Below, one piece after another: positions 1 to 64,000 of a stretch of DNA of 64,000 bases. Each line of letters starts with the position of its first letter. Position 1 is the first letter of the stretch. The stretch is from Clytia hemisphaerica (lineage: Eukaryota; Cnidaria; Hydrozoa; Leptothecata; Clytiidae), in assembly GCA_902728285.1 (NCBI GenBank), contig CACVBU010000351.1, positions 1,659,136 through 1,723,135 on the forward strand, in the 5' to 3' direction. The notes under the pieces are model-generated. The model had not been told where the DNA came from. It did not search any database and worked only from the letters and a program-made list of their open reading frames with translations. The position numbers were made by a program, and so were the translations under genes.

Positions 1-2913
1 CACTGGCATGCCATCCAGATCAGAGTGACTTCCATGAATGTAAATTAACTGAAACATTCTTCCCAGAAGTACTCCTTTTCAATATTAACAAGCAAACAAA
101 GATTTGGAAACATTAAACTAAAATGGCCATATCGGTTAGACACAACTGATATGGACACTGGCATGTCATCCAGCTCAGAGTGACTTTCATAAATGTAAAT
201 TAACTGAAATATCTTCCCAGAAGTACTTCTTTTCAATATTAACAAGCAAACTAAGATTTGGAAACATTAAACTAAAATGGCCATATCGGTTGGACGCAAC
301 CGATATGGACGCTGACATTTCATCAAGCTAAGAGTGACTTTGATGAATGAAAATTAACTGAAACATTCTTCCCAGAAGTACTTCTTTTCAATATTAACAA
401 GCAAACAAAGATTTGGAAACATTAAACTAAAATGACCATATCGGTTAGACGCAACCGATATGGACACTGACATGTCATCAAGCTTAGAGTGACTTTGATG
501 AATGAAAATTAACTGAAACATTCTTCCCAGAAGTACTCCTTTTCAATATTAACAAGAAAACAAAGATTTGGAAACATTAAACTAAAATGACCATATCGGT
601 TAGACGCAACCGATATGGACACTGACATGTCATCAAGCTTAGAGTGACTTTGATGAATGAAAATTAACTGAAACATTCTTCCCAGAAGTACTTCTTTTCA
701 ATATTAACAAGCAAACAAAGCTTTGGAAACATTAAACTAAAATGGCCATATCGGTTAGACGCAACCGATATGGACACTGGCATGCCATCCAGATCAGAGT
801 GACTTCCATGAATGTAAATTAACTGAAACATTCTTCCCAGAAGTACTCCTTTTCAATATTAACAAGCAAACTAAGATTTGGAAACATTAAACTAAAATGG
901 CCATATCGGTTAGACGCAACCGATATGGACACTGGCATGTCATCCAGCTCAGAGTGACTTCCATGAATGTAAATTAACTGAAACATTCTTCCCAGAAGTA
1001 CTTCTTTTCAATATTAACAAGCAAACTAAGATTTGGAAACATTAAACTAAAATGGCCATATCGGTTAGACGCAACCGATATGGACACTGGCATGCCATCC
1101 AGATCAGAGTGACTTCCATGAATGTAAATTAACTGAAACATTCTTCCCAGAAGTACTCCTTTTCAATATTAACAAGCAAAGTAAGATTTGGAACTATTAA
1201 ACTAAAATGGCCATATCGGTTAGACGCAACCGATATGGACACTGGCATGTCATCCAGCTCAGAGTGACTTTCATAAATGTAAATTAACTGAAACATTCTT
1301 CCCAGAAGTACTTCTTTTCAATATTAACAAGCAAACTAAGATTTGGAAACATTAAACTAAAATGGCCATATCGGTTAGACGCAACCGATATGGACACTGA
1401 CATTTCATCAAGCTAAGAGTGACTTTGATGAATGAAAATTAACTGAAACATTCTTCCCAGAAGTACTTCTTTTCAATATTAACAAGCAAACAAAGATTTG
1501 GAAACATTAAACTAAAATGACCATATCGGTTAGACGCAACCGATATGGACACTGACATGTCATCAAGCTTAGAGTGACTTTGATGAATGAAAATTAACTG
1601 AAACATTCTTCCCAGAAGTACTCCTTTTCAATATTAACAAGAAAACAAAGATTTGGAAACATTAAACTGAAATGACCATATCGGTTAGACGCAACCGATA
1701 TGGACACTGACATGTCATCAAGCTTAGAGTGACTTTGATGAATGAAAATTAACTGAAACATTCTTCCAAGAAGTATTTCTTTTCAATGTTAACAAGCAAA
1801 TAAAAGTTTGGAAACGTTTAACTAAAATGGCCATATCGGTTAGACGCAACTGATATGGACACTGGCATGCCATCCAGATCAGAGTGACTTCCATGAATGT
1901 AAATTAACTGAAACATTCTTCCCAGAAGTACTCCTTTTCAATATTAACAAGAAAACAAAGATTTGGAAACATTAAACTAAAATGGCCATATCGGTTAGAC
2001 GCAACCGATATGGACACTGGCATGTCATCCAGCTCAGAGTGACTTTGATGAATGTAAATTAACTGAAATATCTTCCCAGAAGTACTTCTTTTCAATATTA
2101 ACAAGCAAACTAAGATTTGGAAACATTAAACTAAAATGGCCATATCGGTTAGACGCAACCGATATGGACACTGGCATGTCATCCAGCTCAGAGTGACTTC
2201 CATGAATGTAAATTAACTGAAACATTCTTCCCAGAAGTACTTCTTTTCAATATTAACAAGCAAACTAAGATTTGGAAACATTAAACTAAAATGGCCATAT
2301 CGGTTAGACGCAACCGATATGGATGCTGACATTTCATCAAGCTAAGAGTGACTTTGATGAATGAAAATTAACTGAAACATTCTTCCAAGAAGTACTCCTT
2401 TTCAATATTAACAAGAAAACAAAGATTTGGAAACATTAAACTAAAATGACCATATCGGTTAGACGCAACCGATATAGACACTGACATGTCATCAAGCTTA
2501 GAGTGACTTTGATGAATGAAAACTAACTGAAACATTCTTCCAAGAAGTACTTCTTTTCAATGCTAACAAGCAAATAAAAATTTGGAAACGTTTAACTAAA
2601 ATGGCCATATCGGTTAGACGCAACCGATATGGACACTGACATGTCATCAAGCTTAGAATGACTTTGATGAATGAAAACTAACTGAAACATTCTTCCCAGA
2701 AGTACTCCTTTTCAATATTAACAAGAAAACAAAGATTTGGAAACATTAAACTAAAATGACCATATCGGTTAGACGCAACCAATATGGATGCTGACATTTC
2801 ATCAAGCTAAGAGTGACTTTGATGAATGAAAATTAACTGAAACATTCTTCCCAGAAGTACTCCTTTTCAATATTAACAAGAAAACAAAGATTTGGAACTA
2901 TTAAACTAAAATG
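1..2913 (+). repeat. 155-bp satellite array, segment 1
   Basis: This is head-to-tail tandem repeat with a monomer of 155 bp, counted from one AAAATGGCCATATCGG to the next. Each monomer contains the arms CCATATCGGTT and AACCGATATGG around the loop AGACGC, a potential hairpin. Monomer subtypes alternate, differing at positions such as GGCATGCCATCCAGATC, GGCATGTCATCCAGCTC, TGACATTTCATCAAGCTAAG and TGACATGTCATCAAGCTTAG. Since 155 is not a multiple of 3, the frame shifts at every monomer and the short ORFs here are incidental. The array begins before base 1. From about 1.86 kb onward the segment is repeated 3.24 kb downstream together with the adjoining insert. Confidence 0.97.
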
Positions 2914-4150
2914 TGTCCTGCCAAGCGATTTCCATACCACCCGATTTAAACCGGTTATCGAAAAACCGATCTTTGCACCGGTTCAAACCGGTGCCGATCG
3001 TTCGTGCAACCGGTTCAAACCGATCTAAACCGGTTTCCAAAAAATCTGAAATCTCAGTCAATCAGAACCGGTTGCTACCGGTTTGGAAGAGAAGAACACC
3101 GGTTTAGCAATAGATTTCGGCTGCCGGCAGTTCCAAAATAATATACTGCGAATGCGTTTATTTAATAAAAAGTAAAGTTTCTTTCCACGCTTTTCTCTCT
3201 GGCATCATAAAAGAAGAAACTCCCTTATTTGCTTGCCTTTTTGCTGAAGAGAAAATCTCTTCGTTAATTGTTGCTGAGTAATTTTTCTTTCTCTCTGGTT
3301 ATTACGTCATAACAAATGTTGCGTTCATTGCACATGTTTATTATCTTTAGTAACGAGTAACGAGAAGCACATGCGAAAAAATTCCTTTTACATTTTACAA
3401 GTCTAGACATTTACCTTCTCTTTTGAATTTCAAAGAGAGAGGAATGTAGTTGTTTAATAAAGCGTTTTGATAAACAACTTTTGCATATTTAATTAATATT
3501 GTTCAATGTGCACTCACTCTCCCCTGTGTCACTATCGCTCTTTTTAAAGACACCCCCTTCTCACAGTCCCGGTGGGATTTTTTCAGCCAGTGGGGGTAAA
3601 AATAACGGACTAAAACTCGACGGGGATTAATAATCCCATACTCTTTATTGCTGGGATTTCAATTGTTTTGTTTTCAAGTCAGAAGATTCAGTGGGATGGG
3701 TCAAAATTAGTTCTCGCCGAAATTAAAAAATCTTAGATTTGTCCGTTCGTCAAATTAGTGCTCACCAAAAAGGTTCCCTTAAGGTACTATTTTGGGAGGA
3801 ACTACTTTTGAAGAAGCTTTTTCATCTTAAATTTAACGATCGTAAAAAATCTTGTTCAAAATTTTATAATCTTCAAGATAGACTATCAGACCCACCTCCC
3901 TAAATTTAGGATTGGGTGACAGCAACCAACCACCTTCCAAACACCGGCCATTTCTCAGGATTTAAGTCAGTAATTTGAAACAATTTACAGTTTTTGCTAC
4001 TGATTAAATCTTAAATTTATTTTGTCGGCTCCGTAAACCGGGTTGACACGGTTCCAAAACCGGTAGAGATCGCTTTTCAAACCGTTTTGCACCGGTTTGT
4101 ACCGGTTTGTATGTAAAAATCAACAAGCTCAAGATACTCAATTTAGAAAC
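2914..4150. mobile_element. ACCGGTTT-rich insert, copy 1 (non-autonomous, class unknown)
   Basis: A 1237-bp block interrupts the satellite between AAACTAAAATG and TATCGGTT, at the left arm of the monomer dyad. Its first 200 bases and last 130 bases are dense in AAACCGGTTT, ACCGGTT and related palindromic motifs. The middle is AT-rich and has no credible ORF. I see no clear terminal inverted repeat or target duplication. Relative to an intact monomer, GCCA is missing at the junction. Copy 1 differs from copy 2 by a few single-base homopolymer indels and a small difference in the left ACCGGTT cluster. The part around 3557-3707 is homologous to a stretch of the MULE element at 51144-51266. It could be a MITE-like derivative or a single insertion later amplified with the satellite. 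Confidence 0.75.
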
Positions 4151-6157
4151 TATCGGTTGGACGCAACCGATATGGATGCTGACATTTCATCAAGCTAAGA
4201 GTGACTTTGATGAATGAAAATTAACTGAAACATTCTTCCAAGAAGTACTCCTTTTCAATATTAACAAGAAAACAAAGATTTGGAACTATTAAACTAAAAT
4301 GGCCATATCGGTTAGACACAACTGATATGGACACTGGCATGTCATCCAGCTCAGAGTGACTTTCATAAATGTAAATTAACTGAAACATTCTTCCCAGAAG
4401 TACTCCTTTTCAATATTAACAAGAAAACAAAGATTTGGAACTTTTAAACTAAAATGGCCATATCGGTTAGACGCAACCGATATGGACACTGGCATGCCAT
4501 CCAGATCAGAGTGACTTCCATGAATGTAAATTAACTGAAACATTCTTCCCAGAAGTACTCCTTTTCAATATTAACAAGCAAAGTAAGATTTGGAACTATT
4601 AAACTAAAATGGCCATATCGGTTAGACACAACTGATATGGACACTGGCATGTCATCCAGCTCAGAGTGACTTTCATAAATGTAAATTAACTGAAATATCT
4701 TCCCAGAAGTACTTCTTTTCAATATTAACAAGCAAACTAAGATTTGGAAACATTAAAATAAAATGGCCATATCGGTTGGACGCAACCGATATAGACACTG
4801 ACATGTCATCAAGCTTAGAGTGACTTTGATGAATGAAAACTAACTGAAACATTCTTCCAAGAAGTACTTATTTTCAATGCTAACAAGCAAATAAAAATTT
4901 GGAAACGTTTAACTAAAATGGCCATATCGGTTAGACGCAACCGATATGGACACTGACATGTCATCAAGCTTAGAATGACTTTGATGAATGAAAACTAACT
5001 GAAACATTCTTCCAAGAAGTACTCCTTTTCAATATTAACAAGAAAACAAAGATTTGGAACTATTAAACTAAAATGGCCATATCGGTTAGACACAACTGAT
5101 ATGGACACTGGCATGCCATCCAGATCAGAGTGACTTCCATGAATGTAAATTAACTGAAACATTCTTCCCAGAAGTACTCCTTTTCAATATTAACAAGAAA
5201 ACAAAGATTTGGAAACATTAAACTAAAATGGCCATATTGGTTGGACGCAACCGATATGGACACTGGCATGTCATCCAGCTCAGAGTGACTTTGATGAATG
5301 TAAATTAACTGAAATATCTTCCCAGAAGTACTTCTTTTCAATATTAACAAGCAAACTAAGATTTGGAAACATTAAACTAAAATGGCCATATCGGTTGGAC
5401 GCAACCGATATGGACACTGGCATGTCATCCAGCTCAGAGTGACTTCCATAAATGTAAATTAACTGAAACATTCTTTCCAGAAGTACTTCTTTTCAATATT
5501 AACAAGCAAACTAAGATTTGGAAACATTAAACAAAAATGGCCATATCGGTTAGACGCAACCGATATGGATGCTGACATTTCATCAAGTTAAGAGTAACTT
5601 TGATGAATGAAAATTAACTGAAACATTCTTCCAAGAAGTACTCCTTTTCAATATTAACAAGAAAACAAAGATTTGGAAACATTAAACTAAAATGACCATA
5701 TCGGTTAGACGCAACCGATATAGACACTGACATGTCATCAAGCTTAGAGTGACTTTGATGAATGAAAACTAACTGAAACATTCTTCCAAGAAGTACTTCT
5801 TTTCAATGCTAACAAGCAAATAAAAATTTGGAAACGTTTAACTAAAATGGCCATATCGGTTAGACGCAACCGATATGGACACTGACATGTCATCAAGCTT
5901 AGAATGACTTTGATGAATGAAAACTAACTGAAACATTCTTCCCAGAAGTACTCTTTTCAATATTAACAAGAAAACAAAGATTGGAAACATTAAACTAAAA
6001 TGACCATATCGGTTAGACGCAACCAATATGGATGCTGACATTTCATCAAGCTAAGAGTGACTTTGATGAATGAAAATTAACTGAAACATTCTTCCCAGAA
6101 GTACTCCTTTTCAATATTAACAAGAAAACAAAGATTTGGAACTATTAAACTAAAATG
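4151..6157 (+). repeat. 155-bp satellite array, segment 2
   Basis: About 13 satellite monomers lie in the same orientation as segment 1. The first monomers after copy 1 match those after copy 2 (7374 onward). Those before copy 2 match those before copy 1, including the rare variant AACCAATATGGATGCTGAC. The stretch is therefore the middle of a tandem duplication of about 3.24 kb. The monomers ending at 6157 carry small deletions (GTACTCTTTTC, AAAGATTGGAAAC). Confidence 0.96.
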
Positions 6158-7373
6158 TGTCCTGCCAAGCGATTTCCATACCACCCGATTTAAACCGGTT
6201 ATCGAAAAACCGATCTTTGCACCGGTTCAAACCGGTGCCGATCGTAACCGGTTTCCAAAAAATCTGAAATCTCAGTCAATCAGAACCGGTTGCTACCGGT
6301 TTGGAAGAGAAGAACACCGGTTTAGCAATAGATTTCGGCTGCCGGCAGTTCCAAAATAATATACTGCGAATGCGTTTATTTAATAAAAAGTAAAGTTTCT
6401 TTCCACGCTTTTCTCTCTGGCATCATAAAAGAAGAAACTCCCTTATTTGCTTGCCTTTTTGCTGAAGAGAAAATCTCTTCGTTAATTGTTGCTGAGTAAT
6501 TTTTCTTTCTCTCTGGTTATTACGTCATAACAAATGTTGCGTTCATTGCACATGTTTATTATCTTTAGTAACGAGTAACGAGAAGCACATGCGAAAAAAT
6601 TCCTTTTACATTTTACAAGTCTAGACATTTACCTTCTCTTTTGAATTTCAAAGAGAGAGGAATGTAGTTGTTTAATAAAGCGTTTTGATAAACAACTTTT
6701 GCATATTTAATTAATATTGTTCAATGTGCACTCACTCTCCCCTGTGTCACTATCGCTCTTTTTAAAGACACCCCCTTCTCACAGTCCCGGTGGGATTTTT
6801 TCAGCCAGTGGGGGTAAAAATAACGGACTAAAACTCGACGGGGATTAATAATCCCATACTCTTTATTGCTGGGGATTTCAATTGTTTTGTTTTCAAGTCA
6901 GAAGATTCAGTGGGGATGGGTCAAAATTAGTTCTCGCCGAAATTAAAAAATCTTAGATTTGTCCGTTCGTCAAAATTAGTGCTCACCAAAAAAGGTTCCC
7001 TTAAGGTACTATTTTGGGAGGAACTACTTTTGAAGAAGCTTTTTCATCTTAAATTTAACGATCGTAAAAAATCTTGTTCAAAATTTTATAATCTTCAAGA
7101 TAGACTATCAGACCCACCTCCCTAAATTTAGGATTGGGTGACAGCAACCAACCACCTTCCAAACACCGGCCATTTCTCAGGATTTAAGTCAGTAATTTGA
7201 AACAATTTACAGTTTTTGCTACTGATTAAATCTTAAATTTATTTTGTCGGCTCCGTAAACCGGGTTGACACGGTTCCAAAACCGGTAGAGATCGCTTTTC
7301 AAACCGTTTTGCACCGGTTTGTACCGGTTTGTATGTAAAAATCAACAAGCTCAAGATACTCAATTTTAGAAAC
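6158..7373. mobile_element. ACCGGTTT-rich insert, copy 2
   Basis: This 1216-bp copy is almost identical to copy 1 and sits at the same monomer position with the same flanking monomers. It was therefore copied by duplication of the array and is not an independent insertion. It lacks about 25 bases of the left ACCGGTT cluster present in copy 1, after GTGCCGATCG. Several homopolymers are one base longer than in copy 1. It has no coding capacity. Confidence 0.75.
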
Positions 7374-7989
7374 TATCGGTTGGACGCAACCGATATGGAT
7401 GCTGACATTTCATCAAGCTAAGAGTGACTTTGATGAATGAAAATTAACTGAAACATTCTTCCAAGAAGTACTCCTTTTCAATATTAACAAGAAAACAAAG
7501 ATTTGGAACTATTAAACTAAAATGGCCATATCGGTTAGACACAACTGATATGGACACTGGCATGTCATCCAGCTCAGAGTGACTTTCATAAATGTAAATT
7601 AACTGAAACATTCTTCCCAGAAGTACTCCTTTTCAATATTAACAAGAAAACAAAGATTTGGAAACATTAAACTAAAATGACCATATCGGTTAGACGCAAC
7701 CGATATGGATGCTGACATTTCATCAAGCTAAGAGTGACTTTGATGAATGAAAATTAACTGAAACATTCTTCCCAGAAGTACTCCTTTTCAATATTAACAA
7801 GAAAACAAAGATTTGGAAACATTAAACTAAAATGACCATATCGGTTAGACGCAACCGATATGGATGCTGACATTTCATCAAGCTAAGAGTGACTTTGATG
7901 AATGAAAATTAACTGAAACATTCTTCCCAGAAGTACTCCTTTTCAATATTAACAAGAAAACAAAGATTTGGAACTATTAAACTGAAATG
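7374..7989 (+). repeat. 155-bp satellite array, segment 3
   Basis: About four monomers separate insert copies 2 and 3. The first part repeats the downstream flank of copy 1 (4151 onward). The last monomers carry the TGGATGCTGACATTTC subtype and end in ACTGAAATG before the insert, one base different from the ACTAAAATG seen at the other two copies. Confidence 0.95.
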
Positions 7990-9236
7990 TGTCCTGCCAA
8001 GCGATTTCCATACCACCCGATTTAAACCGGTTTTCGAAAAACCGATCTTTGCACCGGTTCACACCGGTTCAAACCGGTGGCGATCGTTCGTGAAACCGGT
8101 TCAAACCGATCTAAACCGGTTTCCAAAAAATCTGAAATCTCAGTCAATCAGAACCGGTTGCTACCGGTTTGGAAGAGAAGAACACCGGTTTAGCAATAGA
8201 TTTCGGCTGCCGGCAGTTCCAAAATAATATACTGCGATGCGTTTATTTAATAAAAAGTAAAGTTTCTTTTCCACGCTTTTCTCTCTGGCATCATAAAAGA
8301 AGAAACTCCCTTATTTGCTTGCCTTTTTGCTGAAGAAAATCTCTTCGTTAATTGTTGCTGAGTATTTTTCTTTCTCTCTGGTTATTACGTCATAACAAAT
8401 GTTGCGTTCATTGCACATGTTTATTATCTTTAGTAACGAGTAACGAGAAGCACATGCGAAAAAATTCCCTTTTACATTTTACAAGTCTAGACATTTACCT
8501 TCTCTTTTGAATTTCAAAGAGAGAGGAATGTAGTTGTTTAATAAAGCGTTTTGATAAACAACTTTTGCATATTAATTAATATTGTTCAATGTGCACTCAC
8601 TCTCCCCTGTGTCACTATCGATCTTTTTTAAAGAACCCCCCTTCTCACAGTCCCGGTGGGATTTTTTCAGCCAGTGGGGGTAAAAATAACGGACTAAAAC
8701 TCGACGGGGATTAATAATCCCATACTCTTTATTGCTGGGGATTTCAATTGTTTTGTTTTCAAGTCAGAAGAGTCAGTGGGGATGGGTCAAAATTAGTTCT
8801 CGCCGAAATTAAAAAATCTTAGATTTGTCCGTTCGTCAAAATTAGTGCTCACCAAAAAAGGTTCCCTTAAGGTACTATTTTGGGAGGAACTACTTTTGAA
8901 GAAGCTTTTTCATCTTAAATTTAACGATCGTAAAAAATCTTGTTCAAAATTTTATAATCTTCAAGATAGACTATCAGACCACCTCCTAAATTTAGGATTG
9001 GGTGACAGCAACCAACCACCTTCCAAACACCGGCCATTTCTCAGGATTTAAGTCAGTAATTTGAAACAATTTACAGTTTTTGCACTGATTAAATCTTAAA
9101 TTTATTTTGTCGGCTCCGTAACCGGGTTGACACGGGTTCCAAAACCGGTAGAGATCGCTTTTCAAACCGTTTTGCACCGGTTTGTACCGGTTTGTATGTA
9201 AAAATCAACAAGCTCAAGATACTCAATTTTAGAAAC
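7990..9236. mobile_element. ACCGGTTT-rich insert, copy 3
   Basis: This 1247-bp third copy occupies the same position in the monomer. It has an extra ACCGGTTCA unit in the left cluster and several one- or two-base indels relative to copies 1 and 2, mostly in homopolymers or short repeats. The monomer to its right is of a different subtype (CCGATATAGACACTGAC) from that after copies 1 and 2, so a recombination breakpoint lies near its right edge. Short ORFs of 68 and 61 codons inside it are not conserved in the other copies and are not called. Confidence 0.75.
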
Positions 9237-12200
9237 TATCGGTTGGACGCAACCGATATAGACACTGACATGTCATCAAGCTTAGAGTGACTTTGATGAA
9301 TGAAAACTAACTGAAACATTCTTCCAAGAAGTACTTATTTTCAATGCTAACAAGCAAATAAAAATTTGGAAACGTTTAACTAAAATGGCCATATCGGTTA
9401 GACGCAACCGATATGGACACTGACATGTCATCAAGCTTAGAATGACTTTGATGAATGAAAACTAACTGAAACATTCTTCCCAGAAGTACTCCTTTTCAAT
9501 ATTAACAAGAAAACAAAGATTTGGAAACATTAAACTAAAATGACCATATCGGTTAGACGCAACCGATATGGACACTGACATGTCATCAAGCTTAGAATGA
9601 CTTTGATGAATGAAAATTAACTGAAACATTCTTCCAAGAAGTACTTCTTTTCAATGCTAACAAGCAAATAAAAATTTGGAAACGTTTAACTAAAATGGCC
9701 ATATCGGTTAGACGCAACCGATATGGACACTGGCATGTCATCCAGCTCAGAGTGACTTTCATAAATGTAAATTAACTGAAATATCTTCCCAGAAGTACTT
9801 CTTTTCAATATTAACAAGAAAACAAAGATTTGGAAACATTAAACTAAAATGGCCATATCGGTTAGACGCAACCGATATGGACACTGGCATGTCATCCAGC
9901 TCAGAGTGACTTCCATAAATGTAAATTAACTGAAACATTCTTCCCAGAAGTACTTCTTTTCAATATTAACAAGCAAACTAAGATTTGGAAACATTAAACT
10001 AAAATGGCCATATCGGTTGGACGCAACCGATATGGATGCTGACATTTCATCAAGCTAAGAGTGACTTTGATGAATGAAAATTAACTGAAACATTCTTCCC
10101 AGAAGTACTCCTTTTCAATATTAACAAGAAAACAAAGATTTGGAAACATTAAACTAAAATGGCCATATCGGTTAGACGCAACCGATATGGACACTGGCAT
10201 GTCATCCAGCTCAGAGTGACTTTCATGAATGTAAATTAACTGAAACATTCTTCCCAGAAGTACTCCTTTTCAATATTAACAAGAAAACAAAGATTTGGAA
10301 CTTTTAAACTAAAATGGCCATATCGGTTAGACACAACTGATATGGACGCTGACATTTCATCAAGCTAAGAGTGACTTTGATGAATGAAAATTAACTGAAA
10401 CATTCTTCCCAGAAGTACTCCTTTTCAATATTAACAAGAAAACAAAGATTTGGAAACATTAAACTAAAATGACCATATCGGTTAGACGCAACCGATATGG
10501 ACACTGACATGTCATCAAGCTTAGAGTGACTTTGATGAATGAAAACTAACTGAAACATTCTTCCAAGAAGTACTTCTTTTCAATGCAAACAAGCAAATAA
10601 AAATTTGGAAACGTTTAACTAAAATGGCCATATCGGTTAGACGCAACCGATATGGACACTGGCATGCCATCCAGATCAGAGTGACTTCCATGAATGTAAA
10701 TTAACTGAAACATTCTTCCCAGAAGTACTCCTTTTCAATATTAACAAGAAAACAAAGATTTGGAACTATTAAACTAAAATGGCCATATCGGTTAGACACA
10801 ACCGATATGGACACTGGCATGTCATCCAGCTCAGAGTGACTTCCATGAATGTAAATTAACTGAAACATTCTTCCCAGAAGTACTCCTTTTCAATATTAAC
10901 AAGAAAACAAAGATTTGGAAACATTAAACTAAAATGGCCATATCGGTTAGACGCAACCGATATGGACACTGGCATGTCATCCAGCTCAGAGTGACTTTCA
11001 TAAATGTAAATTAACTGAAATATCTTCCCAGAAGTACTCCTTTTCAATATTAACAAGAAAACAAAGATTTGGAACATTAAACTAAAATGGCCATATCGGT
11101 TAGACGCAACCGATATGGACACTGGCATGTCATCCAGCTCAGAGTGACTTCCATGAATGTAAATTAACTGAAACATTCTTCCCAGAAGTACTCCTTTTCA
11201 ATATTAACAAGAAAACAAAGATTTGGAACTATTAAACTAAAATGGCCATATCGGTTAGACACAACTGATATGGACACTGGCATGTCATCCAGCTCAGAGT
11301 GACTTTCATAAATGTAAATTAACTGAAATATCTTCCCAGAAGTACTTCTTTTCAATATTAACAAGCAAACTAAGATTTGGAAACATTAAACTAAAATGGC
11401 CATATCGGTTAGACGCAACTGATATGGACGCTGACATTTCATCAAGCTAAGAGTGACTTTGATGAATGAAAATTAACTGAAACATTCTTCCCAGAAGTAC
11501 TCCTTTTCAATATTAACAAAAAAACAAAGATTTGGAAACATTAAACTAAAATGACCATATCGGTTAGATCAAGCTTAGAGTGACTTTGATGAATGAAAAT
11601 TAACTGAAACATTCTTCCCAGAAGTACTCCTTTTCAATATTAACAAGAAAACAAAGATTTGGAAACATTAAACTAAAATGACCATATCGGTTAGACGCAA
11701 CCGATATGGACACTGACATGTCATCAAGCTTAGAATGACTTTGATGAATGAAAATTAACTGAAACATTCTTCCAGAAGTACTTCTTTTCAATGCTAACAA
11801 GCAAATAAAAATTTGGAAACATTTAACTAAAATGGCCATATCGGTTAGACGCAACCGATATGGACACTGGCATGCCATCCAGATCAGAGTGACTTCCATG
11901 AATGTAAATTAACTGAAACATTCTTCCCAGAAGTACTCCTTTTCAATATTAACAAGAAAACAAAGATTTGGAACTATTAAACTAAAATGGCCATATCGGT
12001 TAGACGCAACCGATATGGACACTGGCATGTCATCAAGCTTAGAGTGACTTTGATGAATGAAAATTAACTGAAACATTCTTCCCAGAAGTACTCCTTTTCA
12101 ATATTAACAAGAAAACAAAGATTTGGAAACATTAAACTAAAATGACCATATCGGTTAGACGCAACCGATATGGACACTGACATGTCATCAAGCTTAGAGT

Positions 12201-15200
12201 GACTTTGATGAATGAAAACTAACTGAAACATTCTTCCAAGAAGTACTTCTTTTCAATGCTAACAAGCAAATAAAAATTTGGAAACGTTTAACTAAAATGG
12301 CCATATCGGTTAGACGCAACCGATATGGACACTGGCATGCCATCCAGATCAGAGTGACTTCCATGAATGTAAATTAACTGAAACATTCTTCCCAGAAGTA
12401 CTCCTTTTCAATATTAACAAGAAAACAAAGATTTGGAACTATTAAACTAAAATGGCCATATCGGTTAGACACAACTGATATGGACACTGGCATGTCATCC
12501 AGCTCAGAGTGACTTTCATAAATGTAAATTAACTGAAATATCTTCCCAGAAGTACTTCTTTTCAATATTAACAAGCAAACTAAGATTTGGAAACATTAAA
12601 CTAAAATGGCCATATCGGTTGGACGCAACCGATATGGACGCTGACATTTCATCAAGCTAAGAGTGACTTTGATGATTGAAAATTAACTGAAACATTCTTC
12701 CCAGAAGTACTTTTTTTCAATATTAACAAGCAAACAAAGATTTGGAAACATTAAACTAAAATGACCATATCGGTTAGACGCAACCGATATGGACACTGAC
12801 ATGTCATCAAGCTTAGAGTGACTTTGATGAATGAAAATTAACTGAAACATTCTTCCAAGAAGTATTTCTTTTCAATGTTAACAAGCAAATAAAAGTTTGG
12901 AAACGTTTAACTAAAATGGCCATATCGGTTAGACGCAACTGATATGGACACTGGCATGTCATCCAGGTCAGAGTGACTTCCATGAATATAAATTAACTGA
13001 AACATTCTTCCCAGAAGTACTTCTTTTCAATATTAACAAGAAAACAAAGATTTGGAAACATTAAACTAAAATGACCATATCGGTTAGACGCAACCGATAT
13101 GGACACTGACATGTCATCAAGCTTAGAGTGACTTTGATGAATGAAAATTAACTGAAACATTCTTCCCAGAAGTACTCCTTTTCAATATTAACAAGAAAAC
13201 AAAGATTTGGAAACATTAAACTAAAATGGCCATATCGGTTAGACGCAACCGATATGGACACTGTCATGCCATCCAGATCAGAGTGACTTCCATGAATGTA
13301 AATTAACTGAAACATTCTTCCCAGAAGTACTCCTTTTCAATATTAACAAGAAAACAAAGATTTGGAACATTAAACTAAAATGGCCATATCGGTTAGACGC
13401 AACCGATATGGACACTGGCATGTCATCCAGCTCAGAGTGACTTCATGAATGTAAATTAACTGAAACATCTTCCCAGAAGTACTTCTTTTCAATATTAACA
13501 AGCAAACTAAGATTTGGAAACATTAAACTAAAATGGCCATATCGGTTAGACGCAACCGATATGGATGCTGACATTTCATCAAGCTAAGAGTGACTTTGAT
13601 GAATGAAAATTAACTGAAACATTCTTCCAAGAAGTACTCCTTTTCAATATTAACAAGAAAACAAAGATTTGGAACTATTAAACTAAAATGGCCATATCGG
13701 TTAGACGCAACCGATATGGACACTGGCATGTCATCCAGCTCAGAGTGACTTTGATGAATGAAAATTAACTGAAACATTCTTCCCAGAAGTACTCCTTTTC
13801 AATATTAACAAGAAAACAAAGATTTGGAAACATTAAACTAAAATGGCCATATCGGTTAGACGCAACCGATATGGACACTGGCATGCCATCCAGATCAGAG
13901 TGACTTCCATGAATGTAAATTAACTGAAACATTCTTCCCAGAAGTACTTCTTTTCAATATTAACAAGCAAACAAAGATTTGGAACTATTAAACTAAAATG
14001 GCCATATCGGTTAGACACAACTGATATGGACACTGGCATGTCATCCAGCTCAGAGTGACTTTCATAATGTAAATTAACTGAAACATCTTCCCAGAAGTAC
14101 TTCTTTTCAATATTAACAAGCAAACTAAGATTTGGAAACATTAAACTAAAATGGCCATATCGGTTAGACGCAACCGATATGGACACTGACATTTCATCAA
14201 GCTAAGAGTGACTTTGATGAATGAAAATTAACTGAAACATTCTTCCCAGAAGTACTTCTTTTCAATATTAACAAGCAAACAAAGATTTGGAAACATTAAA
14301 CTAAAATGGCCATATCGGTTAGACGCAACCGATATGGACACTGACATGTCATCAAGCTTAGAGTGACTTTGATGAATGAAAATTAACTGAAACATTCTTC
14401 CCAGAAGTACTCTTTTCAATATTAACAAGAAAACAAAGATTTGGAAACATTAAACTAAAATGACCATATCGGTTAGACGCAACCGATATGGACACTGACA
14501 TGTCATCAAGCTTAGAGTGACTTTGATGAATGAAAATTAACTGAAACATTCTTCCAAGAAGTATTTCTTTTCAATGTTAACAAGCAAATAACAATTTGGA
14601 AACGTTTAACTAAAATGGCCATATCGGTTAGACGCAACTGATATGGACACTGGCATGCCATCCAGATCAGAGTGACTTCCATGAATGTAAATTAACTGAA
14701 ACATTCTTCCCAGAAGTACTCCTTTTCAATATTAACAAGAAAACAAAGATTTGGAAACATTAAACTAAAATGGCCATATCGGTTAGACGCAACCGATATG
14801 GACACTGGCATGTCATCCAGCTCAGAGTGACTTCCATAAATGTAAATTAACTGAAACATTCTTCCCAGAAGTACTTCTTTTCAATATTAACAAGAAAACA
14901 AAGATTTGGAAACATTAAACTAAAATGGCCATATCGGTTAGACGCAACCGATATGGACACTGGCATGCCATCCAGATCAGAGTGACTTCCATGAATGTAA
15001 ATTAACTGAAACATTCTTCCCAGAAGTACTCCTTTTCAATATTAACAAGCAAACAAAGATTTGGAAACATTAAACTAAAATGGCCATATCGGTTAGACGC
15101 AACCGATATGGACACTGGCATGTCATCCAGCTCAGAGTGACTTTCATGAATGTAAATTAACTGAAACATTCTTCCCAGAAGTACTTCTTTTCAATATTAA

Positions 15201-18200
15201 CAAGCAAACTAAGATTTGGAAACATTAAACTAAAATGGCCATATCGGTTAGACGCAACCGATATGGACACTGACATGTCATCAAGCTTAGAGTGACTTTG
15301 ATGAATGAAAATTAACTGAAACATTCTTCCAAGAAGTACTTCTTTTCAATATTAACAAGCAAAAAAAAATTTGGAAACATTAAACTAAAATGGCCATATC
15401 GGTTAGACGCAACCGATATGGACACTGACATGTCATCAAGCTTAGAGTGACTTTGATGAATGAAAATTAACTGAAACATTCTTCCCAGAAGTACTCCTTT
15501 TCAATATTAACAAGAAAACAAAGATTGGAAACATTAAACTAAAATGACCATATCGGTTAGACGCAACCGATATGGACACTGACATGTCATCAAGCTTAGA
15601 GTGACTTTGATGAATGAAAATTAACTGAAACATTCTTCCAGAAGTACTTCTTTTCAATATTAACAAGCAAATAAAATTTGGAAACATTTAACTAAAATGG
15701 CCATATCGGTTAGACGCAACCGATATGGACACTGGCATGTCATCCAGCTCAGAGTGACTTCCATAAATGTAAATTAACTGAAACATTCTTCCCAGAAGTA
15801 CTTTTTTTCAATATTAACAAGCAAACTAAGATTTGGAAACATTAAACTAAAATGGCCATATCGGTTAGACGCAACCGATATGGACACTGACATTTCATCA
15901 AGCTAAGAGTGACTTTGATGAATGAAAATTAACTGAAACATTCTTCCCAGAAGTACTCCTTTTCAATATTAACAAGAAAACAAAGATTTGGAACTATTAA
16001 ACTAAAATGGCCATATCGGTTAGACGCAACCGATATGGACACTGGCATGTCATCCAGCTCAGAGTGACTTTCATGAATGTAAATTAACTGAAACATTCTT
16101 CCCAGAAGTACTCCTTTTCAATATTAACAAGAAAACAAAGATTTGGAAACATTAAACTAAAATGGCCATATCGGTTAGACGCAACCGATATGGACGCTGA
16201 CATTTCATCAAGCTAAGAGTGACTTTGATGAATGAAAATTAACTGAAACATTCTTCCCAGAAGTACTCCTTTTCAATATTAACAAGAAAACAAAGATTTG
16301 GAAACATTAAACTAAAATGACCATATCGGTTAGACGCAACCGATATGGACACTGACATGTCATCAAGCTTAGAATGACTTTGATGAATGAAAACTAACTG
16401 AAACATTCTTCCAAGAAGTACTTCTTTTCAATGCAAACAAGCAAATAAAAATTTGGAAACGTTTAACTAAAATGGCCATATCGGTTAGACGCAACCGATA
16501 TGGACACTGGCATGCCATCCAGATCAGAGTGACTTCCATGAATGTAAATTAACTGAAACATTCTTCCCAGAAGTACTCCTTTTCAATATTAACAAGAAAA
16601 CAAAGATTTGGAACTATTAAACTAAAATGGCCATATCGGTTAGACACAACCGATATGGACACTGGCATGTCATCCAGCTCAGAGTGACTTTCATAATGTA
16701 AATTAACTGAAACATCTTCCCAGAAGTACTTCTTTTCAATATTAACAAGCAAACTAAGATTTGGAAACATTAAACTAAAATGGCCATATCGGTTAGACGC
16801 AACCGATATGGACACTGACATTTCATCAAGCTAAGAGTGACTTTGATGAATGAAAATTAACTGAAACATTCTTCCCAGAAGTACTCCTTTTCAATATTAA
16901 CAAGAAAACAAAGATTTGGAAACATTAAACTAAAATGACCATATCGGTTAGATCAAGCTTAGAGTGACTTTGATGAATGAAAATTAACTGAAACATTCTT
17001 CCCAGAAGTACTCCTTTTCAATATTAACAAGAAAACAAAGATTTGGAAACATTAAACTAAAATGACCATATCGGTTAGACGCAACCGATATGGACACTGA
17101 CATGTCATCAAGCTTAGAGTGACTTTGATGAATGAAAATTAACTGAAACATTCTTCCCAGAAGTACTTCTTTTCAATGCTAACAAGCAAATAAAAATTTG
17201 GAAACATTAAACTAAAATGGCCATATCGGTTAGACGCAACCGATATGGACACTGGCATGTCATCCAGCTCAGAGTGACTTCCATGAATGTAAATTAACTG
17301 AAACATTCTTCCCAGAAGTACTCCTTTTCAATATTAACAAGAAAACAAAGATTTGGAAACATTAAACTAAAATGGCCATATCGGTTAGACGCAACCGATA
17401 TGGACACTGGCATGTCATCAAGCTTAGAGTGACTTTGATGAATGAAAATTAACTGAAACATTCTTCCCAGAAGTACTCCTTTTCAATATTAACAAGAAAA
17501 CAAAGATTTGGAAACATTAAACTAAAATGACCATATCGGTTAGACGCAACCGATATGGACACTGACATGTCATCAAGCTTAGAGTGACTTTGATGAATGA
17601 AAATTAACTGAAACATTCTTCCAAGAAGTACTTCTTTTCAATGCTAACAAGCAAATAAAAATTTGGAAACGTTTAACTAAAATGGCCATATCGGTTAGAC
17701 GCAACCGATATGGACACTGTCATGCCATCCAGATCAGAGTGACTTCCATGAATGTAAATTAACTGAAACATTCTTCCCAGAAGTACTCCTTTTCAATATT
17801 AACAAGAAAACAAAGATTTGGAACTATTAAACTAAAATGGCCATATCGGTTAGACACAACTGATATGGACACTGGCATGTCATCCAGCTCAGAGTGACTT
17901 TCATAAATGTAAATTAACTGAAATATCTTCCCAGAAGTACTTCTTTTCAATATTAACAAGCAAACTAAGATTTGGAAACATTAAACTAAAATGGCCATAT
18001 CGGTTAGACGCAACCGATATGGACACTGACATTTCATCAAGCTAAGAGTGACTTTGATGAATGAAAATTAACTGAAACATTCTTCCCAGAAGTACTTCTT
18101 TTCAATATTAACAAGCAAACAAAGATTTGGAAACATTAAACTAAAATGACCATATCGGTTAGACGCAACCGATATGGACACTGACATGTCATCAAGCTTA

Positions 18201-21200
18201 GAGTGACTTTGATGAATGAAAATTAACTGAAACATTCTTCCTAGAAGTACTTCTTTTCAATATTAACAAGCAAACAAAGCTTTGGAAACATTAAACTAAA
18301 ATGGCCATATCGGTTAGACGCAACTGATATGGACACTGGCATGCCATCCAGATCAGAGTGACTTCCATGAATGTAAATTAACTGAAACATTCTTCCCAGA
18401 AGTACTCCTTTTCAATATTAACAAGAAAACAAAGATTTGGAAACATTAAACTAAAATGGCCATATCGGTTAGACGCAACCGATATGGACACTGGCATGTC
18501 ATCCAGCTCAGAGTGACTTCCATGAATGTAAATTAACTGAAACATTCTTCCCAGAAGTACTCCTTTTCAATATTAACAAGAAAACAAAGATTTGGAAACA
18601 TTAAACTAAAATGGCCATATCGGTTAGACACAACCGATATGGACACTGGCATGTCATCCAGCTCAGAGTGACTTTCATAAATGTAAATTAACTGAAACAT
18701 TCTTCCCAGAAGTACTTCTTTTCAATATTAACAAGCAAACTAAGATTTGGAAACATTAAACTAAAATGGCCATATCGGTTAGACGCAACCGATATGGACA
18801 CTGACATTTCATCAAGCTAAGAGTGACTTTGATGAATGAAAATTAACTGAAACATTCTTCCCAGAAGTACTCCTTTTCAATATTAACAAGAAAACAAAGA
18901 TTTGGAAACATTAAACTAAAATGGCCATATCGGTTAGACGCAACCGATATGGACACTGACATGTCATCAAGCTTAGAGTGACTTTGATGAATGAAAATTA
19001 ACTGAAACATTCTTCCCAGAAGTACTCCTTTTCAATATTAACAAGAAAACAAAGATTTGGAAACATTAAACTAAAATGACCATATCGGTTAGACGCAACC
19101 GATATGGACACTGACATGTCATCAAGCTTAGAGTGACTTTGATGAATGAAAATAACTGAAACATTCTTCCAAGAAGTACTTCTTTTCAATGCTAACAAGC
19201 AAATAAAAATTTGGAAACGTTTAACTAAAATGGCCATATCGGTTAGACGCAACCGATATGGACACTGGCATGCCATCCAGATCAGAGTGACTTCCATGAA
19301 TGTAAATTAACTGAAACATTCTTCCCAGAAGTACTCCTTTTCAATATTAACAAGAAAACAAAGATTTGGAACTATTAAACTAAAATGGCCATATCGGTTA
19401 GACACAACCGATATGGACACTGGCATGTCATCCAGCTCAGAGTGACTTTCATAAATGTAAATTAACTGAAACATTCTTCCCAGAAGTACTTCTTTTCAAT
19501 ATTAACAAGCAAACTAAGATTTGGAAACATTAAACTAAAATGGCCATATCGGTTAGACGCAACCGATATGGACACTGACATTTCATCAAGCTAAGAGTGA
19601 CTTTGATGAATGAAAATTAACTGAAACATTCTTCCCAGAAGTACTTCTTTTCAATATTAACAAGCAAACAAAGATTTGGAAACATTAAACTAAAATGACC
19701 ATATCGGTTAGACGCAACCGATATGGACACTGACATGTCATCAAGCTTAGAGTGACTTTGATGAATGAAAATTAACTGAAACATTCTTCCAAGAAGTATT
19801 TCTTTTCAATATTAACAAGCAAACTAAGATTTGGAAACATTAAACTAAAATGGCCATATCGGTTAGACGCAACCGATATGGACACTGGCATGCCATCCAG
19901 CTCAGAGTGACTTCCATGAATGTAAATTAACTGAAACATTCTTCCCAGAAGTACTCCTTTTCAATATTAACAAGAAAACAAAGATTTGGAAACATTAAAC
20001 TAAAATGGCCATATCGGTTAGACGCAACCGATATGGACACTGGCATGTCATCCAGCTCAGAGTGACTTCCATAAATGTAAATTAACTGAAACATTCTTCC
20101 CAGAAGTACTCCTTTTCAATATTAACAAGAAAACAAAGATTTGGAACTTTTAAACTAAAATGGCCATATCGGTTAGACGCAACCGATATGGACACTGGCA
20201 TGTCATCCAGCTCAGAGTGACTTTCATGAATGTAAATTAACTGAAACATTCTTCCCAGAAGTACTTCTTTTCAATATTAACAAGCAAACTAAGATTTGGA
20301 AACATTAAACTAAAATGGCCATATCGGTTAGACGCAACCGATATGGACACTGACATGTCATCAAGCTAAGAGTGACTTTGATGAATGAAAATTAACTGAA
20401 ACATTCTTCCCAGAAGTACTCCTTTTCAATATTAACAAGAAAACAAAGATTTGGAAACATTAAACTAAAATGGCCATATCGGTTAGACGCAACCGATATG
20501 GACACTGACATGTCATCAAGCTTAGAGTGACTTTGATGAATGAAAATTAACTGAAACATTCTTCCCAGAAGTACTCCTTTTCAATATTAACAAGAAAACA
20601 AAGATTTGGAAACATTAAACTAAAATGACCATATCGGTTAGACGCAACCGATATGGACACTGACATGTCATCAAGCTTAGAGTGACTTTGATGAATGAAA
20701 ACTAACTGAAACATTCTTCCAAGAAGTACTTCTTTTCAATGCTAACAAGCAAATAAAAATTTGGAAACGTTAAACTAAAATGGCCATATCGGTTAGACGC
20801 AACCGATATGGACACTGGCATGCCATCCAGATCAGAGTGACTTTCATGAATGTAAATTAACTGAAACATTCTTCCCAGAAGTACTCCTTTTCAATATTAA
20901 CAAGAAAACAAAGATTTGGAAACATTAAACTAAAATGGCCATATCGGTTAGACGCAACCGATATGGACACTGGCATGTCATCCAGCTCAGAGTGACTTTC
21001 ATAAATGTAAATTAACTGAAACATTCTTCCCAGAAGTACTTCTTTTCAATATTAACAAGCAAACTAAGATTTGGAAACATTAAACTAAAATGGCCATATC
21101 GGTTAGACGCAACCGATATGGACGCTGACATTTCATCAAGCTAAGAGTGACTTTGATGAATGAAAATTAACTGAAACATTCTTCCCAGAAGTACTTCTTT

Positions 21201-24200
21201 TCAATATTAACAAGCAAACAAAGATTTGGAAACATTAAACTAAAATGACCATATCGGTTAGACGCAACCGATATGGACACTGACATGTCATCAAGCTTAG
21301 AGTGACTTTGATGAATGAAAATTAACTGAAACATTCTTCCCAGAAGTACTCCTTTTCAATATTAACAAGAAAACAAAGATTTGGAAACATTAAACTAAAA
21401 TGACCATATCGGTTAGACGCAACCGATATGGACACTGACATGTCATCAAGCTTAGAGTGACTTTGATGAATGAAAATTAACTGAAACATTCTTCCAAGAA
21501 GTATTTCTTTTCAATGTTAACAAGCAAATAAAAGTTTGGAAACATTAAACTAAAATGGCCATATCGGTTAGACGCAACGATATGGACACTGGCATGTCAT
21601 CCAGCTCAGAGTGACTTCCATGAATGTAAATTAACTGAAACATTCTTCCCAGAAGTACTCCTTTTCAATATTAACAAGAAAACAAAGATTTGGAAACATT
21701 AAACTAAAATGGCCATATCGGTTAGACGCAACCGATATGGACACTGGCATGTCATCCAGCTCAGAGTGACTTCCATGAATGTAAATTAACTGAAACATTC
21801 TTCCAAGAAGTACTCCTTTTCAATATTAACAAGAAAACAAAGATTTGGAACATTAAACTAAAATGGCCATATCGGTTAGACGCAACCGATATGGACACTG
21901 GCATGTCATCCAGCTCAGAGTGACTTCCATGAATGTAAATTAACTGAAACATTCTTCCCAGAAGTACTTCTTTTCAATATTAACAAGCAAACTAAGATTT
22001 GGAAACATTAAACTAAAATGGCCATATCGGTTAGACGCAACCGATATGGACACTGACATGTCATCAAGCTTAGAGTGACTTTGATGAATGAAAATTAACT
22101 GAAACATTCTTCCCAGAAGTACTCCTTTTCAATATTAACAAGAAAACAAAGATTTGGAAACATTAAACTAAAATGGCCATATCGGTTAGACGCAACCGAT
22201 ATGGACACTGGCATGTCATCCAGCTCAGAGTGACTTCCATGAATGTAAATTAACTGAAACATTCTTCCCAGAAGTACTTCTTTTCAATATTAACAAGAAA
22301 ACAAAGATTTGGAAACATTAAACTAAAATGGCCATATCGGTTAGACGCAACCGATATGGACACTGACATGTCATCAAGCTTAGAGTGACTTTGATGAATG
22401 AAAATTAACTGAAACATTCTTCCCAGAAGTACTCCTTTTCAATATTAACAAGAAAACAAAGATTTGGAAACATTAAACTAAAATGACCATATCGGTTAGA
22501 CGCAACCGATATGGACACTGACATGTCATCAAGCTTAGAGTGACTTTGATGAATGAAAATTAACTGAAACATTCTTCCCAGAAGTACTTCTTTTCAATAT
22601 TAACAAGCAAATAAAAATTTGGAAACATTTAACTAAAATGGCCATATCGGTTAGACGCAACCGATATGGACACTGGCATGCCATCCAGATCAGAGTGACT
22701 TCCATGAATGTAAATTAACTGAAACATTCTTCCCAGAAGTACTCCTTTTCAATATTAACAAGAAAACAAAGATTTGGAAACATTAAACTAAAATGGCCAT
22801 ATCGGTTAGACGCAACCGATATGGACACTGGCATGTCATCCAGCTCAGAGTGACTTCCATGAATGTAAATTAACTGAAACATTCTTCCCAGAAGTACTCC
22901 TTTTCAATATTAACAAGAAAACAAAGATTTGGAAACATTAAACTAAAATGGCCATATCGGTTAGACGCAACCGATATGGACACTGGCATGTCATCCAGCT
23001 CAGAGTGACTTTCATAAATGTAAATTAACTGAAACATTCTTCCAAGAAGTACTTCTTTTCAATGCTAACAAGCAAATAAAAATTTGGAAACATTAAACTA
23101 AAATGGCCATATCGGTTAGACGCAACCGATATGGACACTGGCATGCCATCCAGATCAGAGTGACTTCCATGAATGTAAATTAACTGAAACATTCTTCCCA
23201 GAAGTACTTCTTTTCAATATTAACAAGAAAACAAAGATTTGGAAACATTAAACTAAAATGGCCATATCGGTTAGACGCAACCGATATGGACACTGGCATG
23301 TCATCCAGCTTAGAGTGACTTTGATGAATGAAAATTAACTGAAACATTCTTCCCAGAAGTACTCCTTTTCAATATTAACAAGAAAACAAAGATTTGGAAA
23401 CATTAAACTAAAATGGCCATATCGGTTAGACGCAACCGATATGGACACTGACATGTCATCAAGCTTAGAGTGACTTTGATGAATGAAAATTAACTGAAAC
23501 ATTCTTCCCAGAAGTACTCTTTTTCAATATTAACAAGAAAACAAAGATTTGGAAACATTAAACTAAAATGACCATATCGGTTAGACGCAACCGATATGGA
23601 CACTGACATGTCATCAAGCTTAGAGTGACTTTGATGAATGAAAACTAACTGAAACATTCTTCCAAGAAGTACTTCTTTTCAATGCTAACAAGCAAATAAA
23701 ATTTGGAAACGTTTAACTAAAATGGCCATATCGGTTAGACGCAACCGATATGGACACTGGCATGCCATCCAGCTCAGAGTGACTTCCATGAATGTAAATT
23801 AACTGAAACATTCTTCCCAGAAGTACTTCTTTTCAATATTAACAAGCAAACTAAGATTTGGAAACATTAAACTAAAATGGCCATATCGGTTAGACGCAAC
23901 CGATATGGATGCTGACATGTCATCAAGCTAAGAGTGACTTTGATGAATGAAAATTAACTGAAACATTCTTCCCAGAAGTAGTCCTTTTCAATATTAACAA
24001 GAAAACAAAGATTTGGAAACATTAAACTAAAATGACCATATCGGTTAGACGCAACCGATATGGACACTGACATGTCATCAAGCTTAGAGTGACTTTGATG
24101 AATGAAAACTAACTGAAACATTCTTCCAAGAAGTACTTCTTTTCAATGCTAACAAGCAAATAAAAATTTGGAAACGTTTAACTAAAATGGCCATATCGGT

Positions 24201-27200
24201 TAGACGCAACCGATATGGACACTGGCATGCCATCCAGATCAGAGTGACTTCCATGAATGTAAATTAACTGAAACATTCTTCCCAGAAGTACTCCTTTTCA
24301 ATATTAACAAGAAAACAAAGATTTGGAAACATTAAACTAAAATGGCCATATCGGTTAGACGCAACCGATATGGACACTGGCATGTCATCCAGCTCAGAGT
24401 GACTTCCATAAATGTAAATTAACTGAAACATTCTTCCCAGAAGTACTTCTTTTCAATATTAACAAGCAAACTAAGATTTGGAAACATTAAACTAAAATGG
24501 CCATATCGGTTAGATGCAACCGATATGGACACTGACATTTCATCAAGCTAAGAGTGACTTTGATGAATGAAAATTAACTGAAACATTCTTCCCAGAAGTA
24601 CTTCTTTTCAATATTAACAAGCAAACAAAGATTTGGAAACATTAAACTAAAATGGCCATATCGGTTAGACGCAACCGATATGGACACTGACATGTCATCA
24701 AGCTTAGAGTGACTTTGATGAATGAAAATTAACTGAAACATTCTTCCCAGAAGTACTCCTTTTCAATATTAACAAGAAAACAAAGTTTGGAAACATTAAA
24801 CTAAAATGACCATATCGGTTAGACGCAACCGATATGGACACTGACATGTCATCAAGCTTAGAGTGACTTTGATGAATGAAAATTAACTGAAACATTCTTC
24901 CAAGAAGTACTTCTTTTCAATGCTAACAAGCAAATAAAAATTTGGAAACGTTTAACTAAAATGGCCATATCGGTAAGACCCAACCGATATGGACACTGGC
25001 ATGCCATCCAGATCAGAATGACTTCCATGAATGTAAATCAACTGAAACATTCTTCCCAGAAGTACTCCTTTTCAATATTAACAAGAAAACAAAGATTTGG
25101 AAACATTAAACTAAAATGGCCATATCGGTTAGACGCAACCGATATGGACACTGGCATGTCATCCAGCTCAGAGTGACTTCCATAAATGTAAATTAACTGA
25201 AACATTCTTCCCAGAAGTACTTCTTTTCAATATTAACAAGCAAACTAAGATTTGGAAACATTAAACTAAAATGGCCATATCGGTTAGACGCAACCGATAT
25301 GGACGCTGACATTCATCAAGCTAAGAGTGACTTTGATGAATGAAAATTAACTGAAACATTCTTCCCAGAAGTACTCCTTTTCAATATTAACAAGCAAACA
25401 AAGATTTGGAAACATTAAACTAAAATGACCATATCGGTTAGACGCAACCGATATGGACACTGACATGTCATCAAGCTTAGAGTGACTTTGATGAATGAAA
25501 ATTAACTGAAACATTCTTCCAAGAAGTACTTCTTTTCAATGCTAACAAGCAAATAAAAATTTGGAAACGTTTAACTAAAATGGCCATATCGGTTAGACGC
25601 AACAGATATGGACACTGGCATGCCATCCAGATCAGAATGACTTCCATGAATGTAAATTAACTGAAACATTCTTCCCAGAAGTACTCCTTTTCAATATTAA
25701 CAAGAAAACAAAGATTTGGAAACATTAAACTAAAATGGTCATATCGGTTAGACACAACTGATATGGACACTGGCATGTCATCCAGCTCAGAGTGACTTTC
25801 ATAAATGTAAATTAACTGAAACATTCTTCCCAGAAGTACTTCTTTTCAATATTAACAAGCAAACTAAGATTTGGAAACATTAAACTAAAATGGCCATATC
25901 GGTTAGACGCAACCGATATGGACGCTGACATTTCATCAAGCTAAGAGTGACTTTGATGATTGAAAATTAACTGAAACATTCTTCCCAGAAGTACTTCTTT
26001 TCAATATTAACAAGCAAACAAAGATTTGGAAACATTAAACTAAAATGACCATATCGGTTAGACGCAACCGATATGGACACTGACATGTCATCAAGCTTAG
26101 AGTGACTTTGATGAATGAAAATTAACTGAAACATTCTTCCCAGAAGTACTTCTTTTCAATGTTAACAAGCAAATAAAAGTTTGGAAACGTTTAACTAAAA
26201 TGGCCATATCGGTTAGACGCAACTGATATGGACACTGGCATGCCATCCAGATCAGAGTGACTTCCATAAATGTAAATTAACTGAAACATTCTTCCCAGAA
26301 GTACTTCTTTTCAATATTAACAAGCAAACAAAGATTTGGAAACATTAAACTAAAATGGCCATATCGGTTAGACGCAACCGATATGGATGCTGACATTTCA
26401 TCAAGCTAAGAGTGACTTTGATGAATGAAAATTAACTGAAACATTCTTCCCAGAAGTACTCCTTTTCAATATTAACAAGAAAACAAAGATTTGGAAACAT
26501 TAAACTAAAATGACCATATCGGTTAGACGCAACCGATATGGACACTGACATGTCATCAAGCTTAGAGTGACTTTGATGAATGAAAACTAACTGAAACATT
26601 CTTCCAAGAAGTACTTCTTTTCAATATTAACAAGCAAATAAAAATTTGGAAACGTTTAACTAAAATGGCCATATCGGTTAGACGCAACCGATATGGACAC
26701 TGGCATGCCATCCAGATCAGAGTGACTTCCATGAATGTAAATTAACTGAAACATTCTTCCCAGAAGTACTCCTTTTCAATATTAACAAGAAAACAAAGAT
26801 TTGGAAACATTAAACTAAAATGGCCATATCGGTTAGACGCAACCGATATGGACACTGGCATGTCATCCAGCTCAGAGTGACTTCCATGAATGTAAATTAA
26901 CTGAAACATTCTTCCCAGAAGTACTCCTTTTCAATATTAACAAGAAAACAAAGATTTGGAAACATTAAACTAAAATGACCATATCGGTTAGACGCAACCG
27001 ATATGGACACTGACATGTCATCAAGCTTAGAGTGACTTTGATGAATGAAAATTAACTGAAACATTCTTCCAAGAAGTACTTCTTTTCAATATTAACAAGC
27101 AAACAAAGATTTGGAAACATTAAACTAAAATGGCCATATCGGTTAGACGCAACCGATATGGACACTGGCATGCCATCCAGATCAGAGTGACTTCCATGAA

Positions 27201-30200
27201 TGTAAATTAACTGAAACATTCTTCCCAGAAGTACTCCTTTTCAATATTAACAAGAAAACAAAGATTTGGAAACATTAAACTAAAATGGCCATATCGGTTA
27301 GACGCAACCGATATGGACACTGGCATGTCATCCAGCTCAGAGTGACTTCCATAAATGTAAATTAACTGAAACATTCTTCCCAGAAGTACTTCTTTTCAAT
27401 ATTAACAAGCAAACTAAGATTTGGAAACATTAAACTAAAATGGCCATATCGGTTAGACGCAACCGATATGGATGCTGACATTTCATCAAGCTAAGAGTGA
27501 CTTTGATGAATGAAAATTAACTGAAACATTCTTCCCAGAAGTACTCCTTTTCAATATTAACAAGAAAACAAAGATTTGGAAACATTAAACTAAAATGACC
27601 ATATCGGTTAGACGCAACCGATATGGACACTGACATGTCATCAAGCTTAGAGTGACTTTGATGAATGAAAACTAACTGAAACATTCTTCCAAGAAGTACT
27701 TCTTTTCAATGCTAACAAGCAAATAAAAATTTGGAAACGTTTAACTAAAATGGCCATATCGGTTAGACGCAACCGATATGGACACTGGCATGCCATCCAG
27801 ATCAGAATGACTTCCATGAATGTAAATTAACTGAAACATTCTTCCCAGAAGTACTCCTTTTCAATATTAACAAGAAAACAAAGATTTGGAAACATTAAAC
27901 TAAAATGGCCATATCGGTTAGACGCAACCGATATGGACACTGGCATGTCATCCAGCTCAGAGTGACTTCCATAAATGTAAATTAACTGAAACATTCTTCC
28001 CAGAAGTACTTCTTTTCAATATTAACAAGCAAACTAAGATTTGGAAACATTAAACTAAAATGGCCATATCGGTTAGACGCAACCGATATGGATGCTGACA
28101 TTTCATCAAGCTAAGAGTGACTTTGATGAATGAAAATTAACTGAAACATTCTTCCCAGAAGTACTCCTTTTCAATATTAACAAGAAAACAAAGATTTGGA
28201 AACATTAAACTAAAATGACCATATCGGTTAGACGCAACCGATATGGACACTGACATGTCATCAAGCTTAGAGTGACTTTGATGAATGAAAACTAACTGAA
28301 ACATTCTTCCAAGAAGTACTTCTTTTCAATGCTAACAAGCAAATAAAAATTTGGAAACGTTTAACTAAAATGGCCATATCGGTTAGACGCAACCGATATG
28401 GACACTGACATTTCATCAAGCTAAGAGTGACTTTGATGATTGAAAATTAACTGAAACATTCTTCCCAGAAGTACTTCTTTTCAATATTAACAAGCAAACA
28501 AAGATTTGGAAACATTAAACTAAAATGACCATATCGGTTAGACGCAACCGATATGGACACTGACATGTCATCAAGCTTAGAGTGACTTTGATGAATGAAA
28601 ATTAACTGAAACATTCTTCCAAGAAGTATTTCTTTTCAATGTTAACAAGCAAATAAAAGTTTGGAAACGTTTAACTAAAATGGCCATATCGGTTAGACGC
28701 AACTGATATGGACACTGGCATGCCATCCAGATCAGAGTGACTTCCATGAATGTAAATTAACTGAAACATTCTTCCCAGAAGTACTCCTTTTCAATATTAA
28801 CAAGAAAACAAAGATTTGGAAACATTAAACTAAAATGGCCATATCGGTTAGACGCAACCGATATGGACACTGACATGTCATCAAGCTAAGAGTGACTTTG
28901 ATGAATGAAAATTAACTGAAACATTCTTCCAAGAAGTACTTCTTTTCAATATTAACAAGAAAACAAAGATTTGGAAACATTAAACTAAAATGGCCATATC
29001 GGTTAGACGCAACCGATATGGACACTGACATTTCATCAAGCTAAGAGTGACTTTGATGAATGAAAATTAACTGAAACATTCTTCCCAGAAGTACTTCTTT
29101 TCAATATTAACAAGCAAACAAAGATTTGGAAACATTAAACTAAAATGACCATATCGGTTAGACGCAACCGATATGGACACTGACATGTCATCAAGCTTAG
29201 AGTGACTTTGATGAATGAAAATTAACTGAAACATTCTTCCAAGAAGTATTTCTTTTCAATGTTAACAAGCAAATAAAAGTTTGGAAACGTTTAACTAAAA
29301 TGGCCATATCGGTTAGACGCAACCGATATGGACACTGGCATGCCATCCAGATCAGAGTGACTTCCATGAATGTAAATTAACTGAAACATTCTTCCCAGAA
29401 GTACTCCTTTTCAATATTAACAAGAAAACAAAGATTTGGAAACATTAAACTAAAATGGCCATATCGGTTAGACGCAACCGATATGGACACTGGCATGTCA
29501 TCCAGCTCAGAGTGACTTCCATAAATGTAAATTAACTGAAACATTCTTCCCAGAAGTACTTCTTTTCAATATTAACAAGCAAACTAAGATTTGGAAACAT
29601 TAAACAAAAATGGCCATATCGGTTAGACGCAACCGATATGGATGCTGACATTCATCAAGCTAAGAGTGACTTTGATGAATGAAAATTAACTGAAACATTC
29701 TTCCCAGAAGTACTCCTTTTCAATATTAACAAGAAAACAAAGATTTGGAAACATTAAACTAAAATGACCATATCGGTTAGACGCAACCGATATGGACACT
29801 GACATGTCATCAAGCTTAGAGTGACTTTGATGAATGAAAACTAACTGAAACATTCTTCCAAGAAGTACTTCTTTTCAATGCTAACAAGCAAATAAAAATT
29901 TGGAAACGTTTAACTAAAATGGCCATATCGGTTAGACGCAACCGATATGGACACTGGCATGCCATCCAGATCAGAGTGACTTCCATGAATGTAAATTAAC
30001 TGAAACATTCTTCCCAGAAGTACTTCTTTTCAATATTAACAAGCAAACTAAGATTTGGAAACATTAAACTAAAATGGCCATATCGGTTAGACGCAACCGA
30101 TATGGACACTGACATGTCATCAAGCTTAGAGTGACTTTGATGAATGAAAATTAACTGAAACATTCTTCCCAGAAGTACTCCTTTTCAATATTAACAAGAA

Positions 30201-33200
30201 AACAAAGATTTGGAAACATTAAACTAAAATGGCCATATCGGTTAGACGCAACCGATATGGACACTGACATGTCATCAAGCTTAGAGTGACTTTGATGAAT
30301 GAAAACTAACTGAAACATTCTTCCAAGAAGTACTTCTTTTCAATGTTAACAAGCAAATAAAAATTTGGAAACGTTTAACTAAAATGGCCATATCGGTTAG
30401 ACGCAACCGATATGGACGCTGACATTTCATCAAGCTAAGAGTGACTTTGATGATTGAAAATTAACTGAAACATTCTTCCCAGAAGTACTTCTTTTCAATA
30501 TTAACAAGCAAACAAAGATTTGGAAACATTAAACTAAAATGACCATATCGGTTAGACGCAACCGATATGGACACTGACATGTCATCAAGCTTAGAGTGAC
30601 TTTGATGAATGAAAATTAACTGAAACATTCTTCCAAGAAGTATTTCTTTTCAATGTTAACAAGCAAATAAAAGTTTGGAAACATTTAACTAAAATGGCCA
30701 TATCGGTTAGACGCAACCGATATGGACACTGGCATGCCATCCAGCTCAGAGTGACTTCCATGAATGTAAATTAACTGAAACATTCTTCCCAGAAGTACTC
30801 CTTTTCAATATTAACAAGAAAACAAAGATTTGGAAACATTAAACTAAAATGGCCATATCGGTTAGACGCAACCGATATGGACACTGGCATGTCATCCAGC
30901 TCAGAGTGACTTCCATGAATGTAAATTAACTGAAACATTCTTCCCAGAAGTACTCCTTTTCAATATTAACAAGAAAACAAAGATTTGGAAACATTAAACT
31001 AAAATGGCCATATCGGTTAGACGCAACCGATATGGACACTGGCATGTCATCCAGCTCAGAGTGACTTCCATAAATGTAAATTAACTGAAACATTCTTCCC
31101 AGAAGTACTTCTTTTCAATATTAACAAGCAAACTAAGATTTGGAAACATTAAACTAAAATGGCCATATCGGTTAGACGCAACCGATATGGATGCTGACAT
31201 TTCATCAAGCTAAGAGTGACTTTGATGAATGAAAATTAACTGAAACATTCTTCCCAGAAGTACTCCTTTTCAATATTAACAAGAAAACAAAGATTTGGAA
31301 ACATTAAACTAAAATGACCATATCGGTTAGACGCAACCGATATGGACACTGACATGTCATCAAGCTTAGAGTGACTTTGATGAATGAAAATTAACTGAAA
31401 CATTCTTCCAAGAAGTACTTCTTTTCAATGCTAACAAGCAAATAAAATTTGGAAACGTTTAACTAAAATGGCCATATCGGTTAGACGCAACCGATATGGA
31501 CACTGGCATGCCATCCAGATCAGAGTGACTTCCATGAATGTAAATCAACTGAAACATTCTTCCCAGAAGTACTCCTTTTCAATATTAACAAGAAAACAAA
31601 GATTTGGAAACATTAAACTAAAATGGCCATATCGGTTAGACACAACTGATATGGACACTGGCATGTCATCCAGCTCAGAGTGACTTCCATAAATGTAAAT
31701 TAACTGAAACATTCTTCCCAGAAGTACTTCTTTTCAATATTAACAAGCAAACTAAGATTTGGAAACATTAAACTAAAATGGCCATATCGGTTAGATGCAA
31801 CCGATATGGACACTGACATTTCATCAAGCTAAGAGTGACTTTGATGAATGAAAATTAACTGAAACATTCTTCCCAGAAGTACTCCTTTTCAATATTAACA
31901 AGAAAACAAAGATTTGGAAACATTAAACTAAAATGACCATATCGGTTAGACGCAACCGATATGGACACTGACATGTCATCAAGCTTAGAGTGACTTTGAT
32001 GAATGAAAACTAACTGAAACATTCTTCCAAGAAGTACTTCTTTTCAATATTAACAAGCAAATAAAAATTTGGAAACATTTAACTAAAATGGCCATATCGG
32101 TTAGACGCAACCGATATGGACACTGACATGTCATCAAGCTAAGAGTGACTTTGATGAATGAAAATTAACTGAAACATTCTTCCAAGAAGTACTTCTTTTC
32201 AATATTAACAAGCAAATAAAAGTTTGGAAACGTTTAACTAAAATGGCCATATCGGTTAGACGCAACTGATATGGACACTGGCATGCCATCCAGATCAGAG
32301 TGACTTCCATGAATGTAAATTAACTGAAACATTCTTCCCAGAAGTACTCCTTTTCAATATTAACAAGAAAACAAAGATTTGGAAACATTAAACTAAAATG
32401 GCCATATCGGTTAGACGCAACCGATATGGACACTGGCATGTCATCCAGCTCAGAGTGACTTCCATAAATGTAAATGAACTGAAACATTCTTCCCAGAAGT
32501 ACTTCTTTTCAATATTAACAAGCAAACTAAGATTTGGAAACATTAAACAAAAATGGCCATATCGGTTAGACGCAACCGATATGGATGCTGACATTTCATC
32601 AAGCTAAGAGTGACTTTGATGAATGAAAATTAACTGAAACATTCTTCCCAGAAGTACTTCTTTTCAATATTAACAAGCAAACAAAGATTTGGAAACATTA
32701 AACTAAAATGACCATATCGGTTAGACGCAACCGATATGGACACTGACATGTCATCAAGCTTAGAGTGACTTTGATGAATGAAAATTAACTGAAACATTCT
32801 TCCAAGAAGTATTTCTTTTCAATGTTAACAAGCAAATAAAAGTTTGGAAACGTTTAACTAAAATGGCCATATCGGTTAGACGCAACCGATATGGACACTG
32901 GCATGCCATCCAGATCAGAGTGACTTCCATGAATGTAAATTAACTGAAACATTCTTCCCAGAAGTACTCCTTTTCAATATTAACAAGAAAACAAAGATTT
33001 GGAAACATTAAACTAAAATGGCCATATCGGTTAGACGCAACCGATATGGACACTGGCATGTCATCCAGCTCAGAGTGACTTCCATAAATGTAAATTAACT
33101 GAAACATTCTTCCCAGAAGTACTCCTTTTCAATATTAACAAGAAAACAAAGATTTGGAAACATTAAACTAAAATGGCCATATCGGTTAGACGCAACCGAT

Positions 33201-35495
33201 ATGGACACTGGCATGTCATCCAGCTCAGAGTGACTTCCATAAATGTAAATTAACTGAAACATTCTTCCCAGAAGTACTTCTTTTCAATATTAACAAGCAA
33301 ACTAAGATTTGGAAACATTAAACAAAAATGGCCATATCGGTTAGACGCAACCGATATGGATGCTGACATTTCATCAAGCTAAGAGTGACTTTGATGAATG
33401 AAAATTAACTGAAACATTCTTCCCAGAAGTACTCCTTTTCAATATTAACAAGAAAACAAAGATTTGGAAACATTAAACTAAAATGACCATATCGGTTAGA
33501 CGCAACCGATATGGACACTGACATGTCATCAAGCTTAGAGTGACTTTGATGAATGAAAATTAACTGAAACATTCTTCCAAGAAGTACTTCTTTTCAATGC
33601 TAACAAGCAAATAAAAATTTGGAAACGTTTAACTAAAATGGCCATATCGGTTAGACGCAACCGATATGGACACTGGCATGCCATCCAGATCAGAATGACT
33701 TCCATGAATGTAAATCAACTGAAACATTCTTCCCAGAAGTACTCCTTTTCAATATTAACAAGAAAACAAAGATTTGGAAACATTAAACTAAAATGGTCAT
33801 ATCGGTTAGACACAACTGATATGGACACTGGCATGTCATCCAGCTCAGAGTGACTTCCATAAATGTAAATTAACTGAAACATTCTTCCCAGAAGTACTTC
33901 TTTTCAATATTAACAAGCAAACTAAGATTTGGAAACATTAAACAAAAATGGCCATATCGGTTAGACGCAACCGATATGGATGCTGACATTTCATCAAGCT
34001 AAGAGTGACTTTGATGAATGAAAATTAACTGAAACATTCTTCCCAGAAGTACTCCTTTTCAATATTAACAAGAAAACAAAGATTTGGAAACATTAAACTA
34101 AAATGACCATATCGGTTAGACGCAACCGATATAGACACTGACATGTCATCAAGCTTAGAGTGACTTTGATGAATGAAAACTAACTGAAACATTCTTCCAA
34201 GAAGTACTTCTTTTCAATGCTAACAAGCAAATAAAAATTTGGAAACGTTTAACTAAAATGGCCATATCGGTTAGACGCAACCGATATGGACGCTGACATT
34301 TCATCAAGCTAAGAGTGACTTTGATGAATGAAAATTAACTGAAACATTCTTCCAAGAAGTATTTCTTTTCAATGTTAACAAGCAAATAAAAGTTTGGAAA
34401 CGTTTAACTAAAATGGCCATATCGGTTAGACGCAACTGATATGGACACTGGCATGCCATCCAGATCAGAGTGACTTCCATGAATGTAAATTAACTGAAAC
34501 ATTCTTCCCAGAAGTACTCCTTTTCAATATTAACAAGAAAACAAAGATTTGGAAACATTAAACTAAAATGGCCATATCAGTTAAACGCAACCGATATGGA
34601 CACTGGCATGTCATCCAGCTCAGAGTGACTTCCATAAATGTAAATGAACTGAAACATTCTTCCCAGAAGTACTTCTTTTCAATATTAACAAGCAAACTAA
34701 GATTTGGAAACATTAAACAAAAATGGCCATATCGGTTAGACGCAACCGATATGGATGCTGACATTTCATCAAGCTAAGAGTGACTTTGATGAATGAAAAT
34801 TAACTGAAACATTCTTCCCAGAAGTACTCCTTTTCAATATTAACAAGAAAACAAAGATTTGGAAACATTAAACTAAAATGACCATATCGGTTAGACGCAA
34901 CCGATATAGACACTGACATGTCAACAAGCTTAGAGTGACTTTGATGAATGAAAACTAACTGAAACATTCTTCCAAGAAGTACTTCTTTTCAATGCTAACA
35001 AGCAAATAAAAATTTGGAAACGTTTAACTAAAATGGCCATATCGGTTAGACGCAACCGATATGGACACTGGTATGCCATCCAGATCAGAATGACTTCCAT
35101 GAATGTAAATCAACTGAAACATTCTTCCCAGAAGTACTCCTTTTCAATATTAACAAGAAAACAAAGATTTGGAAACATTAAACTAAAATGGTCATATCGG
35201 TTAGACACAACTGATATGGACACTGGCATGTCATCCAGCTCAGAGTGACTTTCATAAATGTAAATTAACTGAAACATTCTTCCCAGAAGTACTTCTTTTC
35301 AATATTAACAAGCAAACTAAGATTTGGAAACATTAAACTAAAATGGCCATATCGGTTAGACGCAACCGATATGGACGCTGACATTTCATCAAGCTAAGAG
35401 TGACTTTGATGATTGAAAATTAACTGAAACATTCTTCCCAGAAGTACTTCTTTTCAATATTAACAAGCAAACAGAGATTTGGAAACATTAAACTA
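9237..35495 (+). repeat. 155-bp satellite array, segment 4 (main uninterrupted block)
   Basis: About 26 kb of unbroken satellite, roughly 169 monomers, all in one orientation. Subtypes follow a partly regular order. In much of 23-35 kb a four-monomer cycle of 620 bp can be read: GCCATCCAGATC, GTCATCCAGCTC, TTTCATCAAGCTAAG, then GTCATCAAGCTTAG ending in GCTAACAAGCAAATAAAAATTTGG. It is clear at about 27.15-28.39 kb. A shared 28-bp deletion scar at 11568 and 16952 marks another duplicated block. No genes, transposons or unrelated sequence were seen inside. The segment ends at TA (35494-35495), where the Tc1/mariner element begins. Confidence 0.97.
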
Positions 35496-35510
35496 CCGGG
35501 TGGCCCAAAA

Positions 35511-35528
35511 AAAACTTAACATGATTTC
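35511..35528 (+). repeat. Left terminal inverted repeat, inner part (Tc1/mariner element)
   Basis: AAAACTTAACATGATTTC is the exact inverse of 37289-37306. Fifteen further bases, CCGGGTGGCCC plus an A-run, lie outside it to the element boundary and have no counterpart at the right end. Confidence 0.85.
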
Positions 35529-35838
35529 GAAAGTGATTTATTTGACGTATGTTAGCTGTAAGAGTGCGAAACTTTCAGGATGTCTTTACAATTCTAATTT
35601 AGATCTTTGTGTAAAATTTCTTGAAGATATGAATTGCCAAGAAAGAGTTATGCTTTAAGGAGTATTGGAAGGTCTAAAACCAAACCCGCAGAAAAATAAA
35701 AAATTGACGTCAGTTTTTTGTTTTTATTTCTTTTTATGAAAAGATGTTTTTCATTTCATCGCGAAAATCTAATACAAGTTGAAAAGAAAGATAACACAAT
35801 TAATTTACACGAGCATAAATATTCAGATAGTCATTTCT

Positions 35839-36927
35839 TTATCCGAAAAGGGTTTTGATTGAACCACCATCCTTCGATTCTACAGCTTGGAGACGAGGAA
35901 GGAATTGCTTTAAAGCCTTTCTGATTTCTTTCAGGTCGGTCGCACATTCACCCCAAACTTCTTTGATGCGAGCTTCCAACTCCTCTACTGACTGAAATGG
36001 GGTGCAATGCCGACCTTCAAAGACTCTTTCTTGAACTCGATCCCAAAAATAAAAGTCTAAGGGGTTGCAATCAGGCGAACTCGGCGGCCAGTCCGTGTTT
36101 TTCACAAAGCGTGACTTTAACTTCTCTTTAAGGAATTTTTGAATCTTGTTTGCACGATGAGACGGTGCGCTATCTTGAACAAACGTGAAATCGTTGTGTG
36201 GGTACATTGTCTCGGCAGCAGGGATTAACTTGTCTTTCAGATGTTTTAGATAAGATTCGGCATTCACTTTGATTTTGCTACCACCAACAAAAAAAGGCTG
36301 GCTCACTCCTTTCCAAGAAAAAATCGCGGAAACCATCACCTTTACCGATTGCTTGTTTCGCTCACTGAAAAGCCGTTTTGGCTCCACGTCTGTCTTTGGA
36401 CCATTGTGATAGACTCTGTTGTTTTGGCGGTTTGTCTTTACCTGTAAGCTGAAGTCCTTTTCGTCTTGGAAAACCAATCGAGGGATTGAATGCATGGTGA
36501 ATCGCCGAAACAGTTTTGACGCTCGTTCAGTTCTTCTTTTACGGCAACCATCAGTCAATTGAGGTGTTGTCATTCGTTTGTAACACCGTAGTTTCCTTTT
36601 CACAACAAGGCGTTGTACAGAAGATCTACTGATCGAAATCTGAGGAGCAATCTTTCTAGCGGAGCTGTGAGTACCGGGGTTTTCTTCTTGTGAGCAAATT
36701 AGCTCTTCCACCAGATCACCATTTTCCTCGGTGGTAGCAGTCACGGGCCGACCACTTCCCTTCTTTCGGTCAGTTGATCCAGTCTCTTTAATCTTTTTGA
36801 TAAGGTTGTGGATAGCTATCCGTGAGCATTCAAACGATGGATGCTCCTGCCAAATCTTATGAGCATTCCAACCTTTCTCGATGAAATCGTTCTCAATGAC
36901 GGCTTTTTGCTTTTCTGTCAGAACCAT
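35839..36927 (-). CDS. Tc1/mariner-superfamily transposase (intact, 362 aa)
   Basis: This enzyme is predicted to cut the element out at its terminal inverted repeats and join it to TA sites in the nucleus. The 362-residue length is near that of known mariner transposases. Residues about 10-50 form a first helix-turn-helix, followed by the GSGRP (58-62) hook motif and a second helix-turn-helix at about 84-112. The catalytic acids I read are D155 in FQDEK, D252 in VQDSAPSH and D286 in SSPDCNPLD. Between the second and third there are 33 residues, one short of the usual mariner DD34D. Translation starts at the only suitable ATG, and the frame is uninterrupted and unspliced. It fills most of the element, leaving about 340 bp downstream and 380 bp upstream. 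TGACGTCA at 35705-35712 lies beyond its stop codon. The superfamily call is strong; the exact clade is uncertain. Confidence 0.93.
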   Translation of the reverse strand: MVLTEKQKAVIENDFIEKGWNAHKIWQEHPSFECSRIAIHNLIKKIKETGSTDRKKGSGRPVTATTEENGDLVEELICSQEENPGTHSSARKIAPQISISRSSVQRLVVKRKLRCYKRMTTPQLTDGCRKRRTERASKLFRRFTMHSIPRLVFQDEKDFSLQVKTNRQNNRVYHNGPKTDVEPKRLFSERNKQSVKVMVSAIFSWKGVSQPFFVGGSKIKVNAESYLKHLKDKLIPAAETMYPHNDFTFVQDSAPSHRANKIQKFLKEKLKSRFVKNTDWPPSSPDCNPLDFYFWDRVQERVFEGRHCTPFQSVEELEARIKEVWGECATDLKEIRKALKQFLPRLQAVESKDGGSIKTLFG

Positions 36928-37288
36928 TTTTTACTTCACTGTCTTTTCTCCTTGATGCAGAATTGGAATGATTTTTGAAATGAAAATCAACCAGTGTTAA
37001 CGTCAATTTTACATTGCAAGGGCTTCCAACACTGCAACATCTTCTTTTCGATAAAGAACAAGAAGGGAAAAGACATAGAGCGTAGAGAGCAAAGCGAACA
37101 TGATAGAATTGTAAAATCCCAATTTTCTGCGGGTTTTTTAAATTACCTTTCATAGTCTTTTGTGCATAAAACCATATCTAGTTGAGATATCTGTCTGAAA
37201 TTTTCACAAATAAAGCAAAATGCTTTAAAGTTTATCCGTCTGAAATCGTAAGAAGTTTGAAAGGAAGGACGTCAAGATATTAGAATTT
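36928..37288. other. Noncoding 5' region of the Tc1/mariner element
   Basis: This AT-rich stretch lies between the transposase start and the right terminal repeat and presumably holds its promoter. An 86-codon ORF on the minus strand overlaps the transposase start and resembles nothing I recognise. No clear TATA box could be singled out. Confidence 0.5.
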
Positions 37289-37306
37289 GAAATCATGTTA
37301 AGTTTT
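37289..37306 (-). repeat. Right terminal inverted repeat, truncated (Tc1/mariner element)
   Basis: GAAATCATGTTAAGTTTT is the exact reverse complement of 35511-35528. The expected outer 15 bp and TA target copy are absent; ATGGCCATTTTAG of inverted satellite follows directly. Confidence 0.85.
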
Positions 37307-38615
37307 ATGGCCATTTTAGTTTAATGATTCCAAATCTTTGTTTGCTTGTTAATATTGAAAAGAAGTACTTCTGGGAAGAATGTTTCAGTTAATTTTCAAT
37401 CATCAAAGTCACTCTTAGCTTGATGAAATGTCAGCGTCCATATCGGTTGCGTCTAACCGATATGGCCATTTTTGTTTAATGTTTCCAAATCTTAGTTTGC
37501 TTGTTAATATTGAAAAGAAGTACTTCTGGGAAGAATGTTTCAGTTAATTTACATTTATGGAAGTCACTCTGAGCTGGATGACATGCCAGTGTCCATATCG
37601 GTTGCGTCCAACCGATATGGCCATTTTAGTTTAATAATTCCAAATCTTTGTTTTCTTGTTAATTTTGAAAAGGAGTACTTCTGGGAAGAATGTTTCAGTT
37701 AATTTAGATTCATGGAAGTTACTCTGATCTGGATGGCATGCCAGTGTCCATATCAGTTGCGTCTAACCGATATGGCCATTTTAGTTAAACGTTTCCAAAT
37801 TTTTATTTGCTTGTTAACATTAAAAGAAAGTACTTCTTGGAAGAATGTTTCAGTTAATTTTCATTTATCAAAGTCATTCTAAGCTTGATGACATGTCAGT
37901 GTCCATATCGGTTGCGTCTAACCGATATGGTCATTTTAGTTTAATGTTTCCAAAGCTTTTTTTCTTGTTAATATTGAAAAGGAGTACTTCTGGCAAAGAA
38001 TGTTTCAGTTAATTTTCATTCATCAAAGTCACTCTTAGCTTGATGACATGTCAGTGTCCATATCGGTTGCGTTTAACCGATATGGCCATTTTAGTTTAAT
38101 GTTTCCAAATCTTTGTTTGCTTGTTAATATTGAAAAGAAGTACTTCTGGGAAGAATGTTTCAGTTAATTTTCAATCATCAAAGTCACTCTTAGCTTGATG
38201 AAATGTCAGCATCCATATCGGTTGCGTCTAACCAATATGGCCATTTTTGTTTAATGTTTCCAAATCTTAGTTTGCTTGTTAATATTGAAAAGAAGTACTT
38301 CTGGGAAGAATGTTTCAGTTCATTTACATTTATGGAAGTCACTCTGAGTTGGATGACATGCCAGTGTCCATATCGGTTGCGTTTAACTGATATGGCCATT
38401 TTAGTTTAATGTTTCCAAATCTTTGTTTTCTTGTTAATATTGAAAAGGAGTACTTCTGGGAAGAATGTTTCAGTTCATTTACATTTATGGAAGTCACTCT
38501 GAGCTGGATGACATGCCAGTGTCCATATCTGTTGCGTTTAACTGATATGGCCATTTTAGTTTAATGTTTCCAAATCTTTGTTTTCTTGTTAATATTGAAA
38601 AGGAGTACTTCTGGG
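37307..38615 (-). repeat. 155-bp satellite, inverted segment
   Basis: About 8.4 monomers read in the reverse orientation (TGGCCATTTTAGTTTAATG...), opposite to every other satellite segment. The left boundary is the clipped right end of the Tc1/mariner element. The right boundary is at CTTCTGGG, followed by the short filler TTTAA and then forward satellite TGGACACTGACATG at 38621. Several dyad arms have changed (CATATCTGTTGCG, TTTAACTGATATGG). The breakpoints at the transposon end suggest a rearrangement that also removed the end of the transposon. Confidence 0.95.
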
Positions 38616-38620
38616 TTTAA

Positions 38621-41600
38621 TGGACACTGACATGTCATCAAGCTTAGAGTGACTTTGATAAATGAAAATTAACTGAAACATTCTTCCAAGAAGTAATTCC
38701 TTTTAATGTTAACAAGTAAATAAAAATTTGGAAACGTTTAACTAAAATGGCCATATCGGTTAGACGCAACTGATATCGACACTGGCATGCTATCCAGATC
38801 AGAGTGACTTCCATGAATGTAAATTAACTGAAACATTCTTCCCAGAAGTACTCCTTTTCAATATTAACAAGAAAACAAAGATTTGGAAACATTAAACTAA
38901 AATGGCCATATCGGTGGGACGCAACTGATATGGACACTGGCATGTCATCCAGCTCAGAGTGACTTCCATAAATGTAAATTAACTGAAACATTCTTCCCAG
39001 AAGTACTCCTTTTCAATATTAACAAACAAACTAAGATTTGGAAACATTAAACTAAAATGGCCATATCGGTTAGACGCAACCGATATGGACGCTGACATTT
39101 CATCAAGCTAAGAGTGACTTTGATGAATGAAAATTAAGTGAAACATTCTTCCCAGAAGTATTCCTTTTCAATATTAACAAGAAAACAAAGATTTGGAAAC
39201 ATTAAACTAAAATGACCGTATCGGTTAGACGCAATGTATTCCTTTTCAATATTAACAAGAAAACAAAGATTTGGAAACATTAAACTAAAATGGCCATATC
39301 GGTTAGACGCAACCGATATGGACCCTGCATTTTATCAAGCTAAGAGTGACTTTGATGAATGAAAATTAACTGAAACATTCTTCCCAGAAGTACTCCTTTT
39401 CAATATTAACAAGAAAACAAAGATTTGGAAACATTAAACTAAAATGACTATATCGGTTAGACGCAACCGATATGGACACTGACATGTCATCAAGCTTAGA
39501 GTGACTTTGATGAATGAAAATTAACCGAAACATTCTTCCCTGCAGATCACCTTTTCAATATTAACCAGAAAATAAAGATTTCGAAACATTAAACTAAAAT
39601 GGCCATATCGGTTGGACGCAAACGATATGGATACTGGCATGTCATCGAGCTCATTGTGACTTCCATGAATGTAAATTAAATGAAACATTCTTCCTAGAAG
39701 TACTTCTTTTCAATATTAACAAGCAAACAAAGATTTGGAAACATTAAACTAAAATGGCCATATCGGTTAGACGCAACCAATATGGACACTGACATGTCAT
39801 CAAGCTTAGAGTGACTTTGATGAATGAAAATTAACTGAAACATTCTTCCCAGAAGTACTTCTTTTCAATATTAACAAGAAAACAAAGATTTGGAAACATT
39901 AAACTAAAATGACCATGTCGGTTGGACGCAACCGATATAGACACCGACATGTCATCAAGTTTAGAGTGACTTTGATGAATGAAAATTAACTGAAACATTC
40001 TTCCAAGAAGTACTTCTTTTCAATATTAACAAGCAAATAAAAATTTGGAAACGTTTAACTAAAATGGCCATATAGGTTAGACGCAACCGATATGGACACT
40101 GACATTTAATCCAGCTCAGAGTGACTTTGATGAATGAAAATCAACTGAAACATTCTTCCCAGAAGTAATCCTTTTCAATATTAACAAGAAAACAAAGATT
40201 TGGAAACATTAAACTAAAATGGCCATATCGGTTACACGCAACCGATATGGACACTGGCATGCCATCCAGATCAGAGTGACTTCCATGAATGTAAATTAAC
40301 TGAAACATTCTTCCCAGAAGAACCCCTTTTCAATATTAACAAGCAAACTAAGATTTGGAAACATTAAACTAAATTGGCCATATCGGTTAGACGCAACCGA
40401 TATGGACCCTGGCATGTCATCCAGCTCAGAGTGACTTCCATAAATGTAAATTAACTGAAACATTCTTCCAAGAAGTACTTCTTTTCAATATTAACAAGCA
40501 AACTAAGATTTGGAAACATCAAACTAAAATGGTCATACCGATATGGACACTGACATGTCATCAAGCTTAGAGTGACTGTGATGAATGAAAATTAACTGAA
40601 ACATTCTTCCCAGAAGTACTTCTTTTCAATATTAACAAGAAAACAAAGATTTGGAAACATTAAACTAAAATTACCATATTGGTTAGACGCAACCGATATG
40701 GACACCGACATGTCATCAAGTTTAGAGTGACTTTGATGAATGAAAATTAACTGAAACATTCTTCCAAGAAGTACTTCTTTTCAATATTAACAAGCAAATA
40801 AAAATTTGGAAACGTTTAACTAAAATGGCCATATCGGTTAGACGCAACCGATATGGACACTGGCATGCCATCCAGATCAGAGTGACTTCCATGAATGGAA
40901 ATTAAATGAAACATTCTTCCCAGAAGTACTCCTTTTCAATATTAACAAGAAAACAAAGATTTGGAAATATTAAACTAAAATGGCCATATCGGTTAGACGC
41001 AACCGATATGGACACTGGCATGTCATCAAGCTCAGAATGACTTCCATAAATGTAAATTAACTGAAAGATCCTTCCCAGAAGTATTTCTTTTCAATATTAA
41101 CAAGCAAACTACGATTTGGAAACATTAAACTAAAATGGCCATATCGGTTAGACGCAACCGATACGGACACTGGCATGTCATCCAGCTCAGAGTCACTTTG
41201 ATGAATGTAAATTAACTGAAACATTCCTCCAAGAAGTATTTCTTTTCAATAAAAACAAGCAAACAAAGATTTGGAAACATTTAAATAAAATGGCCATATT
41301 GCTTAGTCGCAACCGATATGGACGCTTACATGTCATCAAGGTAAGAGTGATTTTGATGAATGAAAATTAACTGAAACAGTCCTCAAAGAAGTACTTCTTT
41401 TCATTATTAACAAGCAAACAAAGATTTTGAAACATTAAACTAAAATGGCCATATCGGTTGAACGGAACTGATATGGACACTGGCATGTCATCCAGCTCAG
41501 AGTGACTTCCATTAATGTAAATTAACTGAAACATCCTTCAAGAAGTATTCCTTTTCAATAAAAACAAGCAAACAAAGATTTGGAAACATTAAACTAAAAT

Positions 41601-42600
41601 GGCCATATCGGTTAGATGCAACCGATATGGATACTGACATGTCATCAAGATTAGAGTGACTTTGATGAATTAAAATTAACTGAAACATTCTTCCCTGCAG
41701 ATCACCTTTTCAATATTAACCAGAAAATAAAGATTTCGAAACATTAAACTAAAATGGCCATATCGGTTAGACGCAACCGATATGGATACTGGCATGTCAT
41801 CAAGCTCATAGTGACTTCCATGAATGTAAATTAACTGAAACATTCTTCCTAGAAGTACTTCTTTTCAATATTAACAAGCAAACAAAGATTTTGAAACATT
41901 AAACTAAAAGGGCCATATCGGTTAGACGCAACTGATATGGACACTGACATGTCATCAAGCTAAGAGTGACTTTGCTGAATGAAAATCAATTGAAACATTC
42001 TTCCAAGAAGTACTCCTTTTCAATATTAACAAGAAAACAAAGATTTGGAAACATTAAACTAAAATGGCCATATCGGTTAGATGCAACCGATATGGACACT
42101 TGCATGCCATCCAGATCAGAGTGACTTCCATGAATGGAAATTAACTGAAACATTCTTCCCAGAAGTACTCCTTTTCAATATTAACAAGAAAACAAAGATT
42201 TGGAAACATTAAACTAAAATGGCCATATCGGTTAGACGCAACCGATATGGACACTGGCATGTCATCCAGCTCAGAATCACTTCCATAAATGTAAATTAAC
42301 TGAAAGATTCTTCCCAAAAGTACTTCGTTTCAATATTAACAAGCAAACTACGATTTGGAAACATTAAACTAAAATGGCCCTTTCCGGTTAGACGCAACCG
42401 ATATGGACACTGGCATGTCATCCAGCTCAGAATCACTTTGATGAATGTAAATTAACTGAAACATTCCTCCAAGAAGTACTTCTTTTCATTATTAACAAGC
42501 AAACAAAGATTTGGAAACATGAAACTAAAATGACCATTTCAGTTAGATGCAACCGATATGGACACTGGCATGTCATCCAGCTCAGAGTGACTTCCATTAA
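38621..42600 (+). repeat. 155-bp satellite array, segment 5 (diverged)
   Basis: Forward-orientation monomers with clearly more substitutions and indels than segment 4. Examples are CCCTGCAGATCACC replacing CCCAGAAGTACTCC in two monomers, and CAATAAAAACAAGC variants near 41.2-41.6 kb. One monomer is cut short at about 39235 (GCAATGTATTCC). The segment ends in CTTCCATTAA, whose TTAA is the target site of the next element. Confidence 0.95.
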
Positions 42601-42614
42601 CCCTATTTTTATCA
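42601..42614 (+). repeat. Left terminal inverted repeat
   Basis: CCCTATTTTTATCA matches the inverted right end at 13 of 14 positions. Inside it follow a run of 11 G and TGTTTTCCACCAG (42620-42638), which matches 49340-49358 inverted over 19 bases. Confidence 0.85.
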
Positions 42615-42839
42615 GGGGGGGGGGGTGTTTTCCACCAGGCTGGCACTCTTTTGCTAATAGCACACTGAAATTTTTTTTTAACATTCTGAAAGTTTTTGAC
42701 TTTTAATATAATCCTATTAGCAGCATGTATACCAAATTTTACAATCATACACCGACCAGATCAGGTTTTATGACTTTTTTGTGCAGGCATATCATAAAAT
42801 CCAGCTAAAACCCTGTAAAATCCCAAAATCTTAAATTTA

Positions 42840-42856
42840 GCATAACTTTTGATCTA
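42840..42856 (+). repeat. Left subterminal inverted block
   Basis: GCATAACTTTTGATCTA is an exact 17-base inverted match to 49319-49335. Weaker inverted similarity (ACTTCAAATTTTGACAGG against ACTTGAAAATTGGCAGAA) continues just inside it. Confidence 0.8.
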
Positions 42857-42929
42857 GGCATCCAACCGACTTCAAATTTTGACAGGTTTTAGGTATCAAT
42901 AATAAATTTTAAAAAATATTCAAAAAATG

Positions 42930-43425
42930 AGCATACCACAGATTTTTGCTTATTCCCCGCTGTTTCCTGCGGGTTCCCTCGATTCCCCTCGGATTTATGT
43001 TTCTCTTGTCAGAGATCTCCCGCCGCCGCCTGCGGGTTTATTAGGTTTTCCTGCGGGTTCCCTCAATTCCCCTCGGATTTATGTTTCTCTTGTCAGAGAT
43101 CTCCCGCCGCCGCCTGCGGGTTTATTAGATTTTCCTGCGGGTTCCCTCGATTCCCCTCGGATTTATGTTTTTCTTGTCAGAGATCTCCCGCCGCCGCCTG
43201 CGGGTTTATTAGGTTTTCCTGCGGGTTCCCTCGATTCCCCTCGGATTTATGTTTTTCTTGTCAGAGATCTCCCGCCGCCGCCTGCGGGTTTATTAGGTTT
43301 TCCTGCGAATTCCCTCGATTCCCCTCGGATTTATGTTTCCCTTGTCAGAGATCTCCCGCCGCCGCCTGCGGGTTTATTAGGTTTTCCTGCGGGTTCTCTC
43401 GTTTCCCCTCGGATTTAAGTTTCTT
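42930..43425 (+). repeat. Left 84-bp tandem array
   Basis: About 5.5 units of exactly 84 bp; the word CCTGCGGGTTCCC or a variant starts at 42966, 43050, 43134, 43218, 43302 and 43386. The unit core is CCCGCCGCCGCCTGCGGG, then TTT, about 10 variable bases and CTGCGGGTTCCCT. The same core, inverted, makes up the right array at 48474-48887. Because 84 is divisible by 3, the plus strand stays open for 163 codons as a 28-residue repeat with a PPPPAG core. I treat this as a by-product of the repeat and not as a gene. A role as clustered transposase-binding sites is inferred. Confidence 0.85.
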
Positions 43426-44347
43426 TATAATTATTGTAGTTATGTAATTATAATGTACTGTATTAATGCTATTGCCGAAATTTCGATATTCGCAAATATG
43501 AAAAGTAAATTAAAGTTTATCCCTTATAGAATATTCATCATTCTAAGAAGCATAACTTTGCCGAAATTTCTAAACCTTGTGCATTGCATCAAAAATAAAA
43601 GGTAAAATAGATATCAATATTTTATTAAAATTATTAGGGATTTGTATATTTTTTGATTTTGAAACAGGTCTGTATTACATAAATTAATATTCAACTTAAC
43701 ATATATATAACTTAACATAACTTAACATAAATTACATATATAACTATAATTACAACGTAAATTTATATCAAAATAAATGAGTCATGAACGATTTAAAACT
43801 TGAAATGAAAGTTCTAAAAACCGCGATTATTAATCGTTGACCCTAACCTAAACCCAAGTAGTTATACTATCAATTTCAAGTCCAACATGTTTTTAGATTT
43901 AACATCACTTAATCAAAGTCAAATTTGGGAATAAAAGATCTTCTCCGTTTGAAGAAACACGGCCGAAAAGTAGAAACTTCTATTTACTACACCAATAAAA
44001 TATAAAGTTTATCATATTAAATTCAGCATTTTATACCTCTTTCGTAGCTCCTCTTTATTTGGACACGAGTTATCATCTGGATTGTGACGTTTAAAACTTT
44101 TTGATGCTGGCGAGACGTGCCCAAAGCCAAGTTTCTCCTAGTCTACACAATAGAAAGCTCCAGGCTTTTAGGCCTTACTCTTGGTCTATAGGCACTGCTA
44201 TATGCGGCCACTAGTAACCCCCACCAGGAATTGCTTATTAATAGGTTTAAACATAATAGAAAACTTTCACAAAAGATGTTTATCAATAGAGATTTCAAAT
44301 AAAAGAGTGTTTAAAACACAGCTGATTGGCTTAGGTTTCGAAACTTT
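43426..44347. other. Noncoding stretch between left array and NTPase gene
   Basis: About 920 bp, AT-rich. It includes a run of short CTTAACATA repeats at about 43695-43745. On the minus strand an AATAAA (44054-44059) lies about 290 bp downstream of the NTPase stop codon and could serve as its polyadenylation signal. No ORF of note occurs here. Confidence 0.5.
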
Positions 44348-45772
44348 CTATTGTTTCATTAAAACCTCAGTGCGCATGCGATTTATCCGAAGAATTTCAA
44401 TATTCAAAACAAGAGCAGTGCTCATATCCCGAAGAGTAGGAGTTTTACGCTCGAAACGAAGGAAGATATGACGTAGCCTAAGTTTCTCCATGCCACCGAT
44501 AAATTTGTTAGCAATTTGCGAGCCAGAGACATTATTAACGATAGGATAAATTTTATCTCTCGATACCACAGAGAGTGGAATGGATTCATTGGATAAAAGT
44601 CTTTTGGCACACTTTTGATAAGTGACTAAATAATCCATGGTCAAATTTTCAGGCTCCGGTAAAGGAGGCTTAAATTTAATGAAGCTATTGTTCTTTTTGG
44701 GTTTTTCAACAGCAGGACCCTTTAGAAGAGAAAAAGCCATTTCAACAGAATAAGAAACAATTTTGTTAGCCATATTGATGTCAGCCTCTGTCACAAAGTC
44801 GGAATTACTGTGATCGTTTTGCAATGCAGTGCGAAGTAACGAAATGACCCCAGAAACGCGTAGTAATAAGCCAAGGGACTTACTTTTGATGGACAACTTC
44901 GCTTCCTCGAATTTCTCCTCCATACGGTAGTCGACAATAGCATCGTGACATGCATCATAAATTAATTCGGCCTCTTCAGTCAATGCTAATTTGATGTTAT
45001 TGTCCACACATCTGTTGTATATTTTGCTCAAAACGCCCTTCATGTCCACCAAATCTTTGCTTTCTTCGAGCTTTTTCTTTTTGTCGGCACGTTTGATATA
45101 TACTTCTTCAGGCACACTTATCAAGAACCGCTGATAAAAACCATCAGAGAGATTGTTTCTGGCAAACTGGACGGCATAATAAGGCTGCGTGAAGGACATA
45201 ATCGATAGACGAGGGTCGAAAAGCTCTAAATTACCACTCGTTTTCGTCTTTTTCGACCAACTGGTTCCGGAGTATAAAGATAGGTACCTTGAACGCTCGC
45301 TGCTGCCTGACGTTCCTTTGTCCAATCCATCGAAAAATGTAGCAAATTCGTCGTGACATGCAAGGGTACTGCCATTATTAATTCGCATAGATTGCATTAA
45401 ACCTTCCAATGTCCCGCTGTCAAAGGTATGAGATTCTCCGGGTTTGTTCTCCACATCTTCCATCAGATCTTTGACGATTTTCATTCCCGACGATTTATTG
45501 GTGCCCGATCTTCCGCACACTAACGCGTATAGTATCGTGGGTTCAGTATGTAAGTCTCCCGCATTTACAGTAGCATGTTGTGAGCAATAAGCAGCGGACA
45601 CCAAAAGTGGCACAGATAGATACGTTTCAGGGACGCCCAATTTCGTAGAATGATGATTTATCCATTCAGCAACTTGATTGGGAAACCAAGTTTTCGTGTC
45701 GTATTTGACTTTCCATGCAATAGTTATAACCTCTTTATAGTCAGCATCATCGATGGGTGGATATTTCGACAT
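44348..45772 (-). CDS. DUF3987-like P-loop NTPase (474 aa)
   Basis: This is a predicted ATPase of the DUF3987 type, a family best known from bacteria and phages and related to primase-helicase ATPases. The N-terminal 80 residues match the family's layout (FPNQVAEWINHH, then VPLLVSAAYCSQHATV). Walker A is GRSGTNKSS (87-95). Walker B is LACHDE (137-142). A polar sensor-like SFTQP follows at about 193-197, and DGFYQRFLISVP (210-221) resembles the family's arginine-containing motif. The last 150 residues are charged and not assignable. The frame is intact. A pyrimidine-rich CAG acceptor ends one base before the ATG, indicating an intron in the 5' untranslated region. The gene is divergent from the KDZ-like gene; in a transposon it may assist DNA processing or replication, but that is inference. 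Confidence 0.78.
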   Translation of the reverse strand: MSKYPPIDDADYKEVITIAWKVKYDTKTWFPNQVAEWINHHSTKLGVPETYLSVPLLVSAAYCSQHATVNAGDLHTEPTILYALVCGRSGTNKSSGMKIVKDLMEDVENKPGESHTFDSGTLEGLMQSMRINNGSTLACHDEFATFFDGLDKGTSGSSERSRYLSLYSGTSWSKKTKTSGNLELFDPRLSIMSFTQPYYAVQFARNNLSDGFYQRFLISVPEEVYIKRADKKKKLEESKDLVDMKGVLSKIYNRCVDNNIKLALTEEAELIYDACHDAIVDYRMEEKFEEAKLSIKSKSLGLLLRVSGVISLLRTALQNDHSNSDFVTEADINMANKIVSYSVEMAFSLLKGPAVEKPKKNNSFIKFKPPLPEPENLTMDYLVTYQKCAKRLLSNESIPLSVVSRDKIYPIVNNVSGSQIANKFIGGMEKLRLRHIFLRFERKTPTLRDMSTALVLNIEILRINRMRTEVLMKQ

Positions 45773-45773
45773 T

Positions 45774-45949
45774 CTGAAAAAAAAAGAGAAATTTTAGGTA
45801 GATAGCTTTACAAGAGCCCACTCGTGATCGAAAAAAAGTGATATCATTCAAAAAATATCTTAATGACGCCAAAAACATATAAAATACGCATAAAGACCTA
45901 AAGTCTTATATTTATTCGATGGATTCTAATTAAATTCAAGCTTACATAC
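45774..45949 (-). other. Predicted 5'UTR intron of the NTPase gene
   Basis: On the minus strand the donor is ATCAG followed by GTATGTAAG (45949-45941). The acceptor is a T-rich tract ending in CAG (45776-45774), one base before the ATG. The 176-bp intron would join a short upstream exon to the coding exon. Both sites match the GT-AG consensus well; use of the intron is not demonstrated. Confidence 0.6.
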
Positions 45950-46045
45950 CTGATAATGAAGTGGCAAGTACTTTGAAATCGCACACAAAGGATGTTCGCA
46001 GATCGAAGTTTTTTACTAGATTGTGGAGATGAAACCACGATATTG

Positions 46046-46131
46046 TATAAAAGTAACGTTCAGAAAGCACTGACGTCACTTTATTTACACCTCAATGACT
46101 TCATTCTCAAAGATGGTTAAAATTGACGTCA
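46046..46131 (+). promoter_or_regulatory. Divergent promoter region with TATA box and two CRE sites
   Basis: TATAAAAG at 46046-46053 is a good TATA box on the plus strand, about 160 bp before the KDZ-like start codon. It is followed by TGACGTCA at 46071-46078 and again at 46124-46131, the palindromic site of CREB/ATF bZIP factors. The inverse of the same TATA region could serve the NTPase gene in the other direction. Confidence 0.55.
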
Positions 46132-46213
46132 GAAAATGGAACGCATCGACACGACTTCATTTTCATTAATTCACAAATAACGACATACACGAATAGAAAA
46201 GAGCAAAATTGAA

Positions 46214-47845
46214 ATGAAGGTCAAGTTCGAGATGTTGCTCCTGTTGTGCGACCTATATAAAGCAATCCCGTCAAGAACACCGAGGCGAATGGAAATCATT
46301 CATCAATACTCAAAGTTGATTTCTGAAGAACCTTTTCTTTGTCCACGGGACATACTAATTGATATTCATGATGAGGAAACACCGTTTCAGAAGACAGAAT
46401 TTGAATTGACAATTCAAATGATATGCAAACTTGAACAAAACATTCCGAAGCTGAATAATTTGACACAAAGACGATTAGAGGTACCGTTATTCTTGTTGCC
46501 CACAGCATATTATTGTTGTGGTACTTTTCTGAAATTGCAACCAAAATTTGCCACTGTCAAATTGTATTCTACTGACGGAGAGCATAAAGCCCATTCGTAT
46601 CATTCAAAGTGTGCGAAATGCTCCAATACCCATTACTATGGATTTACAGAAAATAAGAAACTTTGTCAAAAGACTTTCGATTTCAGCAACTGTGAGGTAT
46701 TGTTGTTCAATTCTGGCATTGCATTCACCAGAAAATTGTTAGAAATGACAGACAATATGATCTGCATCGGCGGAGTGTCATTTGAGAAAGCTGCTGATAT
46801 AATCAGTACAACTGGACATATAATGGACAGGATTAATCCTGATAGGTTGGAAACAGCGTGGTATATTTATCGTATTATTGAATACCAGATAACTTTATAT
46901 TGGCCGAGAAAGAAAGTATCAAAGGAATTAGATGTTGAAGCGCTGTGTGGAATGGTCTATGAAGAAATCAAATCGGAAGTGGATTCAAAGTGACTGAGAC
47001 ATATATGTACAGAGCCTGCCTGCAAAGAAAGATTTATTGTAATCGATGGCAACGAAAAACTGCATCGACTGATATGTGATGCACCCAAAACGCGTGTTTT
47101 AGGTTGCGGTGGAGAGGTGAACTCATATGAGTTGTGCATACAAAATCCCCAGAGAGGTAACCAACACCAAACCAAATCAAAGTTCTGTCATGTACATGAA
47201 AATGAAAAAACCGGTGAAACAATAACGCAACTGGACATGAGACCGTTCACCAGACAATTTGCTAAAAATTTAGACAATGTAGTTGTCGATGAAGATAGCT
47301 GTAAGAAAGAGGAGAATGTCGATCGTTTTCATTCGAGGACAGCAGGAATGTTTTATTTATTCAGACCCTGTGGTATACGTTTATCACACTATGAAATGTA
47401 CACTTCAGAGTCGTTATCTTCAGTATTCTTGTATCTCATTGACACGTTTGGAGAAACAGCTCAAAATTTATCTGGAATTGTGTACGATCGTTCGTGTGGA
47501 TTGCATCCTTTCATACAACGGTTGAGTAACGAGGGGAATCTAATTGCAAAAAAATACGAGGCGCTAGATTTCATCGTGGATATATTTCATGTCGAGAAAC
47601 ATACTCAGCCAAAATTTATGCTTCCACATGTTGATTGTCTTTATCATCCATTTTTAGACAGATTTAGTCGCGTGAGAGGACTTAACACCGAAGTAGCTGA
47701 ACAGTCTAACAGTCAACTTAATCGTTTTAAGTATATGACTCGAAAAATGAGCTACTGCAAAAGGTTGTTATTTTTTAAATTTATTGATGACACTCATAAC
47801 AAAATTTGTTTGGAAAAATCCAAGCATAAATCAATTATTATTTAA
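46214..47845 (+). pseudogene. KDZ-like transposase with cysteine clusters, single in-frame TGA
   Basis: One reading frame of 544 codons including the terminal stop starts at ATG 46214 and is interrupted only by TGA at 46991-46993 (codon 260). I assign it to the KDZ group from its layout. A first cysteine cluster has CAKC (133-136), C151 and C160. A second, just after the TGA, has C265, C270, IDG (277-279) and C288, then C298, C308 and FCHVH (324-328). The RNase-H-like part has YDRSCGLHP (424-432), a D456-x2-H459-x3-H463 cluster (DIFHVEKH) and NTEVAEQSNS (491-500), which supply candidate acidic and zinc-binding residues. The TGA separates the two cysteine clusters, so termination there would leave no catalytic domain. 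It is followed by C, a leaky context; decay, readthrough and sequencing error are all possible. The KDZ call is by motif only. Confidence 0.72.
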
Positions 47846-48473
47846 TTTGATTATAATTATAATTTTTGTGTTAAGCAATTATTGTCCCCGTTCCAAAACG
47901 GAAAGTTTGTAAAATGCAAAGGTGATTATTTAAATCGTTGCAAAATTTCACTGTTTATACAACTTGTTTTTTCTTTATTTTATCATAAGCGTGTGTTTTA
48001 AGAAAATAGGTAGTTTCATTATCATGCACTTTTTGTGTTATCCGTAAAAATCAAAGAGCTTCCATTTTTAAATATAGTTATTTCGACGGGTAGTATATAA
48101 CATTAATCATATTGAATTTCGTAATAATTAGAGGTATTTCAGGTTATAAAGTTCATTATAATTACATATAGAAGTTATATAAATATGAAGATAGTTTACT
48201 AAAAGCCGGTTATTGTTTTGTTAATACGTGATTGTAGATATTATCACAGAATGTTATTTTATTTATATTTTAAGGAATTTCATGAAAAAAATTAAACAAC
48301 TGTTACAGTACTTTAATTTCATTTATATTTTCGAAAGTATTATATTTTTGTTCTGGAAGTTTGATTATGCATTAGAGACTTTGAATAGTCAAAATACAAA
48401 CGCATCAAAGATTTGAGTGTCCAAATAGTTTACTGAAATTCATTAATTTCTGATATTTCGATAATTAAAGATT
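47846..48473. other. AT-rich noncoding stretch after the KDZ-like gene
   Basis: About 630 bp of very AT-rich sequence holding the 3' end of the transposase gene. A 62-codon ORF at 48228-48416 has a low-complexity, phenylalanine- and isoleucine-rich composition and is not called. Confidence 0.5.
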
Positions 48474-48887
48474 TATAAATTACCCGCAGGGAATCCGCAG
48501 TGAAATTTGGAAACCCGCAGGCGGCGGCGAGATTCGAGGTTTCGATAACTAAAGATTTATAAATTACCTGCAGGGAACCCGCAGTGAGATTTGGAAACCC
48601 GCAGGCGGCGGGATTCGAGGTTTCGATAACTAAAGATTTATAAATTACCTGCAGGGAACCCGCAGTGAGATTTGGAAACCCGCAGGCGGCGGGATTCGAG
48701 GTTTCGATAACTAAAGATTTATAAATTATCCGCAGGGAACCCGCAGTGAAATTTGGAAACCCGCAGGCGGCGGCGGGATTTGAGGTTTCGATATAAAGAT
48801 TTATAAATTACCCGCAGGGAACCCGCAGTTAGATTTGGAAACCCGTAGGCGGCGGCGGGATTCAAGGTTTCGATAACTAAAGATTCG
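48474..48887 (-). repeat. Right 84-bp tandem array (inverted relative to left array)
   Basis: About five units of 81-84 bp; GCAGGGAA starts at 48486, 48570, 48651, 48732 and 48814. Shorter units lack one GGC triplet. Read on the minus strand, each unit carries CCCGCCGCC(GCC)TGCGGGTTT, about 10 bases, and CTGCGGGTTCCCT, in the same register as the left array. The other half of the unit (TTTATAAATCTTTAGTTATCG on the minus strand) differs from the left array. Confidence 0.85.
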
Positions 48888-49318
48888 AAAAGTTGCTATA
48901 TCATATTTTAAGTCAATCCGCAGGGCTCTGCGGGAAATATTGGACTATCTGTGCCTAAGTGCAAAAAAATTTAAAAAACTGCTGACGTCATCAAAAATGA
49001 CGTCATTGTTTTTTGATAAAATTTACTCATTTTCTGCATGGATTTTAAAAGTCAATTTTATTAGTATGTTAAAAACCGGCAAGTATGTGAAAGATATTTA
49101 TTTTGGCTTTTAGAAATTCAAAACATAATTGAAAAATCTCCATTAGTTCAACTTTAATTGCTATTTTATTGAATAGTACTTTTTCATTGGTCAGCGATAA
49201 TTGTGAAAATTTGTGATGACGTCATCACCTTTATGATTACGTGATCAACCCAAATTTTTTTCTATGAACTCCTTTTATTAGAGAACATTTCTGCCAATTT
49301 TCAAGTTCATATCTTTTC
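48888..49318. promoter_or_regulatory. Right subterminal region with three CRE palindromes
   Basis: This noncoding stretch between the right array and the end of the element contains TGACGTCA at 48983-48990, 48998-49005 and 49217-49224. The third is flanked to give GATGACGTCATC. Their function is unknown; bZIP binding is the known role of this palindrome in eukaryotes. Confidence 0.5.
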
Positions 49319-49335
49319 TAGATCAAAAGTTATGC
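49319..49335 (-). repeat. Right subterminal inverted block
   Basis: TAGATCAAAAGTTATGC is the exact inverse of 42840-42856. On the right it lies directly next to the CTGGTGGAAAACACCCCCC block (49340-49358), whereas on the left about 200 bp separate the two. Confidence 0.8.
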
Positions 49336-49383
49336 AAGGCTGGTGGAAAACACCCCCCTTGAGAATACAAAATCCGAAAAGGG

Positions 49384-49397
49384 TGATAATAATAGGG
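49384..49397 (-). repeat. Right terminal inverted repeat
   Basis: TGATAATAATAGGG is the inverse of the left end with one mismatch and is followed immediately by the TTAA target copy (49398-49401). Confidence 0.85.
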
Positions 49398-49401
49398 TTA
49401 A

Positions 49402-50147
49402 TGCAAATTAACTAAAACATCCTTCAAGAAGTATTCCTTTTCAATAAAAACAAGCAAACAAAGATTTGGAAACATTAAACGAAAACGGCCATATCGGTAA
49501 GACGTAACCGATATAGACACTGACATGTCATCAAGCTTAGAGTGACTTTGATGAATGAAAATTAACCGAAACATTCTTCCCTGCAGATCACCTTTTCAAT
49601 ATTAACAAGAAAACAAAGATTTCGAAACATTAAACTAAAATGGCCATATCGGTTAGACGCAACCGATATAGATACTGACATGTCATCCAGCTCAGAGTGA
49701 CTTCCATGAATGTAAATTAACTGAAACATTCTTCCCAGAAGTACTCCTTTTCAATATTAACAAGAAAACAAAGATTTGGAAACATTAAACTAAAATGACC
49801 ATATCGGTTAGACGCAACCGATATGGACACTGACATGTCATCAAGCTTAGAGTGACTTCCATAAATGTAAATTAACTGAAACATTCTTCCTAGAAGTACT
49901 TCTTTTCAATATTAACAAGCAAACAAAGATTTGGAAACATTAAACTAAAATGACCATATCGGTTAGACGCAACCGATATGGACACTGGCATGTCATCCAG
50001 CTCAGAGTGACTTCCATAAATGTAAATTAACTGAAACATTCTTCCCAGAAGTACTTCTTTTCAATATTAACAAGCAAACTAAGATTTGGAAACATTAAAA
50101 TAAAATGGCCATATTGGTTAGATGCAACCGATATGGACACTGACATG
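49402..50147 (+). repeat. 155-bp satellite array, segment 6 (diverged)
   Basis: About five forward monomers lie between the two large transposons. The first resumes the monomer cut by the TTAA element. One monomer carries the CCCTGCAGATCACC variant also seen at 39.5 and 41.7 kb. The segment ends within a monomer at GACACTGACATG. Confidence 0.95.
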
Positions 50148-50297
50148 AAAATTGCCCCGGAGAAAATTGCCCCCGGAAAACTGCCCCCCAGGAAAATTTC
50201 CCCCCAGAAAACGGCCCCCCAGGAAAACTGCCCCCCAGAAAATTGCCCCTCAGAAAATTGCCCCCTAGGAAAATTGCCCCCCAGAAAATTGCCCCCT
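50148..50297 (-). repeat. Left terminal array of 15-16-bp repeats
   Basis: About nine to ten copies of GCCCCCCAGAAAATT and variants with one extra G or with CT/AG changes. The minus strand reads GGGGGGCAATTTTCTG. The last unit runs into GCCCCCTATTTTTCCA, which is mirrored at the inner edge of the right array (TGGATTTTAGGGGGC). Confidence 0.88.
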
Positions 50298-50995
50298 ATT
50301 TTTCCATTTTTCGAAAATAAATTTAACTCAATTTTCAACATTTGGGAGATTTTGGATTACGCAATTTTACGTGATCGCGTCTTAACGGATTAAGAGATCT
50401 AGAATATTTTGGGGCTATATTTTGGTCCAACGGTTGCAGGTTGCAGCCGTAATTTTCATTAAGTTGACGCTTTTTATAAGGAATAATGTGGTTTAACCAT
50501 GGAATACAGAGAAAGCGTTTTCTCTGTTTAGCGATAGTCAATTTCAATGTGTTTTATACTGTATTTCTTTCGCTATTCAAGTATTTTATTTATGGTTTTA
50601 CAAAATTTCTTGGTCATATGGAATGGATAACTTCATTCTTACTATATTCCTCACGCTGACCATTGATCTGCTTTGCATGTTTTAGTTTTTTTTATTAGGA
50701 ACCAGTTAAGAACATTCAGACAGAAATTTGGCAAAAATTTAAGAGTATCGTAATAACTAACCTGGGAATCCATGCTATGATTTCTTCTTTGATAAACTGA
50801 TGGCGAAATGTATAGCATGGTATGGGCTGAGAGTTTGAATTTCTCAGATCCTAATAACGGTTGAAAACATAGCCAATCAAATTTTGTTATTCTTTTACTG
50901 GTCACACCTTCTTAGAGAAAGCGCAACTTTCGAAATTTGGTTTTTATTTTAGTAAGTGAGGACAGCGCTAAATTCGAATTTCCCACTGTAAAAAA

Positions 50996-51019
50996 TGTGA
51001 GTCCAATATTGGACTCACA
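50996..51019. repeat. Perfect 24-bp palindrome
   Basis: TGTGAGTCCAAT is followed directly by its exact reverse complement, ATTGGACTCACA, with no spacer. It could be a dimeric protein-binding site or a trace of a small inverted-repeat element. Confidence 0.8.
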
Positions 51020-51143
51020 GCTCGAACCCGTCTTGTGTACATCAAATTATAAAAAAACACACGACGGTTCTCCTGTCTACGTAATAACATACTCGGCCTG
51101 AGAATCGAATAGTTTGACGAAATTTGCTTGAAATCTTACACTC

Positions 51144-51266
51144 TCTTCTCACAGACCCGGTAGGATTTTTTTAGCCAGTGGGGATAAAAATAACGGACTG
51201 AAAGTCGATATTCCTTTATTTTTTATGGCTGGGGAAAAATCAGAAAATTCAGTGAGGATGGGAAAA
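51144..51266 (+). repeat. Segment shared with the ACCGGTTT-rich inserts
   Basis: CTTCTCACAGACCCGGTAGG, AGCCAGTGGGGATAAAAA, TAACGGACTGAAA and CAGTGAGGATGGG occur in the same order and spacing as the matching phrases at about 3557-3707 in insert copy 1, with scattered differences. The two elements therefore share an ancestral module in the same orientation. Confidence 0.75.
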
Positions 51267-51675
51267 ATAGCATAATATTATTCAGTGAGGTTTGGTTTAT
51301 TTACTACATTTATTTGCTACAAAGAGAAAAAATGTGACCCCGTATCATTGAAAGGTTTTATTTGTTTAATTTTGGCGCCTCTGATAAATTTTGCTACGCA
51401 CGCGCTAAAAAGGAAGACATCATCAAAGATCAATTATAATATTTACACACATGTCTATTTTTCAAATGAATATTTGCATAGTAGCGGTGTAGCGAGTTAG
51501 CAGTTCAGCATTTTGAAGCTCCTCCTTTTTCACTTTTCGTTAAACATTGGAAAGGAGTTGACGTCATCAAGTTCTTTTTATTCTTGATCACGTGAGTCTG
51601 CTGACCAATAAGAAACCAAAGGGAGACAAAACTTCTATAAAAAGAAGAAATTTCGCAAAACTCTTAGCATTCAAA

Positions 51676-53082
51676 ATGGAGCTGACAAGAACAGAGAGAG
51701 GCAGAGAGAAAATTCTTGAAAATGGATATATTTATGTATTTCAGAAAGATTTAGCTAATGACCTCAAGTCCTTCGAGTGTGAACTTCGACGCCGTGGACA
51801 ATGTAAGGCTAAAGTTAAAGTGGACATTCTGGGAGATATTGTTGAAAGACTCAATGAACATACCCATCAACCGTCTGCAACTAAAGTTGAAGTAACTAAA
51901 ATAAAAGTATCGCTTAAAGAACAGGCTGCAACTTCACACGATTCAACCCAAAACATCGTGGGAAATGAGATAGCAGCTGCCTCGGCGAGCGCTATTGTAA
52001 ATTTACCACCGGTCAATCACTTGAAAAGAACAATGAGAAACCAACGTGGAAATGATTTACCACCGAACCCAATCAATAGAGCCGGTATTCCAAACCTTCC
52101 TCAAGAATTTCAGCGTACGATGAATGATGAAAGATTTCTCTTGTTTCACTCTGGTGTTGGTGACGATCGTCGAATTATTCTTTTTTGTACTGACAGAGCC
52201 CTTGAATTACTACAAAGATCAAGACATTGGTACGCGGACGGGACTTTTAGAGTATGTCCTGAGATTTTTTTCCAGGTTTATACAATTGATGTCCGTGTAA
52301 ATGAAAGGACAATTCCTTGTGTATTTTCACTTTTACCAAACAAAACCGAAGACACCTATGGAAGGATGATCGATGTGCTGTTGAATTTTTTACCAAACGG
52401 AACGGCTCCGGACACAATTTTGTTTGACTTTGAAAGAGCAGCGATTAATGTGGCATTGAGATCATTCCCAAACGTAGTGGTAAATGGTTGTTTTTTCCAT
52501 TTAACATCCAACGTATGGAAGAAAATTCAAAGCCTTGGGATGCAGCAAAGATACATAGATCATCCCGACTTCGCATTACACGTAAGAATGATTCCAGCAT
52601 TAGCCTTTATCCCTGAAGATGACGTCATCGATGTATTTGAGGAATTGGTTGATCAACTTAGAGAGTTATACGGAGCTGATTTGGATGCTCTTATCGATTA
52701 CTTTGAAGATACATACATCGGGCGTTTTCAAAGAAATCGACCACGTCGAAGACCGCTGTTTGCAATTGAACTTTGGAACATGTAAGAAAGAACTGAAAAT
52801 GAGATGCCTAGAACCAGCAATTGTATCGAAGGTTGGCACCACAAATTCCAGAATCTATGTAACTGCCACCACCCTACTTTCTGGAAATTTTTGAATTCAT
52901 TAAAACTGGAGGAATCCCTTGTGCGCGTGAATGCGATTCAAGGTGACGGAGGACATCCACCACCCCCACGTAGAAGAAGATATATAAATAATGACGCGAG
53001 AATTTTAACAATTGTTGCTGATTACGGAAACAGGGACAATCTTCATTATTTAAGAGGCATTGCTCATAATATTGCAGTTTAG
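51676..53082 (+). pseudogene. FLYWCH zinc finger-MULE transposase, single in-frame TAA
   Basis: The frame runs 468 codons from ATG 51676, with a stop at codon 370 (TAA, 52783-52785) and open sequence on to 53082. An earlier GTG at 51592 also opens the frame, but the ATG sits just before the FLYWCH finger. That finger spans residues about 8-66, with C35, C43, H62 and H64 as ligands, and should bind element ends or other DNA. The MULE transposase domain follows: WYADGTF with D188, FDFERA with D251, and GCFFH (C272/H275). The likely third catalytic acid is E385 in NCIEGWHH, which lies after the TAA, so a protein ended there would be inactive. The rest reads as normal family sequence (HPTFWKFL), so this looks like one recent nonsense change. 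There is no sign of introns. Confidence 0.88.
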
Positions 53083-54332
53083 ACATTATTAACATCTTAG
53101 CATTTCTTTTGTTTTTGTTTTTTTGTCAAAGCTTTTTTTTCTTTAATTATGTTGTATATACTGTATTAGCTCTTGAATATTCTTTCAATGCAAAACAAAC
53201 AAACTTCTAAAACATTTTCAAGTAGGATGTGAAAAAATCATAACATAACAGGCTGATAGAAACTTTTACCTTGGTTCTATGATACCATTTAGTCTATTCT
53301 ATCGAGTTTATCAGTATAATTTAACATATTTTGATTTAGATCTGTAACATTTTACTCGGAGAAAGTTAAAATGTAAATAAATTTCTTTTGTTTAAAGCTT
53401 GCTGGTGATTTCTATGACGTTTTAAAGAAAAACTTGTTGAAAAAAAATCATTTTAAATTATTCATTGAAAATGGACAATACTTGAATTTTTCTTTCTCCC
53501 AATAATCTTGAAATAAAATATCCTTTCTTTAATCAATCAACAAACATTGGAGCTCGATCGGCTCGATTTGATTCAAAGTTTTCGAAACGTTAAAGTTTTT
53601 GGATGTTTTCAATGACTAAAAAGGGACTAAAAAACATTTCTTTGTGAAACTTTTTGGAGATTTGAAATTTCCCATGTAAAAAACGGATTTTGTAGACCGC
53701 ACACGGTAAAAGAAAAACATTGAATCATCAAATGAATTAAGATTCTAAATTCTTAATTCTTAAAGAAAAAAGACGCCTCAAAAACGACTTTTACAAGTTT
53801 TGTATGAGGTGGAGAAAGATAGTCGAGTAATAAAATCACTTTCAAAAAAATCTTTCCCCATTTCTTAACCCTAAGCGCCCTATCCGTGCTAGCTTAAGCT
53901 AAGGGAACTAACTTTTACTAACTCGCCAAAATAAGTTCCTACCAAAATTAAAATTTCAGTTTTCTTGGCTAAATAACCCCTGAAATTCAACAAAGTTGCT
54001 CAAAATAAGATGAAATAGAACAGATTTAAGCTGTCATTCGCTAAAATTAATTCCAACCACAGTTAAAAAATTAATTACAGTCTTCCCCAAAAAAAGTTCC
54101 CACCAAAATAATCTATTTTTCGAAAATTTTCTACCCAGGACATTGTTGATCCAACCCCTCCTCCGCTTATCAATTTTTCGGAATCTGAAACTTCTTTTTT
54201 GTACGGATTATGCTGTTTTAGCCTTTTTTCCAATCCACCCCCGCTGACCCCCGTTTACTAGGTACCCTAAGAGTAATTCAAAACAACTTAATTTTACAGC
54301 TACAATGGCCATTTGAAGTTTCATTGGATTTT
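53083..54332. other. Noncoding 3' region of the MULE
   Basis: About 1.25 kb of AT-rich sequence after the transposase stop, with no ORF or RNA gene that I recognise. No internal repeat stands out before the right terminal array. Confidence 0.5.
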
Positions 54333-54503
54333 AGGGGGCAATTTTCCGGGGGGCAATTTTCCTAGGGGCCAATTTCTGGGGGGCAATTTTCTGGGGGGCA
54401 ATTTTCTGGGGGGCAATTTTCCTTGGGGGCAATTTTCCGGGGGGGGGGGCGTTTTCCGGGGGGCAGTTTTCCGGGGGGCAGTTTTCTCGGGGGCAATTTT
54501 CCT
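54333..54503 (+). repeat. Right terminal array of 15-16-bp repeats
   Basis: About eleven copies of GGGGGGCAATTTTCTG and close variants, in opposite orientation to the left array. One unit has a run of 11 G. The copies differ individually from those on the left, so the two arrays have changed size independently. Confidence 0.88.
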
Positions 54504-54509
54504 AGAACC

Positions 54510-57500
54510 CATCAAGCTTAGAGTGACTTTGATGAATGAAATTTAACTGAAAAATTCTTCCGAGAAGTACTCCTTTTCAATATTAACAAGAAAACAAAGA
54601 TTTGGAAACATTAAACTAAAATGACCATATCGGTTAGACGCAACCGATATGGACACTGGCATGTCATCCAGCTCAGAGTGACTTCCATGAATGTAAATTA
54701 ACTGAAACATTCTTCCAAGAAGTACTTCTTTTCAATATTACCAAGCACACTAAGATTTGGAAACATTAAACTAAAATGGCCATATCGGTTAGACGCAACC
54801 GATATGGACACTGACATGTCATCCAGATCAGAGTGACTTCCATGAATGTAAATTAACTGAAACATTCTCCAAGAAGTTTTTCTATTCAATAAAAACAAGC
54901 AAACAAAGATTTGGAAATATTAAACTAAAATGGCCATATCGGTTAGATGCAACCTATATGGACACTGACATGTTATCAAGCTAAGAGTGACTTTGATGAA
55001 TGAAAATTAACTGAAACATTCTTCCCAGAAGTACTTCTTTTCAATATTATCAAGCAAACAAAGATTTAGAAATATAAAACTAAAATGGCTATATCGGTTA
55101 GACGCAACCAATATGGACACTGACATGTCATCAAGCTAAGAGTGATTTTGATGAATGAAAATTAACTGAAACAGTCTTCCAAGAAGTACTTCTTTTCATT
55201 ATTAACAAGCAAACAAAGATTTGGAAACATGAAACTAAAAGAGCTATTTCGGTTAAACGCAACCGATATGGACACTGGCATGTCATCCAGCTCAGAGTGA
55301 CTTCCATGAATGTAAATTAACTGAAACATTCTTCCCATAAGTACTTCTTTTCAATATTAACAAGCAAACTAAGATTTGGAAACATGAAACTAAGATGGAC
55401 ATATCGGTCAGACGCAACCGATATGGACACTGACATGTCATCAAGCTTAGAGTGACTTTGATTAATGCAAATTAACTGAAACATTCTTCCAAGTAGTACT
55501 TCTTTTCAATATTAACAAGAAAACAAAGATTTTGAAACATTAAACTAAAATGGCCATATCGGTTAGACGCAATCGATATGGACACTGGCATGTCATCCAG
55601 CTCAGAGTGACTTCCATGAATGTAAATTAACTGAAACATTCTTCCCAGAAGTACTACTTTTCAATATTAAAAAGTAAATAAAAATTGGAAACGTTTAACT
55701 AAAATGGCCATATCGGTTAGACGCAACCGATATGGACACTGACATTTCATCAATCTAAGAGTGACTTTGATAAATGTAAATTAACTGAAAAATTTTTCCA
55801 AGAAGTACTTCTTTTCAATATTAAAAAGCAAATAAAAATTTGGAAACGTTTAACTAAAATGGTCATATCGGTTACACGCAACCGATATGGACACTGACAT
55901 TTCATCAAGCTAAGAATGACTTTGATGAATGAAAATTAACTGAAACATTCTTCCCAGAAGTACTCTTTTTCAATATTAACAAGAAAACAAAGATTTGGAA
56001 ACATTAAACTAAAATGACCATATCGGTTAGACGCAACCGATATGGACACTGGCATGTCATCCAGCTCAGAGTGACTTCCGTGAATGTAAATTAACTGAAA
56101 AATTCTTCCAAGAAGTACTTCTTTTCAATATTAACAAGGAAACTAAGGTTTGGAAACATTAAACTAAAATGGCCATATCGGTTAGACGCAACCGATATAG
56201 ACACTGACATGTCATCCAGCTCAGAGTGACTTCCATGAATGTAAATTAACTGAAACATTCTTCCAAAAAGTACTTCTTTTCAATATTAAAAAGCAAATAA
56301 AAATTTGGAAACGTTTAACTAAAATGGTCATATCGGTTAGACGCAACCGATATGGACACTGACATTTCATCAAGCTAAGATTGACTTTGATGAATGAAAA
56401 TTAACGGAAACTTTCTTCCCAGAAGTACTCCTTTTCAATATTAACAAGAAAACAAAGATTTGGAAACATTAAACTAAAATGACCATATCGGTTAGACGCA
56501 ACCGATATGGACACTGACATGTCATCCAGCTCAGAGTGACTTCAATGAATGTAAATGAACTAAAACATTCTGCCAAGAAGTAATTCTTTTCAATATTAAC
56601 AAGCAAATTAAGATTTGGAAACATTAAACTAAAATGGCCATATCGGTTAGATGCAACTGATATGGACACTGAAATGTCATCCAGATCAGAGTGACTTCCA
56701 TGAATGTAAATTAGCTGAAACATTCTCCAAGAAGTATTTCTATTCAATAAAAACAAGCAAACAAAGATTTGGAAACATTGAACTAAAATGGCAATATCCG
56801 TTAGATGCAACCGATATGGACACTGACATGTCATCAAGCTAAGAGTGACTTCCATGAATGAAAATTAACTGAAACATTCTTCCCCGAAGTTCTTCTTTTC
56901 AATATTAACAAGAAAACGAAGATTTGGAAACATTAAACTAAAATGGCAATATCGGTTAGACGCAACCGATATGGACACTGGCATGTCATCCAGCTCAGAA
57001 TGACTTCCATGAATGTAAATTAACTGAAATATTCTTCCCAGAAGTAGTTCTTTTCAATATTAAAAAGCAAATAAAAATTTGGAAACGTTTAACTGAAATG
57101 GTCATATCGGTTAGATGCAACCGATATGGACACTGACATTTCATCAACCTAAGAATGACTTTGATGAATGAAAATTAACTGAAACATTCTTCCCAGAAGT
57201 ACTCCTTTTCAATATTAATAAGAAAACAAAGATTTGGAAACATTAAACTAAAATGGCCATATCGGTTAGACGCAACCGATATGGACACTGGCATGTCATC
57301 CAGCTCAGAGTGACTTCCATGAATGTAAATTAACTGAAACATTCTTCCAAGAAGTACTTCTTTACAATATTAAAAATCAAATAAAAATTTGGAAACGTTT
57401 AACTAAAATGGTCATATCGGTTAGACGCAACCGATATGGACACTGACATTTCATCAAGCTAAGAATGACTTTGATGAATGAAAATTAACTGAACCATTCT

Positions 57501-60500
57501 TCCCAGAAGTACTCCTTTTCAATATTAACAAAAAAACAAAGATTTGGAAACATTAAACTAAAATGACCATATTGGTTAGACGCAACCGATATGGACACTG
57601 ACATGTCATCAAGCTAAGAGTGACTTTGATGAATGGAAATTAACTGAAACATTCTTCACAGAAGTACTTCTTTTCAATATTATCAAGCAAACAAAGATTT
57701 GGAAACATAAAACTAAAATGGTCGTATCGGTTAGACGCAACCGATATGGACACTGGCATGTCATCCAGCTAAGAATGACTTCCATGAATGTAAATTAACT
57801 AAAACATCCTCCAAGAAGTATTTCCTTTCAATAATAACAAGCAAACAAAGATTTGGAAACATTAAACTAAAATGGCCGTATCGGTTAGACGCAACCGATA
57901 TGGACACTGACATGTCATCAAGCTTAGAGTGACTTTGATGAATCAAAATTAACTGAAACATTGTTCCCAGAAGTACTTCTTTTCAATATTATCAAGCGAA
58001 CAAAGAATTGGAAACATAAAACTAAAATGGCTATATCGGTTAGACGCAACCAATATGGACACTGGCATGTCATCCAGCTCGGAGTGACTTCGATGAATGT
58101 AAATTGACTGAAACATTCCTTCAAGAAGTATTTCTTTTCAATAAAAACAAGCAAATAAAGATTTAGAAACGTTTAACTAAAATGGCCATATCGGTTAGAT
58201 GCAACCGATATGGACACTGACATGTCATCAAGCTTAGAGTGACTTTGATGAATGAAAATTAACTGAATTATCTTCCCAGAAGTACTCCTTTCAATATTAC
58301 TGAAACATTCAGTACTTCTTTTCGATATTAACAAGCAAATAAAAATTTGGAAACGTTTAACTAAAATGGCCATATCGGTTGGACGCAACCAATATGGACA
58401 CTGGTATGTCATCCAGCTCAGAGCAACTTCGATGAATGTAAATTAACTTAAACATCCCTCCAAGAAGTACTTCTTTTCAATAAAAACAAGCAAATAAAGA
58501 TTTGGAAACGGTTAACTAAAATGGCCATATCAGTTAGACGCAACCGATATGGAGACTGGCATGTCATCAATCTAAGAGTGACTTTGATGAATGAAAATAA
58601 ACTGGAACATTCTTCACAGAAGTAGTCCTTTTCAATATTAACACGAAAACAAAGATTTGGAAACATAAAACTAAAATGGCCATATCGGTTAGACACAACC
58701 AATATGGACAATGACATGTCATCAAGCTTAGAGTGACTTTGATGAATCAAAATTAACTGAAACATTTTTCCTAGAAGTACTCCTTTTCAATATTAACGAG
58801 AAAACAAAGATTTGGAAACATTAATCTAAAATGGCCATATCGGTTACCCGCAACCGATATGGACACTGGCATGTCATCCAGCTCAGTGTGACTTCCATGA
58901 ATGTAAATTAACTGAAACATCTTCCAAGAAGTATTTCTTTTCAATAAAAACAAGCAAACTAAAATTTGGAAACATGAAACTAAGATGGCCATATCGGTTA
59001 GACGCAACCGATATGGACACTGACATGTCATCAAGCTTAGAATGACTTTGATGAATGAAAATCAACTGAAACATTCTTCCCAGAAGTACTTCTTTTCATT
59101 ATTAACAAGCAAATAAAAATTTGGAAACGTTTAACTAAAATGGCCATATCGGTTGGACGCAACCGATATGGACACTGACATTTCATCAATCTAAGAGTGA
59201 CTTTGATGGATGAAAACTAACTGGAACATTCTTCACAGAAGTACTCCTTTTCAATATTAACACGAAAACAAAGATTTGGAAACATTAAACTAAAATGGCA
59301 ATATCGGTTAGACGCAACCGATATGGACACTGGCATGTCATCCTGATCAGAGTGACTTCCATAAATGTAAACTAACTGAAACATTCCTCCAAGAAGTATT
59401 TCTTTTCAATAAAAATAAGCAAACAAAGATTTAGAAAGGTTAAACTAAAATGGCCATATCAGTTAGATGCAACCGATATGGACACTGACATGTCATCCAG
59501 CTCAGAGTGACTTCCATGAATGTAAATTAACTGAAACATCTTTCAAGAAATATTTCCTTTCAATAAAAACTAGCAAACTAAGATTTGGAAACATGAAACT
59601 AAGATGGCCATATCGGTCAGAGTGACTTCCATAAATGTAAACTAACTGAAACATTCCTCCAAGAAGTATTTCTTTTCAATAAAAATAAGCAAACAAAGAT
59701 TTAGAAACATTAAACTAAAATGGCCATATCGGTTAGACGCAACCGATATGGACACTGGCATGTCATCCAGCTCAGAGTGACTTCCATGAATGTAAATTAA
59801 CTGAAACATCTTTCAAGAAATATTTCTTTTCAATAAAAACTAGCAAACTAAGATTTGGAAACATGAAACTAAGATGGCCATATCGGTTAGACGCAACCGA
59901 TATGGACACTGACATGTCATCAAGCTTAGAGTGACTTTAATGAATCAAAATTAACTGAAACATTGTTCCCAGAAGTACTTCTTTTCAATATTATCAAGCG
60001 AACAAAGAATTGGAAACATAAAACTAAAATGGCTATATCGGTTAGACGCAACCAATATGGACACTGGCATGTCATCCAGCTCAGAGTGACTTCGATGAAT
60101 GTAAATTAACTGAAACATTCCTTCAAGAAGTATTTCTTTTCAATAAAACAAGCAAATAAAGATTTGGAAACGTTTAACTAAAATGGCCATATTGGTTAAA
60201 TGCAACCGATATGGACACTGACATGTCAACAAGCTTAGAGTGACATTGATGAATGAAAATTAACTGAATTATTCTTCCCAGAAGTACTCCTTTTCAATAT
60301 TACTGAAACATTCAGTACTTCTTTTCGATATTAACAAGCAAATAAAAATTTGGAAACGTTTAACTAAAATGGCCATATCGGTTAGACGTAACCAATATGG
60401 ACACTGGCATGTCATCCAGCTCTGAGTGACTTCTATGAATGTAAATTAACTGAAACATCCTTCCAAGAAGTACTTCTTTTCAATAAAAACAAGCAAACAA

Positions 60501-63500
60501 AGATTTGGAAACGTTTAACTAAAATGGCCATATCAGTTAGACGCAACCGATATGGAGACTGGCATGTCATCCAGCTCAGAGTGACTTCCATGAATGTAAA
60601 TTAACTGAAACATTCCTCCAAGAAGTATTTCTTTTAAATAAAAACAAGCAAACAAAGGTTTAGAAACGTTAAACTAAAATGGCCATATCAGTTAGATGCA
60701 ACCGATATGGACACTGTCATGTCATCAAGCTAAGGGTGACTTTGATTAATGAAAATTAACTGAAACATTCTTCCCAGAAGTACTTCTTTTCAATATTATC
60801 AAGCAAACAAAGATTTGGAAACATAAAACTAAAATAACTGTATCGGTTAGACGCAACCAATATGGACACTGGCATGTCATCCAGCTCAGAGTGACTTCGA
60901 TGAATGTAGATTAACTGAAGCATTCCTCAAAGAAATATATCTTTTCAATAAAAACAAGCAAACAAAGATTTGGAAACGTTTGACTAAAATGGCGATATCG
61001 GTTAGACGCAACCGATATGGACACTGACACGTCATCAAGCTAAGAGTGACTTTGATGAATGAAAATTAACTGAAACATTCTTCCAAGAAGTACTTCTTTT
61101 CAATATTAACAAGCAAACAAACATTTGGAAACATGAAACTAAAATGGCCAATTCGGCTAGACGCGACCGATATGGACATTGGCATGTCATCCAGCTCAGA
61201 GTGACTTCCATGAACGTAAATTAACTGAAACATTCTCGAAGAAGTATTTCTTTTCAATAAAAACAAGCAAACAAAGATTTGGAAACAAGAAACTAAAATG
61301 GCCATATCGGTTAGACGCAACCGATATAGACACTGACATGTCATCAAGCTTAGAGTGAATTTGATGAATGAAAATTAACTAAATTATTCTTCCCAGAAGT
61401 ACTCCTTTTCAATATTAACAAGAAAACAAAGATTTGGAAACATTAAACTAAAATGGCCATATCGGTTAGACGAAACCGATATGGACACTGGCATGTCATC
61501 CAGATCAGAGTGACTTCCATGAATGTAAACTAACTGAAACTTCCTCCAAGAAGTATTTCTTTTCAATAAAAATAAGCAAACAAAAATTTAGAAAGGTTAA
61601 ACTAAAATGGCCATATCGGTTAGATGCAACCGATATGGACACTGACATGTCATCAAGCTAAGAGTGACTTTGATGCATGAAAGTTAACTGAAACATTCTT
61701 CACAGAAGTACTTCTTTTCAATATTATCAAGCAAACAAAGATTTGGAAACATAAAACTAAAATGGCCATATCGGTTAGACGCAACCGATATGGACACTGG
61801 CATGTCATCCAGCTCAGAGTGACTTCCATGAATGTAAATTAACTGAAACATCTTCCAAGAAGTATTTCTTTTCAATAAAAACTAGCAAACTAAGATTTGG
61901 AAACAAGAAACTAAAATGGCCATATCGGTTAGACGCAACCGATATAGACACTGACATGTCATCAAGCTTAGAGTGAATTTGATGAATGAAAATTAACTAA
62001 ATTATTCTTCCCAGAAGTACTCCTTTTCAATATTAACAAGAAAACGAAGATTTGGAAACATTAAACTAAAATGGCCATATCGGTTAGACGAAACCGATAT
62101 GGACACTGGCATGTCATCCAATCAGAGTGACTTCCATGAATGTAAACTAACTGAAACATTCCTCCAAAAAGTATTTCTTTTCAATAATAACAAGCAAACA
62201 AAGATTTGGAAACATTAAACTAAAATGGCCATATCGGTTAGACGCAACCGATATGGACTCTGGCATGTCATCCAGCTCAGAGTGACTTCCATGAATGTAA
62301 ATTAACTGAAACATCTTCCAAGAAGTATTTCCTTTCAATAATAACAAGCAAACAAAGATTTGGAAACATTAAACTAAAATGGCCGTATCGGTTAGACGCA
62401 ACCGATATGGACACTGACATGTCATCAAGCTTAGAGTGACTTTGATGAATCAAAATTAACTGAAACATTGTTCCCAGAAGTACTTCTTTTCAATATTATC
62501 AAGCGAACAAAGAATTGGAAACATAAAACTAAAATGGCTATATCGGTTAGACGCAACCAATATGGACACTGGCATGTCATCCAGCTCGGAGTGACTTCGA
62601 TGAATGTAAATTGACTGAAACATTCCTTCAAGAAGTATTTCTTTTCAATAAAAACAAGCAAATAAAGATTTAGAAACGTTTAACTAAAATGGCCATATCG
62701 GTTAGATGCAACCGATATGGACACTGACATGTCATCAAGCTTAGAGTGACTTTGATGAATGAAAATTAACTGAATTATTCTTCCCAGAAGTACTCCTTTC
62801 AATATTACTGAAACATTCAGTACTTCTTTTCGATATTAACAAGCAAATAAAAATTTGGAAACGTTTAACTAAAATGGCCATATCGGTTGGACGCAACCAA
62901 TATGGACACTGGTATGTCATCCAGCTCAGAGCAACTTCGATGAATGTAAATTAACTTAAACATCCCTCCAAGAAGTACTTCTTTTCAATAAAAACAAGCA
63001 AATAAAGATTTGGAAACGGTTAACTAAAATGGCCATATCAGTTAGACGCAACCGATATGGAGACTGGCATGTCATCAAGCTTAGAATGACTTTGATGAAT
63101 GAAAATTAACTGAAACATTCTTCCCAGAAGTACTTCTTTTCAATATTAACAAGCAAATAAAAATTTGGAAACGTTTAACTAAAATGGCCATATCGGTTGG
63201 ACGCAACCGATATGGACACTGACATTTCATCAATCTAAGAGTGACTTTGATGAATGAAAATAAACTGGAACATTCTTCACAGAAGTAGTCCTTTTCAATA
63301 TTAACACGAAAACAAAGATTTGGAAACATAAAACTAAAATGGCCATATCGGTTAGACACAACCAATATGGACAATGACATGTCATCAAGCTTAGAGTGAC
63401 TTTGATGAATCAAAATTAACTGAAACATTTTTCCTAGAAGTACTCCTTTTTAATATTAACGAGAAAACAAAGATTTGGAAACATTAATCTAAAATGGCCA

Positions 63501-64000
63501 ACACTGGCATGTCATCCAGCTCAGTGTGACTTCCATGAATGTAAATTAACTGAAACATCTTCCAAGAAGTATTTCTTTTCAATAAAAACAAGCAAACTAA
63601 AATTTGGAAACATGAAACTAAGATGGCCATATCGGTTATACGCAACCGATATGGACACTGACATGTCATCAAGCTTAGAATGACTTTGATGAATGAAAAT
63701 CAACTGAAACATTCTTCCCAGAAGTACTTCTTTTCATTATTAACAAGCAAATAAAAATTTGGAAACGTTTAACTAAAATGGCCATATCGGTTGGACGCAA
63801 CCGATATGGACACTGACATTTCATCAATCTAAGAGTGACTTTGATGGATGAAAACTAACTGGAACATTCTTCACAGAAGTACTCCTTTTCAATATTAACA
63901 CGAAAACAAAGATTTGGAAACATTAAACTAAAATGGCAATATCGGTTAGACGCAACCGATATGGACACTGGCATGTCATCCTGATCAGAGTGACTTCCAT
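54510..64000 (+). repeat. 155-bp satellite array, segment 7 (diverged)
   Basis: About 61 monomers in forward orientation, the most diverged in the window. Typical changes are CAATAAAAACAAGC for CAATATTAACAAGC, AAGTATTTCTTTTC for AAGTACTTCTTTTC, and loss of one dyad arm. A block at about 57.7-59.4 kb recurs at about 62.2-64.0 kb, at first 4.5 kb apart. Three copies of a chimeric monomer (GAATTATTCTTCCCAG... then CTGAAACATTCAGTACTTC) lie near 58.29, 60.30 and 62.80 kb. The array continues past the window end. Most short minus-strand ORFs here are reading frames through the satellite. Confidence 0.96.

Follow-up and report, generated by a model that had tools for sequence, protein, structure and literature searches.

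Several bacterial transposition systems pair a transposase with an ATPase, including Tn7 with TnsC, Mu with MuB, and IS21 with IstB. Most eukaryotic cut-and-paste elements, to our knowledge, are thought to need one transposase. The DUF3987 proteins bear a different name from TnsC, MuB, and IstB and are presumably a separate ATPase family. For DUF3987, a role as the replication helicase of mobile elements has been predicted (PMC5862659, in the portion available). Among KDZ transposons, the Zisupton and Dileera groups produce 8-bp target duplications, and Kyakuja elements produce 7-bp duplications and have CA..TG ends without inverted repeats (accessible text of PMC12730594).

The locus described here lies in a window of 64,000 nucleotides, whose positions are used throughout, and carries a KDZ transposon with a second, divergent gene. 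This element shares with Zisupton and Dileera the KDZ domain, a CxC-type cysteine cluster, and 8-bp duplications (PMC12730594 and PMC12810828, as excerpted); the likeness in duplication length is judged by the published definition and extends to the lineage to which the element belongs. It differs from described KDZ elements in that its second gene encodes a DUF3987 NTPase and in that its lineage carries subterminal arrays of 69-95-bp units. Its ends are imperfect and about 20 bp long, whereas Cryptococcus KDZ1-3 have inverted repeats of 139-241 bp (PMC12810828, in the part available). What appears to be new is the DUF3987 gene in an otherwise known type of transposon. No description of the pairing appears in the literature listed, judged by titles and abstract openings, and one may exist in Iyer 2014, Bohne 2012, or Repbase.

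The locus as a whole very probably arose by successive insertions, one inside another, within an array of a 155-bp satellite. A gene-less element of about 760 bp with piggyBac-type ends would first have entered the satellite at TTAA. The two-gene KDZ transposon, about 5.7 kb minus its later insert, would then have entered the ~760-bp element, duplicating 8 bp of it. The DUF3987 gene of the transposon would finally have been hit by a small MULE-like repeat. The features are as follows.

42597..42600, no strand: TTAA, left copy of the outer target duplication
42601..42928, plus strand: left part of the outer ~760-bp element, with the CCCTATTTTTATCA end
42929..48961, plus strand: inner KDZ-DUF3987 element, 6033 bp, ends GAGCATACCACAGAT...ATCTGTGCCTAAGTG
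42963..43424, plus strand: left subterminal array, 84 bp x 5.5
44015..45772, minus strand: DUF3987 NTPase gene, 3' end approximate (from the L029 alignment), interrupted near that end by the small repeat
44139..44480, no strand: third, small repeat, MULE-like, in the 3' end of the DUF3987 gene
46214..46990, plus strand: N-terminal part of the transposase, with a CxC5-like cysteine cluster
46991..46993, plus strand: in-frame TGA breaking the transposase gene
46994..47845, plus strand: KDZ catalytic part
48456..48885, minus strand: right subterminal array, ~81 bp x 5.2
48962..49397, plus strand: right part of the outer element, with the TGATAATAATAGGG end, opening with the second duplication copy CAAAAAAA
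49398..49401, no strand: TTAA, right copy of the outer target duplication

The inner ends, also given as GAGTATACCACAGAT...CTGTGCCTAAGTG, are common to the same-family copies L009, L012, and L019, from which the left end in the window differs by one base. In the window, the A-rich duplication consists of CAAAAAAT (42921-42928) and CAAAAAAA (48962-48969), which agree at 7 of 8 bases, as do the copies at L012 and at L013, a member of another family. Exact duplications flank L009 (GTTTTCTC) and L019 (TCCTGACT) in the same family, and L016 (CATGGAAA), L020 (TGGTTTTG), L021 (AAGTTTTC), L022 (AAGATTCC), and L027 (TGGGAAGG) in others; those of L021 and L022 come from one scan, and a further duplication scan did not recover them. 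In total, 10 of 21 KDZ loci in five families have an 8-bp duplication with at most one mismatch, exact at seven, and none was resolved at 11. An 8-bp pair with one mismatch at L024 was not counted, as the ends that go with it are unlike (5 of 20 bases) and lie beside the transposase. Elements of this lineage run from GAG to GTG, with imperfect terminal inverted repeats in which 9-15 of 20 bases are alike. These ends, together with the 8-bp duplications, exclude assignment to Kyakuja. The subterminal tandem arrays are family-specific, and in the window the left and right arrays have TCCCGCCGCCGCCTGCGGGTTT in common in inverse orientation. The first-pass annotation had described two 84-bp arrays; both are present, but the right-hand unit is about 81 bp.

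The transposase gene matches Pfam profiles in both of its parts. The CxC5 match in the window (E 1.1e-5) scores 26.0 bits, slightly below the Pfam cut-off of 26.9, and CxC5 is matched in 7 of 21 scanned family pieces, the best at 5e-13. The KDZ domain (PF18758) reaches E 9.4e-8 and 32.4 bits against a cut-off of 26.6, and is matched in 11 of the 21 pieces; the CxC cluster and the KDZ domain that characterize the KDZ superfamily are thus both found. Three motifs, DGNEK (Asp in 13 of 15 pieces), YDR(A/S)C (12 of 12), and NTE(V/I)AEQ, are candidates for the D-D-E catalytic triad. Because of the TGA at 46991-46993, the stretch 46214-47845 is not one open frame and cannot be read as the single product originally supposed, and copies open across this site exist elsewhere in the genome. 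No transposase relatives were detected in the viral contigs searched, and PDB profile searches with the transposase and DUF3987 alignments returned nothing meaningful (best E 0.58, a ribosomal protein).

The DUF3987 reading frame at 44348-45772 on the minus strand matches its Pfam profile at E 1.7e-30 and PHROG 2373 ('DNA helicase') at 3.6e-15. The gene is homologous to that of L029 over 469 codons, and its product carries the Walker A motif GRSGTNKS and the Walker B motif DEF. The profile match and Walker motifs are shared with the DUF3987 ATPases of phages, satellites, and plasmids. In contrast to these, no primase domain was matched by Pfam in the DUF3987 proteins scanned, no pairwise relatives were found in the phage, plasmid, viral, or prokaryote contigs searched, and the gene belongs to a transposon whose host genome, taken as eukaryotic, contains satellite arrays and intron-like gaps.

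The pairing of the two genes is real, lineage-specific, and mostly divergent. The divergent arrangement of a CxC5-KDZ gene and a DUF3987 gene is found in six families that are 32-56% identical, and the DUF3987 proteins across the paired families are 32-54% identical. A DUF3987 match lies within 6 kb in 31 of 68 clusters found with the KDZ query, 27 of the 31 being divergent; for clusters of at least 700 bp, 22 of 32 are paired (by subtraction) and 10 have no DUF3987 within that distance. With the Pfam model, 15 of 20 clusters of the paired lineage have a DUF3987 neighbor within 6 kb and five do not, as against 0 of 78 other KDZ clusters. Seen from the other gene, 22 of 30 DUF3987 clusters genome-wide lie within 6 kb of the paired KDZ lineage. 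Both genes are under similar purifying selection in diverged copies, with dN/dS of 0.106 for KDZ (L010 vs L025) and 0.109/0.079 for DUF3987 (L011 vs L025). Several recent comparisons within families give values that approach or exceed 1 (1.02, 1.75, and 3.43 among them), as in decaying copies or with few changes. The distances of the two proteins across the six families correlate weakly (r 0.47, reached in 69 of 720 permutations), so that co-evolution is not significant.

It is proposed that the KDZ transposon moves by cut-and-paste. The CxC5-KDZ protein, a predicted DDE enzyme with a putative RNase H fold, would bind the imperfect ~20-bp ends and cut target DNA with an 8-bp stagger, and its cysteine cluster may contact the inverted subterminal arrays. 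The divergent DUF3987 P-loop NTPase would serve as its dedicated partner on DNA during transposition, most likely remodelling either the ends or the DNA left after excision in the manner of a helicase. The retention of a phage-type NTPase with the transposase across families down to 32% identical suggests an ATP-dependent step, for which the pairing supplies both candidate genes and probable binding arrays; no study of such a step was found in the literature searched. An active part for the NTPase in transposition is judged marginally more probable than its absence. The fuller proposal is considered evenly balanced: in it, a eukaryotic KDZ lineage runs on two components that work at the paired subterminal arrays, a DDE transposase of the CxC5-KDZ kind and a helicase-like DUF3987 NTPase belonging to the lineage and similar in type to those of mobile-element replication. 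If true, eukaryotes would have a counterpart of the bacterial transposase-plus-ATPase systems: in Tn7, Mu, and IS21 too, a DDE transposase has an NTPase dedicated to it, the partnership here being predicted.

Alternatively, the KDZ protein may transpose alone and the NTPase be a passenger or regulator concerned with silencing evasion, copy-number control, or replication timing, which is a serious possibility though not a probable one. L009 carries an internal deletion and has no DUF3987 gene, yet is flanked by its exact 8-bp duplication; it moved or survives without DUF3987, so that an element can do without an NTPase gene in cis. The 78 other KDZ clusters without DUF3987 within 6 kb point the same way, as does the extra TET/JBP dioxygenase gene of some fungal KDZ elements (PMC12730594, available part). 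Against this, the pairing holds, mostly divergent, over a lineage of families as distant as described above, and purifying selection on the two genes is similar.

The first-pass annotation had read the locus as a single TTAA-inserting element with CCCTA ends, in which a KDZ-like enzyme works at TTAA. The observations behind it stand: exact TTAA lies on either side, the inverted ends CCCTATTTTTATCA...TGATAATAATAGGG between the TTAA copies match at 13 of 14 terminal bases, and the 155-bp satellite register returns (154-156 bp at the junction) when the two flanks are brought together with a single TTAA between them. One uninterrupted unit with CCATTAATGT also exists. Two divergent genes, DUF3987 on the minus strand and CxC5 plus KDZ on the plus strand, do lie inside. 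The union of these two genes in one element is borne out by its recurrence in diverged families, but the TTAA insertion and CCCTA ends belong to a separate, gene-less repeat. The 200-bp outer left end has 40 of 40 scored matches at 95-100% identity (708 candidates), and all seven sister loci fetched (L002-L008) align to both outer parts, which adjoin there with an overlap of 4-8 bp; no KDZ or DUF3987 match occurs in any of the seven. In six of them both ends are present next to TTAA, spaced 517-1145 bp apart (758-763 bp in four), five without extra DNA and one (1145 bp) with other DNA, and their longest ATG-initiated frame is 57 aa.

Comparison of the junctions with these sister copies places the gene pair, with its own ends and 8-bp duplication, within the outer repeat, the very arrangement that the first-pass annotation had named as telling against its reading. 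Such other ends and 8-bp duplications accompany the genes in L009, L019, L012, and other families. At 20 other KDZ loci, 10 kb each, no CCCTA ends appear among the four best TTAA-paired inverted 14-mers listed per locus; L013 alone gave perfect 14-mers, in repeats outside its element ends. The reading as a single element is refuted by these results, and the KDZ enzyme does not work at TTAA. The locus is also a clean example of nested elements passing for a novel type of transposon, as the outer ends and inner genes are not of one element. That a KDZ element merely landed beside a host or viral DUF3987 gene, as might be suggested by the eight DUF3987 clusters, of 30, with no paired-lineage KDZ match inside 6 kb, is hardly credible in general and excluded for the window's family. 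In several families the element's ends and arrays enclose the two genes, fewer than 0.1 adjacent pairs are reckoned at random against 31 seen, and L029 and L030, which are among the eight lone clusters, have a CxC5 remnant next door.

The gene-bearing element is not piggyBac, as it has no piggyBac transposase match and no TTAA duplication of its own. The outer repeat has the TTAA duplication and CCC...GGG ends of piggyBac-type non-autonomous elements; no piggyBac parent with its ends was found in 12 loci fetched of 82 genomic PF13843 matches, and the resident piggyBac elements L033, L035, and L037 have TTAA with CCCTTT ends. Its 5'-CC..GG-3' ends exclude Kolobok, which is defined by TTAA duplication with 5'-RR..YY-3' ends (PMC9587614, in the part available).

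The small repeat at 44139-44480 is absent from L012, L019, and L029. It is flanked by the duplication AGTTTCTCC at 44130-44138 and 44481-44489, has imperfect inverted ends TAGTCTACACAATA / TAGGCTACGTCATA, and is presumably MULE-like, a label given because of the 9-bp duplication. The last ~37 residues of the DUF3987 frame are foreign and derive from this repeat, whose coding piece is present at 28 of 102 places listed.

Most of the window is a 155-bp satellite array, which is broken at 42597-49401 by TTAA-flanked DNA with inverted ends CCCTATTTTTATCA / TGATAATAATAGGG. When the flanks are joined over one TTAA, satellite spacing returns (154-156 bp around the join). Two divergent genes lie inside:

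within 42597-49401, - strand, DUF3987 gene (domain match)
within 42597-49401, + strand, CxC5-KDZ gene (domain match), interrupted by a single TGA at 46991-46993

The first-pass annotation, which read this DNA as a single TTAA-inserting element, was thus correct in its observations, since the TTAA flanks, the restored satellite spacing and both genes were all found. Elsewhere in the window, a 362-aa Tc1/IS630-like transposase (DDE_3, HTH_32; 35839-36927, - strand) occupies a satellite gap of ~1.8 kb, just past which satellite orientation is inverted (37306-38615), and a MULE/FLYWCH element at 50147-54502 (ORF 51592-52785, PF10551 + PF04500) is bounded on each side by arrays of a 15-bp GAAAATTGCCCCCCA-like unit, inverse to one another.

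The TTAA ends belong to an outer element, whose first 200 bp were used to search the window's own genome (417 Mb, 951 contigs) for sister copies; this end was matched at 95-100% in 40 of 40 candidates scored, of 708 first-look candidates. In the seven sisters fetched (L002-L008, with the window numbered L001), the stretches corresponding to 42597-42928 and 48964-49401 of the window adjoin each other and no KDZ or DUF3987 match is present, which contradicts the claim that the TTAA/CCCTA ends carry both genes. Six sisters retain both TTAA-flanked ends, the right end being unrecognisable in L003; four of them span 758, 759, 760 and 763 bp, one is 1145 bp with other DNA inside, and another is shortened to 517 bp. 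Their longest ATG ORF is 57 aa. A Kolobok identity is a poor match to the ends, 5'-CC..GG-3' here and RR..YY by the definition in the available text of PMC9587614. Judged by sequence, the outer element is gene-less and of piggyBac type, because resident piggyBac elements (L033, L035 and L037, 3 of 12 fetched piggyBac loci) have TTAA and CCCTTT ends; none among the 12 has its exact ends. At another KDZ locus (L013, KDZ turned to +), perfect inverted 14-base repeats beside TTAA (1482-1553 and 8695-8766) lie outside the KDZ element's own ends, and perhaps mark another element hosting that copy.

Rather than inserting at TTAA, as had been proposed for the KDZ enzyme, the gene pair has its own ends and 8-bp duplications. 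Alignment of the window with three related KDZ loci (L009, L012, L019) breaks sharply near 42929 and 48961, the left end being GAGTATACCACAGATTTTCG (window version GAGCATACC...) and the right end, read inward, CACTTAGGCACAGATAGTCC; 8-bp repeats lie directly outside these ends in all four.

8-bp duplications at KDZ loci
Window: CAAAAAAT/CAAAAAAA, one mismatch
L009: GTTTTCTC, exact
L012: ACCCAAAT/ATCCAAAT, one mismatch
L019: TCCTGACT, exact
L013 (other family): AAATTTAA/AAATTCAA, one mismatch
L016 (other family): CATGGAAA, exact
L020 (other family): TGGTTTTG, exact
L021 (other family): AAGTTTTC, exact
L022 (other family): AAGATTCC, exact
L027 (other family): TGGGAAGG, exact

Among 21 KDZ loci (20 fetched plus the window), a duplication with at most one mismatch occurs at 10, in five families, and an exact one at 7, in four families; boundaries are alignment-based for the window family and L016/L020, and were partly guided by the duplication itself for L013, L021, L022 and L027. 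None was made out at the other 11 (L010, L011, L014, L015, L017, L018, L023-L026, L028). The 4.3-kb copy with an exact duplication at L027:4751-9049 has its transposase directed opposite to the G-end/C-end order of other families. In the available text of the sources, duplications, measured or inferred, are 8 bp for Zisupton and Dileera and 7 bp for Kyakuja (PMC12730594), and Cryptococcus KDZ1 makes 8 bp on fresh insertion and KDZ2/3 4-8 bp (PMC12810828). The inner element behaves like a KDZ element, and its enzyme would most likely act by cut-and-paste with an 8-bp stagger. At C335:626576-638257, six tandem KDZ fragments spaced ~2.31 kb suggest that a fragment of this transposon was taken up into a satellite-like array.

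The window DUF3987 gene is broken towards its 3′ end by a third insertion, a 342-bp repeat (44139-44480) with imperfect inverted ends and a 9-bp duplication AGTTTCTCC, from which we take it to be MULE-like; it is absent from L012, L019 and L029. Since the final ~37 residues of the window ORF derive from this repeat, 28 of the 102 DUF3987-query matches listed hit the tail only; these are the places where the repeat's coding piece recurs. With these hits (wholly in query 396-474) removed, the query-based lists hold 68 KDZ and 39 DUF3987 clusters. DUF3987 lies within 6 kb of at least 31 of the 68, a lower bound because 90 of 780 first-look DUF3987 candidates were scored; 27 of these pairs are divergent and 4 otherwise arranged. 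In the 20 fetched KDZ-centred loci, a DUF3987 match of some length occurs in 14, although that of L027 covers 58 residues and that of L018 looks like part of an adjacent element; L009, L014, L023, L024, L026 and L028 have none.

The Pfam-model test is cleaner. Pfam DUF3987 gave 41 matches in 30 clusters (74/74 candidates scored), and 22 of these clusters have a member of the window's KDZ lineage no more than 6 kb away. Pfam KDZ gave at least 110 matches in 98 clusters (150 of 171 scored). DUF3987 lies within 6 kb of 15 of the 20 clusters of the window's lineage versus 0 of the 78 others among the matches listed, and using the complete list of 100 KDZ matches gave identical counts. The proposed pairing is thus upheld, and these proximities indicate that DUF3987 is a partner specific to this lineage and does not accompany KDZ genes in general. 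A CxC5 remnant adjoins both fetched members (L029, L030) of the eight lone DUF3987 clusters. The 78 other clusters represent further KDZ groups, some with short exon-like matches and some with single frames of about 490-590 aa; their closest DUF3987 is 14.5 kb off among the matches listed.

DUF3987 motifs were counted without rows more than half gapped at the motif (at Walker B, L012 and L030 are among those excluded). Walker A is GRSGTNKS in 10/13 DUF3987 pieces, with L011, L016 and L018 changed within the first four residues and keeping the lysine and serine, and Walker B DEF stands in 10/10. In the transposase, the aspartate of DGNEK is kept in 13/15 pieces, YDR(A/S)C in 12/12 and NTE(V/I)AEQ in 9/11, with departures somewhere in L010, L013, L014 and L022-L025. 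Open frames persist for CxC5-KDZ (541 aa; L010, L011) and DUF3987 (469 aa; L029). Compared with L025, L010/L011 give a dN/dS of 0.106 in KDZ, while the two DUF3987 pieces give 0.109 and 0.079; very recent pairs scatter up to 3.4 on few changes.

As far as the literature searched goes, the KDZ-DUF3987 pairing is undescribed. By title and abstract start, none of the 10 papers in that literature using the term DUF3987 concerns a eukaryotic transposon. In the available text of PMC5862659, DUF3987 is a predicted helicase of mobile-element replication, because it substitutes for known helicases in primase fusions. The NTPase would most likely assist the KDZ enzyme at an ATP-dependent DNA step. The exact duplication of L009, a copy lacking DUF3987, shows the NTPase to be dispensable in cis, unless the gene was lost once that copy had inserted; the NTPase could work in trans.

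Tandem arrays of family-specific sequence (units 69-95 bp) lie close to the element ends across families and are putative transposase-binding arrays.

Array unit types
Window family: CCCGCCGCCGCCTGCGGG
L013/L017: TTCCGCCGCCGCCTGCGGAA
L020: CTGAGACGTCTCAG
L021/L022: CTTCGGCGTAGCGGCGAAG

Arrays occur at both ends in at least one copy each of the window family, L013/L017, L016, L022, L024/L025 and L027, at the right only in L014/L015, and at neither end of L026. One 22-bp motif is common to the window's left and right arrays, which carry it in opposite orientations, and copy number (left/right) varies within the window's family: 5.5/5.2 in the window, 9.5/3.7 in L009 and 3.3/2.4 in L012.
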